Part shown: positions 1-64,000 of the stretch, piece by piece | How positions within the stretch are numbered: the first letter of the stretch is position 1 | How the letters are laid out: every line of letters starts with the position of its first letter | Source of the DNA: Gemmatimonadetes bacterium SCN 70-22 | GTDB lineage: Bacteria > Gemmatimonadota > Gemmatimonadetes > Gemmatimonadales > Gemmatimonadaceae | Assembly: GCA_001724275.1 (NCBI GenBank) | Contig: MEDZ01000004.1 | Coordinates: 186,001-250,000, forward strand | Direction: 5' to 3' | DNA length: 64,000 bases | The notes under the pieces: generated by a model | What the model was told of the DNA's origin: nothing | Databases searched by the model: none | Seen by the model: only the letters and a program-made list of their open reading frames with translations | Made by a program: the position numbers and the translations under genes

Positions 1-1601
1 ATCTCCCCCAGGATGTGCAGGCGCCCGTCGCGCGCCTGCGCCAGCGCCTCCTTCAGGATCTTGAGATCGAGTCCCTCGATCTTGATGTCCATCTGGATCG
101 AGGTGATCCCCTGCTCCGTCCCCGCGACCTTGAAGTCCATGTCGCCGAGATGATCCTCCGTCCCGAGGATATCGGTGAGGATGGCGTACTTCTCCCCTTC
201 CTTGATGAGCCCCATCGCCACGCCGGCCACCGCCGCGCGCGTCGGAACGCCGGCATCGAACAGCGCCAGCGAGCCGCCGCAGACCGAGGCCATCGACGAC
301 GAGCCGTTCGACTCGAGGACGTCGCTGACGATGCGGAGCGTATAGGGGAACGACTCGAACGGCGGCAGGACCGCCTGCAGCGCGCGCTCGGCGAGGTTCC
401 CGTGGCCGATCTCCCGGCGCGACGTCCCGCGCACCGGGCGCACCTCGCCGGTGGAGAACGGCGGGAAGTTGTAGTGCAGCATGAACGACTTGGTCGACTC
501 GCCCAGCTCCTTGATGGAGTCGAGGCGCTGCACGTCCTCGGCGGTGCCTAACGTACAGGCCACCAGCGCCTGCGTCTGCCCGCGGGTGAAGAGCGCCGAG
601 CCGTGCGCGCGCGGGAGCACCGACGTGTCGATCGTGATCGGCCGCACCTCGGTGGGCTTGCGCCCGTCGACCCGGTACCCGGTGCCGAGCACCTGCGAGC
701 GGAGGGCGTGGTACTCGAGATCGTCGAGGATCCCGCCCACGTAGGGCGCCAAGTCGGGCTTCTCCGCCGCCAGGCTCTCCTTGACGGCGCGCTTGACCGC
801 CTCCACCGCCTGGACGCGGGTGTGCTTCTCCTTCTGGTTGATGGCCTCGGCGATCTTCTTCTCGGCCGCCTTCTTCACCTCGGCGACGACGTCGTCCGGG
901 ACCTCCGTCCGCGCCCAGGCCATCTTGGCCACGCCCTGGGTGGCGAGGAGCTCCTGCTGGAAGCCGATCAGCTCCTTGATCCCCTTGTGGGCCACCGTGA
1001 GCGCATCGAGGGCGTCGCCCTCGCTGACCTCGTTCGCCCCGCCCTCGACCATCACGATCGAGTCCGACGAGCCGGCGACCACGAAGTCGAGGTCGGAGTA
1101 GGCGAGCTGCTGGAACGTCGGGTTGAGGATCCACTTGTCCTGCACGCGGCCCACGCGCACGCCGGCGATGGGGCCGAGGAAGGGGATCTTCGAGGCGTTG
1201 AGCGCGAAGGAGGTGGCGACCAGCCCGAGGACATCGGCGTCGTTCTCCTGGTCGGCGGAGATGACGTAGACGAAGACCTGGACCTCGTTCTTGAACCCTT
1301 CGGGGAAGAGCGGGCGGATCGAGCGGTCGATGATGCGCGCCGCGAGGATCTCGTGATCGTGGGGGCGCCCCTCGCGCTTGATGAAGCCCCCGGGGATCTT
1401 CCCGGCGGCGTACGTCTTCTCGCGGTACTCGACGGTGAGGGGGAAGAACGGGAGCGGCGACTGGTTGTCGCTGACGGTGACCGCGGCGATGACCATCGTG
1501 TCACCGAACTGCACAACCGCGGAGCCGGCGGCCTGCTTGGCCATGCGCCCGGTCTCGATGACGAGACGGCGCCCCGCGAAGGACTTTTCCAGACGTTGCA
1601 T
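1..1601 (-). CDS. pnp: polyribonucleotide nucleotidyltransferase (PNPase), 3' end missing
   Basis: Phosphorolytic 3'-5' exoribonuclease of the RNA degradosome, cytoplasmic. Reading the minus strand from the ATG at 1601-1599 gives MQRLEKSFAGRRLVIETGRMA, then AAGSAVVQFGDTMV and the stretch KTYAAGKIPGGFIKREGRP, which are hallmark segments of the first RNase PH domain. The frame stays open to base 1, so about 533 residues are visible and the second PH core end, KH and S1 domains lie outside the window (the family is usually near 700 residues). It lies downstream of rpsO in the same direction, the order found in many bacteria, with a hairpin and T-run in the spacer. A CGTTAGGC octamer at 546-553 gives a Leu-Gly pair with a TTA codon. 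Identification is secure; only the C terminus is unseen. Confidence 0.95.
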   Translation of the reverse strand, partial: MQRLEKSFAGRRLVIETGRMAKQAAGSAVVQFGDTMVIAAVTVSDNQSPLPFFPLTVEYREKTYAAGKIPGGFIKREGRPHDHEILAARIIDRSIRPLFPEGFKNEVQVFVYVISADQENDADVLGLVATSFALNASKIPFLGPIAGVRVGRVQDKWILNPTFQQLAYSDLDFVVAGSSDSIVMVEGGANEVSEGDALDALTVAHKGIKELIGFQQELLATQGVAKMAWARTEVPDDVVAEVKKAAEKKIAEAINQKEKHTRVQAVEAVKRAVKESLAAEKPDLAPYVGGILDDLEYHALRSQVLGTGYRVDGRKPTEVRPITIDTSVLPRAHGSALFTRGQTQALVACTLGTAEDVQRLDSIKELGESTKSFMLHYNFPPFSTGEVRPVRGTSRREIGHGNLAERALQAVLPPFESFPYTLRIVSDVLESNGSSSMASVCGGSLALFDAGVPTRAAVAGVAMGLIKEGEKYAILTDILGTEDHLGDMDFKVAGTEQGITSIQMDIKIEGLDLKILKEALAQARDGRLHILGE

Positions 1602-1630
1602 GAGGTGTCTGTGACTGGGACTGTTAGAAC

Positions 1631-1665
1631 ACAAAACGCGCGGGCCCCATTGGGGCGGCCGCGCG
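1631..1665 (-). terminator. rpsO-pnp intergenic terminator or processing hairpin
   Basis: On the minus strand, after the rpsO stop, the arms 1652-1665 and 1637-1648 can form a GC-rich stem with a 3-nt loop and a 2-nt bulge, followed at 1636-1631 by TTTTGT. This looks like an intrinsic terminator with partial read-through into pnp, as known for the rpsO-pnp pair of enterobacteria. Confidence 0.6.
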
Positions 1666-1687
1666 ATTGCGTTGGGAGCGACGACTG

Positions 1688-1948
1688 TTAGTGACGGAGC
1701 CCGAGCTCACCGATGACCTGCCGATACCCCTCGACGTCATTGCGCTTGAGGTACTCGAGAAGTCGGCGGCGCTTCCCGACCATCTTCAGCAGCCCGCGGC
1801 GGCTGTGATGGTCCTTGGCGTGCGCCTTGAAATGCTCGGTGAGGTAGTTGATGCGTTCCGTGAGCACCGCCACCTGCACACGCGTGGAGCCGGTGTCGTT
1901 CTCGGACGCCTGGTACTTCTTGATCGTCGCTGCTTTTTCAAATGCCAT
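1688..1948 (-). CDS. rpsO: 30S ribosomal protein S15
   Basis: Small-subunit protein that binds the central domain of 16S rRNA. The 86-residue product begins [13 protein letters not shown] and carries the conserved core [21 protein letters not shown], then [25 protein letters not shown], typical of S15 in length and content. It is the first gene before pnp and is divergent from the kinase gene at 2047; the 98-bp divergent spacer is the most AT-rich stretch nearby and should hold both promoters. No anomalies are seen. Confidence 0.97.
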
Positions 1949-2009
1949 GTGGTATATTCCCCGCGCGGACGGCCGCGCTCGTGCGCTAAGTCATTTGGAG
2001 ACAGCTAAA

Positions 2010-2037
2010 TTACTCGACGCGCTTAACACTGTAAAGT
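2010..2037 (+). promoter_or_regulatory. possible promoter of the kinase gene, leaderless arrangement
   Basis: TTACTC (2010-2015), a 16-bp spacer and TAAAGT (2032-2037) form a weak -35/-10 pair. Transcription would begin near 2044, about 3 bases before the GTG start at 2047, and no Shine-Dalgarno sequence is visible. This suggests a leaderless transcript but both hexamers are imperfect. Confidence 0.3.
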
Positions 2038-2046
2038 CGTCCCTCG

Positions 2047-3684
2047 GTGCCTGAGCGCTATCTCGGAAAGTTTCTCGGCAAGTACCGGGTCGACGAGCTC
2101 ATTGGCTCCGGCGGCTTCGCGTGGGTTTACCGCGGCTACGACCCGGAACTCGACATCCCGGTCGCCCTCAAGGTGCTCAAGCCCCAGTTCGCCGGGGACC
2201 CCTCCTTCGAGGAGCGCTTCCGCCGCGAGGCGTCCACCGCCGCCAAGCTCCGCCACCCGAACATCGTGAAGATCTACGCCGTCGGCCGCGACGGCGACGC
2301 GGTCTACTTCGCGATGGACTACCTCCCCTCCGGGCTCGCGGACAAGCTGGAGGCCACCCCCTATCTCCCCGAGGAATTCGTCGTCCGGGTCGGGATCGAC
2401 GTCGCCCGCGCCCTCGGCTTCGCCCACCGGGAGGGGGTCGTCCATCGCGACATCAAGGTCGACAACATCCTCTTCGACCCCCACGGCAACGCCGTCGTGG
2501 CCGACTTCGGGATCGCCCGGGCAGTGACCGGCTACACCAACCAGACCGGGACGAACATGGTGGTCGGCACCCCCCAGTACTTCGCCCCGGAGCAGGCGCG
2601 AGCCAAGCCGCTCGACGGGCGGGCGGACATCTATTCCCTCGGCGTTTCGCTCTATCGCGCCGCGACCGGGCGCCTCCCCTTCGAAGGGGACGACTGGTAC
2701 GAGATCGCCCGGCAGCACGTGGAGGAGAACCCGCCCAGCCCGCGCAGCATCAACGCGGCCATCTCCCCCGCCTTCGAGCGCGTGATCCTTCGCTGCCTGG
2801 CCAAGCACCCGGACGATCGGCCGACCACGGGCGAGCAGCTGGCGGACGAGCTGGCCGCGGTCCTGGCGCATCCCAACGAGGCGGGGCCCCGCACTTCGTA
2901 CCTCTCGCCGGCAGAGATGCCGACGCTCGTCACCCCCCTCGAGCTGGTGCGCTCGACCAGGGGGTGGAGGCGCGTGGCCCCCCTGGTCGTCCTGGTCGTC
3001 GCGCTCGGCGGGGCGGCGGTCGCCCTGGCGACGCGGCGGGAGGCGATTCGCGGGGGCGCGGCCTCGGCGCGCGATTCACTCGCCCGGGATTCCGCCGCCG
3101 CGACCACGGCGACCGGCGCTCCCGCCGCGGCCAACGTCGGATCGCGTCCCGATTCGGTGACCAGGGGCGACAGCGCGGCTCGCGCCGGCGAGGCCGGACG
3201 TCCGCGCCCGGCCGCTCCCACCACCGGGCGCCTGGCGGTGGTGGCCCCGCCCAGCGCCAGGATCACGGTGAACGGACAGGCCGTGAGCGACGGGACGTGG
3301 CGCAACGATTCGCTCAAGCCGGGAGAGTATCTCGTCGGGGCCTCGATCCCGGCCATCGGCGGCTGCTCCTGGGCATCGGTGGAGCAGCGCGTCCGGGTGC
3401 GGGCCGGGGGCGCGCATTCCGTGACGCTCACCCCGCGCAGCTGCGGCACCATCGTCATCAACCTGCGCAACGTGACCAGCGGGGCACGCTACTCGGTCGT
3501 CTCGGCCGACGGCGCCGTGCGGCGTGAGGGGGGGCTGCCACTGGACGGAGGGGTCGTGGTTCCCGTGGGCCAGTACCGCGTGAGCGCGCAACAGCCGCTC
3601 TGCGCGCCCTACTCCGACGACAACGTCATGGTGGCCGCCGACCGCACGACGCGCCTCACGTTCAGCGTGATCTGCGAGCGCTAG
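2047..3684 (+). CDS. membrane-anchored serine/threonine protein kinase
   Basis: Predicted Hanks-type (PknB-like) kinase of 545 residues with GTG start. Residues about 13-275 are the kinase domain: glycine loop GSGGFAWV (20-27), ATP-binding Lys42 in VALKVLK, catalytic loop HRDIKVDN (133-140), DFG at 153-155 and GTPQYFAPEQ in the activation segment, so all key catalytic residues are present. A hydrophobic segment RVAPLVVLVVALGGAAVAL near 310-330 should be a single membrane span, followed by an Ala/Ser/Asp/Arg-rich linker and an extracytoplasmic C-terminal part. That part contains a PEGA-like stretch (ARITVNGQAVSDGTWRNDSL, LKPGEYLVG). Known family role: phosphorylating Ser/Thr of regulators in response to envelope signals; substrates here are unknown. 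It stands alone, divergent from rpsO and convergent with the next gene. Confidence 0.88.
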   Translation: MPERYLGKFLGKYRVDELIGSGGFAWVYRGYDPELDIPVALKVLKPQFAGDPSFEERFRREASTAAKLRHPNIVKIYAVGRDGDAVYFAMDYLPSGLADKLEATPYLPEEFVVRVGIDVARALGFAHREGVVHRDIKVDNILFDPHGNAVVADFGIARAVTGYTNQTGTNMVVGTPQYFAPEQARAKPLDGRADIYSLGVSLYRAATGRLPFEGDDWYEIARQHVEENPPSPRSINAAISPAFERVILRCLAKHPDDRPTTGEQLADELAAVLAHPNEAGPRTSYLSPAEMPTLVTPLELVRSTRGWRRVAPLVVLVVALGGAAVALATRREAIRGGAASARDSLARDSAAATTATGAPAAANVGSRPDSVTRGDSAARAGEAGRPRPAAPTTGRLAVVAPPSARITVNGQAVSDGTWRNDSLKPGEYLVGASIPAIGGCSWASVEQRVRVRAGGAHSVTLTPRSCGTIVINLRNVTSGARYSVVSADGAVRREGGLPLDGGVVVPVGQYRVSAQQPLCAPYSDDNVMVAADRTTRLTFSVICER

Positions 3685-3695
3685 GCGCGCGCGGA

Positions 3696-4091
3696 TCAGA
3701 ACTGCGCACCGGCCACCGCGCCTAACGCGGCGCCCATCACCATCCCCGTCCAGAAGGTGCGTCGCCGGTACCACGGCGATGGCACTTCCTGCATCAGCAC
3801 CACGTGATCGGTGGTGACGGCGGTCGTCTGCCCCGTCACCACCGCCGTCACCAGGCCGGCGCGGTCGACCGATGCGATGCGCAGGCGGGCCACCAGGACG
3901 TCCCGCTTCCGCGGGTCGACGGCGATGCCGCGCTGCCCCGCCTTGAGCCACCGCTCGGTCCCGGCCCGAAACGTCAGGGTGGTGTCGCCCACGCTCGCGA
4001 CCTCGAACCGGACACCCTTCAGCTGCGCGTGCGCCGATCCGGTGACGGCGAGGAGCAGGAAGACGGCCGCCAGCAGCTGTCGCACGGTCAT
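3696..4091 (-). CDS. hypothetical secreted or membrane protein
   Basis: The 131-residue product starts MTVRQLLAAVFLLLAVTGSAHA, a clear signal peptide with AHA cleavage site, and ends in the hydrophobic, glycine-rich segment TGMVMGAALGAVAGAQF, which could be a membrane-inserting tail. The middle (VGDTTLTFRAGTERWLKAGQRGIAV) looks like a small beta-rich domain. I chose the ATG at 4091-4089 because it overlaps the rseP stop as ATGA and starts a signal peptide; an upstream extension in the same frame lacks any such sense. It is the last gene of the rseP-dxr-cdsA cluster. Function is not recognised. A CGTTAGGC copy lies at 3720-3727 within its coding end. Confidence 0.65.
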   Translation of the reverse strand: MTVRQLLAAVFLLLAVTGSAHAQLKGVRFEVASVGDTTLTFRAGTERWLKAGQRGIAVDPRKRDVLVARLRIASVDRAGLVTAVVTGQTTAVTTDHVVLMQEVPSPWYRRRTFWTGMVMGAALGAVAGAQF

Positions 4092-5311
4092 CGGAAGAAC
4101 TGCCCGACGAGTCCCTTGAGGTCGTTGAACATCACGAGCGCGAACAGCAGGGCAATGGCCAGGACGCCCACGCGCATGATGACCTCCTGCGTCCGCGCGC
4201 TGAACTCGCTTCCCTTGGCCGCCTCGACCACCCGCAGGAGGATCTGGCCGCCATCGAGCAACGGGATCGGGAGCAGGTTGAGCACGGCGACGTTGATGCT
4301 GAGGAAGGCCAGGAGCCCGAGCAGCTCCTCCCATCCGCTCTTCGCCGCCTCGAACGACGTACGGGCAATCGCGATCGGCCCGCCGAGCTGCTTCACCGAG
4401 ACCTGTCCCGAGAAGAGCCCGCCGACGACCTTCACCACGGCCCCGCCCATCCGCCACGTGGCGTCCCACCCCGCCACCACCGCCTCCCCCATCCCGACCG
4501 CCTCCCGCGCGGGGCGCGCCCGCGGCGCGACGCCGACGCGTCCGACCTTGATGGGTGCGCCGGTCACCGCGTCCAGGTCATCGCTCAGGACCGGCGTCAT
4601 GGTCAGCGTGACCTGTTCGCCCGTCGGGCGCACGACCGTGACCTCGATCGGCCGTCCCGCCGACATGGACACCGTCTCGAGCAGCTCCGTCCAGCGGGCG
4701 ACCGGCTTCCCGTTGAGCGCCGTGACGCTGTCGCCACGCTGCAGGCCGGCGGCGTTGGCCGGCATCCCGGCCACCACTGAATCCACCACCGCCGGGATAT
4801 AGGCTCGCCCGAATCCCTTGATGGCGCCGATCGAGACGACCAGCGCGAGCACGACGTTCATCAGCACGCCGGCCGACAGGATGAAGACCTTGGCCGCGAG
4901 CGACTTCGACTCGATCCACCGATCGCTCGGCACCGGGTGCGGACCGAACGGCTTCAACGCGTCGGGATCGAACGGGATCGGGTTGAGGCCACGCTGGTGG
5001 CCGGGGACCTCCCCTTCCCCCTCCCCCTCCCTTTCCCCCTGGGCATCGCCTGCACCGCCGAGCTCCGTGTTGCCCTCGATGGCCGACACCGCCTCGGCGT
5101 CCTTCGTCGCCATGGCGACGAAGCCCCCGATGGGGAACCATGACCAGCGGTAGTCGGTCTCGCCCCACTTGAAGCCGAACAGGCGCGGCCCCCAGCCGAA
5201 GGCGAAGACCGGGGCATAGACACGCGTGAGCTTGGCGGCGATGAAGTGCCCGAGCTCGTGCACGAACACCACGACCCCGAACACCAGGAGTGGAGCGAGG
5301 AACTTCAGCAT
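4088..5311 (-). CDS. rseP: RseP-type site-2 intramembrane zinc protease
   Basis: Membrane-embedded metalloprotease of the S2P/M50 family that cleaves membrane-bound anti-sigma factors or signal-peptide remnants. The 407-residue product has the zinc motif HELGH at residues 18-22 in the first membrane helix. A central PDZ domain (about 170-250, with PANAAGLQRGDSVTALNG) and the distal zinc-ligand motif NLLPIPLLDGG near 345-355 follow, so it looks catalytically intact. A low-complexity Glu/Gly insertion (QGEREGEGEGEVPG, about residues 90-105, DNA 5007-5042) sits between the first helices and the PDZ domain. It overlaps dxr upstream by 7 bases and the next gene downstream by ATGA. The order cdsA-dxr-rseP is widely conserved. 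Confidence 0.93.
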   Translation of the reverse strand: MLKFLAPLLVFGVVVFVHELGHFIAAKLTRVYAPVFAFGWGPRLFGFKWGETDYRWSWFPIGGFVAMATKDAEAVSAIEGNTELGGAGDAQGEREGEGEGEVPGHQRGLNPIPFDPDALKPFGPHPVPSDRWIESKSLAAKVFILSAGVLMNVVLALVVSIGAIKGFGRAYIPAVVDSVVAGMPANAAGLQRGDSVTALNGKPVARWTELLETVSMSAGRPIEVTVVRPTGEQVTLTMTPVLSDDLDAVTGAPIKVGRVGVAPRARPAREAVGMGEAVVAGWDATWRMGGAVVKVVGGLFSGQVSVKQLGGPIAIARTSFEAAKSGWEELLGLLAFLSINVAVLNLLPIPLLDGGQILLRVVEAAKGSEFSARTQEVIMRVGVLAIALLFALVMFNDLKGLVGQFFR

Positions 5312-6444
5312 GCGAACAGGTCCTTGACGTGATGGCGTGCCGCCGCATCGGCGGCGAGCAGCGCTTCGAGGTCGCCGCCTGGCGCCGCGTGAAGTGCGCG
5401 CAGCGCCGAGTCGATGGCCGACGAAATGTCGTGGAAGTCGATGGCCCCCGCCAGAAAGAGCGCGACGGCCTGTTCGTTGGCCGCGTTGAACACGGCTGGT
5501 GCCGCCCCTCCCCGTCGTCCCGCTTCGACGCCGAGGGCGAGCGCGGGAAAGGCGTCATGCCGCACCGGCTCGAACGTGAGCGGCGACGAGGCGACGGGGT
5601 CGAAGCGTGTTACCCCGTCGTCGGCGATACGCTCCGGGTGGGTCAGGGCGTAGAGGATCGGCAGCTCCATGCTGGGAACGCCCATCTGGGCCACCACGCT
5701 CCCGTCCACGAATTCCACCATCGAGTGGATGATGCTCTGCGGGTGGACGACCACTTCGATGCGGTCGAACGGGAGGCCGAACAGGAAGTGGGCCTCGATG
5801 ACCTCGAGCGCCTTGTTGGCCAGCGTGGCGCTGTCGACGGTGATCTTCCGCCCCATGCGCCAGGTGGGGTGGTTGAGCGCGTCCTCGAGGCGTGCCTCGA
5901 GGAGCCGTTCGGCCGGCCAGGTGCGAAAGGGCCCCCCGGAGGCGGTGATGATGAGGCGGCGAACCTCGGACAGGGGACGGGCCGCGACGCACTGGAGGAT
6001 CGCGGAGTGCTCGCTGTCGACCGGGACGATCGCTCCGCCCCCGCGTGCCGCCTCCGCCTCGACCAGCGCCCCGGCCACCACCAGCGACTCCTTGTTGGCC
6101 AGCGCCACGCGCTTGCCGGCGGCGAGCGCCGCCAGGGTCGCCTCGAGCCCCGCGGCCCCGACGATGGCGTTGATGACCACCTCGACGCCCGGGAGCGTCG
6201 CCGCCTCCACGGTGGCGGCGCGGCCACGATGCCAGTGCGGCCGAGCCGACTCGCCGTTCTCGACCAGCCCCACAAAGGTGGGGTGGAACGCGTCGGCCTG
6301 CGCCGCCAGCTCCTCGGCGTTCGAGTGCGCCGTGAGTGCGGCGACGCGGAAGCGATCCGGGTGGCGGGCGAGGACGCGCAGCGCCGACCGGCCGATCGAC
6401 CCGGTCGACCCGAGGAGGGCGACGCCTTGCGGCTGACGGCTCAC
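5305..6444 (-). CDS. dxr: 1-deoxy-D-xylulose 5-phosphate reductoisomerase
   Basis: Second step of the MEP isoprenoid pathway: NADPH-dependent rearrangement and reduction of DXP to MEP in the cytoplasm. The 379-residue product has the NADPH-binding start VALLGSTGSIGRSALRVL, the conserved ANKESLVVAG, and the substrate/metal region VPVDSEHSAI followed by TASGGPF, then HPTWRMGRKITVDSATL. Length is typical. It shares an ATGA junction with cdsA upstream and runs into rseP downstream. Dxs, the preceding enzyme, is encoded elsewhere in the window at 41010-42893. Confidence 0.97.
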   Translation of the reverse strand: MSRQPQGVALLGSTGSIGRSALRVLARHPDRFRVAALTAHSNAEELAAQADAFHPTFVGLVENGESARPHWHRGRAATVEAATLPGVEVVINAIVGAAGLEATLAALAAGKRVALANKESLVVAGALVEAEAARGGGAIVPVDSEHSAILQCVAARPLSEVRRLIITASGGPFRTWPAERLLEARLEDALNHPTWRMGRKITVDSATLANKALEVIEAHFLFGLPFDRIEVVVHPQSIIHSMVEFVDGSVVAQMGVPSMELPILYALTHPERIADDGVTRFDPVASSPLTFEPVRHDAFPALALGVEAGRRGGAAPAVFNAANEQAVALFLAGAIDFHDISSAIDSALRALHAAPGGDLEALLAADAAARHHVKDLFAC

Positions 6445-7298
6445 AGCGGCGCGGCGATGAGCAGGCGCCCGAGGACGAGGTACGCCAGGGGGAGGACGAA
6501 GAAGAGCGAGTCGAGCCGGTCGAGGATCCCGCCGTGCCCCGGGAGGAGATGCGACGAGTCCTTCACCCCGGCCTCGCGCTTGAGCAGCGACTCGGCGAGG
6601 TCGCCGACCTGCGCCGCGAGGCTCACGAGAAGGCCGAAGATGACGGCGGTCCAGGGGGCGAGGGCGAGCTGCGACCAGGGGCGCAGGACGTGCACGTTGT
6701 ACGCGTACGCCGCGGCCATGGTGACGACGAGCGCACCGACCGCCCCGGCCCGCGTCTTGCCCGGGCTCACCGAGGGAATGAGCTTCGCCTTGCCGAACGC
6801 GCGCCCGATGAAGTAGGCGCCGATGTCCGACGCCCAGGTGAGGATCACGGGGAACAGCACGAGGGCGGTCCCGGCGGCCGCTTCGATGACGAAGCGGTGA
6901 TGCCGCAGCGCGTAGCCGAAGGCCAGCATCCCCCCGGTGTAGAGGGCGCCGAAGACGGTGACCGCGACCGACTCCAGCGGGCGTCCGCCGACGCCGCGCG
7001 CCCAGATGGACGCGCCGAGCAGCGCGACGAAGGTCACCCCCCCGACGGCGGCCGGGCTGCGCAACAGCTGCAGCCGGTCGAGGTGGACCAGCAGCGGGAG
7101 CGCCACGGCGACCGGGACGCCTAACGCATCCATGGCGTCGACGCCCCCGTGCCGGGCCAGGCGATAGAGCTCCCAGGCCCCGGCGCCACCGACGACCCCG
7201 AGGAAGGCGGCGAACGGGAGTCCGCCGAGGTACACCATGCCGATGGCGAGCGGGGCCGCGATGAGCGCCACGACCACGCGCCGGGCGAGCTCACCCAT
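6441..7298 (-). CDS. cdsA: phosphatidate cytidylyltransferase
   Basis: Integral membrane enzyme making CDP-diacylglycerol from phosphatidate and CTP. The 285-residue product consists of several hydrophobic helices and carries the CdsA signature region TWASDIGAYFIGRAFGKAKLIPSVSPGKT near 165-195, including the metal-binding Asp and the SPGKT motif, and ends with DRLDSLFFVLPLAY. It lies 12 bases after frr and overlaps dxr by ATGA, matching the common frr-cdsA-dxr-rseP order. A CGTTAGGC copy at 7119-7126 encodes the Leu-Gly of MDALGV. Confidence 0.94.
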   Translation of the reverse strand: MGELARRVVVALIAAPLAIGMVYLGGLPFAAFLGVVGGAGAWELYRLARHGGVDAMDALGVPVAVALPLLVHLDRLQLLRSPAAVGGVTFVALLGASIWARGVGGRPLESVAVTVFGALYTGGMLAFGYALRHHRFVIEAAAGTALVLFPVILTWASDIGAYFIGRAFGKAKLIPSVSPGKTRAGAVGALVVTMAAAYAYNVHVLRPWSQLALAPWTAVIFGLLVSLAAQVGDLAESLLKREAGVKDSSHLLPGHGGILDRLDSLFFVLPLAYLVLGRLLIAAPL

Positions 7299-7310
7299 CG
7301 CGCCCTGCGC

Positions 7311-7865
7311 TCAGACTTCCATGATTTCTGCTTCCTTCACCTTCACCATCCCGTCGATCCGGGCGACGAAGTCGTCGTGCAGCTTCTGCAGCTCCCGCTC
7401 GGCATGCTTGACGTCGTCCTCCGAGACCCCCTCGAGCTTCTTGAAGCGATCGCGCGCCTCGGTGCGCCAGTGGCGGATGGAAATGCGCCCTTCCTCCGCC
7501 AGCTTGTGCACGACCTTCACCAGCTCCTTGCGGCGTTGCTCGTTCATGGCCGGGAGCGGGACGCGGATGAGCGACCCCTGGATGGCGGGGTCGAGGCCGA
7601 GGTCCGACTCGCGGATCGCCTTCTCCACCGCCTTCACCTGTCCCTTGTCGAAGGGGGTGACGACGAGGAGGCGGGGCTCCGGGCTGCTCACGTTGGCCAC
7701 CTGGTTGAGCGCCATGTGCGAGCCGTACATCTCCACCCGCACCGTGTCGAGCATGGTGGGGTTGGCCTTCCCGGAACGGATGGAGGTGAACTCCTGCTTC
7801 GAGTTCTCGAGCGCCTTTTCCATGTGCGCCCGCGTGTCCTTCATGATGTTCTGGATCGAGCTCAT
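7311..7865 (-). CDS. frr: ribosome recycling factor
   Basis: Dissociates post-termination ribosomes together with EF-G. The 184-residue product ([21 protein letters not shown]) has the family core [13 protein letters not shown], with LRV-type beta segments and the conserved [20 protein letters not shown] near the C terminus. Length is standard. The start overlaps the pyrH stop by four bases (ATGA), so translation is probably coupled. Confidence 0.97.
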
Positions 7866-8581
7866 CGGACGATGGTCCCCACGCGCTCGCCGCGCACCGC
7901 GCGCGCGACGGCGCCCTTCTCGTGAATGTTGAGAACGATCAGCGGCAGCTTGTTCTCCTTGCAGAGCGTCACCGCCGTCTGGTCCATCACTCCCAGCTCC
8001 TCGAGCATCACGTCGCGGTAGGAGATCTGCTCGTAGCGCCTGGCGCTGGGGTCCTTCTTGGGGTCGGCGGAATACACCCCGTCGACGCTGGTCGCCTTGA
8101 TGATGACGTCGGCCTTGATCTGGATGGCGCGCAGGGCCGCCGCCGTGTCGGTGCTAAAGTACGGATTGCCGGTGCCGGCGGCAAAGATCACGATGCGCCC
8201 CTTCTCGAAATGGCGCAGCGCACGCCGGCGGATGTAGGGTTCGGCCAGCTCCTCCATGCGGATGGCGGTCATCACGCGCGTGTCGAGCCCTTTCTTCTCC
8301 AGGACGTCCTGGAGCGCCAGGGCGTTGATGACGGTGCCCAGCATCCCCATGTAGTCGGCGGCGACGCGGTCCATCCCGAGGGCCGCCAGCTGCGTCCCCC
8401 GGACCATGTTCCCGCCGCCGATGACGAGCCCCACGCCGACGCCCGTCTCGACCACGGCCTTGATCTCGTCCGCGAACTGGTTGACGCGCTCGAAGTCGAA
8501 GCCGGAGCCCTTCTCCCCGGCGAGGGCCTCGCCGGAGAGCTTGAGCAGGATGCGACGGTACGTGGCGGGGGACTCGGTCAC
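7862..8581 (-). CDS. pyrH: UMP kinase
   Basis: Phosphorylates UMP to UDP; bacterial hexameric enzyme of the amino-acid kinase fold. The 239-residue product begins [14 protein letters not shown] and contains [36 protein letters not shown] and [19 protein letters not shown], all family signatures, plus [13 protein letters not shown] near 165. It lies 6 bases downstream of tsf and overlaps frr by ATGA, in the conserved rpsB-tsf-pyrH-frr order. Confidence 0.97.
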
Positions 8582-8587
8582 GGACGC

Positions 8588-9484
8588 TTACTCCTCGCCC
8601 ATCTGGAAGCGGACGAAGCGGCGCACGGCGAGCGGGGCGCCGACGCTCTTGGCGACCTCGTCGACGCGCTGCTGGATCGTCTTGGAGTCGTCGCGCACCC
8701 AGGGCTGCTCGGTGAGGACGATCTCGCCGTAGAGTTTCGACACGCGGCCGTCGACCATCTTCTGCACGATGGCGTCAGGCTTGCCGCTCTCCTTGGCCTG
8801 GGCCTCGAAGATGGCGCGCTCGCTGGCGATGAAGCTGGCCGGGACCTCCTCGCGCGTGGTGGCGAGGGGGACGCGCGGGACGCCGGCCGCGACGTGCTCG
8901 GCCACCTCGCGGGCGAGGGCCTCGACGGCCGCGCCGCTCCCCCCGGTGATCTCGACGAGCGCCGCGACCTTGTGGTTGAAGTGCACGTAGCTGCCTAACG
9001 CGCCGGTCGTGGCGAAGCGCGCGTAGCGGCGCAGCACCACGTTCTCCCCGGTCTTGGCCGAGGCGGCCTTCACCGCCTCCTCGACCGTCTTGGAGGTGTC
9101 GGCGTGGTAGGGCTGGGCAAAGAGCGTCCCCTCGCCGGCGACGCCGACGACATGGTCGATGGACTCGTCCTGGTGCACCTGCACGGCGAGCGACTGGGCC
9201 AGGGCGCCGAACTCGTCGTTGCGGGACACGAAGTCGGTCTCCGAGTTCACCTCGACGAGCGCGATGCTCCTGCCATCGGGGGCGGCCAGGGCGACGATGC
9301 GCCCTTCGGAGGCGGCGCGCCCGGCGCGCTTGTCGGCCTTGGCAATCCCCTTGGTCCGGAGGATCGCGATCGCCTTCTCGGTATCGCCCTCGGCCTCCTC
9401 GAGCGCCTTCTTGCAGTCCATCATGCCAGCGCCGGTACGGGCGCGGAGGTCGGCGATGTCCTTCGCCGTGATCGGCTTGCTCAT
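8588..9484 (-). CDS. tsf: elongation factor Ts
   Basis: Guanine-nucleotide exchange factor for EF-Tu. I start it at the ATG 9484-9482 (MSKPITAKDIADLRARTGAGMMDCKKAL), the canonical N-terminal motif; a longer open frame upstream reads through the rpsB-tsf hairpins and has no family similarity. The 298-residue product includes the EF-Tu contact region NSETDFVSRNDEF and the dimerisation/core domains, with the C-terminal module ending RRFVRFQMGEE. A CGTTAGGC copy at 8993-9000 encodes ALGSY. Confidence 0.96.
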   Translation of the reverse strand: MSKPITAKDIADLRARTGAGMMDCKKALEEAEGDTEKAIAILRTKGIAKADKRAGRAASEGRIVALAAPDGRSIALVEVNSETDFVSRNDEFGALAQSLAVQVHQDESIDHVVGVAGEGTLFAQPYHADTSKTVEEAVKAASAKTGENVVLRRYARFATTGALGSYVHFNHKVAALVEITGGSGAAVEALAREVAEHVAAGVPRVPLATTREEVPASFIASERAIFEAQAKESGKPDAIVQKMVDGRVSKLYGEIVLTEQPWVRDDSKTIQQRVDEVAKSVGAPLAVRRFVRFQMGEE

Positions 9485-9496
9485 GGTGTCGTCCTT

Positions 9497-9628
9497 CGCA
9501 GGATCCTGCGGATCGTGAGAACGCCGCCGGCTGGTGTGCCGGCGGCGCTGGTCATTGCTGACGGAAGATGGAGGAATCGGCTTCGCTTCCCCCGTCGGAG
9601 CGGTGGGCGCGCCGGCTGGGGCGCCCAC
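9497..9628 (-). promoter_or_regulatory. rpsB-tsf spacer with three inverted repeats
   Basis: The 156-bp spacer between rpsB and tsf holds a perfect 14-bp palindrome (9497-9510, centre GGATCC), a 10-bp stem 9522-9531/9538-9547 with a 6-nt loop, and an 8-bp stem 9603-9610/9621-9628. No T-run follows, so these may be attenuating, processing or mRNA-stability structures rather than full terminators; they could let rpsB and tsf be expressed at different levels. Confidence 0.5.
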
Positions 9629-9640
9629 TGCACGTGATGT

Positions 9641-10579
9641 CTACTCGGCGCTGTCGTCTCCGCCGGCCTCGCCGGCATCGCTCGCATCGCCCGCGTCCCC
9701 GCTCTCACCGCCCTCGCCCGCCGTCTCGCCCGTCTTGAGGCGAGCTGCGATCGCCTCGGGCTTGGCCCGACGGCGACGCGGGCGACGGCGCTTGCGCCGC
9801 TCCTCGTCGCTGCCACCCGCGGCGGCCGGCTCGAGACCGCGATCGGAGCTGTAGGTGCTCTCCTCGGCGTCCTCTTCCTGCGAGCGGACCGGGGCCTCGC
9901 GGCGCGCCTCGATGATCGTGTCGGCAATCATGCGGGTGATCAGCTCGACCGAGCGGATCGCGTCGTCGTTGCCGGCGATCGGAACCGTGATGAGGTCCGG
10001 ATCGGAGTTCGTGTCGCAGATGGCGACCATCGGGAGGCCGAGCTTGTTGGCCTCGGAGACGGCGATGCGCTCCTTCTTGGAGTCGACGATGAACAGGAGC
10101 CCCGGGAGGCGCCCCATGTTCTTGATGCCGGACAGGTTCTTGGAGAGCTTGTCGCGCTGCCGCGAGAGCAGGAGCTGCTCCTTCTTGGTGTAGTTCTCGA
10201 AGTCACCACCGGCCTCGGACCCCGACTCGAGCTCCTTGAGGCGACGCGTCTGCTTCTTGACGGTCTGGAAGTTCGTGAGGAGGCCGCCCAGCCAGCGCTC
10301 GGTGACGTGCATGGCGCCGCAGCGCTCCGCCTCGCCCTTCACGATGGCGGCCAGCTGCCGCTTGGTGCAGACGAAGAGGACGTTGTCGCCGCGCAGGATC
10401 ACGTCGCGCACCAGCTTCTGCGCGAGTTCGGCCTGCCGAAGGGTCTTCTGCAGGTCGATGATGTGGATGCCGTTGCGCTCGGCAAAAATGAACCGGCGCA
10501 TCTTCGGGTTCCACCGGCGCGTCTGGTGGCCGAAGTGGACGCCGGCTTCGAGGAGCTGTTCGAGGGTCGGGGAGGACAT
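9641..10579 (-). CDS. rpsB: 30S ribosomal protein S2 with long charged C-terminal tail
   Basis: S2 binds the 30S head-body junction and is needed for S1 docking. Residues 1 to about 230 are canonical: LLEAGVHFGHQTRRWNPKM, RFIFAERNGIHIIDLQKT, then ERWLGGLLTNFQTV, GLLFIVDSKKERIAV and PIAGNDDAIRSVELI. Residues about 231-312 are an added tail: first acidic (RSQEEDAEESTY), then a strongly basic block [14 protein letters not shown], then an Ala/Gly/Asp/Glu-rich low-complexity end (GDAGDASDAGEAGG). Typical bacterial S2 is 230-260 residues, so the tail adds about 60. It precedes tsf and follows rpsI after a strong hairpin. Confidence 0.96.
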   Translation of the reverse strand: MSSPTLEQLLEAGVHFGHQTRRWNPKMRRFIFAERNGIHIIDLQKTLRQAELAQKLVRDVILRGDNVLFVCTKRQLAAIVKGEAERCGAMHVTERWLGGLLTNFQTVKKQTRRLKELESGSEAGGDFENYTKKEQLLLSRQRDKLSKNLSGIKNMGRLPGLLFIVDSKKERIAVSEANKLGLPMVAICDTNSDPDLITVPIAGNDDAIRSVELITRMIADTIIEARREAPVRSQEEDAEESTYSSDRGLEPAAAGGSDEERRKRRRPRRRRAKPEAIAARLKTGETAGEGGESGDAGDASDAGEAGGDDSAE

Positions 10580-10686
10580 CGGAATGCGTTGCTGATCGTT
10601 TGGGTTGATCGACCTTCTCCTTCAACGCCGCCTACGACCAGCTGGGCTGGCACCCGCGGAGGCTCGGGAGAAGTGCGAGGTAGGAG

Positions 10687-10715
10687 GCGGGGAGACGGGC
10701 GAACCGTCTCCCCGC
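10687..10715 (-). terminator. strong hairpin between rpsI and rpsB
   Basis: A perfect 12-bp stem (10704-10715 with 10687-10698, arm GCGGGGAGACGG on the plus strand) and a 5-nt loop lies just after the rpsI stop. The minus-strand sequence beyond it (CCTCCTACCTCG) has no T-run, so it may be a partial terminator or a stability element. Confidence 0.55.
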
Positions 10716-10723
10716 GGGTACTG

Positions 10724-11119
10724 CTAGCGCTTGGAGAACTGGAAGCGCTTGCGGGCGCCGGGACGCCCCGGCTTCTTGCGCTCGACCGCACGGGCGTCGC
10801 GCGTGAGGAGGCCGAGGTCGCGCAGCTTGCGGCGGTTGGCCTCGTCCATCTCGACGAGGGCGCGGGCCACGGCGAGGCGGAGTGCCCCGGCCTGGCCGGT
10901 GAGGCCGCCCCCTTCCACGTGCGCCTTGACGTCGAAGCGGCCGAGCGAGTCGGTCGCCGTGAACGGCTGCTGGATGGCCGTCACCAGGGTGGGGCGCGGG
11001 AAGTAATCGCCTAACGTGCGGCCGTTGACGTCCCACTTGCCCGAGCCGGGCTTCACGTACACGCGGCAGACCGCCTCCTTGCGGCGGCCGACAGCGTGAA
11101 TCTGCGCGTTCTCAGCCAT
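10724..11119 (-). CDS. rpsI: 30S ribosomal protein S9
   Basis: Small-subunit protein whose C-terminal tail reaches the P-site tRNA. The 131-residue product has AVGRRKEAVCRVYVKPGSGKWDVNGR at the N terminus, GGGLTGQAGALRLAVARAL in the middle and ends in the diagnostic FQFSKR, the tail that contacts tRNA. It lies 2 bases after rplM, the usual L13-S9 pair. A CGTTAGGC copy at 11009-11016 encodes TLGDYF. Confidence 0.97.
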   Translation of the reverse strand: MAENAQIHAVGRRKEAVCRVYVKPGSGKWDVNGRTLGDYFPRPTLVTAIQQPFTATDSLGRFDVKAHVEGGGLTGQAGALRLAVARALVEMDEANRRKLRDLGLLTRDARAVERKKPGRPGARKRFQFSKR

Positions 11120-11121
11120 CC

Positions 11122-11568
11122 CTACTCACTCTTGCTGTTGAAGGTCAACGCCGTCGGCTTCTGGGCGACGTGCGGGTGGTTCGCATCGGCATACACGCGG
11201 AGCTTGAGGCGCAGCACCTGGCGCGCCAGCGCGGACTTCGGGAGCATCCCGTGCACCGCCTTCTCGATCACGCGCTCCGGGTGCGTCTCGATCATCTTGC
11301 TGAACGGCGTGTACTTCTCGTGTCCCATGTAGCCCGTGTGACGGAAGTACCGCTTCTGCTCGGCCTTGCGCCCCGTCACCTTCACCTTGGACGCGTTGAT
11401 GACGATGACGTTGTCACCCGTGTCCATGTGCGGCGTGTAGATCGGCTTGTGCTTGCCGCGAAGGATCTTCGCGATCTCGGAGGCGAGACGCCCAAGCACC
11501 ATGCCGTCGGCGTCGACGATGTACCAGCGCCGGTCGATGTCCTTGGGAGTCGCGGAAAATGTCTTCAT
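11122..11568 (-). CDS. rplM: 50S ribosomal protein L13
   Basis: Early-assembling large-subunit protein. The start is the ATG at 11568-11566 (MKTFSATPKDIDRRWYIVDA); the longer open frame upstream would overrun the promoter. The 148-residue product carries DGMVLGRLASEIAKILRGKHKP, DTGDNVIVINASKVKVTG and MLPKSALARQVLRLKLRVYAD, all L13 signatures. First gene of the rplM-rpsI-rpsB-tsf-pyrH-frr run. Confidence 0.97.
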   Translation of the reverse strand: MKTFSATPKDIDRRWYIVDADGMVLGRLASEIAKILRGKHKPIYTPHMDTGDNVIVINASKVKVTGRKAEQKRYFRHTGYMGHEKYTPFSKMIETHPERVIEKAVHGMLPKSALARQVLRLKLRVYADANHPHVAQKPTALTFNSKSE

Positions 11569-11611
11569 GATCGGAAACGAATGGCAGAAACGCGCTTTTT
11601 GGCAGACTTGC

Positions 11612-11640
11612 AAGCTAGACAGGCACGGGGGGCGTGTCAA
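11612..11640 (-). promoter_or_regulatory. sigma-70-type promoter for rplM-rpsI
   Basis: On the minus strand TTGACA (11640-11635), an exact -35 consensus, is followed by a 17-bp spacer and TAGCTT (11617-11612) as -10. Transcription would start near 11605, about 37 bases before the rplM ATG. This is the best promoter match in the window. Confidence 0.7.
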
Positions 11641-11685
11641 CGGACAACTCCATGTCAGGCGACAAGTTGCCCCCACCAACAACGA

Positions 11686-11720
11686 GGGCGCCGCCGGATC
11701 GCGATCATCCGGCGGCGCCC
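11686..11720 (-). terminator. terminator of the SusCD pair
   Basis: A perfect 14-bp stem (11707-11720 with 11686-11699) with a 7-nt loop lies 40 bases after the SusD stop. The minus-strand sequence after it, CTCGTTGTTGG, is only moderately T-rich. It separates the SusCD transcript from the rplM promoter. Confidence 0.65.
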
Positions 11721-11759
11721 TGCCCCCCGCGCCCGTGGGAACGCGGGGTGATCGAACCG

Positions 11760-13007
11760 CTACTTCCCCTTCAGGTTCACGTTGTTGTCACGCTCCGACA
11801 ACGGCAGCGGGTAGCAGGTCTTGCTGCCGATGGCCGGGAAGCCGGGCTTGAAGTACGGTGCCCCCGGGACGGGGATGCCCGTCATCGCGTTCGGCTGGCG
11901 GCGCCAGTCACCCTGGCGCTGTCCCTCGAGGAAGAAGTCGAGCGACTTCTGCCACAGGAACTCCTTGAGCACCGAGGCCGCGTCGGTCGGGCCCGTATAG
12001 GCCCCGACGCCGGCGGCCGCACGGCGAGCACCGATCAGCGCCAGCTGCGCCGCCGACCCGGCCACCTCGGCCGCGATGTAATCGGCCTCGAGCTTGGACG
12101 CCACGCGCACCGGCGCGTCGAAGCCCGGGTACTTGTTCTGGATGTAGAACGCCCCGGTCGAAGCGTCCTGTGGCGGCAGCGTGTGCTCGGACGGCGTCTT
12201 GTAGGGGACGCGCGTGTCCGGACGCACGCGGAAGGCCTCGGCCACCCCGATCGACCCGCGATCGGAGGTGAACTGCCAGAAGCGGTTTCCGAGGCGCGTA
12301 CGCTGGGCCAGGTTGTCCACGAACGGGAGGCTGAAGGTGAAGCCCGCCGGGACCGACGCCGCGTCGGCCGCCGCCTGCGCGCCGCGCCCCGCCTGCAGGT
12401 GCGCGCGCGCCCGGCCGACCTTGGCCGCATTGGCGATCGCCACACCGTCCGCGGTGCCGTTGGCCGTCCCGATGCCGATGGCGTTGGTGAAGTGCACCAC
12501 CGCCGAGTCGAGCATGTTCGCGGTCGTCAGCTCCGACCCGCCATCCACGACACCGGTGCAGAAGTCCTGCGCCATCAGGATGAAGGTGTAGCCGCGCCAG
12601 AGCGACGCCCGGGCCAGGTTGATGTTCGAGGCCGGCGTCGGGAGCGCCAGGTCGAGGACAATCTTCGTGGATGCCGCCGAGAGCGACATCGGCACCCAGA
12701 CGTCCGTGTTGAGTGACCCGTTGGACTCGTTGGTGTCGCGCCGCCCGAACTCGTTACGCGTCGGGAAGGTCTCGGCGACGATGCTCTCCCCGTTGAACCA
12801 CGAGGAGTACATCACCGACCACCCGAGGGCGACGGCGAAGTTCTGCTGCGCCGAGAGGGCGAGCGTGGTCGCGTCCTTGACCGGGTCGATGGCCGAGACG
12901 TCGACGACGTTCGGGTTCTCGACCGTGAGGAAATCGTTGCAGCCTACGCTCGCAAGGACCGCGGCGGCACCGAGCGTGCGCCGGATGGCGCGCTGGTATC
13001 TCGTCAT
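11760..13007 (-). CDS. SusD/RagB-family outer-membrane lipoprotein
   Basis: Surface-exposed substrate-capturing lid that works with a SusC-type TonB-dependent channel. The 415-residue product has a lipoprotein signal peptide with lipobox ASVGC (Cys23), then the SusD-type start NDFLTVENPN. TPR-like helical segments follow (NMLDSAVVHFTNAIGIG, AAKVGRARAHLQAGR), and a C-terminal region FLWQKSLDFFLEGQRQGDWRR that is typical of the family. It follows the SusC gene by 12 bases and ends before a strong terminator. No carbohydrate enzyme or sensor lies next to the pair, so the substrate (glycan, peptide or other) cannot be inferred. Confidence 0.85.
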   Translation of the reverse strand: MTRYQRAIRRTLGAAAVLASVGCNDFLTVENPNVVDVSAIDPVKDATTLALSAQQNFAVALGWSVMYSSWFNGESIVAETFPTRNEFGRRDTNESNGSLNTDVWVPMSLSAASTKIVLDLALPTPASNINLARASLWRGYTFILMAQDFCTGVVDGGSELTTANMLDSAVVHFTNAIGIGTANGTADGVAIANAAKVGRARAHLQAGRGAQAAADAASVPAGFTFSLPFVDNLAQRTRLGNRFWQFTSDRGSIGVAEAFRVRPDTRVPYKTPSEHTLPPQDASTGAFYIQNKYPGFDAPVRVASKLEADYIAAEVAGSAAQLALIGARRAAAGVGAYTGPTDAASVLKEFLWQKSLDFFLEGQRQGDWRRQPNAMTGIPVPGAPYFKPGFPAIGSKTCYPLPLSERDNNVNLKGK

Positions 13008-13019
13008 GTTGGCCTCGCG

Positions 13020-16000
13020 TTAGAAGGAGATGTTGAGACGGAGGAGCGCACGCTTCGGGTTGGGAAGCGTGAGGAAGTCCTGGCGCCCGACACCGAACGC
13101 AGCGGTCGGATCGGTGACGACCTCGGGATCGGCCCCCTCGTAGTCGGTCCACAGCGCCACGTTCTGCATGGCGAAGCCGATCGACGCGGTGCGCGTCCCG
13201 AGGAAGCCCTGCAGGAGGCGCGGCGGGACGTTGTAGGTCACCCCCAGCTCGCGGAAGCGGATGAAGTCGCCCGGCTGCAGGTAGGCGTCGCGCGTCTGGT
13301 CCACCGTGGTCCCCTGCCCGTTGAGCTGGACGAAGGCCGGCTGGCCCGAGGCCTGGTTGCCATAGCGACGCAGGCGCTCGCGCGCCGTGAGGACGGTCGG
13401 ATCCAGGCGCCGGTTGCTGCGGACGAGCTGGGTCTCGCGGAAGAAGTCCGTGAGGTTGTTGATGAGGAAGTCCTGCTTGGTGTCGATGAGCGTCGAGATG
13501 CGGAAGTTGCGGAAGAGCGTGAAGGTGTTGCTCCACGACGCCTCGAAGGTCGGGAGGGCATTGCCCACCACCTCGAAGGTGTCGGCCACGGTCACCACGC
13601 CGGTCGCCTCGTTGATGTTCTTGATCCGCTTCGACACGAACGACCCCATCTGGAAGCCCTCGGTGAAGCGGTTGAGCGTCCCGAAGGGCGCCACCTCGCC
13701 GAGGTCGACGATCTCGTTATGCAGGGTGTTGAAGTTGACGCGCGTCTCCCACTGGAAGTTGCGCTTGCGGAGCATGTCGCCGGTGATCCCGACCTCGAAG
13801 CCGCTGTTCAGCACCTCGCCGATGTTCTTGAACGGGTTCTGCTGGAACCCGAGCGACGGCGGGAGCTGCGGCTGCAGGATGAGGTCGAGCGACGTCTTGT
13901 TGAAGTAGGTGAACTCGACGCGCGCGCGGTCGTTGAGGAACGACGCGTCGAAGCCCAGCTCGTACTCCACGCCGCGCTCCGGCTTGAGGTCCACGTTGCC
14001 GGGGTTGAACGGCACGGCGCCGGCGGAAGTCACGATCGACGCCCCCTGCTGCACCGCGTACGGGGCCGCCTGCAACGTCTGCAAGGCGGCGCCAGCGCCC
14101 GGCGCACGCCCCGTCGTCCCGTAGGCGACACGGCCGCGGAACGAGGAGAAGAAGCTGTTCTGCGGGAACCACGACTCGTCCGAGAGGACCCACGACACCC
14201 CGACCTTCGGGAGGAGGATCGGCTCGACGCCGGTCCCGAACGCCGAGAAGTCGTCGAGGCGGGCGCCGGCCTGGATGAAGATGCGGTCGCGGATGCCGAG
14301 TTGTAGCTGCGACAGCCAGCCGTACTGGCGCACCTCGTTGCGCGTCCCCGTCGCCGAGGTCGTCGACGCGTTGCTGATGACGTTCGCCGAGTTCGTCACG
14401 AAGCCCTGCCCCGTCGCCCCGAGGTTGTCGGTGCGGGTGGCGATGGCCTGGAAACCGGCCGAGACGTTGAGCTGGTACTGGCTCTCGGCGCCGAACGACT
14501 TGTTGGCGTCGTTGATCCAGTCGACGGTGAAGCGCTGGATCCCGATGCGGGTCTGCGTGTTGCTGCCGAGGTTCAGGTCGCCGCCGTAGTTGGTCCCGCT
14601 GTTCTTCGGGAAGTAGCGCGTCGCCTCGTCATTGAGCAGGTCGGCGCCGACGGTGAAGCGGCTCTTGAGCCACGACGCCGGGAGGTACGTGGCGGTCGCG
14701 TTCAGGATGTTGCGGCGGGTGTCGAGCTCGTTCTGGATGGCCGCGATGGCATCGACGCCGCGGTTGAAGCCGAACCACCCGTTCTGCGACGGAACGCCAT
14801 CGTCACGGCGCGTGAGGGGCGAGCCGAGCATGGCGCCACCCAGGTAGCCGTAGATGTTGTTGTCGTTGTCGGGGAGCACCGTCTTCGAGAGGATCGACGA
14901 AACGCCGGCCTCGAGGGTGACCTTGGCGTTCGGGATCCAGTTGAAGTTCGAGCGCCAGGAGTAGCGCCGGAAGTCGTTGCTCGGGAGCGTGCCGATGTTG
15001 CGATCGGCACTCGCAGACAGGAAGTAACCGTAGTTCTGGCCGCCGCCACGCCCGGTCCAGCCGAACAGCTGGTCGGCGCCGGTGCGGATGCCCCCCTCAC
15101 GGGCCAGCGGGTTGTCGCTGACGAGCGTCCCCAGCGCCTGCCCGCGGCACAGCGGGTTGGGGCTGTTGGCGGCGATGAGCGAGGCGGTGCAGTTGCCGTA
15201 GTTGGACGGCGGGGTCCAGTTGAGATCGGCCTGGCCGTACTCGGCGCGGACCGTCTGCTGGAACGAGGCGGTGCCCGCGCGCCCCTTCTTGGTGATGATC
15301 TGGATGACCCCCGCCGAGGCGTCGGCGCCGTACAGCGTGGCCGCCGCCGGCCCCTTCACGACCTCGATGTTCTCGATGTCGTCGGGGTTGAGGTCGTTGA
15401 GGCGGTCGGTGAGCTGCCCATTGAGGCCGAGGTTCACCGTCCCCTCGTTGAAGCGCACGCCGTCGATGAAGATGATCGGCTGGTTGGAGAGCGAGATGGA
15501 CGACGCGCCGCGGATGCGGATCGTCCGGTTCGTCCCCGCCGTGCCGGACGCCGCGTTCACGGCGATGCCGGGGACGCGCGACTGGAGCATGTCGTTGACG
15601 TTGTTGACGACCGCGTTCTCCTTGATGTCGGTCGCGGACACCGAGGCCACCTGCGCCGGCTGGGCGCGGCGCTCCTGGTTCCCCACCGTCCCGGTGACGA
15701 CGAGTTCCTGCAGCGTCGTGACCGTCTTGGCGAGCTCGAAGTTCAGCGTCGCCGTCTCATTCGCCTGCACCCGCACCGTGTCGGCGCCGGCGCGATAGCC
15801 GATGCGCAGGACGCCGACCTGGTTCACCCCCGCGCGAAGCCCGACGAGGCGGTACTCGCCCTTCGCGTTGCTCTGCGTCTCGAGGGTGGTACCGGTGACC
15901 ACGATGCGCGCCCCCTCGATGGGGGCCTTCGACTCGCGGTCGGTGATGACACCTGTTACCGAGCCCGTGCCGGCTTGTGCCGACGCGACACTCGTTAGGC

Positions 16001-16058
16001 CCACGACGCCAGCCAGCGCGACGTAGAGCCTCCTGCGCCAACGAGAGATCTCGTGCAT
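13020..16058 (-). CDS. SusC/RagA-family TonB-linked outer-membrane protein
   Basis: TonB-dependent importer, 1012 residues, likely paired with the SusD-like lipoprotein downstream. Order: signal peptide ending VASAQA (about 1-30), a carboxypeptidase-regulatory-like beta-sandwich (GSVTGVITDRESKAPIEGA, 32-115) and a plug domain. The plug carries the SusC hallmark (RIRGASSISLSNQPIIFIDG and VVKGPAAATLYGADASAGVIQI, about 175-255). A 22-stranded barrel follows, ending in the aromatic terminal strand RALLRLNISF recognised by the BAM complex. A purine-rich ribosome site AGGAG precedes the ATG. A CGTTAGGC/GCCTAACG copy at 15993-16000 lies in the signal-peptide region in the opposite sense to most copies. 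Confidence 0.93.
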   Translation of the reverse strand: MHEISRWRRRLYVALAGVVGLTSVASAQAGTGSVTGVITDRESKAPIEGARIVVTGTTLETQSNAKGEYRLVGLRAGVNQVGVLRIGYRAGADTVRVQANETATLNFELAKTVTTLQELVVTGTVGNQERRAQPAQVASVSATDIKENAVVNNVNDMLQSRVPGIAVNAASGTAGTNRTIRIRGASSISLSNQPIIFIDGVRFNEGTVNLGLNGQLTDRLNDLNPDDIENIEVVKGPAAATLYGADASAGVIQIITKKGRAGTASFQQTVRAEYGQADLNWTPPSNYGNCTASLIAANSPNPLCRGQALGTLVSDNPLAREGGIRTGADQLFGWTGRGGGQNYGYFLSASADRNIGTLPSNDFRRYSWRSNFNWIPNAKVTLEAGVSSILSKTVLPDNDNNIYGYLGGAMLGSPLTRRDDGVPSQNGWFGFNRGVDAIAAIQNELDTRRNILNATATYLPASWLKSRFTVGADLLNDEATRYFPKNSGTNYGGDLNLGSNTQTRIGIQRFTVDWINDANKSFGAESQYQLNVSAGFQAIATRTDNLGATGQGFVTNSANVISNASTTSATGTRNEVRQYGWLSQLQLGIRDRIFIQAGARLDDFSAFGTGVEPILLPKVGVSWVLSDESWFPQNSFFSSFRGRVAYGTTGRAPGAGAALQTLQAAPYAVQQGASIVTSAGAVPFNPGNVDLKPERGVEYELGFDASFLNDRARVEFTYFNKTSLDLILQPQLPPSLGFQQNPFKNIGEVLNSGFEVGITGDMLRKRNFQWETRVNFNTLHNEIVDLGEVAPFGTLNRFTEGFQMGSFVSKRIKNINEATGVVTVADTFEVVGNALPTFEASWSNTFTLFRNFRISTLIDTKQDFLINNLTDFFRETQLVRSNRRLDPTVLTARERLRRYGNQASGQPAFVQLNGQGTTVDQTRDAYLQPGDFIRFRELGVTYNVPPRLLQGFLGTRTASIGFAMQNVALWTDYEGADPEVVTDPTAAFGVGRQDFLTLPNPKRALLRLNISF

Positions 16059-16259
16059 ACGCCTCTCCTGTGGAGGGAAAAGGGGACCGCGTCCGCCGAG
16101 CGCGCGTCCGCACGCGCCCCGGGGCAGACGTGTGCTGAACGCACGGCGCGAGGCGTTGGTTCAACCGAGTTCGACTGGTCGACCATCGCCCGCCTGCCGT
16201 GGACAGCGATTCCAGGGTGCCGAGGGGTTCCGGCGAGGGATGAACGGAAGCCCCAGCGA
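16059..16259. other. 201-bp spacer before the SusC gene
   Basis: Upstream of the SusC gene (minus strand) the stretch is purine-rich near the start codon and otherwise featureless to me. It should hold the SusCD promoter, but I see no convincing -35/-10 pair. Confidence 0.3.
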
Positions 16260-16760
16260 CTACGCGAACTCTACTAGGAGGGCCCCCTTCTCGACAGCCG
16301 TTCCCGGCTGGATGTGAATCGCCTTAACCGTCCCCGCACTCGCGGCCCGCAGCTCGTTCTCCATCTTCATCGCCTCCATCACCACCACCCCCTGCCCCGC
16401 CTCCACGGCATCGCCTTCCTCGATGGTGACGCGCACGATGAGCCCGGGCATGGGGGCGACGAGGGGGCGCGGCCCATCGCTCGCCGCAGCGGCGGCCGTG
16501 AGGTCGCGAATGGTCCGCATCCGTTCGTCGAGTGCCTCGACCTCATACCGGTATCCGTCCATCCAGATTGCATAACGACCGCGTCCGTCGCCACGGCGGA
16601 CGGCGACCCGGTGCGACTCGCCGCCGATGGTCACCACCTGGATGGGGGTTCCTTCCACGTCGGCCAGGTGCGCGGCGACGCGCTCGCCGTCCACTTGCAC
16701 CCCCGCGGCGTCCAGCTCCACCTCGAGGCGCTCTCCATTCACGTCGACGATGTACTTCAC
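16260..16760 (-). CDS. biotin carboxyl carrier protein (split-off PccA-type C-terminal part)
   Basis: Biotinylated carrier of a biotin-dependent acyl-CoA carboxylase. The 166-residue product starts at GTG 16760-16758 (KYIVDVNGERLEVEL), which overlaps the rRNA methyltransferase stop as GTGA. Residues 1 to about 90 form a beta-rich linker resembling the BT domain that joins biotin carboxylase and carrier in propionyl-CoA carboxylase alpha chains. Residues about 98-166 are the biotinyl domain with PMPGLIVRV and the biotin-acceptor motif EAMKME (Lys132). The partner biotin carboxylase and carboxyltransferase lie at 17990-21105, but an unrelated gene intervenes. Identity is clear; acyl-CoA specificity is inferred. 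Confidence 0.9.
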   Translation of the reverse strand: MKYIVDVNGERLEVELDAAGVQVDGERVAAHLADVEGTPIQVVTIGGESHRVAVRRGDGRGRYAIWMDGYRYEVEALDERMRTIRDLTAAAAASDGPRPLVAPMPGLIVRVTIEEGDAVEAGQGVVVMEAMKMENELRAASAGTVKAIHIQPGTAVEKGALLVEFA

Positions 16761-17986
16761 GCGCGATCCTCCGGGGTGAGCACGCACAGCGTCTCCACGT
16801 GCGCGGTCTGGGGAAACATGTCGTAGGGCTGCACGCGGAGCACGCGGAACGAGGGGAGCCGTGCCAGGTCGCGCGCCAGCGTCGCCGGGTTGCAGCTCAC
16901 GTAGACCACGTGCGGCGCGCGCGGGCCTCGTGCGTCCTCGAGCGCCGCGCACACCCGCGCGTCGACGCCGGTGCGGGGTGGGTTGAGGATCACCACGTCG
17001 GCCGGGAGGTGCAACGGGAGGGCGTCCTCGACGCGCGCGCAGACGGCCAGCGACCCCCGCGGAAGGCGACGGGCCGCATGCGCCGACGCCTCGCGATCCA
17101 GCTCGATCGCCGTCACGCGGACCCCGGCCTCGGCCAGCGGGAGCGCCGTGGCCCCGTCACCCGCGTAGCAGTCGACCACCGCGCGCGCGCCGGTGGCGAG
17201 CACCGCCTCCACCACGTCGGCATGGAGCCGCGCCGCCATCGCGGGGTTCACCTGCCCGAACGAGGCCGCCGGGCGCTCGGCATCGACGTCGCGGACGTCG
17301 TGCGCACGCCCCTGGGAGTCGATCCAGCGCACGATCGCCAGTTCCGGGGTGCGCTCGGCAAAGTCGCGCGCCTGCGGCCATCGGGCCACGCCCTCCAGGA
17401 TGAACGCCAGGGTGTCGTCCACCAGCCGGACGGCCCCGCGCAGCTCCGCCTGACGAGGGAGCGCGTCCGCCGCCCGCAGCACCGCGCGCCACCCGTCCAG
17501 CACGCGGGGGTGCGTGATGGGGCATTCGCGCAGGGCGAAGACGCGGTCGACGTCGTCCCACTGGTGCAGCCCCGCCCGCCACTCGCCCCCCCGCCACCGC
17601 ATGGCCAGGGTGAGCTTGTTGCGGTACTCCCAGTCGGAGGGGCTGGGGATGACGGGAGCGACGTCGACCGGGCGTTTCGCGATGCGGGCCATCGCATCGG
17701 CGACGATGCGTCGCTTGGCCTCGCGCTGGGCCGCGCCCGAAAGGTGTTGCAGCTGGCATCCGCCGCAGCGGTCGCCGTCGAAGTGCCCGCAGCGCGGCGC
17801 GACGCGCGCGGACGACGGCTCCACGATGCGCACCACGCGACCGTGGGCGAGGCGATCGCGCGTGGTGTACCGGATTTCGGCGAGGTCGCCCGGGGCCGTG
17901 CGCGGCGTGAAGACGACCAGGCCATCGACCCGGGACACGCCGGCACCGCCCGCCGCGATCGACTCGACGCGCACGGTGGCGTGCAT
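16757..17986 (-). CDS. rlmD: 23S rRNA (uracil-C5)-methyltransferase, TrmA/RlmD family
   Basis: SAM-dependent m5U methyltransferase. The 409-residue product has an N-terminal TRAM domain (residues 1-55). Iron-sulfur cysteines C66, C74 and C77 in CGHFDGDRCGGCQ are joined by C155 in ALRECPI, a class-I SAM fold with VVDCYAGDGATALPLA near 288-303, ILNPPRTGVD, and the catalytic SCNPATLARDL (Cys365). The architecture matches RlmD/RumA more than RlmC because the TRAM domain is present, though the exact uridine modified cannot be read from sequence. It is wedged between accC (3-base gap) and the biotin carrier gene (GTGA overlap), so it is cotranscribed with the carboxylase. Confidence 0.88.
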   Translation of the reverse strand: MHATVRVESIAAGGAGVSRVDGLVVFTPRTAPGDLAEIRYTTRDRLAHGRVVRIVEPSSARVAPRCGHFDGDRCGGCQLQHLSGAAQREAKRRIVADAMARIAKRPVDVAPVIPSPSDWEYRNKLTLAMRWRGGEWRAGLHQWDDVDRVFALRECPITHPRVLDGWRAVLRAADALPRQAELRGAVRLVDDTLAFILEGVARWPQARDFAERTPELAIVRWIDSQGRAHDVRDVDAERPAASFGQVNPAMAARLHADVVEAVLATGARAVVDCYAGDGATALPLAEAGVRVTAIELDREASAHAARRLPRGSLAVCARVEDALPLHLPADVVILNPPRTGVDARVCAALEDARGPRAPHVVYVSCNPATLARDLARLPSFRVLRVQPYDMFPQTAHVETLCVLTPEDRA

Positions 17987-17989
17987 GGG

Positions 17990-19519
<1,530 letters not shown>

Positions 19520-19554
19520 CAGAGCACGAGAGGACGAGAAGACGAGAGACAGCG

Positions 19555-21105
19555 CTACAGGGGGAGGTTGCCGTGCTTGCGGGGGGGATTCCGGTCGCGC
19601 TTGCCCTGCAGCGTCTCCAGCGCGTCGATCAGGCGAGGGCGGGTGTCGCGGGGATCGATGATGTCGTCGAGGAAGCCGCGCGATGCCGCCACGTACGGAT
19701 TGGCGAACTTCTGCGTGTACTCGGCCACCCGCTCGTCCATCGCCTGCTGCGGATCGGTGGACTCGGCGATCTCCTTGCGAAAGAGGATCTCGACCGCCCC
19801 TTTGGGCCCCATCACGGCGATCTCGGCGGTCGGCCAGGCGACGTTGAAGTCGCCGCGGATGTGCTTGGAGCTCATGACATCGTAGGCTCCGCCGTATGCC
19901 TTGCGCGTGATGACCGTGAGCTTGGGAACGGTCGCCTCGCAGTAGGCGTAGAGGAGCTTGGCCCCGTGCCGGATGATGCCGCCGTGCTCCTGCGTCACGC
20001 CGGGGAGGAAGCCGGGGACGTCCTCGAAGGTCACGATCGGGATGTTGAAGGCGTCGCAGAAGCGGACGAAGCGCGCCGCCTTGACGGAGGCGTTGATGTC
20101 GAGCACCCCGGCCAGGACGGCCGGCTGGTTGGCGACGATCCCGACGCTGTGGCCGCCCAGGTGCGCGAAGCCGACGACAATGTTGCCGGCGTAGTCCCGG
20201 TGCACCTCGTAGAACTCGCCGTCGTCGACGACGCGGCGGATGACCTCGTGGATGTCGTAGGGCTTGTTCGGGTTGTCCGGGACGACGTCGAGGAGCGCCT
20301 CGTCGCGACGGTCCCGCGGGTCGCGCCCGCTCCCGCGGGGCGCGTCGCCCAGGTTGTTCTGCGGGATGAAGCGGAAGAGCTCGCGAATGGCCTGCAGGCA
20401 TTGCAGCTCGGAGTCGTGGGCGAAGTGGGCCACGCCCGACGTGGCGGCGTGCGTATCGGCACCGCCCAGCTGCTCCATGGTCACGTCCTCGTGCGTGACG
20501 GTCTTCACGACGTTGGGGCCGGTCACGAACATGTACGAGGAACCGCGCACCATGTACACGAAATCGGTGATCGCCGGCGAATAGACGGCGCCGCCGGCGC
20601 AGGGGCCGAGGATCGCCGAGATCTGCGGGACCACGCCCGACGCCAGCGTGTTGCGGAGGAAGATGTCGGCATAGCCCCCGAGGGAGACGACCCCCTCCTG
20701 GATGCGCGCCCCTCCGGAGTCGTTGAGGCCGATGACGGGTGCCCCGTTGCGCATCGCCAGGTCCATCACCTTGCAGATCTTCTCGGCGAAGGTCTCGGAG
20801 AGCGAGCCGCCAAAGACGGTGAAGTCCTGCGAGAAGACGTAGACGAGGCGCCCGTCGATGCGCCCGTGCCCGGTGACGACGCCGTCGCCGTAGACCTGCT
20901 GCGCGTCGAGACCGAAATCGGTGGAGCGGTGGGTGACGAAGCGATCGTACTCGACGAACGATCCCTCGTCGAGGAGGATGTCGAGGCGCTCGCGCGCCGA
21001 GAGCTTCCCCTTGTCGTGCTGGGCCTTGATGCGGGCGGGGCCGCCTCCCTGCTCCGACTCGGCGCGTCGGCGCTCGAGGAGCTCGAGTTTTTCGCGCATG
21101 CTCAT
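19555..21105 (-). CDS. pccB: acyl-CoA (propionyl-CoA type) carboxylase carboxyltransferase
   Basis: Transfers the carboxyl group from biotin to an acyl-CoA, probably propionyl- or acetyl-CoA. Start taken at ATG 21105-21103 ([14 protein letters not shown]); another Met two codons on is possible. The 516-residue product has the fused N and C crotonase-like halves: [39 protein letters not shown] and [16 protein letters not shown] in the first. [29 protein letters not shown] and [13 protein letters not shown] in the second form the oxyanion holes. It ends with RKHGNLPL as in many PccB proteins. First gene of the carboxylase operon, after the rpsA terminator. Confidence 0.94.
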
Positions 21106-21164
21106 GGGCGCGAAAGCTAGCGGGCGGTGCGGCCTCGGCAAACGCGGGCGGTGGGGGCGGAACG

Positions 21165-21203
21165 GACGCCGCCCCCGGGGAGTGATTCCCCGGGGGCGGC
21201 GTC
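21165..21203 (-). terminator. rpsA terminator hairpin
   Basis: A perfect 17-bp inverted repeat (21187-21203 with 21165-21181) with a 5-nt loop follows the rpsA stop by about 50 bases. It is the longest perfect stem in the window. There is no T-run after it on either strand, so termination may be Rho-assisted. Confidence 0.65.
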
Positions 21204-21255
21204 GCGTACCCTCCCTGTCGCCGCGTCCGAACGTTCCGGCGCGGCGCCGAGTCGG

Positions 21256-23043
21256 CTACTCCTCGCCCGCCGCCTCCTCCTCGACCGGGATCTCCCCGAC
21301 GATGTCGCCATCCTCGGTGTGGATCTTCGACGGGGTCTCCGGCTTGGGGGGCTGCTCCGCCGGGATGTCGGTGACGGTGAGGACGATGCGGCGGTGGATG
21401 GGATCGACCTCGACCACGCGCAGGTCGAGGTTCATCCCTTCCCAGCAGATGTCGGCCGGGGAGGTGATGGCCTTGTCGGAGGGGAGGTGCGAGAGCGGGA
21501 CGAAGCCCTCGATGTCGTTGCCGATGTCGACCACGACCCCCTTCTCCATGAGGCGGACGACGCGCCCGCGGAGCTCGGTGCCGACCGGGTAGGTCTCGCC
21601 GATGCGGAGCCACGGATCCTCGCTGGCCTGCTTGAGGCCTAACGAGATGCGCTTGTTCTCGGCGTCGATGTTGAGGATCACGACGTCGACCGTGTCGCCC
21701 TTCTTGACCACTTCCGACGGGTGCTGGACGCGCTTGGTCCAGGACATGTCGGAGATGTGGATGAGGCCGTCGATGCCGGGCTCGATCTCGACGAAGGCGC
21801 CGAACGAGGTGAGGTTGCGGACCTTGCCGGAGAGGCGTGTCCCGACCGGGTACTTGAGCGGGAGGACCATCCACGGATCCTGCTCGGTCTGCTTCATGCC
21901 GAGCGAGATCTTCTCCTCGTTCGGATCGACCTTGAGGACCACGGCCTCGATGGTCTCACCGATGGAGACGATCTTGGACGGATGGCGGACGTTGCGGGTC
22001 CACGACATCTCGCTGATGTGCACGAGCCCCTCGATGCCGGGCTCGAGCTCGATGAAGGCGCCGTAGTTGGTGATCGAGACGACCTTGCCGGCGACGCGCG
22101 TGCCGACCGGGTACTTCTCGATGACGTCCTTCCACGGGTACGGCTGCAGCTGCTTGAGGCCGAGCGAGATGCGCTCGCGCTCCCAGTCGATGTCGAGGAC
22201 CTTGACCTCGAGCTCCTGCCCGATGTGCACCATCTCGGTGGGGTGCGAGATGCGCCCCCACGACATGTCGGTGATGTGCAGGAGGCCGTCGACGCCCCCG
22301 AGGTCGATGAAGGCGCCGAAGTCGGTGATGTTCTTGACCACGCCCTTCCGGACCTGGTCCTTCTGGAGCTCCTTCATGAGCTTCTCGCGCTTGCCGGCCC
22401 GCTCGGTCTCGAGGATCACGCGGCGCGAGACGACGATGTTGCGGCGGCGCTTGTTGAGCTTGATGATCTTGAACTCGTACTTCTGCCCCAGGAGCTCGTC
22501 GATGTTGGGGACGCGCCGCAGCGCGATCTGCGACCCCGGGAGGAAGGCGTCGACGCCCATGAGGTCGACGACCACGCCGCCCTTGATCTTCTTGACGAGC
22601 GTTCCCTCGACCGGATGGTCCGTCTCGTACGCGACGCGGATCTTCTCCCAGACGCGCATGAAGTCGGCCTTCTTCTTGGAGAGGACGACCGACCCCTCCT
22701 GGTCCTCGAGGTGCTCGAGGAGGACTTCCACCTCGTCGCCCGGCTTGAGGTCGGGCATGTCCTTGAATTCCTCGAGCGGGATCGTCCCCTCGGACTTGAA
22801 GCCGATGTCGAGGACGACCATGTTCTCGCGGATTTCGAGCACGCGCGACTTCACGATCTCGCCCTCGTCGATCGACGCGAGCGTCCCGTTATACATCTCC
22901 ATCATCTGCTCGTACTCGGCAGATGAGTATTCGTCTTCGTCGTACAATTCGGGGCGGCGGTTGGCCAGCGGGCGCAGCTCGGCCTTCTGGGCCTTGCGCT
23001 TCTCCACGACCGACATGCCAGCGGTGGTCTCGAGCTCGGACAT
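21256..23043 (-). CDS. rpsA: 30S ribosomal protein S1
   Basis: Binds mRNA and presents it to the 30S subunit. Start at ATG 23043-23041 (MSELETTAGMSVVEKRK), with GGAG about a dozen bases upstream. The 595-residue product contains six S1/OB repeats beginning near residues 60, 145, 235, 320, 405 and 495. Repeats 3-5 show the motif DFGAFIDLGGVDGLLHITDMSW and close relatives followed by RISLGLKQ, while the first two are diverged as usual for ribosome-binding repeats. A short acidic tail (EEEAAGEE) ends it. One of three near-identical ISLGLKQ or ISLGMKQ sites uses TTA-GGC inside a CGTTAGGC octamer (21637-21644), the others do not. Confidence 0.96.
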   Translation of the reverse strand: MSELETTAGMSVVEKRKAQKAELRPLANRRPELYDEDEYSSAEYEQMMEMYNGTLASIDEGEIVKSRVLEIRENMVVLDIGFKSEGTIPLEEFKDMPDLKPGDEVEVLLEHLEDQEGSVVLSKKKADFMRVWEKIRVAYETDHPVEGTLVKKIKGGVVVDLMGVDAFLPGSQIALRRVPNIDELLGQKYEFKIIKLNKRRRNIVVSRRVILETERAGKREKLMKELQKDQVRKGVVKNITDFGAFIDLGGVDGLLHITDMSWGRISHPTEMVHIGQELEVKVLDIDWERERISLGLKQLQPYPWKDVIEKYPVGTRVAGKVVSITNYGAFIELEPGIEGLVHISEMSWTRNVRHPSKIVSIGETIEAVVLKVDPNEEKISLGMKQTEQDPWMVLPLKYPVGTRLSGKVRNLTSFGAFVEIEPGIDGLIHISDMSWTKRVQHPSEVVKKGDTVDVVILNIDAENKRISLGLKQASEDPWLRIGETYPVGTELRGRVVRLMEKGVVVDIGNDIEGFVPLSHLPSDKAITSPADICWEGMNLDLRVVEVDPIHRRIVLTVTDIPAEQPPKPETPSKIHTEDGDIVGEIPVEEEAAGEE

Positions 23044-23257
23044 AGGACGGGTGTCTCCGTGACAGCGGATATTTAGGCTCGCCGCGACGAGGTTGAGTGA
23101 AGGGCCCCCCTGCCTCGCCGGGTCGACCGCGCCGGCGGGGCACCAGGAAAGTCCGGGATCGGGGAACCGAGAAGAATAGCCGGGAACGAGGCGTCCGGTC
23201 AACGGGAGGGAGCCTCGGGGGTGCGGGCCGCGAATCGCACGTTACCTTGCCGCCCTG

Positions 23258-25075
23258 ATGGCCTCACCCTCCCCCCGCCTCCCCGCACGCAGATGGCGCC
23301 TCGACCGGCTCCTGCGCCTCGTCGCCCGGGGGCGGCGCGCCCTCGCCGCGCGGTTCCGCCAGGTTGCGACGAGCGACGAGGCCGTGCTCCTGATCCTCGC
23401 CGTCCCCGTCGGCGCGCTGACGGCCCTGGGCGTCCTCGCCTTCTATCGCGGGATCTCCGCGGCGCACGCGCTCTTCCTCGTCGCGCCAGCCACCCTCCTC
23501 CCCCCACTCGGCCTCCTCGCCCTCCGCCCCGTCGTCATCGCGGCCGCGTTCGCCGCTGCCAGCGCCGTGATGCGCCACCTCGGGCACGATCACGACGGGA
23601 TGAACGTCCCCGACATCATCCGCGCCGTCGCGTCCCGCGGTGGTCGCATCCCCGTGCGCCCCGCCGTCGCCCGGACGATCGCGAGCGCCATCACGATCGG
23701 CGGGGGCGGATCTGCCGGCAGCGAAGGGCCCCTCGTCGTGGGCGGCGCCGGCGTGGGGTCGTGGGTGGCGCGGCTCTTCCGGGTCGACGCCTCCGTCACC
23801 CGCGTCCTGGCGGGGTGCGGGACGGCGGCCGCCATCGCGGCCGCATTCAATGCGCCGCTGGCGGGGGCGTTCTTCGCGCTCGAAGAGGTGCTCGGCGCCT
23901 TCTCCGGGGCGTCGTTCTCTCCGGTGGTGGTCGCCAGCGTCGTGAGCGTCGTCGTCTCACGCGGGCTCTTCGGGAGCGCCCCCGCCTTTCCGGTCCCCTC
24001 CACGCTCGGCGGGCCGGATCTCCTGGAGATCTGGGTCCTCCTCCCCGTACTGGGGGCGATCTGCGCCCTCGCCTCCGCGCTCTACGTGCGCACCTACTTT
24101 GCCGCCGAGGACGTCGCGCGTTCATCGAAGGTGCCGCGATGGGCTCGCCCGCTGATCGGCGGGCTGGTGGTGGGGCTCCTCCTGTTCGGATCGCGGGGAG
24201 CGCTGGCCGGCGACATTCACCTCGCGGCACCGCTCGACCTGTTCGGCGCGCTTCCGTGGTGGACGCTGTTTGCCCTCGCTGCGGGGAAGATCCTGGCGAC
24301 CTCGGTCACCTTGAACTTCGGCGGCTCGGGTGGGGTCTTCACACCTTCGCTCTTCGTGGGGGCAGCCACGGGGGGAGCGTTCGGCTCGTTGTGCGCGCAA
24401 CTCCTGCCGGGGCGCGGGATCGATCCGGCACTCTACTCGGTGGCGGGGATGGGGGCGTTGGTGGCCGGGGCCACCGGGGCGCCGATCACGGGGATCCTCC
24501 TCGTGTTCGAGATGACGAACGACTTCACGCTCGTCCTCCCGCTGATGCTGGCCGTGGTCTCGTGCAAGACGCTGATGCGCCGCCTCGAGCGCGACTCGCT
24601 GTATTCGGGATGGCTGCGGCGACGGGGGGCCGCAGCCGAGGCGCCGGACGTGAGCCTGCGCACGGTGGGCGACGTCCTCGACCCGGCGCCGGCCATGCTG
24701 CGCGAGGCGACGACGGTCGCGCAGGCGCTCTCGCTGTTGGGCCGCCAGCCGCAATCCGTGCTTCCCGTGGTCGACGCCGAGGGGCGCTACATCGGCGTGG
24801 TGACGCCGATGGCACTGGGCGAGGCCATGCGCGACGCGCCGCAACTCGCCACGACGCTCATCGCCGCCGACCTCGCCACGGCGGTCGACCCGCTGACGCC
24901 CGACGCGTCGTTGGCCGAGGCGGCCACGCGCTTCCGCGCCACGCCGCACGAGGCCATTCCGGTGGTCGGCGCCAGCGATGGGCACCTGCTGGGACTCGTC
25001 TCCCGCGCTCACCTGCTGGCGAGCTACGAGCAGGCCCTGCGCGCGGCCCAGGATCCGTTGCGCGCGCCGCCCTAG
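23258..25075 (+). CDS. ClC-family chloride channel or H+/Cl- antiporter with CBS domains
   Basis: Integral membrane anion transporter, 605 residues. About 40-440 is the ClC core with multiple hydrophobic helices. It contains the selectivity motif GSAGSEGPLV with the gating glutamate at residue 156, the second pore motif NFGGSGGVFTPSLFVGAATGG, and GMGALVAGATGAPITGILLVFEMT. The C-terminal 150 residues form a pair of CBS domains (VGDVLDPAPAMLREATTVAQALSLL and TPDASLAEAATRFRATPHEAIPVV). The Glu gate is kept, which suits an antiporter, but that does not prove it. Its stop lies inside a 60-bp tandem duplication shared with the convergent cmk. Confidence 0.93.
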   Translation: MASPSPRLPARRWRLDRLLRLVARGRRALAARFRQVATSDEAVLLILAVPVGALTALGVLAFYRGISAAHALFLVAPATLLPPLGLLALRPVVIAAAFAAASAVMRHLGHDHDGMNVPDIIRAVASRGGRIPVRPAVARTIASAITIGGGGSAGSEGPLVVGGAGVGSWVARLFRVDASVTRVLAGCGTAAAIAAAFNAPLAGAFFALEEVLGAFSGASFSPVVVASVVSVVVSRGLFGSAPAFPVPSTLGGPDLLEIWVLLPVLGAICALASALYVRTYFAAEDVARSSKVPRWARPLIGGLVVGLLLFGSRGALAGDIHLAAPLDLFGALPWWTLFALAAGKILATSVTLNFGGSGGVFTPSLFVGAATGGAFGSLCAQLLPGRGIDPALYSVAGMGALVAGATGAPITGILLVFEMTNDFTLVLPLMLAVVSCKTLMRRLERDSLYSGWLRRRGAAAEAPDVSLRTVGDVLDPAPAMLREATTVAQALSLLGRQPQSVLPVVDAEGRYIGVVTPMALGEAMRDAPQLATTLIAADLATAVDPLTPDASLAEAATRFRATPHEAIPVVGASDGHLLGLVSRAHLLASYEQALRAAQDPLRAPP

Positions 25076-25160
25076 TCGGGGCGGCGTGACCGGGTCGCGC
25101 GCGCGGCCCAGGATCCGTTGCGCGCGCCGCCCTAGTCGGGGCGGCGTGACCGGGTCGCGC
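25041..25160. repeat. 60-bp perfect tandem duplication at convergent gene ends
   Basis: Bases 25041-25100 are repeated exactly as 25101-25160. Each copy contains CTAG, which is TAG on both strands: the first copy ends the ClC gene, the second ends cmk. Before duplication the two convergent genes would have shared the same CTAG. Confidence 0.9.
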
Positions 25161-25842
25161 GCGCCAGCGCCACGATGCGTTCCACCTGTTCGGCCTGCGT
25201 CAGGTAGGTCGTGTCGATGAGGACGGCGTCCTTGGCCTGGACGGTCTGGGTCGCGTCGGCGGCGTCGCGGTGCACCAGGCGGTCGGTCTCCTCGGCGATC
25301 TCGGCATCGAGCGGGCGACGCCCGAGGCGCTGTACCAGCCGTCGGCGTGCGCGCTCCCACGGGTCGGCCACCAGGAAGACCTTGAGCTCCGCGTCGGGGA
25401 AGACCGCCGTCCCCATGTCGCGCCCGTCGCAGACGACGTCGTGCGACCGGGCCACCTCGCGCACCTGGGCGTTGACCCACCCGCGGACGACCTGCATCTG
25501 CGCGACGAGCGAGACGTGGCGCGTCACCTCCGGGCTCCGGATCTCGTCCCTCGCCGGCTCGCCGTCGACGAGCGGGGTGAACGAGGTCTCGGTGGGAACG
25601 AGCCCCACCCGTTGCGCCTGCGCGAGCACCCACGCCGGCGTCCACTCGCTGGCGGGGAGCCCGGTGCGCAGGGCGGCGGCGGTGGCGGCGCGATAGAGGG
25701 CCCCGGAATCGACGTGCCGGAAGCCGAGCTCTGCCGCCACCCACTGCGCGGTGGACGACTTGCCCGAAGCCGCCGGGCCATCGATCGCGATGGCGATGTG
25801 GCCTCCGCGCCAGTTGGCGGGCGCCGGCCTAACGGGCGACAT
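25132..25842 (-). CDS. cmk: cytidylate kinase
   Basis: Phosphorylates CMP and dCMP. The 236-residue product has the P-loop IAIDGPAASGKSS (residues 18-30), then FRHVDSGALYRAATAAALR (the conserved LDTGAMYR equivalent) and VVCDGRDMGTAVFPDAELKVFLVAD. A C-terminal DTTYLTQAEQVERIV closes the fold. It overlaps the end of aroA by 14 bases; the aroA-cmk order (followed in many bacteria by rpsA) is a common arrangement, and rpsA indeed lies just beyond the ClC gene here. The last codons fall in the 60-bp duplication. Confidence 0.95.
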   Translation of the reverse strand: MSPVRPAPANWRGGHIAIAIDGPAASGKSSTAQWVAAELGFRHVDSGALYRAATAAALRTGLPASEWTPAWVLAQAQRVGLVPTETSFTPLVDGEPARDEIRSPEVTRHVSLVAQMQVVRGWVNAQVREVARSHDVVCDGRDMGTAVFPDAELKVFLVADPWERARRRLVQRLGRRPLDAEIAEETDRLVHRDAADATQTVQAKDAVLIDTTYLTQAEQVERIVALARATRSRRPD

Positions 25843-27109
25843 GGGCGAGGTCTTCCCAGAAGTGCGGGTACGAGACGGCCACGCACGACGGATCGTCGAC
25901 GGTGATGGTGCAGCCGCGCGATGCCCCCAGGATGCCGAAGGCCATGGCGATCCGGTGGTCCGCGTGCGTGAGCACGCGTCCGCTCAACGGGGCCTCGGTC
26001 CCGTGGACCACGAGTCCGTCGGGGAGCTCCTCCGCCTCGACGCCGACGGCGCGAAGGTTGGCGACGACGGCCGCGATCCGGTCGCTCTCCTTGACGCGCA
26101 GCTCCTCGGCGCCGCGCACCACCGTCGTTCCGACGGCGCGGGCGGCGAGGACGGCGAGCATCGGGACCTCGTCGATCATCGAGGTCACCTCGTCGCGCCC
26201 GACGGCGACGGCGCGCAGTCCGCTCCCCGCGTGCACCACGAGGTCGTCACGCCGCTCGCCGCTCCCCGTACTGGCGCGCACCTCCTCGATTCTCGCCCCC
26301 ATGCGACGGACCACGTGCAGGAAGCCGTCGCGGAAGGGGGAGCGCAGCACGTGCCGCACCACGAGGCTCCCCTCGTCGGCCAGGAGGGCGCGGGCCACGA
26401 AGAAGGCCGCCGACGAGGGATCGCCCGGGACGTCGAGGTCGAGCGGGGCGAGACGATCCGCCGGCTGCAACTCGATCCATCCGTCGCGGGTGGTGACACC
26501 GGCCCCCAGCGCGGCGAGCATGCGCTCGGTGTGGTCGCGCGTGGGAGCGGGCTCGCGCACCCGCACGGGGACGCGCCCGCACAGCCCGGCGAGGAGGATG
26601 GCGCTCTTGACCTGGGCGCTCGCCACGGGGAGTTCCCAGTCGATCGCGCGGAGGGGGGCGCCGTGGATGGTCATGGGAAGCCCGTCGTGCCCGTCCGGGA
26701 ACTCCACGCGCGCGCCCATCGCCTCGAGCGGGGCCGAGACGCGGCGCATGGGGCGGCGCGAGAGCGAGGGATCGCCCACGAAGGTGCTGGCGAACGGCTG
26801 CGCCGCGGCGACGCCGGCCATGAGGCGGGCGGTGGTGCCGCTGTTGTTGCACTGGAGACGGGAGACGGGAGACGGGAGACGGGAGGTGAAGCCGGCACCG
26901 TCGATGACCATCTCCGCGCTCACCTCGGGGACTGCCCATCCCAGGGTGCGCAGCACGCCGGCCGTGGACTTGACGTCGTCCGACTGGAGGATGCCGCGCA
27001 CGCGCGAGGTGCCGCTGGCGAAGGCGGAAAAGATCAGGGCGCGGTGGGAGACGGACTTGTCGCCCGGGACGCGGACCTCGCCGTGCACGGAGTCGGTCAC
27101 GCGCGCCAT
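25829..27109 (-). CDS. aroA: 3-phosphoshikimate 1-carboxyvinyltransferase (EPSP synthase)
   Basis: Sixth step of the shikimate pathway. Start at ATG 27109-27107 (ARVTDSVHGEVRVPGDKSVSHRALI), 2 bases after the dapD stop. The 426-residue product shows PGDKSVSHR, the NNSGTTARLMAG substrate motif, SRRPMRRVSAPLEAMGA, SAQVKSAILLAGL, DPSSAAFFVARA and RVKESDRI. The stretch SRLPSPVSRL just before NNSGTT is encoded by four exact copies of a 7-bp unit (26854-26881). The stop TAG lies in a CGTTAGGC octamer at 25827-25834. It is the penultimate gene of the lysine operon, preceding cmk. Confidence 0.95.
   Translation of the reverse strand: MARVTDSVHGEVRVPGDKSVSHRALIFSAFASGTSRVRGILQSDDVKSTAGVLRTLGWAVPEVSAEMVIDGAGFTSRLPSPVSRLQCNNSGTTARLMAGVAAAQPFASTFVGDPSLSRRPMRRVSAPLEAMGARVEFPDGHDGLPMTIHGAPLRAIDWELPVASAQVKSAILLAGLCGRVPVRVREPAPTRDHTERMLAALGAGVTTRDGWIELQPADRLAPLDLDVPGDPSSAAFFVARALLADEGSLVVRHVLRSPFRDGFLHVVRRMGARIEEVRASTGSGERRDDLVVHAGSGLRAVAVGRDEVTSMIDEVPMLAVLAARAVGTTVVRGAEELRVKESDRIAAVVANLRAVGVEAEELPDGLVVHGTEAPLSGRVLTHADHRIAMAFGILGASRGCTITVDDPSCVAVSYPHFWEDLAHVAR
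26854..26881. repeat. 7-bp microsatellite inside aroA
   Basis: Four exact tandem copies of GGAGACG (plus strand), then a degenerate fifth (GGAGGTG). Because the unit is not a multiple of three, gain or loss of one copy would shift the aroA frame just before its NNSGTT motif. Confidence 0.9.
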
Positions 27110-27111
27110 GC

Positions 27112-27972
27112 CTAACGCAGCCACCCTTCGAGGGTGGTGGCCAGGTCGGTCTTGTCGTCGCGGTACTTGACGATGATCGGCGTCTGGAGCGAGAGGGCGA
27201 GCGAGGCGCCCCATCCCTCACGCACCGCCCGCGCCCCGGGGACGACGACGGCGCCGGCCGGGATCTCGAGCGGCGCGTCGCCCGAGCCGCGATAGACCGT
27301 CTCGCGCACCAGGTCGTACACCGGGGTCCCGCGCGTCAGGACGACGCCGGCGGCGAGGACGGCGCGCGCGCGCACGACGGTGCCCTCGTAGACCCCGCAG
27401 TTCCCGCCGACGATGACCTCGTCCTCGATCACGACCGGGGCGGCGTTCACCGGCTCCAGCACGCCGCCCACCTGGGCGGCGGCACTCACGTGGACGCGCT
27501 CCCCCACTTGGGCGCACGAACCGATCAGCGCGTGCGAATCGACCATCGTCCCGGTCCCGATGTGGGCGCCGACGTTGATGTACATGGGCGGCATGCAGAC
27601 CACCCCCGGCGCCACGTAGGCGCCCCGGCGGATGGACGATCCCCCGGGGACGACGCGCACGCCGTCGTCGAGGGTGAGGCGACGCGTGGGGAGTGTGTGC
27701 TTGTCGAAGAAGGTGAAGGCGCCCCCCTCCGTCGGGTGCAACGTGACGACCCGGCCGGCGCGGAACGCGACCAGGATCCCCTGCTTGACCCAGGGGACCG
27801 CCTGCCAGCGTCCGGCGTCATCGCGCCGTGCCGCCCGGATCTCGCCGCGCTCGAGGCGATCGAGCAGCTCGGCCACCACCGCCTCGGCATCGTCCGCGAG
27901 CGGGGTGCCGGCCGGGGTGGCGGCCAGGGCGGTGATGCGAGCGGCGAGGGCGTCGTGCGCGGGGTGACTCAT
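27112..27972 (-). CDS. dapD: tetrahydrodipicolinate N-succinyltransferase
   Basis: Succinylates tetrahydrodipicolinate in the succinylase branch of DAP/lysine synthesis. Start at ATG 27972-27970 (MSHPAHDALAARITALA), overlapping the dapA stop as ATGA. The 286-residue product has an N-terminal helical domain followed by a left-handed beta-helix of hexapeptide repeats (VPGGSSIRRGAYVAPGVVCM, YINVGAHIGTGTMVDSHALIGS, ERVHVSAAAQVGGVLEPVNA, VIVGGNCGVYEGTVVRARAV). Its presence argues that DAP is made by succinylated intermediates and hence for a DapE desuccinylase. The stop TAG sits in a CGTTAGGC octamer (27110-27117) that runs into the aroA ATG. Confidence 0.95.
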   Translation of the reverse strand: MSHPAHDALAARITALAATPAGTPLADDAEAVVAELLDRLERGEIRAARRDDAGRWQAVPWVKQGILVAFRAGRVVTLHPTEGGAFTFFDKHTLPTRRLTLDDGVRVVPGGSSIRRGAYVAPGVVCMPPMYINVGAHIGTGTMVDSHALIGSCAQVGERVHVSAAAQVGGVLEPVNAAPVVIEDEVIVGGNCGVYEGTVVRARAVLAAGVVLTRGTPVYDLVRETVYRGSGDAPLEIPAGAVVVPGARAVREGWGASLALSLQTPIIVKYRDDKTDLATTLEGWLR

Positions 27973-28856
27973 GATGCCATGGCGCCCGCCGTGACGAGCG
28001 CCGCGTGGACGGTGGCGTGCAGCTGCTCGGCCAGCGGAACCAGGGGGAGGCGAAGGCGGTTCTCGATCCGTCCCATCATGGCGAGGGCGGCCTTCACGGG
28101 GGCCGGGTTGGCCTCGACGAACGCGGCCGTCATCCACGGCAGGAGCTGGCGATGGAGCCCCCGCGCCGCGCCGAAGTCGCCGGCGGCACAGGCCTCGACC
28201 AGCGCGACCATGCGGCGCGGGGTCGCATTGCTCACCACGGAGATCACCCCCTCGCCGCCCAGCGCCATCACCGGGAGGGTGAGGGCGTCGTCGCCGGAGA
28301 GGACGGCGAACGAGGCGGGACGCTCGCGCAGGAGCTCGCCGATCTGCCCCAGGTTTCCCGAGGCCTCCTTGATGGCCACGACCCCGGGGATCGCGGCCAG
28401 TTCGAGCGCGGTGCGCGCCTCGATGTTGCTCGCGGTGCGCCCGGGAACGTTGTACACGACGATCGGGAGCTCGACGGCATCGGCAATGGCGCGGAAGTGC
28501 GCCACGATCCCGCGCTGCTGCGGCTTGTTGTACATCGGTGAGACGTGCAGGAGGTGCGTGGCCCCGGCGTCGCGCATGGCGTGCGAGAGGGCGATCGCCT
28601 TCTGCGTGTCGTTGGACCCGGCGCCGGCGACCACCGGAACCCTCCCCGCGACCTGCTCGGCGGTGATGGCCACGACCCGCGCGTGCTCCTCGGCGGTGAG
28701 GGTCGCCGCCTCGCCCGTCGATCCGCACGGGACCAGGAAGTGCACCCCCTCGCCGACCTGCCATTCCACCAGGGCGCGCAGGGCGCGCTCGTCGACGCGC
28801 CCCTCGCGCGTGAACGGCGTGACCAGTGCGGTCCCGCACCCGGACAATGGACGCAT
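27969..28856 (-). CDS. dapA: 4-hydroxy-tetrahydrodipicolinate synthase
   Basis: Condenses pyruvate with aspartate semialdehyde. Start at ATG 28856-28854 (MRPLSGCGTALVTPF), 2 bases after the dapB stop. The 295-residue TIM-barrel has CGSTGEAATLTAEEH, YNVPGRTASNIEA with the Tyr of the catalytic triad, the Schiff-base lysine in GVVAIKEASGN and LSGDDALTLPVMALGGEGVISV. All are standard for DapA. Confidence 0.96.
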   Translation of the reverse strand: MRPLSGCGTALVTPFTREGRVDERALRALVEWQVGEGVHFLVPCGSTGEAATLTAEEHARVVAITAEQVAGRVPVVAGAGSNDTQKAIALSHAMRDAGATHLLHVSPMYNKPQQRGIVAHFRAIADAVELPIVVYNVPGRTASNIEARTALELAAIPGVVAIKEASGNLGQIGELLRERPASFAVLSGDDALTLPVMALGGEGVISVVSNATPRRMVALVEACAAGDFGAARGLHRQLLPWMTAAFVEANPAPVKAALAMMGRIENRLRLPLVPLAEQLHATVHAALVTAGAMAS

Positions 28857-28858
28857 GC

Positions 28859-29560
28859 TCACGTTCCCTCCTCGGCGCGCACCAGGTCGCGCATGGTGAA
28901 GACTCCCCGCTTCCCGACCAGCCACTCGGCGGCGCGCAGGGCCCCGTCGGCGAAGACGCGCCGGTCGCGCGCCTCGTGGGTCAGGGTGACCTGCTCGAAC
29001 GGACCGTCGAAGACGAGCGTGTGCGTCCCCGGAACATGTCCCACGCGCACGCTGGTGACCGGGACGGTCCGCCCGAGCGCCGCCGCGACCTCCGCCGCCA
29101 GCGCCGCGCCCGTCCCCGACGGCGCGTCCTTCTTGGCGCGGTGGTGCGTCTCCACCAGGTGGGCGTCGAATTGCGGCTGGCCAGCGAACGCCGCCCCCGC
29201 CTGACGGGCGAGCTCGAGCACGAGCGCGACGCCGAGCGAGAAGTTGGGCGCCCAGAAGAGCGCTCCGCCGGTGCGCCGCACCTCGTCCTCGAGCGCCGGG
29301 AGGGCATCGTACCAACCGGTGGTCCCCGTCACGACGGGGAGCCCGCTCGCTATGCAGGCGGCGACGTTCGCGCGGGCCGCGGCCGGCTCGGTGAACTCGA
29401 CGGCCACGTCGGCACGGGTCGCGAGCGCCGCGATCCCCTCTCCCGCCGCGTTGGCCGATGCCCCGAGGACGCCGACGACGTCGTGCCCGCGCTCGCGCGC
29501 CAGCTGCGCGATGGCTCGCCCCATCTTCCCGTCGCCGATGACCAGGAGGCGCATGATCAC
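28859..29560 (-). CDS. dapB: 4-hydroxy-tetrahydrodipicolinate reductase
   Basis: NAD(P)H-dependent reduction following DapA. The 233-residue product begins RLLVIGDGKMGRAIAQLARE (Rossmann) and has VEFTEPAAARANV, TGTTGW, FWAPNFSLGVALVLEL and the substrate motif ETHHRAKKDAPSGTG with the catalytic His and Lys. It is shorter than the E. coli enzyme (273 residues) but within the short class. ATGA overlap with lysC upstream. Confidence 0.95.
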   Translation of the reverse strand: MIMRLLVIGDGKMGRAIAQLARERGHDVVGVLGASANAAGEGIAALATRADVAVEFTEPAAARANVAACIASGLPVVTGTTGWYDALPALEDEVRRTGGALFWAPNFSLGVALVLELARQAGAAFAGQPQFDAHLVETHHRAKKDAPSGTGAALAAEVAAALGRTVPVTSVRVGHVPGTHTLVFDGPFEQVTLTHEARDRRVFADGALRAAEWLVGKRGVFTMRDLVRAEEGT

Positions 29561-30915
29561 GCCGTCCCGTCGGGGAAGAACTCGTCGTGCAGGCGGCGCA
29601 TCGCCTCCGCCACCTGGTCGCCATCGACCAGCATCGTCAGGTTGATGCCGCTGGCACTGAGCGAGAGCATGTGCACGCGCAGCGCCCTGAGGGCGGCGAG
29701 CGCGCGCGACATCGACTCGCTGGAGTCGGTGAGCCCCGCCCCCACGATCGCGACGATGCCGCGGTTGCGCTCCACCGAGACGTCGCCCAGGGGCGAGAGG
29801 TCGACCACCAGCGTGTCCAGGTGCGTGGCGTCGTCGATGGTGACGCTCACGCTGACCTCGGAGGTGGCGACGACGTCCACCGAGGTGCGGTGCCGGTCGA
29901 AGACCTCGAAGAGGGTGCGCAGGAAGCCGTGCTGCAGGAGCATCCGCGGGCTTCGCACCCGGAGCAGCGTCACCCCCTGCTTTCCCGCCAGCGCCACTAC
30001 CGGGCGCTTGGGGGCATCGAAGGTGATGAGCGTCCCCGTCCCCTCCGGGCGACGCGAGTTGAAGATGTACACCGGGATCCCGAGCCGGACGGCGGGGGTG
30101 ATGGTGCTCGGGTGCAGGACCTTGGCCCCGAACGAGGCGAGTTCGCTGGCCTCGTCGAAGCGGATCCGGTCGATGAGGCGCGCCCCCTGCACCACGCGCG
30201 GGTCGGCGGTGAGCATCCCGTCCACGTCGGTCCAGATCTCGATCGCCTCGGCGCCTAACGCGGCTCCGAAGAGCGAGGCCGAGTAGTCGGAGCCCCCGCG
30301 CCCGAGCGTCGTCACGATTCCCTGCTCGGTGGATCCGATGTACCCCCCCAGCACCGGCACGGCGCCCCGGTCGACGAGGGGGCGCAGGATCTTCTGGGTC
30401 GTCTCGGCGATCCGGTCCGGACGCGGCTCGGCCTTGCCGAACCGGTCGCCCGTGATCATCACCGTCGTGGCGTCGACGTGCTCGGCCGGGATCCCGCGCG
30501 CCGCCAGCGCCGCCGTGACCAGCAGCGACGACAGCATCTCGCCCTTGGCCGAGATGGCATCCTTGCTGCGCGCCGTGGCGTGCCCCAGCACCGACAGCGC
30601 CTCCGCCAGCGACGCCAGTTCGTCGAACGTGGCGCTCAATTCGCCCATCACCTCGCGCGCCTGCGGGGCATCACCGAGGAGTTGCTCGGCCGCGGCCAGG
30701 TGCCGCTCGCGGAGTGCCTCGACACCACGGATCGCGCTGATGAGCTGACCCTCGGCGGCCTGTTCGGCGATCGCGATCAACGCATTCGTGGCGCCGCCCA
30801 TGGCCGAGACGACGACGATCGGGCGGCGCGGAAGGCGCGAGTGCACGATGGTGGCCAGCCGCTCGATCGCCGCCGCGTCACCGACGGAGGTCCCGCCGAA
30901 CTTGACGACAATCAT
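29557..30915 (-). CDS. lysC: aspartate kinase
   Basis: First step of the aspartate family pathway. The 452-residue product has KFGGTSVGDAAAIERLA at the N terminus, then SAKGEMLSSLLVTAAL, TLGRGGSDYSASLFGAALGAEAIEIWTDVDGM and two C-terminal ACT domains (about 310-450) that normally bind lysine for feedback inhibition. Length resembles monofunctional LysC enzymes. It is joined by ATGA overlaps to asd upstream and dapB downstream. A CGTTAGGC copy at 30253-30260 encodes the Leu of AALGAE. Confidence 0.95.
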   Translation of the reverse strand: MIVVKFGGTSVGDAAAIERLATIVHSRLPRRPIVVVSAMGGATNALIAIAEQAAEGQLISAIRGVEALRERHLAAAEQLLGDAPQAREVMGELSATFDELASLAEALSVLGHATARSKDAISAKGEMLSSLLVTAALAARGIPAEHVDATTVMITGDRFGKAEPRPDRIAETTQKILRPLVDRGAVPVLGGYIGSTEQGIVTTLGRGGSDYSASLFGAALGAEAIEIWTDVDGMLTADPRVVQGARLIDRIRFDEASELASFGAKVLHPSTITPAVRLGIPVYIFNSRRPEGTGTLITFDAPKRPVVALAGKQGVTLLRVRSPRMLLQHGFLRTLFEVFDRHRTSVDVVATSEVSVSVTIDDATHLDTLVVDLSPLGDVSVERNRGIVAIVGAGLTDSSESMSRALAALRALRVHMLSLSASGINLTMLVDGDQVAEAMRRLHDEFFPDGTA

Positions 30916-32000
30916 GCGGCGTCGATCGCCCCCTGCGCCGCGAGGAGTTCGGCGTTAAGGATCGAGCCGCCCGCGGCCCCGCGGATCGTGTTGTGCCCGA
31001 GGGCGACGAGCTTGACGTCGAGGATGGGATCCGGGCGCACGCGCCCGACGGTGACCGTCATGCCTCGCCCGGCGCCGACGTCGCGGCGCGTCTGCGGGCG
31101 ATCGACGGCGTCGGTGACGACGAGCGGGGACTCGGGGGCCGAGGGGAGCCCGCGCGCCTCGGCACACCCGCGCCATGCGCCCAGCGCCTCGGACGCCTCG
31201 GGTGCCGATACGCGGCGACCGAAGCCGACCGAGAGGCAGACGAGGTGCCCGTTCTCCGTGGCCACGCGATTGGCGTGCGCGCTGACGGCGAAGGGGGCGA
31301 ACGCGACGGCGCCGTGGTGCAGCGTGCCCAGCATCTTGTTGATCTCACGCTCGATCTTCGGCTCCTCGTCGCCGATGTACGGGATGACGTTGCCGAGGAT
31401 GTCGAGCGACGGCACCCCGGGATAGCCGGCGCCGGAGACCGCCTGCATGGTGGTCACGAAGACCTTCTCGATGCCGAACGCCTGGTGCAGCGGGGCGAGC
31501 GCGACCGTGGCGACCGTCGCGGCGCAGTTGGCGTTGGTCACGATCCCGCCGCCAGGCGCAAAGCCGCGAGCGCGCCGCTGCCCCTCGAGCAGGGCCAGGT
31601 GGGGGGCATTGACCTCGGGAATCACCAGCGGCACGTCGGGCTCCATGCGATAGTTCTTCGCATTGCTGAGCACGAGGGCCCCGGCGCGCGCAAAGCGGGC
31701 TTCGACCTCACCGGCGACGTTCGCGTCGAGCGCGGAGAAGACGATACGGGCCCTGACCTGCGACGGGTCGCAGGCGGAGACCGTCAACCCCGCCACCTCG
31801 GACGGCATGGCCCCCTCGATCCAGCGCGTCGCCTCGGCGTAGGTCTTTCCCGCCGAGCGCTCGGAGGCGGCGACGTCGGTCACCTCGAACCACGGGTGGC
31901 CCTGGAGGAGGCGAATGAAGGTCTGACCGACGGCCCCGGTGGCACCCAGCACCGCGACCGGCCACTTGTGGGCCGGCTTCAACGAGGAACGCGACATCAT
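30912..32000 (-). CDS. asd: aspartate-semialdehyde dehydrogenase
   Basis: Reduces aspartyl phosphate to the semialdehyde with NADPH. The 362-residue product has VAVLGATGAVGQTFIRLL, the catalytic TNANCAATV (Cys159) and the segment TTMQAVSGAGYPGVPSLDILGNVIPYI. The SGAGYPG stretch and overall length look closer to the archaeal/fungal-type enzyme than to the E. coli type, an impression that a tree would test. The start overlaps the M20 peptidase stop by ATGA. Confidence 0.93.
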   Translation of the reverse strand: MMSRSSLKPAHKWPVAVLGATGAVGQTFIRLLQGHPWFEVTDVAASERSAGKTYAEATRWIEGAMPSEVAGLTVSACDPSQVRARIVFSALDANVAGEVEARFARAGALVLSNAKNYRMEPDVPLVIPEVNAPHLALLEGQRRARGFAPGGGIVTNANCAATVATVALAPLHQAFGIEKVFVTTMQAVSGAGYPGVPSLDILGNVIPYIGDEEPKIEREINKMLGTLHHGAVAFAPFAVSAHANRVATENGHLVCLSVGFGRRVSAPEASEALGAWRGCAEARGLPSAPESPLVVTDAVDRPQTRRDVGAGRGMTVTVGRVRPDPILDVKLVALGHNTIRGAAGGSILNAELLAAQGAIDAA

Positions 32001-33004
32001 GAATCGAGGAGGGCGCGCACGAGCCGCTGGTAGCCCTCGACCGCGGCGCGCAGCTCGCCGATGTCGATGAACTCGTCAGGCGTGTGCGCGACGTGGATCG
32101 AGCCCGGGCCGAAGAGGAGGGGCGTTCCCCAGCGATCGAGCAGCGGGATATCGGAGGTGTACGCGACCGGCGACGTCTCGAAGCCGGCGATCGTGTGGAA
32201 GCGCTGCGCCGGGATGTGCGACCCGTAGGTGAGCTCGGCACGCCCGGCCACCCACGCCTCGAGCTGCGCCCTCACCTCGTCCACCGGTCCAACGAGACGG
32301 AACATCAACTCCACCTCGCAACTTCCGGGGATGATGTTCGCCTCGGTCCCGCCACGAATCGTCCCGATGTTCACCGTCGTGTCGCCGAGCCCCGGGTCGG
32401 AGGGCCAGGAGACGTCCTTGAGCGTGGGGAGGAGCGCGAGCATCGGCTCGATGGCCGACTGTCCCAGGTGCGGATAGGCGGAGTGCGCTTCCCTGCCCCG
32501 CGTACGCAGGTGCACGCGGAGCGATCCCTTGGCCCCGAGGGCGAGCCGGCTCTCGGTGGGCTCGCCGTTCACGAGGAAGCGCGACGTGGCGGGGAGCCGG
32601 TTGGCCGCACGCGCGCCATCCGATCCCTTTTCCTCGCCGACGACGAGCAGGAGGTCGACACGGTCCTCGCCCGCAGCTGCAAGCACGTCGGCCGCGACGA
32701 GCATCGCGGCCGCGATCCCCTTCGCGTCGCAGGCGCCGCGCCCGTACAGCCGGTCCCCTTCGAGCCGAGGGGGAACGTAGGGGGGGACGGTGTCGAGGTG
32801 CGTGGAGAGCGTCACGCCGCCCCCGGCGCGCGAGGCCCAGACGTTGCCGCGACCGGGGGTGACTTCCTGGACGGTGACGTTCCACCCGCGGGCCACGAGC
32901 CAGCGGGAGACGTAGTCCACGATCCTGCCTTCGCCTGCGGTGGGCGATTCGATCGCCATGAGCTCGGCGGCGAGCGCAACGACATCTGCCATGTCGCGTA
33001 TCAT
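31997..33004 (-). CDS. dapE: M20 metallopeptidase, probable succinyl-diaminopimelate desuccinylase
   Basis: Zinc-dependent amidohydrolase of the M20 family, 335 residues. Metal ligands are visible: H69 in THLDTVPPY, D93 in GRGACDAKG, the catalytic Glu pair in GEEKGSDG (124-125). The dimerisation domain begins near 165 (GAKGSLRVHLRTRGREAHSAYP). M20 members include DapE, ArgE and LysK. The context, first in an operon with asd, lysC, dapB, dapA and dapD, and the need for a desuccinylase after DapD, favours DapE, although its sequence looks less like E. coli DapE than like LysK/ArgE forms. The start could also be the ATG four codons later (32992). Confidence 0.78.
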   Translation of the reverse strand: MIRDMADVVALAAELMAIESPTAGEGRIVDYVSRWLVARGWNVTVQEVTPGRGNVWASRAGGGVTLSTHLDTVPPYVPPRLEGDRLYGRGACDAKGIAAAMLVAADVLAAAGEDRVDLLLVVGEEKGSDGARAANRLPATSRFLVNGEPTESRLALGAKGSLRVHLRTRGREAHSAYPHLGQSAIEPMLALLPTLKDVSWPSDPGLGDTTVNIGTIRGGTEANIIPGSCEVELMFRLVGPVDEVRAQLEAWVAGRAELTYGSHIPAQRFHTIAGFETSPVAYTSDIPLLDRWGTPLLFGPGSIHVAHTPDEFIDIGELRAAVEGYQRLVRALLDS

Positions 33005-33036
33005 AGCCGCCGACGCTCGAAGCTTGGAGGGGGGGA

Positions 33037-33119
33037 TGCGCGGGGCGGGACTCGAACCCGCACTCGGTTGCCCGAAGGGGATTTTAAGTCCCCCGCGTCT
33101 ACCATTTCGCCACCCGCGC
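33037..33119 (-). tRNA. tRNA-Leu (anticodon UAA)
   Basis: The minus strand folds into a class II tRNA of 83 nt: acceptor GCGCGGG/CCCGCGC, D-arm GGCGAAATGGTAGACGC, anticodon stem GGGGA/TCCCC around CTTAAAA with anticodon TAA, a long variable arm (CCTTCGGGCAACC region) and T-loop GGTTCGAGTCC. No CCA is encoded. It would read TTA, the codon that in this window occurs almost only within the CGTTAGGC octamer. Confidence 0.95.
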
Positions 33120-33260
33120 CGCGCAGCGCGACCAGCCGCGCGCCACCGCGCGCGCCGAGCCACCGCACCGCCTCGACATGAGAAAAAACAAAAGACGAGA
33201 CCACGAGCCCCGCCCCCTCGCGTCTTCCCGTCTTCTCGCCTTCTCGTCCTCCAGATCAGA
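33120..33260. other. tRNA spacer with CTTCTCGTC-type simple repeat
   Basis: Between the two tRNAs the plus strand contains AAAAAACAAAAG near 33183 and then a run of imperfect 8-10 bp units (CGTCTTCCCGTCTTCTCGCC, 33221-33241) similar to the 19521-19550 stretch before accC. No gene is seen. Confidence 0.5.
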
Positions 33261-33333
33261 AGCGGGAAACGGGACTCGAACCCGCGACCCCAACCTTGGC
33301 AAGGTTGTGCTCTACCAACTGAGCTATTCCCGC
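33261..33333 (-). tRNA. tRNA-Gly (anticodon GCC)
   Basis: The minus strand gives a 73-nt cloverleaf: acceptor GCGGGAA/TTCCCGC, D-arm AGCTCAGTTGGTAGAGC, anticodon arm AACCTTGCCAAGGTT with anticodon GCC, T-arm CGGGTTCGAGTCCCG. No CCA is encoded. It lies 141 bases upstream of tRNA-Leu in the same direction. Confidence 0.96.
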
Positions 33334-33443
33334 GACGCGCGAAGTATAGCCGTCGCGCCGCGTGGCAAACAAGACGAGCGCTGTCGCCCTCCACGCCGCG
33401 CGTCCGTCGCCCCGTGCGCTCGCGCGCACGCCGACGCCGACGC

Positions 33444-34642
<1,199 letters not shown>

Positions 34643-34646
<4 letters not shown>

Positions 34647-36421
34647 GGGGCGACACCGAGCGCGTGCACGGCGTACCACAGGGTGTATGCCAGCAACCCG
34701 GCCAGCGAGGCGTCGCCGCCATCGGCCGTGGCCCGTCCCTCGGCGTCCACCTGCTCCGCCGCCAGCCCCTGGTGCAACGGGGCGCGCCGAAGCCACTGCA
34801 TGACCTCCTTCGCATCCGGGCCAAGGAGCCGCGCGATCTGCTGCGCCAGGACGCGAGGTTGCAGGTCGATGGAGCGCACGGTCCGCCGGTAGGCGGAGTC
34901 GCGGCGGTCGAGCGTCTCGTACATCGGGAGCCAGACGACCGACGCGGCCGGCTCGTCGTCGGCGACCGCCTCGCCACCCAGGTTCACCGCCGACATGAGG
35001 ATGGGCTTGCCGCCGCGCTCACCGGCGAAGTGGCGCTGGATCGCCGCGCGCACCGCCTCCGGGTCCTCGACGCCGCGCGCCGTCTCCTCGTCGAGGGTGC
35101 GGCGGAAGACGTCGAGCGCCTGAGCCGCCACGGCATTCCCGTGCAGCGTGTACGGGAAGGCCGCCGGACGACCGGCGGGGGTGATCTCGGTCGAGTACAG
35201 CGGGATGGCCTCGTGCCGGCGGGCGCTGATGTCCTCGTGCGAGCCGTAGAGCGTATCGGCGATGATCGGTTCCTCGACGATCTGGTCGTCGCCGGTCTCG
35301 CGGATGTAGCGATCGATGGCGAGGGCGTAGGCGCCCGCCCCCTCGAGCGAGAAGCCGGGTTCGAACAGCGTCCCGTCCAGGTAGCGCACGCCGACGCCGG
35401 GGGAGTAGCCGTGCAGCTCACAGGCGCGCAGGATCAGCTCGCGCGCCAGCGGCGCATCCGCCAGCTGCACCGCGGGGATGGTCCACATCAGCGCCTCCCA
35501 CTCGCGCACCGTGACGCCGCGCGAGTGCCACGGGACGCGCGAGCGCACGAGGTAGAAATGCGCGTCGTCGAGCGCCCGCCCCACACCGTAGAAGTAGGCG
35601 AAGAGCAGGTTGCGGTTGATGATCGTGTCGATGCCGTCGTGCCCGCTGGTCTGCTCCAGCGCGCGAAGGGCGTCGCGCGTGGCCGAGAGCAGGGAGCGCC
35701 AGCCGCGACGACGCATCACGGCGACCGTCGCCTCGGCGCCATCGCCCTCCGGCCCGACCGCGAGGAAGAAGGCCGCCTCGGCCATCCCCGCCGGCGGGAC
35801 GCGCACCTCGCGCTGGATGGCGTATTCCCGCTCGTTAGGGACCTCGATGGTCGCCCCCCCATCGGCGCCGATCGCGACGGCGACGAGCCCGGGGACGGCG
35901 TCCCCGCCGAGGATCACCGCCTCGGTGGCGCCGCGCCGCACCGCATGCGCATCCACGAACGGGCGCGCCGCCTTTACGCGCAGCTGGCGGTGCCCCAGCG
36001 TCCCTTCCAGCCCCACCGTCACCTGCACGCTCCCCTGCCCCCGGTTCTCGAAGGCGAAGGCATACACCGCCCCCGCCGTGTCGGCGTCGCGCCCGTAGGG
36101 AGCGAAGATGGTCGCACGCACGACCAGCGAACCGATCGTGGCGGTGAACGTCGGGAGCCAGCCGAAGGCACGTTCCCACGCCAGCGTGGTACGAGTCCAT
36201 TCCACCGCGACGCCGTCGATCGCGAGGACCGGTCGCGCCAGGGCGGGCTCACGGCCACTCGCAAAATCGGCCCCGCCGGCAAATTCCACCGCCGCGCGGG
36301 CGCCCCGGTGCAACGTGCCGACCGCGTGGAGGGAACCGTCGACCGGGTGGATGCACGGGAGCGAGATCCAGTGGTTGCCGGTGAGTTGCCAGGGGATCGG
36401 GGGAATCGGCGAAGCGTTCAC
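34643..36421 (-). CDS. glycosidase-like (six-hairpin) protein of unknown specificity
   Basis: A 592-residue protein with GTG start. The N-terminal 260 residues look beta-rich (GNHWISLPCIHPVDGSLHAVG, then paired beta stretches) and the rest alpha-helical. Segments such as NRNLLFAYFYGVGRALDD, VTVREWEALMWTIPAVQLADAPLARELILRACE and EGAGAYALAIDRYIRETGDDQIVEE recall (alpha/alpha)6-barrel enzymes such as glycoside phosphorylases and glucoamylase-like hydrolases. I cannot place catalytic acids. There is no signal peptide, so it should be cytoplasmic. It overlaps galK by GTGA, which suggests a role in breaking down a galactose-containing saccharide, but that is only context. Confidence 0.5.
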
Positions 36422-36498
36422 GGCTCAATTACTTTCGATGATGCGGGACTCGGTCCGGGCGCCGGCGTGGCGCACGGCGCGGGGGCCGCCATTTCCAG

Positions 36499-38262
36499 AT
36501 GCCTCAACTTACCGTGCCGACCCAACAGCTCAAACGACGTTGCGCGCGAGCAGGCGCTGCGGCTTGGATAGTCCCGGCACTCGCCCTCCTGCCGGGCGTC
36601 GCCGGGGCGCAGCGCGCCCTCGGCCCGTCGGACGATGCCACCGTCCTCCCCCGCGGCGTCCTGCGGATCGGCTTGCAGCCGACCTTCGGTCGCGCGAACG
36701 AGCGGTTCGGCAACGGGGGGAACGGGCGCAGCGAAGGGACCGTGGAACGTCTCGGTGTCGACTACGACCTCGACTCGCTGGGCCCGGCACGCTTCGAGCC
36801 CCTCCGTCCGCTGACGTCGGCCCTGCAGGCGCTCACCGGCAAGACCGACGTCGCCAGCTCGCTGGGAAGGTTGCGCGTCGACTTCGACGCCTCGCGAGTC
36901 ACCACCCCCATCTCCCTCGAGTACGGGGTGACGCGGCGCATCATGCTCGGCGTGATGGTCCCCTACGTGAAAACGCGCAACGAGGTCTCGCTCATCCCGA
37001 ACCCCGGCCGCAACGAGGGGACGATGGGGGTGAACCCGGCGCTCGCGCACGAGGGCGCCCGGGCGCAGAACCTTGCCGTCTCCACCCAGCTCGGCGAGGC
37101 GGTCAGCCGTCTCCAGGGGCTGCTCGCCAGCTGCACCGGAAGCGCCGCCCCGGAGTGCGCCGCCATCAACGCCGATCGCGCACGGGCCACGCAGCTGGCG
37201 GGGAGCGGGGCGATGGTCGTCTCGGCCATCGGGCGCGTCTACGGCACGCGCGCCGGCGAGGGGGCGCGCTTCGCCCCGGTCGAGGGGTCGGCGCTCCAGA
37301 ACGACGTCTTCGCACGTCTCGCCTCCCTCTCCACCGCGTTCGCCGGTTTCCTGGGCGCGCCGTCCGGCCGGGCCAACTGGGTCGATGCACGGCCCATCGG
37401 GGCCCCGCTGATGGGACTGGCCGACCTGAACGCCATCGTGAGCGACTCGGCGTTCGGCATCGGTGCCGTGCCGCTGGAGACGGTGGAGCGCTCGCACATC
37501 GGCGACGTCGAGGTGGGAGCCAAGATCCTCCTGTATGACGGACTGGGGGCCCGCCCCCCGCAGCGCGTCGACTCTCGCGGCTTCAAGTTCCGACTCGCGG
37601 TCGGCGGCGTGTATCGCCGCGGGACGGCGCAGCTGGACTCTCCCGACGACTTTGCCGACATCGGGACCGGCGACGGGCAGGATGACATCGAGGGGCGCGT
37701 CTTCGCCGACCTGCTCTTCGGCCGGCGGTTCTGGGCCTCCATCGTCGCGCGCTACGGCGTGCAGCAAGCCGACGAGCAGTACCTGCGCATCACCGATACC
37801 CCCAACGCCCCGTTCGCTCCGCTGTACCGCCGCCAGTACGTGGGACGTGACCTGGGCGACTACTTCGTGGGCGAGTTCTCGCCGCGCATCGGGATCACCG
37901 ATGCGCTGATGGCCAGCGCCACGTACAGCTACTACCGCAAGGGCGAGGATTCGTACACGGGGAGCTTCCCGGTCACCAACCTCGCCGGGGAGTCGGTGAC
38001 GCTGGACGCGTCGGCGCTCGATGCGGGAACGGCGCGCACCGAACAGCGCCTCGTCGCGGGATTCACGTACTCCACGATGGCCGCCTGGTACCGCGGGCGC
38101 TCGACGCTTCCGCTCGAGGTGAGCTACATGGTGGGGCAGTCGATGCGTGGGACGGGGAACGCCCCGAAGACCTTCACGCAGGCCATCGGGCTGCGCGTCT
38201 ATGCCCGGCTGTTCGGCTCCGCCGAGTCGCGCCCGCTCCCCCGTCCCCGCGTGGTTCGTTAG
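36499..38262 (+). CDS. predicted outer-membrane beta-barrel protein
   Basis: A 587-residue protein with an N-terminal signal peptide (AAWIVPALALLPGVAGAQR, residues 21-39). The rest is rich in alternating, aromatic-flanked strands: ISLEYGVTRRIMLGVMVPYVKTR, DVEVGAKILLYD, KFRLAVGGVYRRG, FWASIVARYGVQ, ITDALMASATYSYYRKG, TLPLEVSYMVG, and a last strand IGLRVYARLF. This fits a transporter- or porin-like barrel of the outer membrane. A helical stretch (about 190-290, TQLGEAVSRLQGLLASCTG and onward) interrupts the strands. Monocistronic, divergent from the glycosidase-like gene. The stop codon is the TAG of a CGTTAGGC octamer (38257-38264). Function is not recognised. Confidence 0.65.
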   Translation: MPQLTVPTQQLKRRCARAGAAAWIVPALALLPGVAGAQRALGPSDDATVLPRGVLRIGLQPTFGRANERFGNGGNGRSEGTVERLGVDYDLDSLGPARFEPLRPLTSALQALTGKTDVASSLGRLRVDFDASRVTTPISLEYGVTRRIMLGVMVPYVKTRNEVSLIPNPGRNEGTMGVNPALAHEGARAQNLAVSTQLGEAVSRLQGLLASCTGSAAPECAAINADRARATQLAGSGAMVVSAIGRVYGTRAGEGARFAPVEGSALQNDVFARLASLSTAFAGFLGAPSGRANWVDARPIGAPLMGLADLNAIVSDSAFGIGAVPLETVERSHIGDVEVGAKILLYDGLGARPPQRVDSRGFKFRLAVGGVYRRGTAQLDSPDDFADIGTGDGQDDIEGRVFADLLFGRRFWASIVARYGVQQADEQYLRITDTPNAPFAPLYRRQYVGRDLGDYFVGEFSPRIGITDALMASATYSYYRKGEDSYTGSFPVTNLAGESVTLDASALDAGTARTEQRLVAGFTYSTMAAWYRGRSTLPLEVSYMVGQSMRGTGNAPKTFTQAIGLRVYARLFGSAESRPLPRPRVVR

Positions 38263-38288
38263 GCGCGTCGCGGCGCCCGGGCGTCGCC

Positions 38289-38380
38289 GCGCGTGCCGAA
38301 GCGCGTGCCGAAGCGCGTGCCGAAGCGCGTGCCGAAGCGCGTGCCGAAGCGCGTGCCGAAGCGCGTGCCGAAGCGCGTGA
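38289..38380. repeat. 12-bp tandem repeat array
   Basis: Seven exact copies of GCGCGTGCCGAA (38289-38372) and a partial eighth, in the convergent spacer between the barrel protein and recN. The unit is a multiple of three and gives open frames on both strands, but none has gene-like context. Confidence 0.93.
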
Positions 38381-38406
38381 CGGAGGGTGGGGCGTGGCGC
38401 GCTTCG

Positions 38407-40149
38407 TCATTCGTTCCGTCCGGCGTTCCGCCGGGCGCGCGCCCTCCCCTTGCCGGGGACGGCAGGAGTGGCCCGGGGTGGGGCGCTGGCCGCTGCCTCC
38501 AGCAATTCGCGGGCGTGTGCCCGGCTCGCGTCGCTCTCCGGGTCCCCCCCCAACATGCGGGCGATCTCGGTGACGCGCGCCTCGCCGTCCACCACGCGCA
38601 GGTCGGCCGTGGTCACCCCGCCCCGGGCTCCCTTGCTCACCACGATGTGGTGGTGGGCGCGCGCCGCGATCTGCGGGAGGTGGGTGATGGCCAGGACCTG
38701 ATGGTGCTCCGCCACCTTGCGCATCGTGTCGCCGACACAGAGGCCGACGCGTCCGCCGATCCCGGCGTCGACCTCGTCGAAGATCAACGTCGGAACGCCG
38801 TCGAGCCGGGCCAGGATCGTCTTGAGGGCGAGCATGACACGGGCCAGCTCGCCGCCCGATGCCACGCGCGCCAGGGCCCGTGCCTCGAGCCCCACGTTGA
38901 GCGCCACGCGGTACTCCACCTCCTCTGCCCCGTTGCGCCCGACCTCGGTGCGCGGGGTGAGCGCCACCGTGAGTCGCCCGTCGGCGAGCCCCAAGTCGGG
39001 GAAGACGCCGTCGACCGCGCGCTCGAGGGCGCGTGCGGCCGCCGCGCGGGACTGGCTGAGGGCGGTGGCCTCGCGGGCGAGGGCGGCCGCGAGCTGCGCC
39101 TCGCGCTGCGCCAGCACGCCGAGGTCGAGTCCGGCCGTGTCGACGAGATCGAGCTCGCCCTGCGACTCGCGCAGCGTCGCCAACGCCGCCTCCACGCTCC
39201 CGCCATGCTTGCGCGTGAGGCGGAAGACGAGGTCGCGGCGGCGCTCGAGCTCGGCCAGGCGCCCGGGATCGGCGTCGAGCCGCCCCTCGTAGTCGGCCAC
39301 CTCACGGGCGAGCTCCTCCAGCTGCACGAAGGCGGCATCCAGCATCTCCTGCAGCGGGCCGAGGGTGGGATCGAGGCGCGCGGCCGCGCCTAACGCGCGC
39401 TGCGCCGCCCCCAGGCGGCGCAGCGCCGATTCGTCGTCGCCGTCGATCGCTTCGCGGAGGTGGACGGCGTGCGCGCGCAGCTCTTCCACGTGCGAGAGCC
39501 GACGCACCTCCTCGTCGAGCCGCCCCTCCTCCCCGACCACGAGTCGCGCCTCCTCGAGTTCCCGGACGACGTGCCGCAGGTAATCGGCGCGGCGCTCGGC
39601 ATCCGAACGGCGCGAGGACAGGGTGGCGACCTGCGTGCGGACCTGGGCCAGGGCATCGAACGCCTCGGTGACCCGCGCGCCCTGTGCCGTCGCCCCGCCG
39701 AAGGCATCCAGCACGCTCCGCTGCACGTCGGGATCGAGCAAGGTCTGCGACTCGTGCTGCCCGTGGATGTTGACGAGCGCGCGCCCCACTTCGGCCAGGA
39801 TCCCGGTCGTGACGGTGGAGCCGTTGATCCACGCGCGGCTCCGGCCGCCGCTGGAGATCTCCCGTCGCAGGACGACGAGCCCGTCCTCGACCTCGACCCC
39901 GCGCCCGTCGAGGGTGGCAAGCACATCGGGGCGCGTGCCGGCGTCGAAGACCCCTTCGACACTCGCCTTGTCGGCCCCGCCGCGCACCAGGTCGGCGCTC
40001 CCCCGCTCGCCCAGCAGGAGCCCCAGCGCCTCGACGATGATGGACTTCCCCGCTCCCGTCTCCCCCGACAGGACGTTGAAGCCGGGCCGGAGCGGAAGCG
40101 CGACCGACTCGAGGATGGCGACGTTGCGGATGCGCAGTTCCGTCAGCAT
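38407..40149 (-). CDS. recN: DNA repair protein RecN
   Basis: SMC-like ATPase that helps hold and repair double-strand breaks. The 580-residue product has the N-terminal head ELRIRNVAILESVALPL with Walker A LSGETGAGKSIIVEAL and INIHGQHESQTLL. Coiled-coil arms (about 160-350) and the C-terminal head with SGGELARVMLALKTIL and Walker B TLIFDEVDAGIGG complete the fold, then ITHLPQIAA. It ends with a basic tail (GKGRARARRNAGRNE). The gene follows nadK by 3 bases, as in many genomes. CGTTAGGC at 39388-39395. Confidence 0.96.
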   Translation of the reverse strand: MLTELRIRNVAILESVALPLRPGFNVLSGETGAGKSIIVEALGLLLGERGSADLVRGGADKASVEGVFDAGTRPDVLATLDGRGVEVEDGLVVLRREISSGGRSRAWINGSTVTTGILAEVGRALVNIHGQHESQTLLDPDVQRSVLDAFGGATAQGARVTEAFDALAQVRTQVATLSSRRSDAERRADYLRHVVRELEEARLVVGEEGRLDEEVRRLSHVEELRAHAVHLREAIDGDDESALRRLGAAQRALGAAARLDPTLGPLQEMLDAAFVQLEELAREVADYEGRLDADPGRLAELERRRDLVFRLTRKHGGSVEAALATLRESQGELDLVDTAGLDLGVLAQREAQLAAALAREATALSQSRAAAARALERAVDGVFPDLGLADGRLTVALTPRTEVGRNGAEEVEYRVALNVGLEARALARVASGGELARVMLALKTILARLDGVPTLIFDEVDAGIGGRVGLCVGDTMRKVAEHHQVLAITHLPQIAARAHHHIVVSKGARGGVTTADLRVVDGEARVTEIARMLGGDPESDASRAHARELLEAAASAPPRATPAVPGKGRARARRNAGRNE

Positions 40150-40152
40150 GCC

Positions 40153-41010
40153 TTACCGACAGTCGCCCCCGGGGGCGCTCCAGCCGAGCTTGCGCCGCAT
40201 GCGCCAGAAGAAGGTCATCTCCGGGAACCGGACGAGAAGGACGACGCGCGCGGCGCGCCGGACGGTGAGGCGTTGCCCGCTCCCGAAGCTGCTCCCGACC
40301 TGTCCGTCGATCGTCACCAATTGATCGCTCTCCGTATCCTCGACGCGCACGGCCACCTCGGCGGTGGGGGGGAGGAGGAGGGGGCGGATGGAGAGCGAGT
40401 GGGCGGAGATCGGGGTCAGGATGATCGACTCCAGCGCCGGGTCGACCACCGGCCCCCCGGCCGAGAGCGAGTAGGCCGTCGACCCGGTCGGGGTCGAGAT
40501 CACGATGCCGTCGGCGGCGAACTGCGCGATCTCCTCGCCGTTCACCTCCACGTGCAGGCGCACGACGCGCGCCTTCCCGTCCTGCTTGATGACGACGTCG
40601 TTGAGGGCGTACCACGACGAGGCGGGAACGCCGTCCTCGGCGACGGTCGCCTCGAGCGCCATGCGGGCGTCGGAGACGTAGTCGCCGGCGACGAAGCGGC
40701 GCAGCGCGCCGTCGAGGTCCTCGCGGCTGCACGCCGTGAGGAAGCCGAGCCGCCCGACGTTGACGCCAAGGATGGGCACCTGGCGCCCGGCCAGGAGCCG
40801 TGCGGCCCTGAGGAGGGTCCCGTCCCCGCCTAACGTCATGAGGGCGTCGACGCACCCGGGGTCGTCCATCACCGGGAGGTCGGGCGCCATGGCGCGCAGC
40901 GGGGGCTCCAGGGCGAGCGCGATCCCGAGCGCCGGTGCGAGCCGGCGCAGCATCTCGATGAGCGGGGGGAGGTCGTCGTACCCCTGGTGCCCGACGACGC
41001 CGAGACGCAT
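40153..41010 (-). CDS. nadK: NAD kinase
   Basis: ATP- or polyphosphate-dependent NAD phosphorylation. Start at ATG 41010-41008 (MRLGVVGHQGYDDL), which shares one base with the dxs stop (TGATG). The 285-residue product shows the GGDGT motif (residues 61-65), GVNVGRLGFLTA, the NE/D-type segment ALNDVVI and GIVISTPTGSTAYSLSAGGP. The Leu before GGDGT is the TTA of a CGTTAGGC octamer (40828-40835). Confidence 0.95.
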   Translation of the reverse strand: MRLGVVGHQGYDDLPPLIEMLRRLAPALGIALALEPPLRAMAPDLPVMDDPGCVDALMTLGGDGTLLRAARLLAGRQVPILGVNVGRLGFLTACSREDLDGALRRFVAGDYVSDARMALEATVAEDGVPASSWYALNDVVIKQDGKARVVRLHVEVNGEEIAQFAADGIVISTPTGSTAYSLSAGGPVVDPALESIILTPISAHSLSIRPLLLPPTAEVAVRVEDTESDQLVTIDGQVGSSFGSGQRLTVRRAARVVLLVRFPEMTFFWRMRRKLGWSAPGGDCR

Positions 41011-42893
41011 CACCCGGCGAGCGCCTCGCTCTCGTGGAGGGCCCGCACGCGCGCCGCGATGCCGGCGACGTCGAGGCCGCACAGAGCCAGCTGCCGCGTG
41101 CGCGACGCCGCGACGACGATGCGGTCGGGGACCCCGTGCGCCACCACCCGCACCGCCGGCTCCTGCCGCTCCACGATGGCGGCGAGATAGGCGCCGAAGC
41201 CGTTGGCGACCGTCCCTTCCTCGACGACGAGGAGCGTCCGGTGCCCCGTCAGCAGCTCGGCGAGCGTCCCCTCGTCATGGGGCTTGAGGTAGCGGCAGTT
41301 CACGACCGTGACATCGAGCCCCTCCGCGCCTAACGATTCGGCGGCATCGAGCGAGGGATGGACCATCGTCCCGACGGCAAGGATGGCCACGCCGTCGCTC
41401 CCGCGGCGGAGCACTTCCCACGTGGCGTGGGGCGTGGCCGCGATCTCGCGCATCGGGGGCACGAGGTCGGGGGCGGCGTCACGCGGGTAACGGAGGCAGA
41501 AGGGCCCGCGGTCCTGCGACACGCCGGCCCGCAGCAGGGCCAGCATCTCCGTCCCGTCCTTCGGGGCGGTGACGGTCATGTTGGGGACCGCCAGCATGTA
41601 GGCGATGTCGTAGAGCCCCATGTGCGTCTCGCCGTCCTCGCCGACCACCCCCGCGCGATCCATGCAGAACACGACCGGGAGCGACTGCAGCGCCACGTCA
41701 TGGATCACGTTGTCGTACGCCCGCTGCAGGAAGGTGGAGTAGATCGCCGCCACGGGACGAATCCCCCGGGTGGCCAGCCCCGCGGCGAACGTGACGGCGT
41801 GCCCCTCGGCGATCCCGACGTCGAAGAAGCGCGAGGGGTGTGCCTTGGCGACCACGCCCGTCCCCGTGCCACTGGGCATGGCGGCGGTGATCGCCACCAC
41901 GTCGGTGCGCTCGCTCATCAACTCGCTGAGCCCCTTGCCGAACACCGCGGTGTACGCCGGGTTCGCCGACGAGGCCTTGAGCGGCTTCCCCGTCGCGGGG
42001 TCGTGCCCCGGCGGGAGGGCGTGCCACTTCTCCACGTGCTCCCCGGCGGGGAATCCCCTCCCCTTCTGCGTGACGACGTGCACCAGGCGCGGACCGCCCC
42101 GCTCGCGCACCACCTCGAAGGTGTCGATCAGCGCGTCCAGGTCGTGGCCGTCGAGGGGGCCGAAATAGCGGAAGCCGAGCTCCTCGAAGAGGACGCCGGG
42201 CGTCAGGAACGACTTGACGCTCTCTTCCCACTTTCGTACGAGCGTGTTGAGCGCCTCGTGGGCCCCGACGAACCCGCCGATCCGGTCGCGCAGGCGGTTG
42301 TACAGCGGATTGCGTTGCACCTGCGTGAGGTAGCGCGACATCGCCCCGACGTTGGGCGCGATCGACATCTCGTTGTCGTTGAGCACCACGACGACGTCAC
42401 GATCGGAATGGCCAGCGTTGTTCAAGCCCTCGTAGGCGAGCCCGCTGGTCAACGACCCGTCGCCGATGATGGCCACCACCTTGTAGTCGTCGCCCTGGAG
42501 GTCACGCCCGGCGGCGATGCCGAGCGCCGCGGAGATCGACGTGGCCGCGTGCCCGGCGCCGAAGGTGTCGTACTCGCTCTCGCTCCGCTTGAGGAAGCCC
42601 GACAGCCCCCCCTCCTGCCGCAGGGTCTCCATCCGGTCGTTGCGCCCGGTGAGGAGCTTGTGCGGGTACCCCTGGTGCCCCACGTCCCAGACCAGCTGGT
42701 CACGCGGCGTCTCGAACACGTAATGCAGCGCGATGGAGAGCTCCACCACCCCCAGTCCCGCCCCGATGTGGCCTCCGGTCCGCGAGCAGACGTCGATCAG
42801 GCGTGCGCGCATCTCCGCGGCCAGCGCGCGCAGTTCGTCGCGCGAGAGGTGGCGGAGGTCGGCAGGTGAGGCGAGACGTTCGAGGATAGACAT
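41010..42893 (-). CDS. dxs: 1-deoxy-D-xylulose-5-phosphate synthase
   Basis: Thiamine-diphosphate enzyme joining pyruvate and glyceraldehyde 3-phosphate, first MEP step. Start at ATG 42893-42891 (MSILERLASPADLRHLS); 627 residues, the usual length. Motifs: HIGAGLGVVELSIALHYVF, DVGHQGYPHKLLTGR, the ThDP motif GDGSLTSGLAYEGLNNAG, VLNDNEMSIAPNVGA, VVTQKGRGFPAGE, and the transketolase-type pyrimidine domain with GIAEGHAVTFAAGLA. It lies downstream of ispA and upstream of nadK/recN, the ispA-dxs order seen in many bacteria. Confidence 0.97.
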   Translation of the reverse strand: MSILERLASPADLRHLSRDELRALAAEMRARLIDVCSRTGGHIGAGLGVVELSIALHYVFETPRDQLVWDVGHQGYPHKLLTGRNDRMETLRQEGGLSGFLKRSESEYDTFGAGHAATSISAALGIAAGRDLQGDDYKVVAIIGDGSLTSGLAYEGLNNAGHSDRDVVVVLNDNEMSIAPNVGAMSRYLTQVQRNPLYNRLRDRIGGFVGAHEALNTLVRKWEESVKSFLTPGVLFEELGFRYFGPLDGHDLDALIDTFEVVRERGGPRLVHVVTQKGRGFPAGEHVEKWHALPPGHDPATGKPLKASSANPAYTAVFGKGLSELMSERTDVVAITAAMPSGTGTGVVAKAHPSRFFDVGIAEGHAVTFAAGLATRGIRPVAAIYSTFLQRAYDNVIHDVALQSLPVVFCMDRAGVVGEDGETHMGLYDIAYMLAVPNMTVTAPKDGTEMLALLRAGVSQDRGPFCLRYPRDAAPDLVPPMREIAATPHATWEVLRRGSDGVAILAVGTMVHPSLDAAESLGAEGLDVTVVNCRYLKPHDEGTLAELLTGHRTLLVVEEGTVANGFGAYLAAIVERQEPAVRVVAHGVPDRIVVAASRTRQLALCGLDVAGIAARVRALHESEALAG

Positions 42894-42939
42894 GATCGGA
42901 AGGTGCGCAAGTTGCCCTATCGGGGGAAGCTCTCGAAGC

Positions 42940-43001
42940 CATCTCGCACACGGTCGACGCCGCCCCCAGCCGGCCCGCGGCCGTCGGTCGTGCGCGAGAT
43001 G
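42940..43001 (-). other. long imperfect hairpin between ispA and dxs
   Basis: Two 20-nt arms (42940-42959 and 42982-43001; outer part CATCTCGC/GCGAGATG) are nearly complementary around a GC-rich 22-nt loop. It fills the 118-bp leader of dxs on the minus strand. It could be an attenuator, terminator or RNA processing element; no T-run follows. Confidence 0.45.
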
Positions 43002-43011
43002 CCCTGTCCCC

Positions 43012-43877
43012 TCATGAACGACGGTCGATCGCGTAGCGTGCCAGCGCGACGAGCGGCTCGGAGGCGATCCCCGCCCCACGCAAGGCCCCGACCCCCTGGT
43101 CCACCAGCGCCGCCGCGCGGGCGCGGGCCCCCGCGACGCCGAGCAGCGCCGGGTACGTCCCCTTGCGCAGCGCCACGTCACGCCCGGCGGTCTTTCCCAG
43201 CTGCGACGTCGTCGCGGTCACGTCGAGAACGTCGTCGGCGATCTGGAACGCCAGCCCGATCGCCGCGCCGTAACGCCCCAGCGCCTCCACGCGATGCGCC
43301 GCCGCGCGCGCCGCCATGGCCCCCACGCGCACCGACGCCTCGATCAATGCCCCGGTCTTTCCCCGGTGGATGCGCTCCAGCTCCTCCAGCTCGGGCGAAT
43401 GCCCCTCGGCGTCGAGGTCGAGCAGCTGCCCACCGATCATGCCCCCCGCCCCCGACGCGCGCATGAGCACCTGCACGATCGCCCCCGCTTCGGCGAGGCC
43501 GACCCCCAGGGCGCGCGCGGCCCGGAACGCGCTTCGGGCCGCGAGCGGAACCATCGCCACCCCGGCCGTCGTGGCCGTCCCGACGTCGAACGCCCGGTGC
43601 AGCGTGGGGCGCCCGCGCCGCACATCGTCGTCGTCCATGCACGGCAGGTCGTCGTGCGCCAGCGAGTAGGCGTGCACGACCTCGACCGCCGCGGCGAGCG
43701 GGGCGGCGTCGCCCGCCCCTGGAAGCCGCGCAGCCGCTTCCCTTCGCCTAACAGCGCGTAGCAGGCCGCCTCCGCCACCCGCGGCGTGAACGCGCCCCGC
43801 GCCTCGTCGCACACCCGCGCGAGCGCCGCGTCGATCGACGCGCGCTCTGCGGCCAGCGCCTCCAGCAGCTCACTCAC
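43012..43877 (-). pseudogene. ispA: geranylgeranyl/farnesyl diphosphate synthase, frameshifted
   Basis: Short-chain prenyl diphosphate synthase, split between two frames. The first part, from GTG 43877-43875 (SELLEALAAERASIDAALARV), runs to LLGEGKRLR (43728-43742). The second part resumes in another frame at GAGDAAPLAAAVEVVHAYSLAHDDLPCMDDDDVRRGRPT and continues with GKTGALIEASVRVGA and the second Asp-rich motif FQIADDVLD to the stop at 43012. Family members normally have about ten residues (PLLVLAA-like) between GKRLRP and the AAAVELIH helix, but only 8 bases separate the two parts here. A deletion of roughly 28 bases would explain it. All aspartate motifs survive. It may be a real mutation or a sequencing/assembly error. 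It overlaps xseB by 8 bases. Confidence 0.8.
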
Positions 43878-44088
43878 CGAGCGCGGTCGCCTCCAGCACA
43901 CCATCGGTGCGCTCGGTGAGCACCTTCACCGCCGCCTCGGCTCGCCCCAGCTCGGCCGTGGCCTGGCGCAGGTGGCCGATCCCTTCCTCGAAGAGCGCCA
44001 GCGCGCGATCCAGCGGGACCTGGTCGCGGTTCATCTCCTCGACGATCTCCTCGAGGCGTGCCAGCACCTGCTCGAACGTCGCCATCAT
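43870..44088 (-). CDS. xseB: exodeoxyribonuclease VII small subunit
   Basis: Binds the large subunit to form the single-strand exonuclease. The 72-residue product [22 protein letters not shown] (ATG 44088 or the next codon) with VPLDRALALFEEGIGHLRQATAELGRAEAAVKVL is typical. It overlaps the xseA stop by ATGA and runs 8 bases into ispA, the conserved xseA-xseB-ispA-dxs order. Confidence 0.94.
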   Translation of the reverse strand: MMATFEQVLARLEEIVEEMNRDQVPLDRALALFEEGIGHLRQATAELGRAEAAVKVLTERTDGVLEATALGE

Positions 44089-45407
44089 GCCTGCTCCGTC
44101 TTCGGGTCGTCTTCCCGCACCACGCGCTCGACGCGGGTCTCGGCCCGCCCGTCGCGGAACCGGATGTGCACGGCGTCGCCGGTCTCCACCGATCGCGCCG
44201 ACGCGAGCAGCTCCCCCGCCGGGGTGGTGGCGACCACATAGCCGCGCGTCATCGTCGCCAGCGGCGAGAGGGCGTGCAGCTGCCCCGCCACGCGCTCGAG
44301 GGTGAGGCGTCGGCGCTCCACCAGGCGCCGTGCCACCTGCTCGCCGTGGCGGGCGACCTGCTCGAGCCGACGCCGCGCGTCCCGCACCCGGGCCGCCGCC
44401 GCGGATTGCAGCTGGCGGCCAAGCGCCGCCACCTCGCGCTGCAGATCGGCCAGGACGGGGACCGCCCGCTCGGCCGCCGCCGACGGGGTCGGCGCCCGCC
44501 AGTCCGCCACGAGATCGCACAGGGTGACGTCCACCTCGTGCCCCACCGCCGAGATGATCGGGACGGGGCACGCCGCCACGGCCCGCGCCAGCTGCTCGTC
44601 GTTGAACGCCCACAAGTCCTCGCGCGAGCCCCCGCCGCGCCCGATGATCGCCGCGTCGGCCCCGCCCCAAGCCGCCAGGCGCTCGAGCGCCGCGCATAAC
44701 GACGCCGGCGCCCCGTCCCCCTGCACCACCGCCGGGATCAACACCAGCTCCACCAGCGCGTTGCGGCGCTGCGTCACCGAGACGATGTCGTGCAGCACCG
44801 CCCCGCCGGGGCTCGTGATCACGGCAATGCGGCGCGGGAAGAACGGGAGCGGACGCTTGCGCGCCGGGTCCAGGAGCCCGTCACGCTCGAGGCGCGCACG
44901 CGAGAGCTCGAACGCCTTGCGCCACAGCCCGTCGCCCACGGCGTCGAGCGACTTCACCGAGAACTGCAGCGAGCCGCGTGCCGGATACAGCGTCACCTGC
45001 CCCAGCGCCACGACCGTCATCCCCTCGTCGGGAGGGGCCGGAATGCGCCGCGTCTCGCGCGACCACACCACGCAGCTCACCGACGCCTCCTGGTCGCGCA
45101 GCGTGAAGTACCAGTGGCCGTTGCGGTGCTGCTTGAAGTCCGTCACCTCGCCGCGGACCCACAGCGGCGGGAATGCCCCCTCGAGGACGTCCTTGACGGT
45201 TCGCGTGAGGGTCGCGACCGAGATTGCCGCCAGCGGGCTCTCGCCAGGTGCAAGCAGCGAGGCGTCGTCCCCCAGCGCCTCGGCCGGTACGCCCCCCCGC
45301 ATGGGCGTCGACGGGATGGCGGCGCCCCCCTCGCCCTCCAGCGCAAACAGGTCCGGCGCCTCGCGGGGAGGCGTCGCGGCCCCCCGCGAACGCCGAGCCG
45401 GTGTCAC
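44085..45407 (-). CDS. xseA: exodeoxyribonuclease VII large subunit
   Basis: Catalytic subunit of the single-strand exonuclease. The 440-residue product starts at GTG 45407-45405, overlapping folD by GTGA. A 55-residue low-complexity N-terminal extension precedes the OB domain ([30 protein letters not shown]). The nuclease core shows [58 protein letters not shown] and the C-terminal coiled coil, then [13 protein letters not shown]. One of the few TTA codons outside the octamer lies at about 44698. Confidence 0.95.
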
Positions 45408-46321
45408 GATGGCTGTGCCGGCGCCGCCTGCCGCGCCGCGCGCACGGTGTTCTTGAGGAGCATCGCGATCGTCATCGGTCCCACGCCGCCCGGGACGGGA
45501 GTGATGTGCGAGGCGACCTTCGAGGCGCTCTCGAAGTGGACGTCGCCCACGATGCGGTAGCCCCGCTTGTCGGTGGGATCGTCGACGCGCGAGATCCCCA
45601 CATCGATCACCACCGCGCCCGGGCGGATCATGTCGCCGGTGATCGATTCCGGACGTCCCAGCGCCGCGATGACGATGTCGGCGCGGCGCGTGTGCGCCGC
45701 GAGGTCACGCGTCCGGGAGTGGCACACCGTCACCGTGCAGTCGCCTCCCGCACCCTGCTGGATCAGGAGCGACGCCATCGGCTTCCCCACGATGTTGCTG
45801 CGCCCCACGACCACGACGTCCTTTCCCGAAGTCGAGATCCCGTAGCGCACGAGAAGCTCCTGCACCCCGGCCGGCGTGCATGGGGCGAACCCGTCCTTCT
45901 CACCGATGAGGAGCTTCCCCACGTTCACCGGGTGGAAGCCGTCCACATCCTTGTGCGGGGCAATGCGACGCACGACGGTATTGGCGTCCATGTGCTTCGG
46001 GAGCGGGCTCTGCACCAGGATGCCGTGCACCGTCGGGTCGGCGTTGAGACGATCGATGAGCGCCTCCAGCTCGGCCTGCGCCGTCTCGGCGGGGAGGCGA
46101 ATGGTCTCCCCCTTCATCCCGGCCTCGACGCTCGCCTTCTCCTTGGACTTCACGTACGACTGGCTGGCCGGATCCTCGCCGACGATCACCACCGTCAGTC
46201 CCGGCGTGATTCCCCTGGCCTTGAGCTCGGCCACTTCGCGCGCCACGTCCTCGCGAACGGCGCGGGCCACCGCCACGCCATCGATGCGCTGCGCCAGCTG
46301 GTGCGTGCTATCGTGCGACAT
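45404..46321 (-). CDS. folD: methylenetetrahydrofolate dehydrogenase/cyclohydrolase
   Basis: Bifunctional one-carbon enzyme interconverting methylene-, methenyl- and formyl-THF. The 305-residue product has [20 protein letters not shown] with the catalytic Lys, [49 protein letters not shown] and [17 protein letters not shown]. The start overlaps the end of rny by 14 bases. Confidence 0.97.
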
Positions 46322-47894
46322 CCACCGCCCTCGTCTCTCGGATGATGACCACCTTGATCTGTCCCGGATATTGCAGCTCGGCCTCGATGCGCCGCGCGAT
46401 CTCGTCGGCGAGCGCTCCCATCCGCACGTCGTCCACTCCGTCCGGCGTGACGATCACGCGCAACTCGCGCCCCGCCTGGATGGCGTAGACCTTGTCCACC
46501 CCCTTGTAGCTCGAGGCGATCTTCTCCAGCCCCTCGAGGCGCTTCACGTACGTCTCGAACGCCTCGCGGCGCGCCCCGGGGCGCGACCCCGAGATCGCGT
46601 CCGCCGCCTGCACCAGCACCGAGATCTCGCTCTCGTGCGGGACGTCGTCGTGGTGGGCGGCGATGGCGTTGATGATGAGCGGATGCTCGCCGTATTTCGT
46701 CGCGACCTCGACCCCGAGCTGGACGTGCGTCCCTTCGTGCTCGTGCGTCAGGACCTTGCCGATGTCGTGCAGCAGCGCCCCTCGCTTGGCCATCGCCACG
46801 TCGAGCCCGAGCTCGGTAGCCATGATCCCCGCAAGGTGCGCCACTTCCTTCGAGTGATCGAGGATGTTCTGTCCGTAGCTCGTGCGCCACTTCATGCGCC
46901 CGACGAGCTTGATGATTTCGGGATGCAACCCGTGGATCCCGGTCTCGTACGCCGCCTCCTCGCCCAGTTCGACGATCTGCTGGTCGACCTCCTTCCGCGA
47001 CTTGGCGACCACTTCCTCGATGCGCCCCGGGTGGATGCGCCCGTCGGTGACGAGCTTTTCCAGCGAGAGCCGCGCCACCTCGCGCCGGATGGGATCGAAG
47101 CACGAGACCACGACGGTATCGGGGGTGTCGTCGATGACGACGTCCACCCCCGTCGCGAGCTCGAAGGCGCGAATGTTCCGTCCTTCGCGCCCGATGATGC
47201 GTCCCTTCATCTCGTCGTTCGGCAGCGCCACCGACGACACCGAGATCTCGCTCGTGTGCTCCGAGGCGATGCGCTGGACCGCGAGCGCGACGATCTTCTT
47301 GGCCTCGCGCTCCGCGTTCTTCCGCGCGGTCTCGCGAATTTCCCTGATCCGGTTGGCGGCGTCGGCCTCGGCTTCGCGCTCGAGTCGGGCGATCAATTCC
47401 GTCTTGGCCTCGGAGGCCGACATCCCCGCCAGCGACTCCAGGCGGCGCCGCTCGTCGGCGATGAGCCGCTCGAGTTCCTGCTCGCGCTCGGCCACCGACT
47501 TCTCCTTCCGCCCGAGGTCGCTGGCGCGACGACCGAGATCACGATCGCGTTGGTCGAGCACGTCCATCTTCTTCTCGACCTGCGCCTCGCGCTCGTCCAC
47601 GCGGCGCTCCTCGCGCTCCACCTCGTCGCGGCGGTGGCGGGCTTCGACCTCCCACGCCTCGCGCAGCTTGATCAGCTCCTCCTTCCCGGCGAGGACGGCG
47701 CTCTTCCGCATGGACTCCGCCTCGCGCTCGGCGTCGCCCACGATCCGCTTGGAGAGCTCCTCGGCGGTCGCCTTGGCCTGCTTCTGTGCTCCCACCTCGG
47801 CGCTGCGTCCCGCGCGGCGCCCGAGAACGAAGAACGCTGCGGAGGCGGCAACGCACAGCACGCCCAGCGCAGCGACGAGAAACGTCGGATTCAT
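46308..47894 (-). CDS. rny: ribonuclease Y
   Basis: Membrane-anchored endoribonuclease that starts mRNA decay. The 528-residue product has a single N-terminal membrane helix ([19 protein letters not shown]), a long coiled coil with dense charged heptads (about 30-205), and a KH domain ([17 protein letters not shown] near 215-235). The HD phosphohydrolase domain with [11 protein letters not shown] and [21 protein letters not shown] follows, and the family C terminus [18 protein letters not shown]. RNase Y and PNPase in one window suggest a Gram-positive-like RNA-decay set. Downstream of zapA after 231 non-coding bases. Confidence 0.96.
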
Positions 47895-48125
47895 GTCGAT
47901 CTATGCTCCATCGCGGCAGCGCCACGAGGTCGAGGGAAACCACGGCTGATCGCGCATGGAGCTCATGACGCCGGGGCCTCCGATCCGACGCCGACGTAGG
48001 GCATGGGATGGGAGGCGCTAAGTCGTGCAGGAGCTACAACCTACGCCTCAGCGGGTTAGTCTCCGTCAAGCTACCTGCCGGGCGCGCACTTGGCAATTAG
48101 CCGAGTGGGTAGGACGCCCCCGACC
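47895..48125 (-). ncRNA. ssrS: candidate 6S-like small RNA between zapA and rny
   Basis: This 231-bp gap follows zapA, the classic position of ssrS in proteobacteria. The minus strand from about 48122 to 48010 can fold into a rod: closing stem GGGGGCG/CGCCTCC (48121-48115 with 48017-48011), a wide internal bubble, then GCAGG-AGCT paired with AGCTCCTGC, then AACC/GGTT near the tip. A closing stem, central bubble and terminal hairpin is the 6S plan. The sequence match is not tested and the ends are uncertain. Confidence 0.35.
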
Positions 48126-48443
48126 TCAGATCGCCTGGACTTCCCCGGTGTCGCCTCGTTTGGCCGGCGGGAGCCACCGCCTGATCTCGCCCGACAAACT
48201 GTCGATGGCCTCGTCGAGCGACGCCGCCGAGGCGCGGGCCCGGAAGAGCTCATCCGTGATCTGCAGTGCCGCGAGGATGGCCGCCTTGTGGTTCTCCACC
48301 ACGGGCGCCGAGTTGAGCACCCGCTTGATGGACTGGTCGACATACTGCGCCACTGCCCGCGTGTGCTCGGGCGAGGCGTCGGAGCGAATCGAGTACTCCT
48401 CTCCGACGATCATCACCTTCACCAGGTGCCGCTTCTCGCTCAT
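48126..48443 (-). CDS. zapA: cell division protein ZapA
   Basis: Small Z-ring associated protein that bundles FtsZ. The 105-residue product (VKVMIVGEEYSIRSDASPEHTRAVAQYVDQSIKRV) has the family N-terminal domain and the long helix NHKAAILAALQITDELFRARA. Its start overlaps the stop of the coiled-coil gene by ATGA. Located after pheT as in many bacteria. Confidence 0.9.
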   Translation of the reverse strand: MSEKRHLVKVMIVGEEYSIRSDASPEHTRAVAQYVDQSIKRVLNSAPVVENHKAAILAALQITDELFRARASAASLDEAIDSLSGEIRRWLPPAKRGDTGEVQAI

Positions 48444-48760
48444 CCGCGACCGCTCCCCGTAGTGGTGCCCGGCAGCGCCCGCCCCTGCTGCTGGCGGAGG
48501 AAGTGGACGCGCGCCAGGAGCTGCCGTGTGCGCTCGGTGGCGTAGACGACGCGCGCCCTCAGGTCGGCGTTCTCCAACTCCAGCGCCCGCAGGCGTTCCA
48601 GGCTCGGGGCATCGCCCCCCTGCTGCAACGCCACCTCGAGGGTCCGCACCCGCGCCTCGGCCGCCAGCGCCCGGCGGCGGAAGCCGGCCAGCTCCTCGCC
48701 GAGGTGGTGCACCAACTGCTCGAGTTGGCGGAATGCGGGCGACTCAGGCGCTTCGTGCAC
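48440..48760 (-). CDS. small coiled-coil protein, possible ZapB-like partner of ZapA
   Basis: A 106-residue product from GTG 48760 (HEAPESPAFRQLEQLVHHL). Nearly all of it is predicted helix with leucine heptads (ELAGFRRRALAAEARVRTLEVAL, LERLRALELENADLRARVV), ending in a Gly/Ser/Thr tail. It lies between pheT (17-base overlap) and zapA (ATGA), a position where ZapB-like or uncharacterised coiled-coil genes are found. An alternative, longer start at 48847 is possible. Function is inferred from context only. Confidence 0.6.
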   Translation of the reverse strand: MHEAPESPAFRQLEQLVHHLGEELAGFRRRALAAEARVRTLEVALQQGGDAPSLERLRALELENADLRARVVYATERTRQLLARVHFLRQQQGRALPGTTTGSGRG

Positions 48761-51257
48761 GGACACCGAGCTCGGTCTCGAGGGTACGGAGGATCTTCTG
48801 GCGACGGCCATCGACTTCCTTGTCGCGAAGTGTGCGCGTGGCGTCACGGAAGGTCAATCGCCACGCCACGCTCCGGTGAGCGTCGGGGACCCCGGCGCCG
48901 CGGAATTCGTCGAAGAGCTCCAGGCGTTCGAGAAGGTCGCCGCCGCTCCGGCGGATCAGCTGCTCCACCTGCGCCGCCGTCACGCCGTCCGGGACAAGCA
49001 GGGCGAGATCGAACTCCGCGGGCGGCGTGGTGGGAAGGGGGCGGTAGGTCACATGCCCCTTGGCCGGGGCGCGAGAGCTGCCCCCCGCGCCGTAGTCGTG
49101 TCCCCCCGGCGCCGCGACCGCGGCATTCGGGAGCCGTCCCAGGGTGACCTCGACGCCGAACGCGTCCTGCGCCCAGACCGGCTTGTCCAGGGCCATCCGC
49201 TCGACGGTCCCCACCTCGCCCCCCTTGGCCGAGATGCGCCAGAGCACGGGGGCGCCGTCGCCCGCCTCGAGCGTGATCCGCATCCCGGGGTACGCCAGCT
49301 CCGCGATTCGCTCGCCGAGCGCCTTGGCGTCCCACGCGTCGAATACCTCCTTGGCGCGGTCGGTGAAGTGCGGCGGACGCCGGCTCCCCATCACGAGGGC
49401 CCCGACACGCACCTTTTCCACCGGCAGCTGTCCGTCGCGCGGCGCAAAGACCGACCCGACCTCGAAGAGGCGCACGTCCCCCTGCATCCGGCTCAGGTTG
49501 TACTCGGCGCGCCGGGCGAGCGTCTCGAGGATCGAGACACGCAGGTGCGGTTCGTCCTCGGCGAGCGGATTCTCCACGCGCGCGTGCGTCGCGTCGTCGC
49601 CGGCGACGAAGGGGAGCGGGCGCACCTCGAAGAGTCCCATCCCCACCAGCGCGTCGCGGATGCGGCGCCCCGTCACGTGCAACGGATGGTCGGGGACGGT
49701 GCCGGGACGGAACGGGAGGACCACGTCGGGGAGCGCGTCGTAGCCCCGCAGCCGCGCCACCTCTTCCACCAGGTCGGCGTCGCGCGACACGTCGTGACGC
49801 CAGGAGGGGGGCGTGACGTCGAGCGTCTCCTCGCCATCGCCCCGGGAGGCGACGGCGAATCCAACGGACGACAGCAGGCGCGTCACCTCGGCGGCATCGA
49901 CACGCTGGCCGAGGAGCCGCTCCACGCGGCGGGAGGTGATGGCGACGCTCGCGCGCGACGCGGGAGCGCGCCCGAGGTCGATCGCCTGGCCGTCCACTTC
50001 ACCGCCCGCCAGCATCGTGATGAGCTGGGCGGCGATGGAGAGTGCGTGCGGGGCGATGTCCGGGTCGATCCCGCGCTCGAAGCGGTAACTGGCGTCGGTG
50101 CCGAGCCCGAGCTGCCGCCGCGTGGGGCGCACGTGGCGCGGCGTGAAGTACGCCACCTCGAGGAAGACGTCGGTGGTGGTGGCCGAGACCTCGCTCTCCT
50201 TTCCGCCGATGACGCCGGCCACCGCCACCGCCCGCTCCGCGTCGGCGATGACCGTCATCCGCGGGTCGAGCGTGCGCGAGACCCCATCGAGGGTCACCAG
50301 CGTCTCACCCGCGCGGGCGCGCCGCACCACCACGGTCTGTTGCGCCAGTCGCGACAGGTCGAATGCGTGCATCGGCTGCCCATAGCCATGCAGCATGTAG
50401 TTGGTCACGTCGACCACGTTCGAGATGGAGCGGAGCCCGAGCGCCGAGAGCCGGCGCACGAGCCACTCCGGGCTCGGGGCCACCTTCACCCCGCGGATCA
50501 CCACGCCCATGTAGCGGGGACAGCCCTCGGCGTCGTCCAGCTGGACGGTCACCCCGCCGCTCGTCGCGCGGGTCATGTCATGCACCGCCTGCCCCCCGGC
50601 CGAGGGGACGCGCCCGCGCACGCCGTCACCGAAGCGGAGCGCGCCGGTGGCGGGGTCGAGCTCGAACAGCTCGCGCGGATCGCCGAAGGCGAGCCCCTGC
50701 AGCGCCGCGACCTCGCGCGCCATCCCGTAGTGCGACAGGAGGTCGGGGCGATTGGCCAGGACGTCGATGTCGTAGCAGACGTCGCCCACCGGGACGGCCT
50801 CGAGGAAGGGGGTGCCCGGGGCGGCATCGACGTCGAGGGCGAGGATCCCGTCGTGGTCCTCGCCGAGCCCGAGTTCGCGGGCCGAGCAGAGCATCCCGTT
50901 GGAGACCTCACCGCGAATCTTGCGGCGCTCGATCAGGATCCCGCCCTTGTTGCCGGTGGGCATGACCGTCCCCACGCGGGCAAAGGGGTAGAGCGCCCCT
51001 TCCGAGACGTTAGGCGCACCGCAGACGACGTCGAGCAGGTCCCCGCTCCCGTCGTCCACCTTGGTGACCCACAGGTGATCGGAGTTGGGGTGCCGGCCGG
51101 CCTTCACCACGCGAGCCACCACGATGCTGGCCAGGTCGGCACGCAGGCGCTCCATCCCGTCGACCGTCGCCACGTGCGCGGTGATGAGGGCGCGCAGTGC
51201 GTCGGGGGAGAGGGCGTGCGGGACGAAGCCCCGCAACCATTCATGCGAGATCAGCAT
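48744..51257 (-). CDS. pheT: phenylalanyl-tRNA synthetase beta subunit
   Basis: Structural and editing subunit of the (alpha beta)2 enzyme. From ATG 51257 the product is 837 residues. It has an N-terminal tRNA-binding OB domain (about 40-150, VVARVVKAGRHPNSDHLWVTKV), B3/B4 editing domain, B5 domain, the synthetase-like fold (RRIRDALVGMGLFEVRPLPF) and the C-terminal anticodon-binding FDX-ACB (ALLVPDGVTAAQVEQLIRRSGGDLLERLELFDEFRG). A GTG one codon earlier (51260) also exists. GCCTAACG copy at 51008-51015 in the opposite sense to most. Confidence 0.96.
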   Translation of the reverse strand: MLISHEWLRGFVPHALSPDALRALITAHVATVDGMERLRADLASIVVARVVKAGRHPNSDHLWVTKVDDGSGDLLDVVCGAPNVSEGALYPFARVGTVMPTGNKGGILIERRKIRGEVSNGMLCSARELGLGEDHDGILALDVDAAPGTPFLEAVPVGDVCYDIDVLANRPDLLSHYGMAREVAALQGLAFGDPRELFELDPATGALRFGDGVRGRVPSAGGQAVHDMTRATSGGVTVQLDDAEGCPRYMGVVIRGVKVAPSPEWLVRRLSALGLRSISNVVDVTNYMLHGYGQPMHAFDLSRLAQQTVVVRRARAGETLVTLDGVSRTLDPRMTVIADAERAVAVAGVIGGKESEVSATTTDVFLEVAYFTPRHVRPTRRQLGLGTDASYRFERGIDPDIAPHALSIAAQLITMLAGGEVDGQAIDLGRAPASRASVAITSRRVERLLGQRVDAAEVTRLLSSVGFAVASRGDGEETLDVTPPSWRHDVSRDADLVEEVARLRGYDALPDVVLPFRPGTVPDHPLHVTGRRIRDALVGMGLFEVRPLPFVAGDDATHARVENPLAEDEPHLRVSILETLARRAEYNLSRMQGDVRLFEVGSVFAPRDGQLPVEKVRVGALVMGSRRPPHFTDRAKEVFDAWDAKALGERIAELAYPGMRITLEAGDGAPVLWRISAKGGEVGTVERMALDKPVWAQDAFGVEVTLGRLPNAAVAAPGGHDYGAGGSSRAPAKGHVTYRPLPTTPPAEFDLALLVPDGVTAAQVEQLIRRSGGDLLERLELFDEFRGAGVPDAHRSVAWRLTFRDATRTLRDKEVDGRRQKILRTLETELGVRARSA

Positions 51258-51266
51258 CACTCGGGA

Positions 51267-52277
51267 CTAGGCGAACTGTTCGAGGAAGCGCACATCCGAG
51301 TCGTAGAAGAGCCGGATGTCGGAGATGGCGTAGCGGGACATGGCGATACGGGCCGGCCCCATGCCGAAGGCCCAGCCGGAAAAGCGCTCGCTGTCGAGCC
51401 CCGCCGACTCGAGGACCGCCGGGTGCACGAGGCCGCACCCCATGATCTCGATCCAGCGCGCACCGCGCCCGTCGCCGACGTCGAAGAAGACTTCCATCTG
51501 TCCCGAGGGCTCGGTGAAGGGGAAGTACGACGGGACGAGACGCGTGGGGGTGCGCTGGCCGTAGAAGGCGCGCGCGAAGTGGGCGAGCGTTGCCTTGAGG
51601 TCGGCGAAGGTGATCCCCTCGTCGATGGCGAGTCCCTCGAGCTGGGCGAACGCCGGGGCGTGCGTGGCGTCGAAGAAGTCCCGACGGTACACGTTGCCCG
51701 GTGCGAGGATGCGCACCGGTGGCGCGTACGACTGCAGCGTGCGGACCTGCACCGGCGACGTGTGCGTGCGGAGCACCCCTCCGTCCTTCAGGTAGAGGGT
51801 GTCGTGCATGTCCATCGCCGGGTGGTTGTCCGGGAAATTGAGCGCCGTGAAGTTGTACCAGGGCGACTCGGCCTCGGGCCCCAGGGCGACGGTGAAGCCC
51901 AGTTCGCGGAAGATGTCGCAGATCTCGTCGATGACGAGCGAGACGGGGTGGACCGCGCCGCGCCACATGGCGCGCGGCGGCATGGTGAGGTCGAGGGCCG
52001 GCCCTCGTGACGCCGCCGCCTCGAGTTCTCCCTTGCGCTTCTCGAACGCCTCCTCGAGCACCTGCTTGAGGGCGTTGACTGCCGCCCCGGCCTCGCGACG
52101 TTCCTCCCCGGGCAGATGCGGGAGGAGGGCCATGAGTTCGGTCAGCCGCCCCGACTTGCGGCCGAGGAGCGCGTTGCGGAGTTCGTGCCAGGCATCGAGC
52201 GACCCGGCGGCGGCGATGCGCGCGGGCGCCTCATCGCGCAGGGCGGCGCAGGCCTGCTGGAGTTCGAGCAGTGTCAC
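51267..52277 (-). CDS. pheS: phenylalanyl-tRNA synthetase alpha subunit
   Basis: Catalytic subunit that activates Phe. Start at GTG 52277-52275 (TLLELQQACAALRDEAP); 336 residues, normal for the family. Class II motifs: motif 1 region HPVSLVIDEICDIFRELGF, motif 2 region VRILAPGNVYRRDFFDATHAPAFAQLEGL, motif 3 region GWAFGMGPARIAMSRYAI, plus EIMGCGLVHPAVLE. It follows rplT after a 234-bp leader with a terminator-like hairpin. Confidence 0.96.
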   Translation of the reverse strand: MTLLELQQACAALRDEAPARIAAAGSLDAWHELRNALLGRKSGRLTELMALLPHLPGEERREAGAAVNALKQVLEEAFEKRKGELEAAASRGPALDLTMPPRAMWRGAVHPVSLVIDEICDIFRELGFTVALGPEAESPWYNFTALNFPDNHPAMDMHDTLYLKDGGVLRTHTSPVQVRTLQSYAPPVRILAPGNVYRRDFFDATHAPAFAQLEGLAIDEGITFADLKATLAHFARAFYGQRTPTRLVPSYFPFTEPSGQMEVFFDVGDGRGARWIEIMGCGLVHPAVLESAGLDSERFSGWAFGMGPARIAMSRYAISDIRLFYDSDVRFLEQFA

Positions 52278-52404
52278 GGGAGGTCGGTGCGGGGAGGCGA
52301 GGAAACGGTACGGCGGGAAAGGGGACGATGCGGGGTGCGACGGGGAATCGGGTATCGTGGTTGTCGGGGGGGGGGCCCCAACCAGCCGATCCAGCGCACG
52401 CACC

Positions 52405-52448
52405 ACAAACAACTCGGCGGCAGCCGACCGTTGGTCGCGCTGCCGCCG
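52405..52448 (-). terminator. attenuator/terminator between rplT and pheS
   Basis: A 10-bp perfect stem (52439-52448 with 52415-52424, CGGCGGCAGC on the plus strand) with further pairing inside is followed on the minus strand by GAGTTGTTTGTGG. It lies about 65 bases after rplT and 125 before pheS, where it could attenuate pheST. Confidence 0.55.
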
Positions 52449-52511
52449 GTGGTTCAAACCGGACCCGAGGGAGCGGGCGTCCCGCCCCTCGCAGTCGCGC
52501 CGCGGGAGCCG

Positions 52512-52874
52512 TTAGGCTGCCGCCAGCGCCGCGCGCGCCTTCTCGGCCAGCGCGGTAAAGGCCGCCTCGTCGTGCACCGCCAGGTCGGCGAGGATCTTCC
52601 GATCCACCAGGATGCCGGCCCTGCTCAGCCCGTTCATGAACGTGCTGTAGTTCATGCCATTGAGGTGGGCGGCCGCGTTGATGCGCACGATCCAGAGGCG
52701 GCGGAAGTCGCGCTTCTTGTTGCGACGGTCGCGGTATGCGTACCGCCAGCCGCGCTCGACCGACTCCTTGGCCGGACGCCACAGCTTGGAGCGCGCGCCG
52801 AAATAGCCGCGCGCGGCCTTCATCACCTGCTTCTTGCGCTTCAGGCGCACCACATTGGACTTGACGCGTGGCAT
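52512..52874 (-). CDS. rplT: 50S ribosomal protein L20
   Basis: Assembly protein of the 50S subunit and a known autogenous repressor of its operon. The 120-residue product has [29 protein letters not shown], the long helix [38 protein letters not shown] and [17 protein letters not shown]. Stop TAA lies in a GCCTAACG octamer (52510-52517). Confidence 0.97.
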
Positions 52875-52886
52875 CGCTCTCTCTCC

Positions 52887-53084
52887 TTACGCCTGGATCA
52901 GGCGCTTGATCACCTTCTGCTCGCCGTTGGTGGCGATCAGGGTGGGACGGCGCAGCCGGCGCTTCCGACGGGCGTCCTTCTTGGTGAGGATGTGGCTCTT
53001 GTTGGCCTTCAGGCGGCGAACCTTCCCCGACGCGGTGACGGAGAAGCGCTTCTTCGCGCCCTTGTGGGTCTTCATTTTGGGCAT
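52887..53084 (-). CDS. rpmI: 50S ribosomal protein L35
   Basis: The 65-residue product [24 protein letters not shown], then [16 protein letters not shown], is a normal L35. It lies 12 bases before rplT and 7 after infC. Confidence 0.96.
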
Positions 53085-53091
53085 CGTCAGC

Positions 53092-53607
53092 TCACTTCGG
53101 TGCCAGGATCATCGTTAGGGACTTCCCTTCCATCTTCGCTGAACTTTCGGTCTTCGCCACGTCGGCGAGCTGCTGCGAGACTCGCTCGACCACGGCGAAC
53201 CCCAGTTCCGGGTGGGCGATCTGCCGCCCGCGGAACATGAGCGTGACCTTCACCTTGTTTCCCTCGCCAAGGAACCGGCGCGCGTGCCGCACTTTGGTGT
53301 CGAAGTCGTGCTCCTCGATGCCCGGACGGAATTTCACTTCCTTGAGCTCGATGACGTGCTGCTTCTTCTTCGCCTGCCGCGCCTGCTTCGCCTGTTCGAA
53401 CTTGAACTTGCCGTAGTCCATGACGCGGACTACGGGCGGGCGGGCGGTCGCGGCAACTTCCACCAGGTCGAGCCCCGACTCCTCGGCGAGGGCGAGGGCC
53501 CGATCAACCTCCATGATCCCCAGCTGGCTGCCGTCGGCCCCGATCACGCGGACGGGGCTGATGCGAATCTGGCGGTTGACTCGAACGCGCTTCGTATTGT
53601 CCTGAAT
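53092..53607 (-). CDS. infC: translation initiation factor IF-3 with AUU start
   Basis: IF-3 checks initiator tRNA and start-codon choice. The 171-residue product has [39 protein letters not shown] (N domain), the linker [22 protein letters not shown] and the C domain [36 protein letters not shown]. Only ATT at 53607-53605 can start the family N terminus ([12 protein letters not shown]). Upstream codons contain no ATG, GTG or TTG before an in-frame TAG at 53646-53644. A GGAGG lies about 10 bases before the ATT. The rare AUU start is known from E. coli infC, where it allows IF-3 to repress itself. Confidence 0.95.
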
Positions 53608-53663
53608 AGGCCCAGGTCCTCCGAGAGAGTGATGGCCGGGTGCCTAACGACGACACCGTGCCA

Positions 53664-53698
53664 CGGAAAAGCAAATGCGGACCCCACATGGAGTCCGC
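53664..53698 (-). terminator. attenuator-like terminator in the infC leader
   Basis: On the minus strand a 9-bp stem (53690-53698 with 53677-53685, arms GCGGACTCC/GGGGTCCGC) with a 4-nt loop is followed by ATTTGCTTTTCC. It lies between a predicted promoter at 53821-53849 and the infC start, so it would act as an attenuator of infC-rpmI-rplT. Confidence 0.6.
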
Positions 53699-53820
53699 CA
53701 TATACGACACCCGCCCCCGTCGTCCGGGGCGGCGCCGTGTGGAGACTCCTGCAGCTGCCCGCTTCCGGGCGCCAGAGGGTGAGAGCCGAAAACGCTCTGC
53801 TTGCCGAATTGTCGGGAAAA

Positions 53821-53849
53821 ACTTAAGCGACATGGGCTTATGCGGTCAA
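53821..53849 (-). promoter_or_regulatory. possible promoter of infC-rpmI-rplT
   Basis: Minus-strand TTGACC (53849-53844), a 17-bp spacer and TTAAGT (53826-53821). The -35 is one base from consensus; the -10 matches at three positions. It would give a leader of about 200 nt before infC. Confidence 0.4.
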
Positions 53850-53920
53850 CGGTCCCGACCACATTTCCTGCCCATTCCGCCCCACGAGGGGCGCTGAGCC
53901 CCGCCCCGCTTGGCCCACGG

Positions 53921-54054
53921 CCACCCACGGCCACCTACGGCCACCCACGGCCACCTACGGCCACCTACGGCCACCTACGGCCACCTACGGCCACCTACGG
54001 CCACCTACGGCCACCTACGGCCACCCGCCGCCTACGGCCACCCGCCGCCTACGC
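53921..54054. repeat. 10-bp and 17-bp tandem repeat array
   Basis: Ten consecutive 10-bp units CCACCTACGG (two with C for T at position 6) from 53921 to 54020, then two 17-bp units beginning CCACCCGCCGCCTACG (54021-54054). It fills most of the gap between the infC promoter and the hydrolase gene at 54076. The whole gap 53608-54075 thus holds only the infC leader and this array. Confidence 0.93.
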
Positions 54055-54075
54055 GCCGCCGCGCGCCGCCCTCCC

Positions 54076-54966
54076 TCACCCCTCGACGTACTCCTCCAGC
54101 TGGTACGACTTCCCATCGTGGCGAGCGTAGCCCCACGCGTGCGTCGCATCGTGCTCGAAGACCAGGAGCCACCGCTCATCCGCCGCACGCGCGAGCAGGC
54201 GCCGCTTCGACTCCAGCGTCACCAGGGGTTCCACGTCGTACCCCATGATCCAGGGGAGCGGGAGGTGAGACACCGTGGGGCAGACGTCGCCCAGGAAGCA
54301 GGCGACGCCCCCCGCCCCGCCCGCGATCAGGACACTCTGGTGATAGGGGACGTGCCCCGGGCTCGACACCACCGAGATCCCCGGCACCACCTCCCCGTCG
54401 CCCTCGAGGAAGTCGAGCTGCCCCGCCGCCAGCAGGGGCTCCCAGTTGTGCGCGAAGTACGACGCGGAGGTGCGCTCGTTGGTGTGGGTCGCATAGTGAT
54501 GCTCGCCGCGCTGCACCACGTAGCGCGCCCGCGGAAAGGCGGGACGCACCGCCCCCGCGCCATCCACCCAGGTGTTCCCCCCTGCGTGGTCGAAGTGGAA
54601 GTGGGTATTGATCACCACGCGCACGTCGCCCGGCGCGAACCCGAGCGACGCCAGCCCATCCTCGAGCCAGGTCCGCCCGTCACGCCCCGCGTTCTCGATC
54701 CCGTAGATGTCGCGGAACTTCTCCCCCTCCTTGTTCCCCACCCCGGTGTCCACGAGGACCAGCCCGTCATCGTGCTCCACCAGCAGGCAGCGCATCCCCA
54801 GCTGGATGCGGTTGCGCTGGTCGGCGGCGATCCGCCGCTCCCAGAGCGGCTTGGGGACCACGCCGAACATGGCCCCGCCGTCCAGCTTCTGCCCACCGGC
54901 CTGGATGGCATGGATGCGGAACCTGCCTAACGTGGTGGTGCGCACGGATGCGGCAATCGCGGACAT
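54076..54966 (-). CDS. metallo-beta-lactamase-fold hydrolase
   Basis: Predicted dinuclear zinc hydrolase, 296 residues from ATG 54966. The HxHxDH motif is THFHFDHAGG, followed by the later ligands in SSPGHVPYHQSV (His), FLGDV (Asp) and FEHDATHAWG (His), and CLLVEHDDGLVLVDTGVG is the first beta-sandwich. The layout resembles N-acyl homoserine lactonases and related lactonase-like hydrolases with no signal peptide. The substrate cannot be named. CGTTAGGC copy at 54925-54932 encodes TLGRF. It follows the exonuclease gene by 10 bases. Confidence 0.85.
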   Translation of the reverse strand: MSAIAASVRTTTLGRFRIHAIQAGGQKLDGGAMFGVVPKPLWERRIAADQRNRIQLGMRCLLVEHDDGLVLVDTGVGNKEGEKFRDIYGIENAGRDGRTWLEDGLASLGFAPGDVRVVINTHFHFDHAGGNTWVDGAGAVRPAFPRARYVVQRGEHHYATHTNERTSASYFAHNWEPLLAAGQLDFLEGDGEVVPGISVVSSPGHVPYHQSVLIAGGAGGVACFLGDVCPTVSHLPLPWIMGYDVEPLVTLESKRRLLARAADERWLLVFEHDATHAWGYARHDGKSYQLEEYVEG

Positions 54967-54976
54967 GACGAAAGGC

Positions 54977-55990
54977 TCAGGTCGTGGGATCGACGTCGAC
55001 GCCGCGCGGGAGGGCCGAGCGGCGCCGGGCGGCCCGCGAGCGCCCCGCCTGCAGCAGGGCCAGGAGCCCCTGCCAGGTGGTGGCCCCGCGCTCTTCCGCC
55101 AGCTGCAGCAGCCGCACCAGGACCTGGGCCGTCGCCAGCGCATCGCCGGCGGCCCGGTGTCGCGCCCCGATGTCGATCCCGAAGTGACGGGTGACCGCGT
55201 CCAGCGAACGACGCGGGAGGTGCGGCAACAGCACGCGCGACAGGCGCACGGTGCACAGCGCCTCGCCGCGCAACACCACCCCGGCCGCGCGTTGGACCTC
55301 GTGCGACACGAATCGCCAGTCGAAGGGCGCGTTGTGCGCCACGAAGACGCGCTCGCGCAGCCGCCCCACCACCTCGCCCGCCACCTGCGGAAAGGGCGGG
55401 GCGGAACGCACCATCTCCTGCGTGATCTGCGTGAGCGCGACGATCGCCGGGGGGATCGGGCGCCCGGGATTCACGAGCGTCTCGTAGCACTCGGTCACCT
55501 CGCCCCGGTCGACGTGCACGATGGCGATCTCGGTCACCCGGTCGCTCAGCGAGGGCGACGTCCCCGTCGTCTCAACGTCCACGACGGCGAAGCGCAGGGC
55601 GCCAAGGGCCACGTCGTCCCCATCGCGCGTGGCCGCCCCTTCCTCGCGGCGCTCGCGCACCGTGCGCGCGCGTCCGGACGCGGCGGGGGCGCGGCCAGGC
55701 GCCCGCGGGGAGAGCATCGCGGGACGTGCCGCCCCCAGGCCGTCGGCCGCAACGCTGGTCGCATCCCCCTGGCAATTGACCAGGGACCATCGCCCCGCGG
55801 CATCACGGGCGAAGTCGGCATGGCGGCCGAACAGCGCCTCCGCGAGACGCTCCGCCACCAGGGGCGGGGCGCTGGGGAGGGCACAGACACGCTCCATGAG
55901 CGCCACCGCATCGAGAGCGCCCCCTGCCAGCGCCTCTCGCGCGCGCAGAAGGAGGAGCGAATCGGGGGTGACGGCTGAGACCCCCCTCAC
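54977..55990 (-). CDS. DnaQ-like 3'-5' exonuclease
   Basis: DEDDh exonuclease, 337 residues with GTG start. Residues 1 to about 130 are poorly conserved and may be a small helical N-terminal domain (LVAERLAEALFGRHADFAR). From about 134 the exonuclease fold appears: FAVVDVETTGTSP (Exo I), VFVAHNAPFDWRFV (Exo II) and RHRAAGDALATAQVLVRLL (Exo III with the catalytic His and Asp). It could be a polymerase III epsilon-like proofreader or a repair nuclease; without polymerase context this is unresolved. The exact start is uncertain. Confidence 0.8.
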   Translation of the reverse strand: MRGVSAVTPDSLLLLRAREALAGGALDAVALMERVCALPSAPPLVAERLAEALFGRHADFARDAAGRWSLVNCQGDATSVAADGLGAARPAMLSPRAPGRAPAASGRARTVRERREEGAATRDGDDVALGALRFAVVDVETTGTSPSLSDRVTEIAIVHVDRGEVTECYETLVNPGRPIPPAIVALTQITQEMVRSAPPFPQVAGEVVGRLRERVFVAHNAPFDWRFVSHEVQRAAGVVLRGEALCTVRLSRVLLPHLPRRSLDAVTRHFGIDIGARHRAAGDALATAQVLVRLLQLAEERGATTWQGLLALLQAGRSRAARRRSALPRGVDVDPTT

Positions 55991-56025
55991 CCGCGCGCCT
56001 CGCGGCTGGCCGTGGCGCAGCTGTC

Positions 56026-56080
56026 GGTCGCACCGGTGCCGGTCGCACCGGTGCCGGTCGCACCGGTGCCGGTCGCGCGG
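56026..56080. repeat. 15-bp tandem repeats flanked by 12-bp direct repeats
   Basis: Three exact copies of GGTCGCACCGGTGCC (56026-56070) and a partial fourth, flanked by CGCGGCTGGCCG at 56001-56012 and 56077-56088. The unit contains the palindrome ACCGGT. It sits between the exonuclease and rex. Confidence 0.9.
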
Positions 56081-56160
56081 CTGGCCGAGTCGTCGTGGAC
56101 GATCATGCGGACAAAGTAAGTCGCCGCGTCCCGTCTAGTCTGGTTTCCTGAACGCGTGTA

Positions 56161-56182
56161 GCTTGTGAATGAATTCACAAGC
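56161..56182 (+). promoter_or_regulatory. Rex operator (ROP site) over the rex promoter
   Basis: TTGTGAATGAATTCACAA (56163-56180) matches the published Rex consensus TTGTGAA-N4-TTCACAA exactly, and one extra GC pair on each side makes 9-bp arms. A TAGCTT -10-like hexamer lies at 56159-56164, so the operator would cover the transcription start. It implies autoregulation of rex by the NADH/NAD+ ratio. Confidence 0.9.
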
Positions 56183-56197
56183 CCGCAGAACGTTCAC

Positions 56198-56839
56198 GTG
56201 AAGCGCATCGCCGACAGCACGGTCCGCCGCCTCTCCATCTACCTCCGGTTCCTCGAGGATTCGGTCGCCCGCGGCATCCGGACCATCTCGTCCGACGACT
56301 TGGCCCGCCGGGGTGGCACCACCTCCGCCCAGGTGCGCAAGGACCTGTCCTTCTTCGGCTCCTTCGGCAAGCGCGGCCTCGGCTATCCGGCACAGGAGCT
56401 CACCGCCGCCCTTCGCGACATCCTCGGCCTGGGTCGCGCCTGGCGCGTCATCATCATCGGCGCGGGAAAGATCGGAACGGCACTGGTGCAGCATCACGGC
56501 TTCCGGCAGCGCGGCTTCGAGATCGTGGGGATGTACGACGCGGACGCGCGCAAGATCGGGAGCACATGGGACGGACTCGTCGTGCGCGATATCCGCCAGG
56601 TGGAAGGCGACCTCGTGCAGGCGCCCCCGGACATCGCGGTGCTCACGGTCCCCGGCGAACAGGCCCAAGGGGTCGCGGATCGCCTCGTCGCCGCCGGGGT
56701 CAAGGCCTTCCTCAACTTCGCCCCCGTCCAGCTGCATCTCCCCAGCGAGGTGACGGTGCGCAACGTCAACCTCGCGATGGAGCTCGAGGGGCTGAGCTAC
56801 GCGCTGGCCAACCGCGAGCGCAACGGCGCCGACGACTGA
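56198..56839 (+). CDS. rex: redox-sensing transcriptional repressor Rex
   Basis: NADH-responsive repressor of fermentation and respiration genes. The 213-residue product has an N-terminal winged helix (KRIADSTVRRLSIYLRFLEDSVARG, DDLARRGGTTSAQVRKDLSFFGSFGKRGLGY) and a Rossmann domain with VIIIGAGKIGTALVQHHGF. The C-terminal swapped helix is ELEGLSYALANRER. I use the GTG at 56198: this start lines up with Rex N termini such as Thermus, and the earlier in-frame GTG at 56165 lies inside the operator, ahead of the likely transcription start. Monocistronic; candidate targets may include pta and other genes but no further operators were spotted in this window. Confidence 0.93.
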   Translation: MKRIADSTVRRLSIYLRFLEDSVARGIRTISSDDLARRGGTTSAQVRKDLSFFGSFGKRGLGYPAQELTAALRDILGLGRAWRVIIIGAGKIGTALVQHHGFRQRGFEIVGMYDADARKIGSTWDGLVVRDIRQVEGDLVQAPPDIAVLTVPGEQAQGVADRLVAAGVKAFLNFAPVQLHLPSEVTVRNVNLAMELEGLSYALANRERNGADD

Positions 56840-56842
56840 CGG

Positions 56843-56922
56843 CGCCGACGACGGACCGCGCTGACGACCAACCGCGCCGACGACGGACCGCGCTGACGAC
56901 CAACGGCGCCGACGACGGGCCG
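56843..56922. repeat. 32-bp (16-bp half-unit) degenerate tandem repeats after rex
   Basis: Two and a half units of about 32 bp starting GCGCCGACGACGGACC, each made of two similar 16-bp halves, run from the end of rex to the end of rsmA. The last rex codons (GGCGCCGACGAC) match the unit too, so the array may have grown from the coding end. Confidence 0.8.
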
Positions 56923-56925
56923 CGC

Positions 56926-57744
56926 CTAACGCGGGAGCGCGCCGGCGGCTCGCAGGAGCCGCGCGAACGCCTCGGGCCCCAGCGTCTCGGGGCGCGCCGT
57001 CGCCTCGATCCCGCAGGCGCCGAGGAGCGCCTCCGCACCTTCGCCCCCCAGGTCGTACAGGGCGCGTACCACGCGGCGCATCTGCTTGCGCCGCTGCCCG
57101 AAGGCCCCTTGCACCAGGCGGGAGAACGGCGCTTCCTCCTCGGGGGTGACGACCGGGTCGGGGCGCGGGGTCAGGCGCAGGATCGCGGAATCCACCTTGG
57201 GGCGCGGATGGAAGGCCCCGGCCGGGACGCGGGCGACGAGCTCCGCGCGGGCGAGCGCCTGGACGTTGGCCGACAGCGCCCCGTAGGCATCGCTCCCCGG
57301 CGGGGCGGCCACGCGCTCCGCCACTTCCCGCTGCACGAGGAAGACCATGCGCGACGGACGCGGGGAGCGAAGCGCCTGGAAGATGATCGGCGTGGTGATG
57401 TAGTACGGGACGTTCCCCACCAGCGCCCATGCTCCCTCCGCCAGCGCGGGGAGCGACAGGTCGAGGACGTCCCCCTCGACGATGCGCACGTGTGGACTGG
57501 CCGCGTATCGCGCTCGCAGCACGGGGACGAGCAGCGTGTCGACCTCGATGGCCACCAGCCGCTCGGCCCGGTCGACGAGGAGGTCGGTGAGTGCGCCGCG
57601 TCCGGGACCGATCTCGATGATCGTCTCCCCCGGCTGCGGATCGACGGCGTCGGCGATGCGCTCCAGGGTGCGCCGGTCGGTGAGGAAGTGCTGCCCCAAC
57701 CGCTTGCGCGGCGGGGGGAGCGGCGAGGGGCGGCGACCGTGCAT
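56926..57744 (-). CDS. rsmA: 16S rRNA dimethyladenosine transferase (KsgA)
   Basis: Dimethylates A1518 and A1519 of 16S rRNA. Start at ATG 57744-57742; 272 residues. Motifs: KRLGQHFLTDRRTLERI, the SAM loop IIEIGPGRGALTDLLV, VEGDVLDLSL, the catalytic VGNVPYYITTPIIF and a C-terminal helical domain FGQRRKQMRRVV. The stop TAG lies in a CGTTAGGC octamer (56924-56931). It lies 20 bases after the phosphatase gene and converges with rex. Confidence 0.95.
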   Translation of the reverse strand: MHGRRPSPLPPPRKRLGQHFLTDRRTLERIADAVDPQPGETIIEIGPGRGALTDLLVDRAERLVAIEVDTLLVPVLRARYAASPHVRIVEGDVLDLSLPALAEGAWALVGNVPYYITTPIIFQALRSPRPSRMVFLVQREVAERVAAPPGSDAYGALSANVQALARAELVARVPAGAFHPRPKVDSAILRLTPRPDPVVTPEEEAPFSRLVQGAFGQRRKQMRRVVRALYDLGGEGAEALLGACGIEATARPETLGPEAFARLLRAAGALPR

Positions 57745-57764
57745 GGCGGCGCGCTGGTGGCGCG

Positions 57765-59366
57765 CTAGCTGCGCGCGATGAGGAGCGTGAGGTCGTCGCG
57801 CCGGATCGTGTCGCCCGTGTGCGCCTGCAGCGTGGCGAAGACACGCTCCACGACGAGCGCCGGGCGCTCGCGCCGGGCGGCGCGCACGACGTCCAGCACC
57901 TTCCGCTCGCCAAGGCGCGCGTCCAGGCGGTTGCGCGCATCGGAAATCCCGTCGGTGAAGAGGAGGAGCAGGTCCTGCGCTCGCTGCCAGGGGCGCTCGA
58001 GCGCCGACGGGTGCTGGGCGCTCATGCCTAACGGGGGATCGAGGGCGGCCAGGCGCTCCACGGTCCCGTCGCCGGCGACGACGAAGGCGTGCGGGTGCCC
58101 GGCGTTGGCGTACCGCAGCGTCCCGCGCGCGGGATCGATCACGGCGTAGAACACGGAGATGAACATTTCCGTGCTCTCCAGCTCCTCGCGAAGCGTGGCC
58201 AGCAGCGCGTTGAGCATCTCGGCGGGGTCGACGGTCGTCTGGGCGTGGATCGACGAGGCGCTCATGACGAGCGCCATGATGAGGGCGGCGCGGTAGCCAT
58301 GGCTCGAGACGTCGCCGATCATCACCCCCGTGCGCCCGCCCCCGAGGCGGAAGAGGTGGTAGAAATCGCCGCCGACGCTGTCGGCGGGGACGACGCGTGC
58401 CGACACCTGTGCCTCGGGCGCGAAGAGCGCGGTGTCGGGGAGGAGCTTCATTTGCAGGTCGTGCGCCAGCTGCATCTCCTGCTGCAGGCGCTGCTGGGCC
58501 AGCGACGACCGCACCAGGCGCGCATTCTGGATCGCCGTCCCGATCTGCGTGGCGATGGCGGTGACGAGCTTCTCGTCGCCGGCGCTGAACGGCTCGCCGC
58601 TCCGGCGCTCGGCGAGGTTCACCACCCCGAGGGGGATGGCCCCGTGAGGATTGGGGTTCGTCCAGAGGATGGGGACCGAGAGGAACGCCCCGCGGCAGTA
58701 GAGCGACTCGGCCGCGCACGGCGAGTCGCCGTCCTCGAGGAGGAGGGCACGCTGCTCGCGGAAGACGCGGGCCGAGACGCTGGTCGGGTCGTGGATCCCG
58801 ACCGGAGGGGCGTCGCCGGCCTCGAAGCCGAGGGCAGTCACCACCTGCAGGGTGTCGGTGACGCGGTCGTGCACGAGGATGGCGGCGCGGCGCGCCCCGA
58901 CCGTCTCGCAGATCTCGGTCAGGATGCGCGAGGCCGCCTCCTCCAGCGAGACCGTGCGCCCCAGGATCTCGCTGGTCGTGTAGAGGAGGTTGATCTCCTC
59001 GTATCGCTCGGCCAGCTCGTAGGCCGCGTGCTCGACCTCCAGCGCCGATTGGAAGAAATGCCCAACGATGGGCAGCAGGAACTCGAGGCACGCGGCCGGT
59101 TCGGTGCGCTGCCCCGTGCACGGCCCCACCGTCACCCATGCGCGCCGCGGACCGGGGACCGCCCCGGCGAGGAGGATCCCCTCATCGGTCTCGATCTCTG
59201 CCGGCGGCCCTCCCGGGACGAGGAGCTCGAGCACGCGCGGCACGGCGTCGTGCCAGTCGCCCACCTCGGCGACGATGGGCGTGCCCTCACCCACCTGGGT
59301 CCAGACGACGGCGTTCACGCCGGTCACATCCCGGAATCGCTCCAGGATCGGGACGAGTTCCTTCAC
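57765..59366 (-). CDS. RsbU-type PP2C phosphatase with GAF domain
   Basis: Likely activates a partner switch by dephosphorylating the STAS antagonist. Start GTG 59366 overlaps the RsbW stop by GTGA; 533 residues. Residues about 1-130 are unassigned. About 150-300 is a GAF domain (LLYTTSEILGRTVSLEEAASRILTEIC, AIATQIGTAIQNARLV), followed by a short coiled coil (QQRLQQEMQLAHDLQMKLLP). The SpoIIE-type phosphatase follows (DSVGGDFYHLFRLGGGRTGVMIGDVSSHGYRAALIMAL and TLRYANAGHP, LLLFTDGISDARN) with the metal-binding Asp residues. The sensed ligand is unknown. A CGTTAGGC copy at 58026-58033. Confidence 0.88.
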   Translation of the reverse strand: MKELVPILERFRDVTGVNAVVWTQVGEGTPIVAEVGDWHDAVPRVLELLVPGGPPAEIETDEGILLAGAVPGPRRAWVTVGPCTGQRTEPAACLEFLLPIVGHFFQSALEVEHAAYELAERYEEINLLYTTSEILGRTVSLEEAASRILTEICETVGARRAAILVHDRVTDTLQVVTALGFEAGDAPPVGIHDPTSVSARVFREQRALLLEDGDSPCAAESLYCRGAFLSVPILWTNPNPHGAIPLGVVNLAERRSGEPFSAGDEKLVTAIATQIGTAIQNARLVRSSLAQQRLQQEMQLAHDLQMKLLPDTALFAPEAQVSARVVPADSVGGDFYHLFRLGGGRTGVMIGDVSSHGYRAALIMALVMSASSIHAQTTVDPAEMLNALLATLREELESTEMFISVFYAVIDPARGTLRYANAGHPHAFVVAGDGTVERLAALDPPLGMSAQHPSALERPWQRAQDLLLLFTDGISDARNRLDARLGERKVLDVVRAARRERPALVVERVFATLQAHTGDTIRRDDLTLLIARS

Positions 59367-59824
59367 GGGCGGTGCAGCGTGAGGCGCACGACCTGGCCGC
59401 CATCGGTGAAGCACTCCACGCGATCCATGAGGCGCGTCATCAGGAAGAGCCCGCGCCCCGCTTCGCTCTCCAGCTGCTCCGGGTCGGTGGGGTCGTGGAA
59501 GCAGGTCGCGAAGTCGAAACCACTCCCCTCGTCGGAGACTTCCATCACCAGGGCGCGCTCGCTCACCGCGGCGCGGACCCGTACCCCCTTGGTGGCGTCC
59601 TCGCGATTGCCATAGAGGATCGCGTTGGCGATCGCCTCGGTGAGGGCGACCGGGACCTGCAGGTTGTACGCGCGTGGCGGGAAGGCGAGTTCCGCGCACC
59701 CACGCGCCACTACCCCCACGACCTGCTCGATGTATCGCAGGTCGGAAGGGATCCGCACGTCGAGGGGGAGGCCGGCCCCGACGAGGACGTCGTCGAGGGC
59801 CGCGTAATCGTCGAGCTCGCTCAT
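59363..59824 (-). CDS. RsbW-type serine kinase anti-sigma factor
   Basis: GHKL-fold kinase that binds a sigma factor or phosphorylates its antagonist. From ATG 59824 the product is 153 residues with the N box VALTEAIANAILYGNRE, the G1 box MEVSDEGSGFDF and GRGLFLMTRLMDRVE. It is followed by the phosphatase (GTGA) and preceded by RsbV after 91 bases that carry a hairpin (59888-59909). No sigma factor gene is adjacent. Confidence 0.9.
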   Translation of the reverse strand: MSELDDYAALDDVLVGAGLPLDVRIPSDLRYIEQVVGVVARGCAELAFPPRAYNLQVPVALTEAIANAILYGNREDATKGVRVRAAVSERALVMEVSDEGSGFDFATCFHDPTDPEQLESEAGRGLFLMTRLMDRVECFTDGGQVVRLTLHRP

Positions 59825-59887
59825 CACTGGGAAAACGCGCGTCGCGGGGCCGAGGTCACGCCGATGACCCCCGGCAACGGAGGGAGA

Positions 59888-59909
59888 GGCGCCGGGAAGC
59901 TCCGGCGCC
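59888..59909 (-). other. hairpin between RsbV and RsbW genes
   Basis: An 8-bp perfect stem GGCGCCGG/CCGGCGCC (59888-59895, 59902-59909) with a 6-nt loop lies just after the RsbV stop. It may lower RsbW and phosphatase expression relative to RsbV, a common need in such modules. Confidence 0.45.
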
Positions 59910-59915
59910 GGCTGG

Positions 59916-60248
59916 TCAGAGGTTGCCGAGCGCCTCGTCGCGACTGCCGGCGATATGGAAGAGCGTGTCGAGCTTGGTGAGCTCGAACAGGGTCTTGAGG
60001 TCCTCGTTGAGGCTCGCCAGGCGCAACTCGCCTCCCGCCTCGCGGATCTTCTTGGAGAGGGAGACGAGGACACCGAGTCCCGAGCTGTCGATGTAGCCGG
60101 TCTGGCTGAAATCCACCAGGAACTTGCGCTCACCGCGCTCGAGCTCGTCGAGCACCTTCTGCTTCAGTTCCTGCCGGTTGCCGACGATCAACTGCCCTTC
60201 CACATCCACGATGCACACGTCACCCTGCTTCTTGATTGCGAAGCTCAT
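59916..60248 (-). CDS. STAS-domain anti-anti-sigma factor (RsbV type)
   Basis: The 110-residue product is one STAS domain with [23 protein letters not shown] and the phosphorylatable serine in [22 protein letters not shown]. When dephosphorylated it should bind the RsbW-like kinase. It starts inside the pta stop (ATGA), so it is transcribed with pta. Confidence 0.92.
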
Positions 60249-61276
60249 GCGAGATCTCCAGGAAGTCCGCCGCGGCCGGCCTCGGGACGCCGCGCCTGCA
60301 ATGCGGTGACCGCAGCAACGTTGATAATGTCGTCGACCGACGCGCCTCGCGACAGGTCGTTGCAGGGGCGCGCCAGCCCCTGCAGGATCGGCCCGATCGC
60401 CGCCGCCCCCGCCAGCCGCTCGACGAGCTTGTACGCGATGTTGCCGGCGTCGAGTGACGGGAAGACGAGGACGTTGGCCCGTCCCGCGACCTCACTCCCG
60501 GGCGCCTTGCGCGCGGCGACCTCGGCCATGAGGGCGGCGTCGCCCTGCAGCTCCCCATCCACCGTGAGCGTGGGGGCCCGCTCTCGCACCAGGGCCAGCG
60601 CGGCGCGCACCCGATCCACCGACTCCGACGCCGCGCTCCCCCGGGTGCTGAACGACAGGAACGCCACCACCGGCTCGTCGCCGACGATCCGCGCGCGGTC
60701 GCGGGCGGCGGCGATCGCGATATCGGCCAGCTGCTCGGCGGTCGGCGCCGGGACCACCGCGCAGTCGGTGAAGGTCAGCACCTCGCGGTTGCCGCCGCGA
60801 AACGGGGCGACGTCCATGTAGAAGGCGCTCGAGACGGTACGCTGCCCCTCGGCCGTCCCCACCAGCCGGAGCGCCGCGCGCAGGACCTCGGCCGTGGTGA
60901 GGACGCATCCGGCCACGCACCCATCGACCGCCTCCTGCCTGACGAGCCCCATGGCGAAGTGAAGCGGCGTCGTGGCGAGTCGCTCGATCTCCTCCCTCGG
61001 GACGCCCTTCCCGCGCAGCCGCTCGGCCAGCGCATCGGCCGTGAGCGTCCGACGGGGATCGGTCGCCGGGTCGACGGCCTCGACCCCCAGGCGAGCGACG
61101 GCGCCGCGGTCGGCGGCGGGGTCCAGCACCAGCACGGGCTCGACGATCCCCGTCTCGCGCAGCGCCGCCGCCGCCGCCAACACCCGCGGATCGCCCGACT
61201 CGGGAAAGGCGATGCGCGCCCGACCCGCCGCCGCCCGGCGGCGCAGCGCGGTGACGAACCACTCCTCCCGGCCCAT
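60245..61276 (-). CDS. pta: phosphate acetyltransferase
   Basis: Interconverts acetyl-CoA and acetyl phosphate. The 343-residue product corresponds to the single-domain Pta (as in Gram-positives), with [54 protein letters not shown] and [48 protein letters not shown] phosphate butyryltransferase is less likely given the C-terminal block. No ackA is adjacent. The coaD stop lies in a CGTTAGGC octamer (61277-61284) that abuts the pta ATG. Confidence 0.93.
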
Positions 61277-61278
61277 GC

Positions 61279-61764
61279 CTAACGCTGGGCGAACTTCCGG
61301 CGAAGCGCCTCGGCCACCGTGGGGTGCACGAGCCCCTCCAGGTTCCCCCCGAAGCGCGCCACCTCGCGCACGAGCGACGCGCTGATGTACGTCGTGTCGA
61401 GCGACGGGACCATGAACACCGTCTCCTGCTCCGGCGAGAGGTGCCGGTTCATGAGCGCCATCTGGTACTCGTACTCGAAGTCGCTCACGGCGCGAAGCCC
61501 GCGAATGAAGAGGCGCGCTCCCATCTGGCGCGCGAAGTCGACGAGGAGTCCCTGGAACTGGTGCACCTCGATGCGCCCATCGTGCCCCACGGCCGCCCGG
61601 ATGAACTCGGCGCGCTCCTCGAAGGTGAACAACGGTTGCTTGGACACGTTGACCGCGATGGCGACGATGAGGCGGTCGACGTAGCCGAGGCTGCGGCGAA
61701 TCAGGTCCTCGTGCCCGCGGGTGAGGGGGTCGAACGAGCCGGCGTAGATGGCGACGCGAGGCAT
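61279..61764 (-). CDS. coaD: phosphopantetheine adenylyltransferase
   Basis: Penultimate step of coenzyme A synthesis. From ATG 61764 the product is 161 residues: [23 protein letters not shown] with the T/HxGH nucleotide motif, [43 protein letters not shown] and [17 protein letters not shown]. The length is typical. It follows rsmD, a widespread pair. Confidence 0.96.
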
Positions 61765-61801
61765 GCGCAGGGGGTTGGGAGGGCGATCTCGCCGGGGAAT
61801 T

Positions 61802-62356
61802 CTAACCCCCGCCGACCTCGCCGCCATCGTCCTGGACGGGCGCGCGGCGATAGAGGGTGACTGCGGTCCCGCCGTAGGTGCGCGTGTCGCCCCCCGGCGG
61901 CATCGCCTCGTGCACGTCGTGCTCGACACCGAGGACGTTCGCGAACGGGAGCTCCCGCCATGCCTCGGCCAGTCGCGGGGCGAGCCCCAGGTTGTACGGG
62001 GGGTCGGCGAAGGCGATGTCGTATGCCCCGGCCGGGAGCTTGTGGACGAAGCGCAGCGCGTCGCCGCGGTGCAGCGTGACGAGCGGCGTGGCGCCCAGCG
62101 CCTCCACGTTCTCCCGGATGGCCCGCAGCGAGGGCGCGGCGAGCTCCACGAAGTCGCACGACGCGGCGCCGCGCGACAGCGCCTCGAGACCGAGGGCCCC
62201 CGAACCGGCGAACAGGTCCACGACACGGGCCCCGGGGATCGCCGGGTGCAGGATGCTCATCCACGCCTCGCGCGCGCGGTCCCCCGTGGGGCGGACCCGC
62301 GCATCCCGCGGCGCCTTGATGGTGCGTCCGCGCCACCGGCCGGCAATGATGCGCAC
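61802..62356 (-). CDS. rsmD: 16S rRNA m2G966 methyltransferase
   Basis: Methylates G966 of 16S rRNA. The 184-residue product has [51 protein letters not shown] and the catalytic DPPYNLG. The C-terminal 15 residues ([11 protein letters not shown]) are low complexity. It precedes coaD and lies 10 bases after recJ. Confidence 0.94.
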
Positions 62357-62366
62357 GGGTGCGTCG

Positions 62367-64000
62367 TCAGGCGCGCACGTCGGCCAGGCGCGCCACCAGG
62401 CGCGACGCCCCGCCGTACGTGTCGCGCTCGAGGCGATACGCCAGGTCGACCGGGGCGGCGGGCGAGAGCGTGCGTGCCAGGTCCCCCATCCCCCACCCGA
62501 TCGCCTCGAGCGTCCCGCCCGCCTTCGCCAGCTGCAACTTGAGCCCGCCCTGCCCCACCCCCCGCGGCGCCGCCGCCAGGCGCACGCCGCGCGACGCCAG
62601 CACCGGCGCCGGGTTCCCCACGCCGAACGGCTCGAAGTGGCGCAGCAGCCCCTCCAGCTCGGGGGTCACCTCGTCCAGCGACAGCTCGACGTCCACGCGC
62701 ACCCGCGGGACCAGGTCGTCGGCGGTGAGCCGCTCGCGCGCCACCGCATTGAACCGCTCGCGGAAGGCATCCATCTGCTCCGCCCGGATGGTGATCCCCG
62801 CCGCGGCCCGGTGGCCGCCATAGCGCACGAGCAGGTCCTTGCAGGCGCTCAACCCGGCGTGCAGGTCGAAGGCACTGATCGACCGTCCCGAACCCTTCCC
62901 CACCCCTCCCTCGAATGCCACCAGGAGGACAGGGCGCGCCAGCTCCTCGACCAGTCGCGACGCGACGATCCCGATCACGCCGGGGTGCCACCCCTCGGCG
63001 CCGAGCACCACGCCCCACGTCTCGTCGAGGTCGAGCCGGTCGGCCAGGGTCCGCGCCGCGGAAAGCGTGGCGCGATCGAGCTCCTGCCGCGCGCGGTTCA
63101 GCTCCTCCAGCTCGCGGGCGATGCGATTGGCCTGGCCCGCATCGCTCGTGAGCAGGAGATCCACGCCGCGCATGGCATGCCCGACCCGTCCCGCGGCGTT
63201 GAGGCGCGGGGCCAGGATGAAGCCGATGCGCCCGGCGGTGAGCGCCGAGGGATCGAGCCCTGCCGCGTCCATGAGGGCGCGCAGCCCCACGTGCCGCGAC
63301 TCGGCCATGAGCTTGAGCCCGAAGCGGACCAGGATGCGGTTCTCCCCGCGCAGCGGTGCCACGTCGGCAATGGTGGCGAGGGCCACCAGGTCCAGCAGCT
63401 GCAACGCGACGTGCTCCCCCCCACCCAGCGCCTGCAGGAGGGCGGTCGACAGCTTGAACGCGACGCCGGCCGCGCAGAGATCCTTGTCGGGATAGCCGCA
63501 CCCCGGCTGCCGCGGATTCAGCACCGCGACGCACTCGGGAACCGGGCGGCTGGGGAGATGGTGGTCGGAGACGATGACGTCGATGCCGAGTGCGGTGAGG
63601 CGCGCGATGGCGTCGTGCGCACTGGTCCCGCAGTCGCACGTGAGGACGACACGCGCCCCCGCGTTGGCGGCAGCCTGCACCCCCGCCTCGCCGAGGTCGT
63701 AGCCGTCGCTGATCCGGTGCGGGAGGAACGGCACGGCCTTCCCACCGAGGTGCCGGAGGATGCGTACCATGATGGTGGTGGAGCAGATGCCATCCACGTC
63801 GTAGTCGCCGTGCACGAGGATCGTCTCGCCCGAGCGGATGGCCGCGACCAGCCGTTCGACGGCGCGATCCATGCCCAGCATCAGCGCCGGCGAATGCAGC
63901 TGCTCGAGGCGCGGGCGCAGGAAGCGCTTCGCGTCCTCGGGGTCGGCATGGCCGCGCCCCGCCAGGAGCCCGCACACGAGGGGGGGGAGCTTGAGCGCCT
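62367..64000 (-). CDS. recJ: single-stranded-DNA exonuclease RecJ, 5' end missing
   Basis: 5'-3' exonuclease of recombination and repair. The frame is open to the right edge, so the N terminus lies beyond base 64000; about 544 residues are visible. It contains the DHH-family motifs HGDYDVDGICST, TCDCGT, VIVSDHHLP, then LVALATIADVAPLRGENR and the DHHA1 motif RYGGHRAAAGITI. The OB-like C-terminal part is VDLAYRLERD. The visible part starts ALKLPPLVCGLLAGRG, normal for the family. Confidence 0.95.
   Translation of the reverse strand, partial: ALKLPPLVCGLLAGRGHADPEDAKRFLRPRLEQLHSPALMLGMDRAVERLVAAIRSGETILVHGDYDVDGICSTTIMVRILRHLGGKAVPFLPHRISDGYDLGEAGVQAAANAGARVVLTCDCGTSAHDAIARLTALGIDVIVSDHHLPSRPVPECVAVLNPRQPGCGYPDKDLCAAGVAFKLSTALLQALGGGEHVALQLLDLVALATIADVAPLRGENRILVRFGLKLMAESRHVGLRALMDAAGLDPSALTAGRIGFILAPRLNAAGRVGHAMRGVDLLLTSDAGQANRIARELEELNRARQELDRATLSAARTLADRLDLDETWGVVLGAEGWHPGVIGIVASRLVEELARPVLLVAFEGGVGKGSGRSISAFDLHAGLSACKDLLVRYGGHRAAAGITIRAEQMDAFRERFNAVARERLTADDLVPRVRVDVELSLDEVTPELEGLLRHFEPFGVGNPAPVLASRGVRLAAAPRGVGQGGLKLQLAKAGGTLEAIGWGMGDLARTLSPAAPVDLAYRLERDTYGGASRLVARLADVRA

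Follow-up and report, generated by a model that had tools for sequence, protein, structure and literature searches.

The convergent genes for a ClC-type chloride channel/transporter and for cytidylate kinase (cmk) meet here at a perfect 60-bp tandem duplication. It is most probably an ordinary short tandem duplication, formed by slippage or template switching between GCGCGC repeats at two convergent genes that ended on one CTAG. Slippage as the cause, a change from one copy to two and the presence of the duplication in the living organism are our inferences; the copies themselves and the genes around them are laid out below, with positions given in the window (the whole 64-kb stretch of DNA that was analysed).

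21256-23202, minus strand: ORF beyond ClC with putative rpsA (ribosomal protein S1); the ORF start is probably too long
23258-25075, plus strand: gene for a 605-aa ClC-type chloride channel/transporter that carries CBS domains (Pfam Voltage_CLC and CBS)
25039-25098, no strand: duplication copy 1 (60-bp unit, leftmost register)
25072-25075, no strand: CTAG of copy 1, holding the ClC stop TAG (25073-25075, plus strand)
25099-25158, no strand: duplication copy 2 (60-bp unit, identical to copy 1)
25132-25135, no strand: CTAG of copy 2, holding the cmk stop CTA (25132-25134, minus strand)
25132-25842, minus strand: cmk, cytidylate kinase, 236-aa ORF with a putative start codon (Pfam Cytidylate_kin)
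25159-25164, no strand: GCGCGC that extends the identity of the duplication by 6 bp, an edge direct repeat with 25039-25044 and 25099-25104
25829-27214, minus strand: aroA (EPSP synthase), upstream of cmk

A sequence-only reading had reported a perfect 60-bp tandem duplication at the convergent ClC and cmk stops, and both direct reading and Tandem Repeats Finder (25039-25164, period 60, 2.1 copies, 100% matches, 0% indels) bear this out. The unit copies stand head-to-tail with no gap between them. Read directly in the sequence, the run of exact identity at lag 60 spans 66 bp (25039-25104 against 25099-25164), 6 bp more than the lag, since each edge of the unit bears the short direct repeat GCGCGC. 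The copies had earlier been placed at 25041-25100 and 25101-25160; their identity holds, while that register is one of seven equivalent ones and the true run is the longer, 66-bp one.

The present-day stops lie 56 bp apart, and the two genes thus lack a 4-bp stop overlap as the sequence stands. When one copy was collapsed by script, the ClC and cmk proteins remained identical to the present ones and both stops fell on a single CTAG; this collapsed junction is a model, not an observed allele. Together with a relative (G168, locus L110) in which one CTAA is common to both stops, the collapse lends support to the earlier proposal of a shared ancestral CTAG. Convergent stops that share CTAA, TTAA, CTAG or TTAG form a recognised class (PMC2174442). 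The inferred ClC/cmk ancestor, sharing CTAG, and G168, sharing CTAA, resemble this class, whereas the present junction differs from it in that the overlap is gone and 56 bp separate the stops. A single-copy orthologue of exactly this junction was found in none of the relatives examined, those of its own genus included, so that we infer rather than observe the change from one copy to two. The own-genus sample comprises three genomes, each a different species: the G001 contig stops partway through cmk, and in G002 (cmk 87%) no ClC lies between cmk and rpsA. The tetramer CTAG is scarce across the 64-kb window, with 11 occurrences against about 38 expected (Markov estimate), two of the 11 falling within the duplication.

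Short tandem duplications with flanking microhomology are typical products of replication slippage or template switching, and stem-loops promote slippage. At an ancestral junction where ClC and cmk ended on one shared CTAG, slippage or switching from one GCGCGC repeat to another 60 bp away would have duplicated the intervening segment. With both gene ends inside that segment, each gene would have kept an intact end, ClC in copy 1 and cmk in copy 2, and the duplication would therefore have cost neither protein anything; the outcome would be two unaltered proteins with 56 bp placed between their stops. The junction shares with microhomology-flanked duplications its perfect head-to-tail copies and short edge direct repeat and differs from them in nothing of substance, being known here from the duplicated allele alone. 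Among the literature matches listed for slippage duplications, as far as their text was available, nothing was specific to this ClC/cmk case.

Whether the second copy is real was weighed against the quality of the assembly, a 4.70-Mb draft in 84 contigs. It is unlikely that two contig ends with an overlap of about 60 bp were joined unmerged, leaving a second copy that does not exist, although the perfect identity of the copies would suit such a join and the assembly does break at repeats, as seen from three of the 18 contigs read from base 1, in which a perfect tandem array starts by base 13:

L141 1-52: perfect array at the start of contig C17, unit 14 bp
L142 13-132: perfect array at the start of contig C18, unit 17 bp
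L143 1-76: perfect array at the start of contig C19, unit 14 bp

Set against this, the chance rate for a blunt false join is low: edge identity extends by 6 bp or more at 0.41% of boundaries (measured over 400 kb of the genome, with lags of 30-100 in steps of 5 and runs of 30 or more dropped). The corresponding value for the 64-kb window is 0.46%, a figure that includes the 60-bp repeat itself. The 464 kb of the genome examined contain no N, and in short-read graph assembly such repeats are lost by collapse more often than they are falsely created. The 6-bp edge microhomology thus leans towards a real event over a blunt false join. A different rival accepts the duplication and makes it a selected change that parted overlapping convergent genes and doubled a stem-loop, yielding less transcription collision or a two-way terminator. 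The structures concerned are:

25065-25086, plus strand: stem-loop of copy 1, 8-bp perfect stem, 6-nt loop holding the stop
25125-25146, plus strand: stem-loop of copy 2, 8-bp perfect stem, 6-nt loop, same as in copy 1

We regard selection of this kind as highly improbable. The 8-bp perfect stem in each copy speaks for it, as does the folding of a 161-nt stretch with both copies at z -2.25, a value equalled in 5 of 200 shuffles; yet the copies give ordinary values when folded singly (z -1.23 and -1.64), and the ClC/cmk junctions of seven relatives fold at z -0.68 to +0.66, so that no conserved structure was seen across those seven junctions. Comparable stems are common, with 53 perfect 8-bp stems with loops of 3-8 nt in the 64-kb window, and the stem-loop of the 60-bp unit is therefore not rare. 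No T tract follows the stem, and a scan of 22800-27300 for intrinsic terminators (GC stem plus T run) returned none on either strand. Nor did a known structured RNA emerge: 24000-26500 gave two Rfam matches (E 0.53 and 0.63), both far below gathering scores. Slippage between the GCGCGC repeats remains the preferred account.

Other origins were considered and set aside. Searched against its own genome, the 66-bp sequence matches only its two tandem places at E below 0.04, unlike a dispersed repeat such as a REP or MITE; the next-best match covers 25 bp at 88% (E 0.04), and the weaker partial matches number 20, with E values of up to 0.94. For a plasmid-borne element, a collection of 72,556 plasmid records gave no match to the 311-bp junction at E 1e-5. 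A target-site duplication from insertion of ClC found no supporting link: the insertion is probably old, since the ClC genes here and in another genus (g24) group together in a tree and lie at the same place, whereas the 60-bp copies are identical.

Within 464,000 bases of this genome (the 64-kb window and a further 20 stretches, each of 20 kb, scanned for units of 9-1499 bp), perfect tandem duplications whose unit reaches 30 bp number just one, the 60-bp case described here. Perfect short-unit arrays are frequent, and all other perfect arrays have units of at most 24 bp, which makes a 60-bp unit unusual in this genome. Perfect or near-perfect examples in the window are:

26854-26885: short-unit array, 7 bp x 4.6
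38289-38379: short-unit array, 12 bp x 7.6
53917-54070: short-unit array, 10 bp x about 13
56025-56076: short-unit array, 15 bp x 3.5

In relatives, 527,537 bases from 120 loci (scanned with units from 20 to 1499 bp; overlapping loci kept, five own-region loci excluded) held no perfect tandem duplication of unit size 30 bp or more, the sole match having a 20-bp unit. The duplication resembles minisatellite/VNTR loci in being tandem with perfect units and differs from them in having only 2.1 copies and a unit longer than that of any other perfect array in the 464 kb.

The duplication had also been called either recent or an assembly artefact. The observation behind this, zero differences in 60 bp, stands, and it sets no more than an upper bound on age, with copy divergence below about 4.9% at 95%. 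The cmk end differs from that of G002 by 15% over 91 bp; set beside the identity of the copies, this suggests that the duplication is probably younger than the split from G002. Gene conversion between the copies could mimic such youth.

We then compared the same gene pair in relatives. The nearest cmk proteins are encoded in records named Gemmatimonas, Gemmatimonadaceae, Gemmatimonadetes/Gemmatimonadota and, in one case, Roseisolibacter. Downstream of cmk and in the same direction, rpsA is present in 28 of 32 named cmk loci; three of the other four end within or shortly after cmk, and the last (L060) has about 4 kb without rpsA. Among the 17 g24 genomes, one gave no cmk match and 16 had the cmk region read. 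Between cmk and rpsA, ClC occupies the opposite strand both here and in eight of these 16 (L094, L106-L112), and cmk is followed by rpsA without ClC in the remaining eight. ClC and cmk are 1649 bp apart in one of the eight with ClC (G025) and adjacent in seven, with gaps of -4, 4, 4, 7, 15, 24 and 36 bp; the -4 bp case is the shared CTAA of G168, with the same geometry as inferred here. At these seven loci, perfect tandem duplications of unit size 20 bp or more were absent. In a tree of 27 rows, which left out G174 (g24), this genome's ClC groups with those of seven g24 genomes at a support of 100/100, suggesting that the arrangement between cmk and rpsA was probably inherited in common. The g24 versions of ClC align only to about residue 470, and their CBS part is seemingly missing, judged from alignment and ORF length and not from Pfam. 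In G002, a ClC match at E 1e-70 was absent among the candidates scored (7 of 17 first-look candidates); weak matches aside, what aligns with this genome there is the end of cmk and the stretch preceding rpsA. Two genomes of another genus (G030 and G180) carry about 2.7 kb without a ClC match between cmk and rpsA (L121 1637-4290 and L122 1392-4104), so that inserts may enter the space between these two genes repeatedly. The position of ClC between cmk and rpsA in two genera is of modest comparative interest.

Overall, the 60-bp duplication looks ordinary and unremarkable, like a usual copying slip. A broader reading, which we consider quite unlikely, is that duplication across a shared stop tetramer offers a cost-free route for separating overlapping convergent genes, with one step caught here; if true, the spread of gaps in relatives, from -4 to +36 bp, would reflect repeated cycles of overlap and release. 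Alone, this junction carries little weight: it is a single clean, protein-neutral case of a short duplication parting two stop-sharing genes.

The tandem scan made for base rates also brought up an octamer array, (CTTCTCGT)n, which reads (ACGAGAAG)n on the other strand. These arrays are stranger than the 60-bp duplication and separate from it, and they are the part of this genome that merits its own study. A perfect 24-mer of the array is placed 100 times in this genome, where each overlapping placement within one array counts separately, and its reversed control has none; exact matches occur in all three genomes of the genus and in none of the 38 other relatives searched. The locations are:

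Window 19526-19549 and 33224-33247: degenerate octamer arrays
L131 19880-19936: octamer array
L132 3149-3201 and 13993-14034: octamer arrays
L143 10731-10781: octamer array
L146-L185: octamer arrays

We read 48 arrays, 25 from this genome and 23 from G002, mostly in contig order, the orthologous ones among them not being independent. On the purine-rich strand 28 of the 48 begin within 12 nt after a coding-like stop of the same sense, against four of the 48 on the other strand. Only 1.8% of 6000 random positions fall within 12 nt of such a stop; these positions lie mostly inside genes, and the opposite-strand count is therefore the fairer control. A same-sense stop within 40 nt could not be accepted for 19 of the 48, though by eye some of these do show one. 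Another gene finder gave 28 and 7 of the 48 within 40 bp and placed 19 of the 48 inside an ORF called coding; this shows that the gene calls around the arrays are rough. The repeat looks strand-specific and attached to gene 3' ends. Among the top literature matches listed, in the text available, no description of (ACGAGAAG)n arrays was found; the nearest kind among them is a repeat that forms quadruplexes and shows enrichment in Xanthomonas and Nostoc (PMC4692102).
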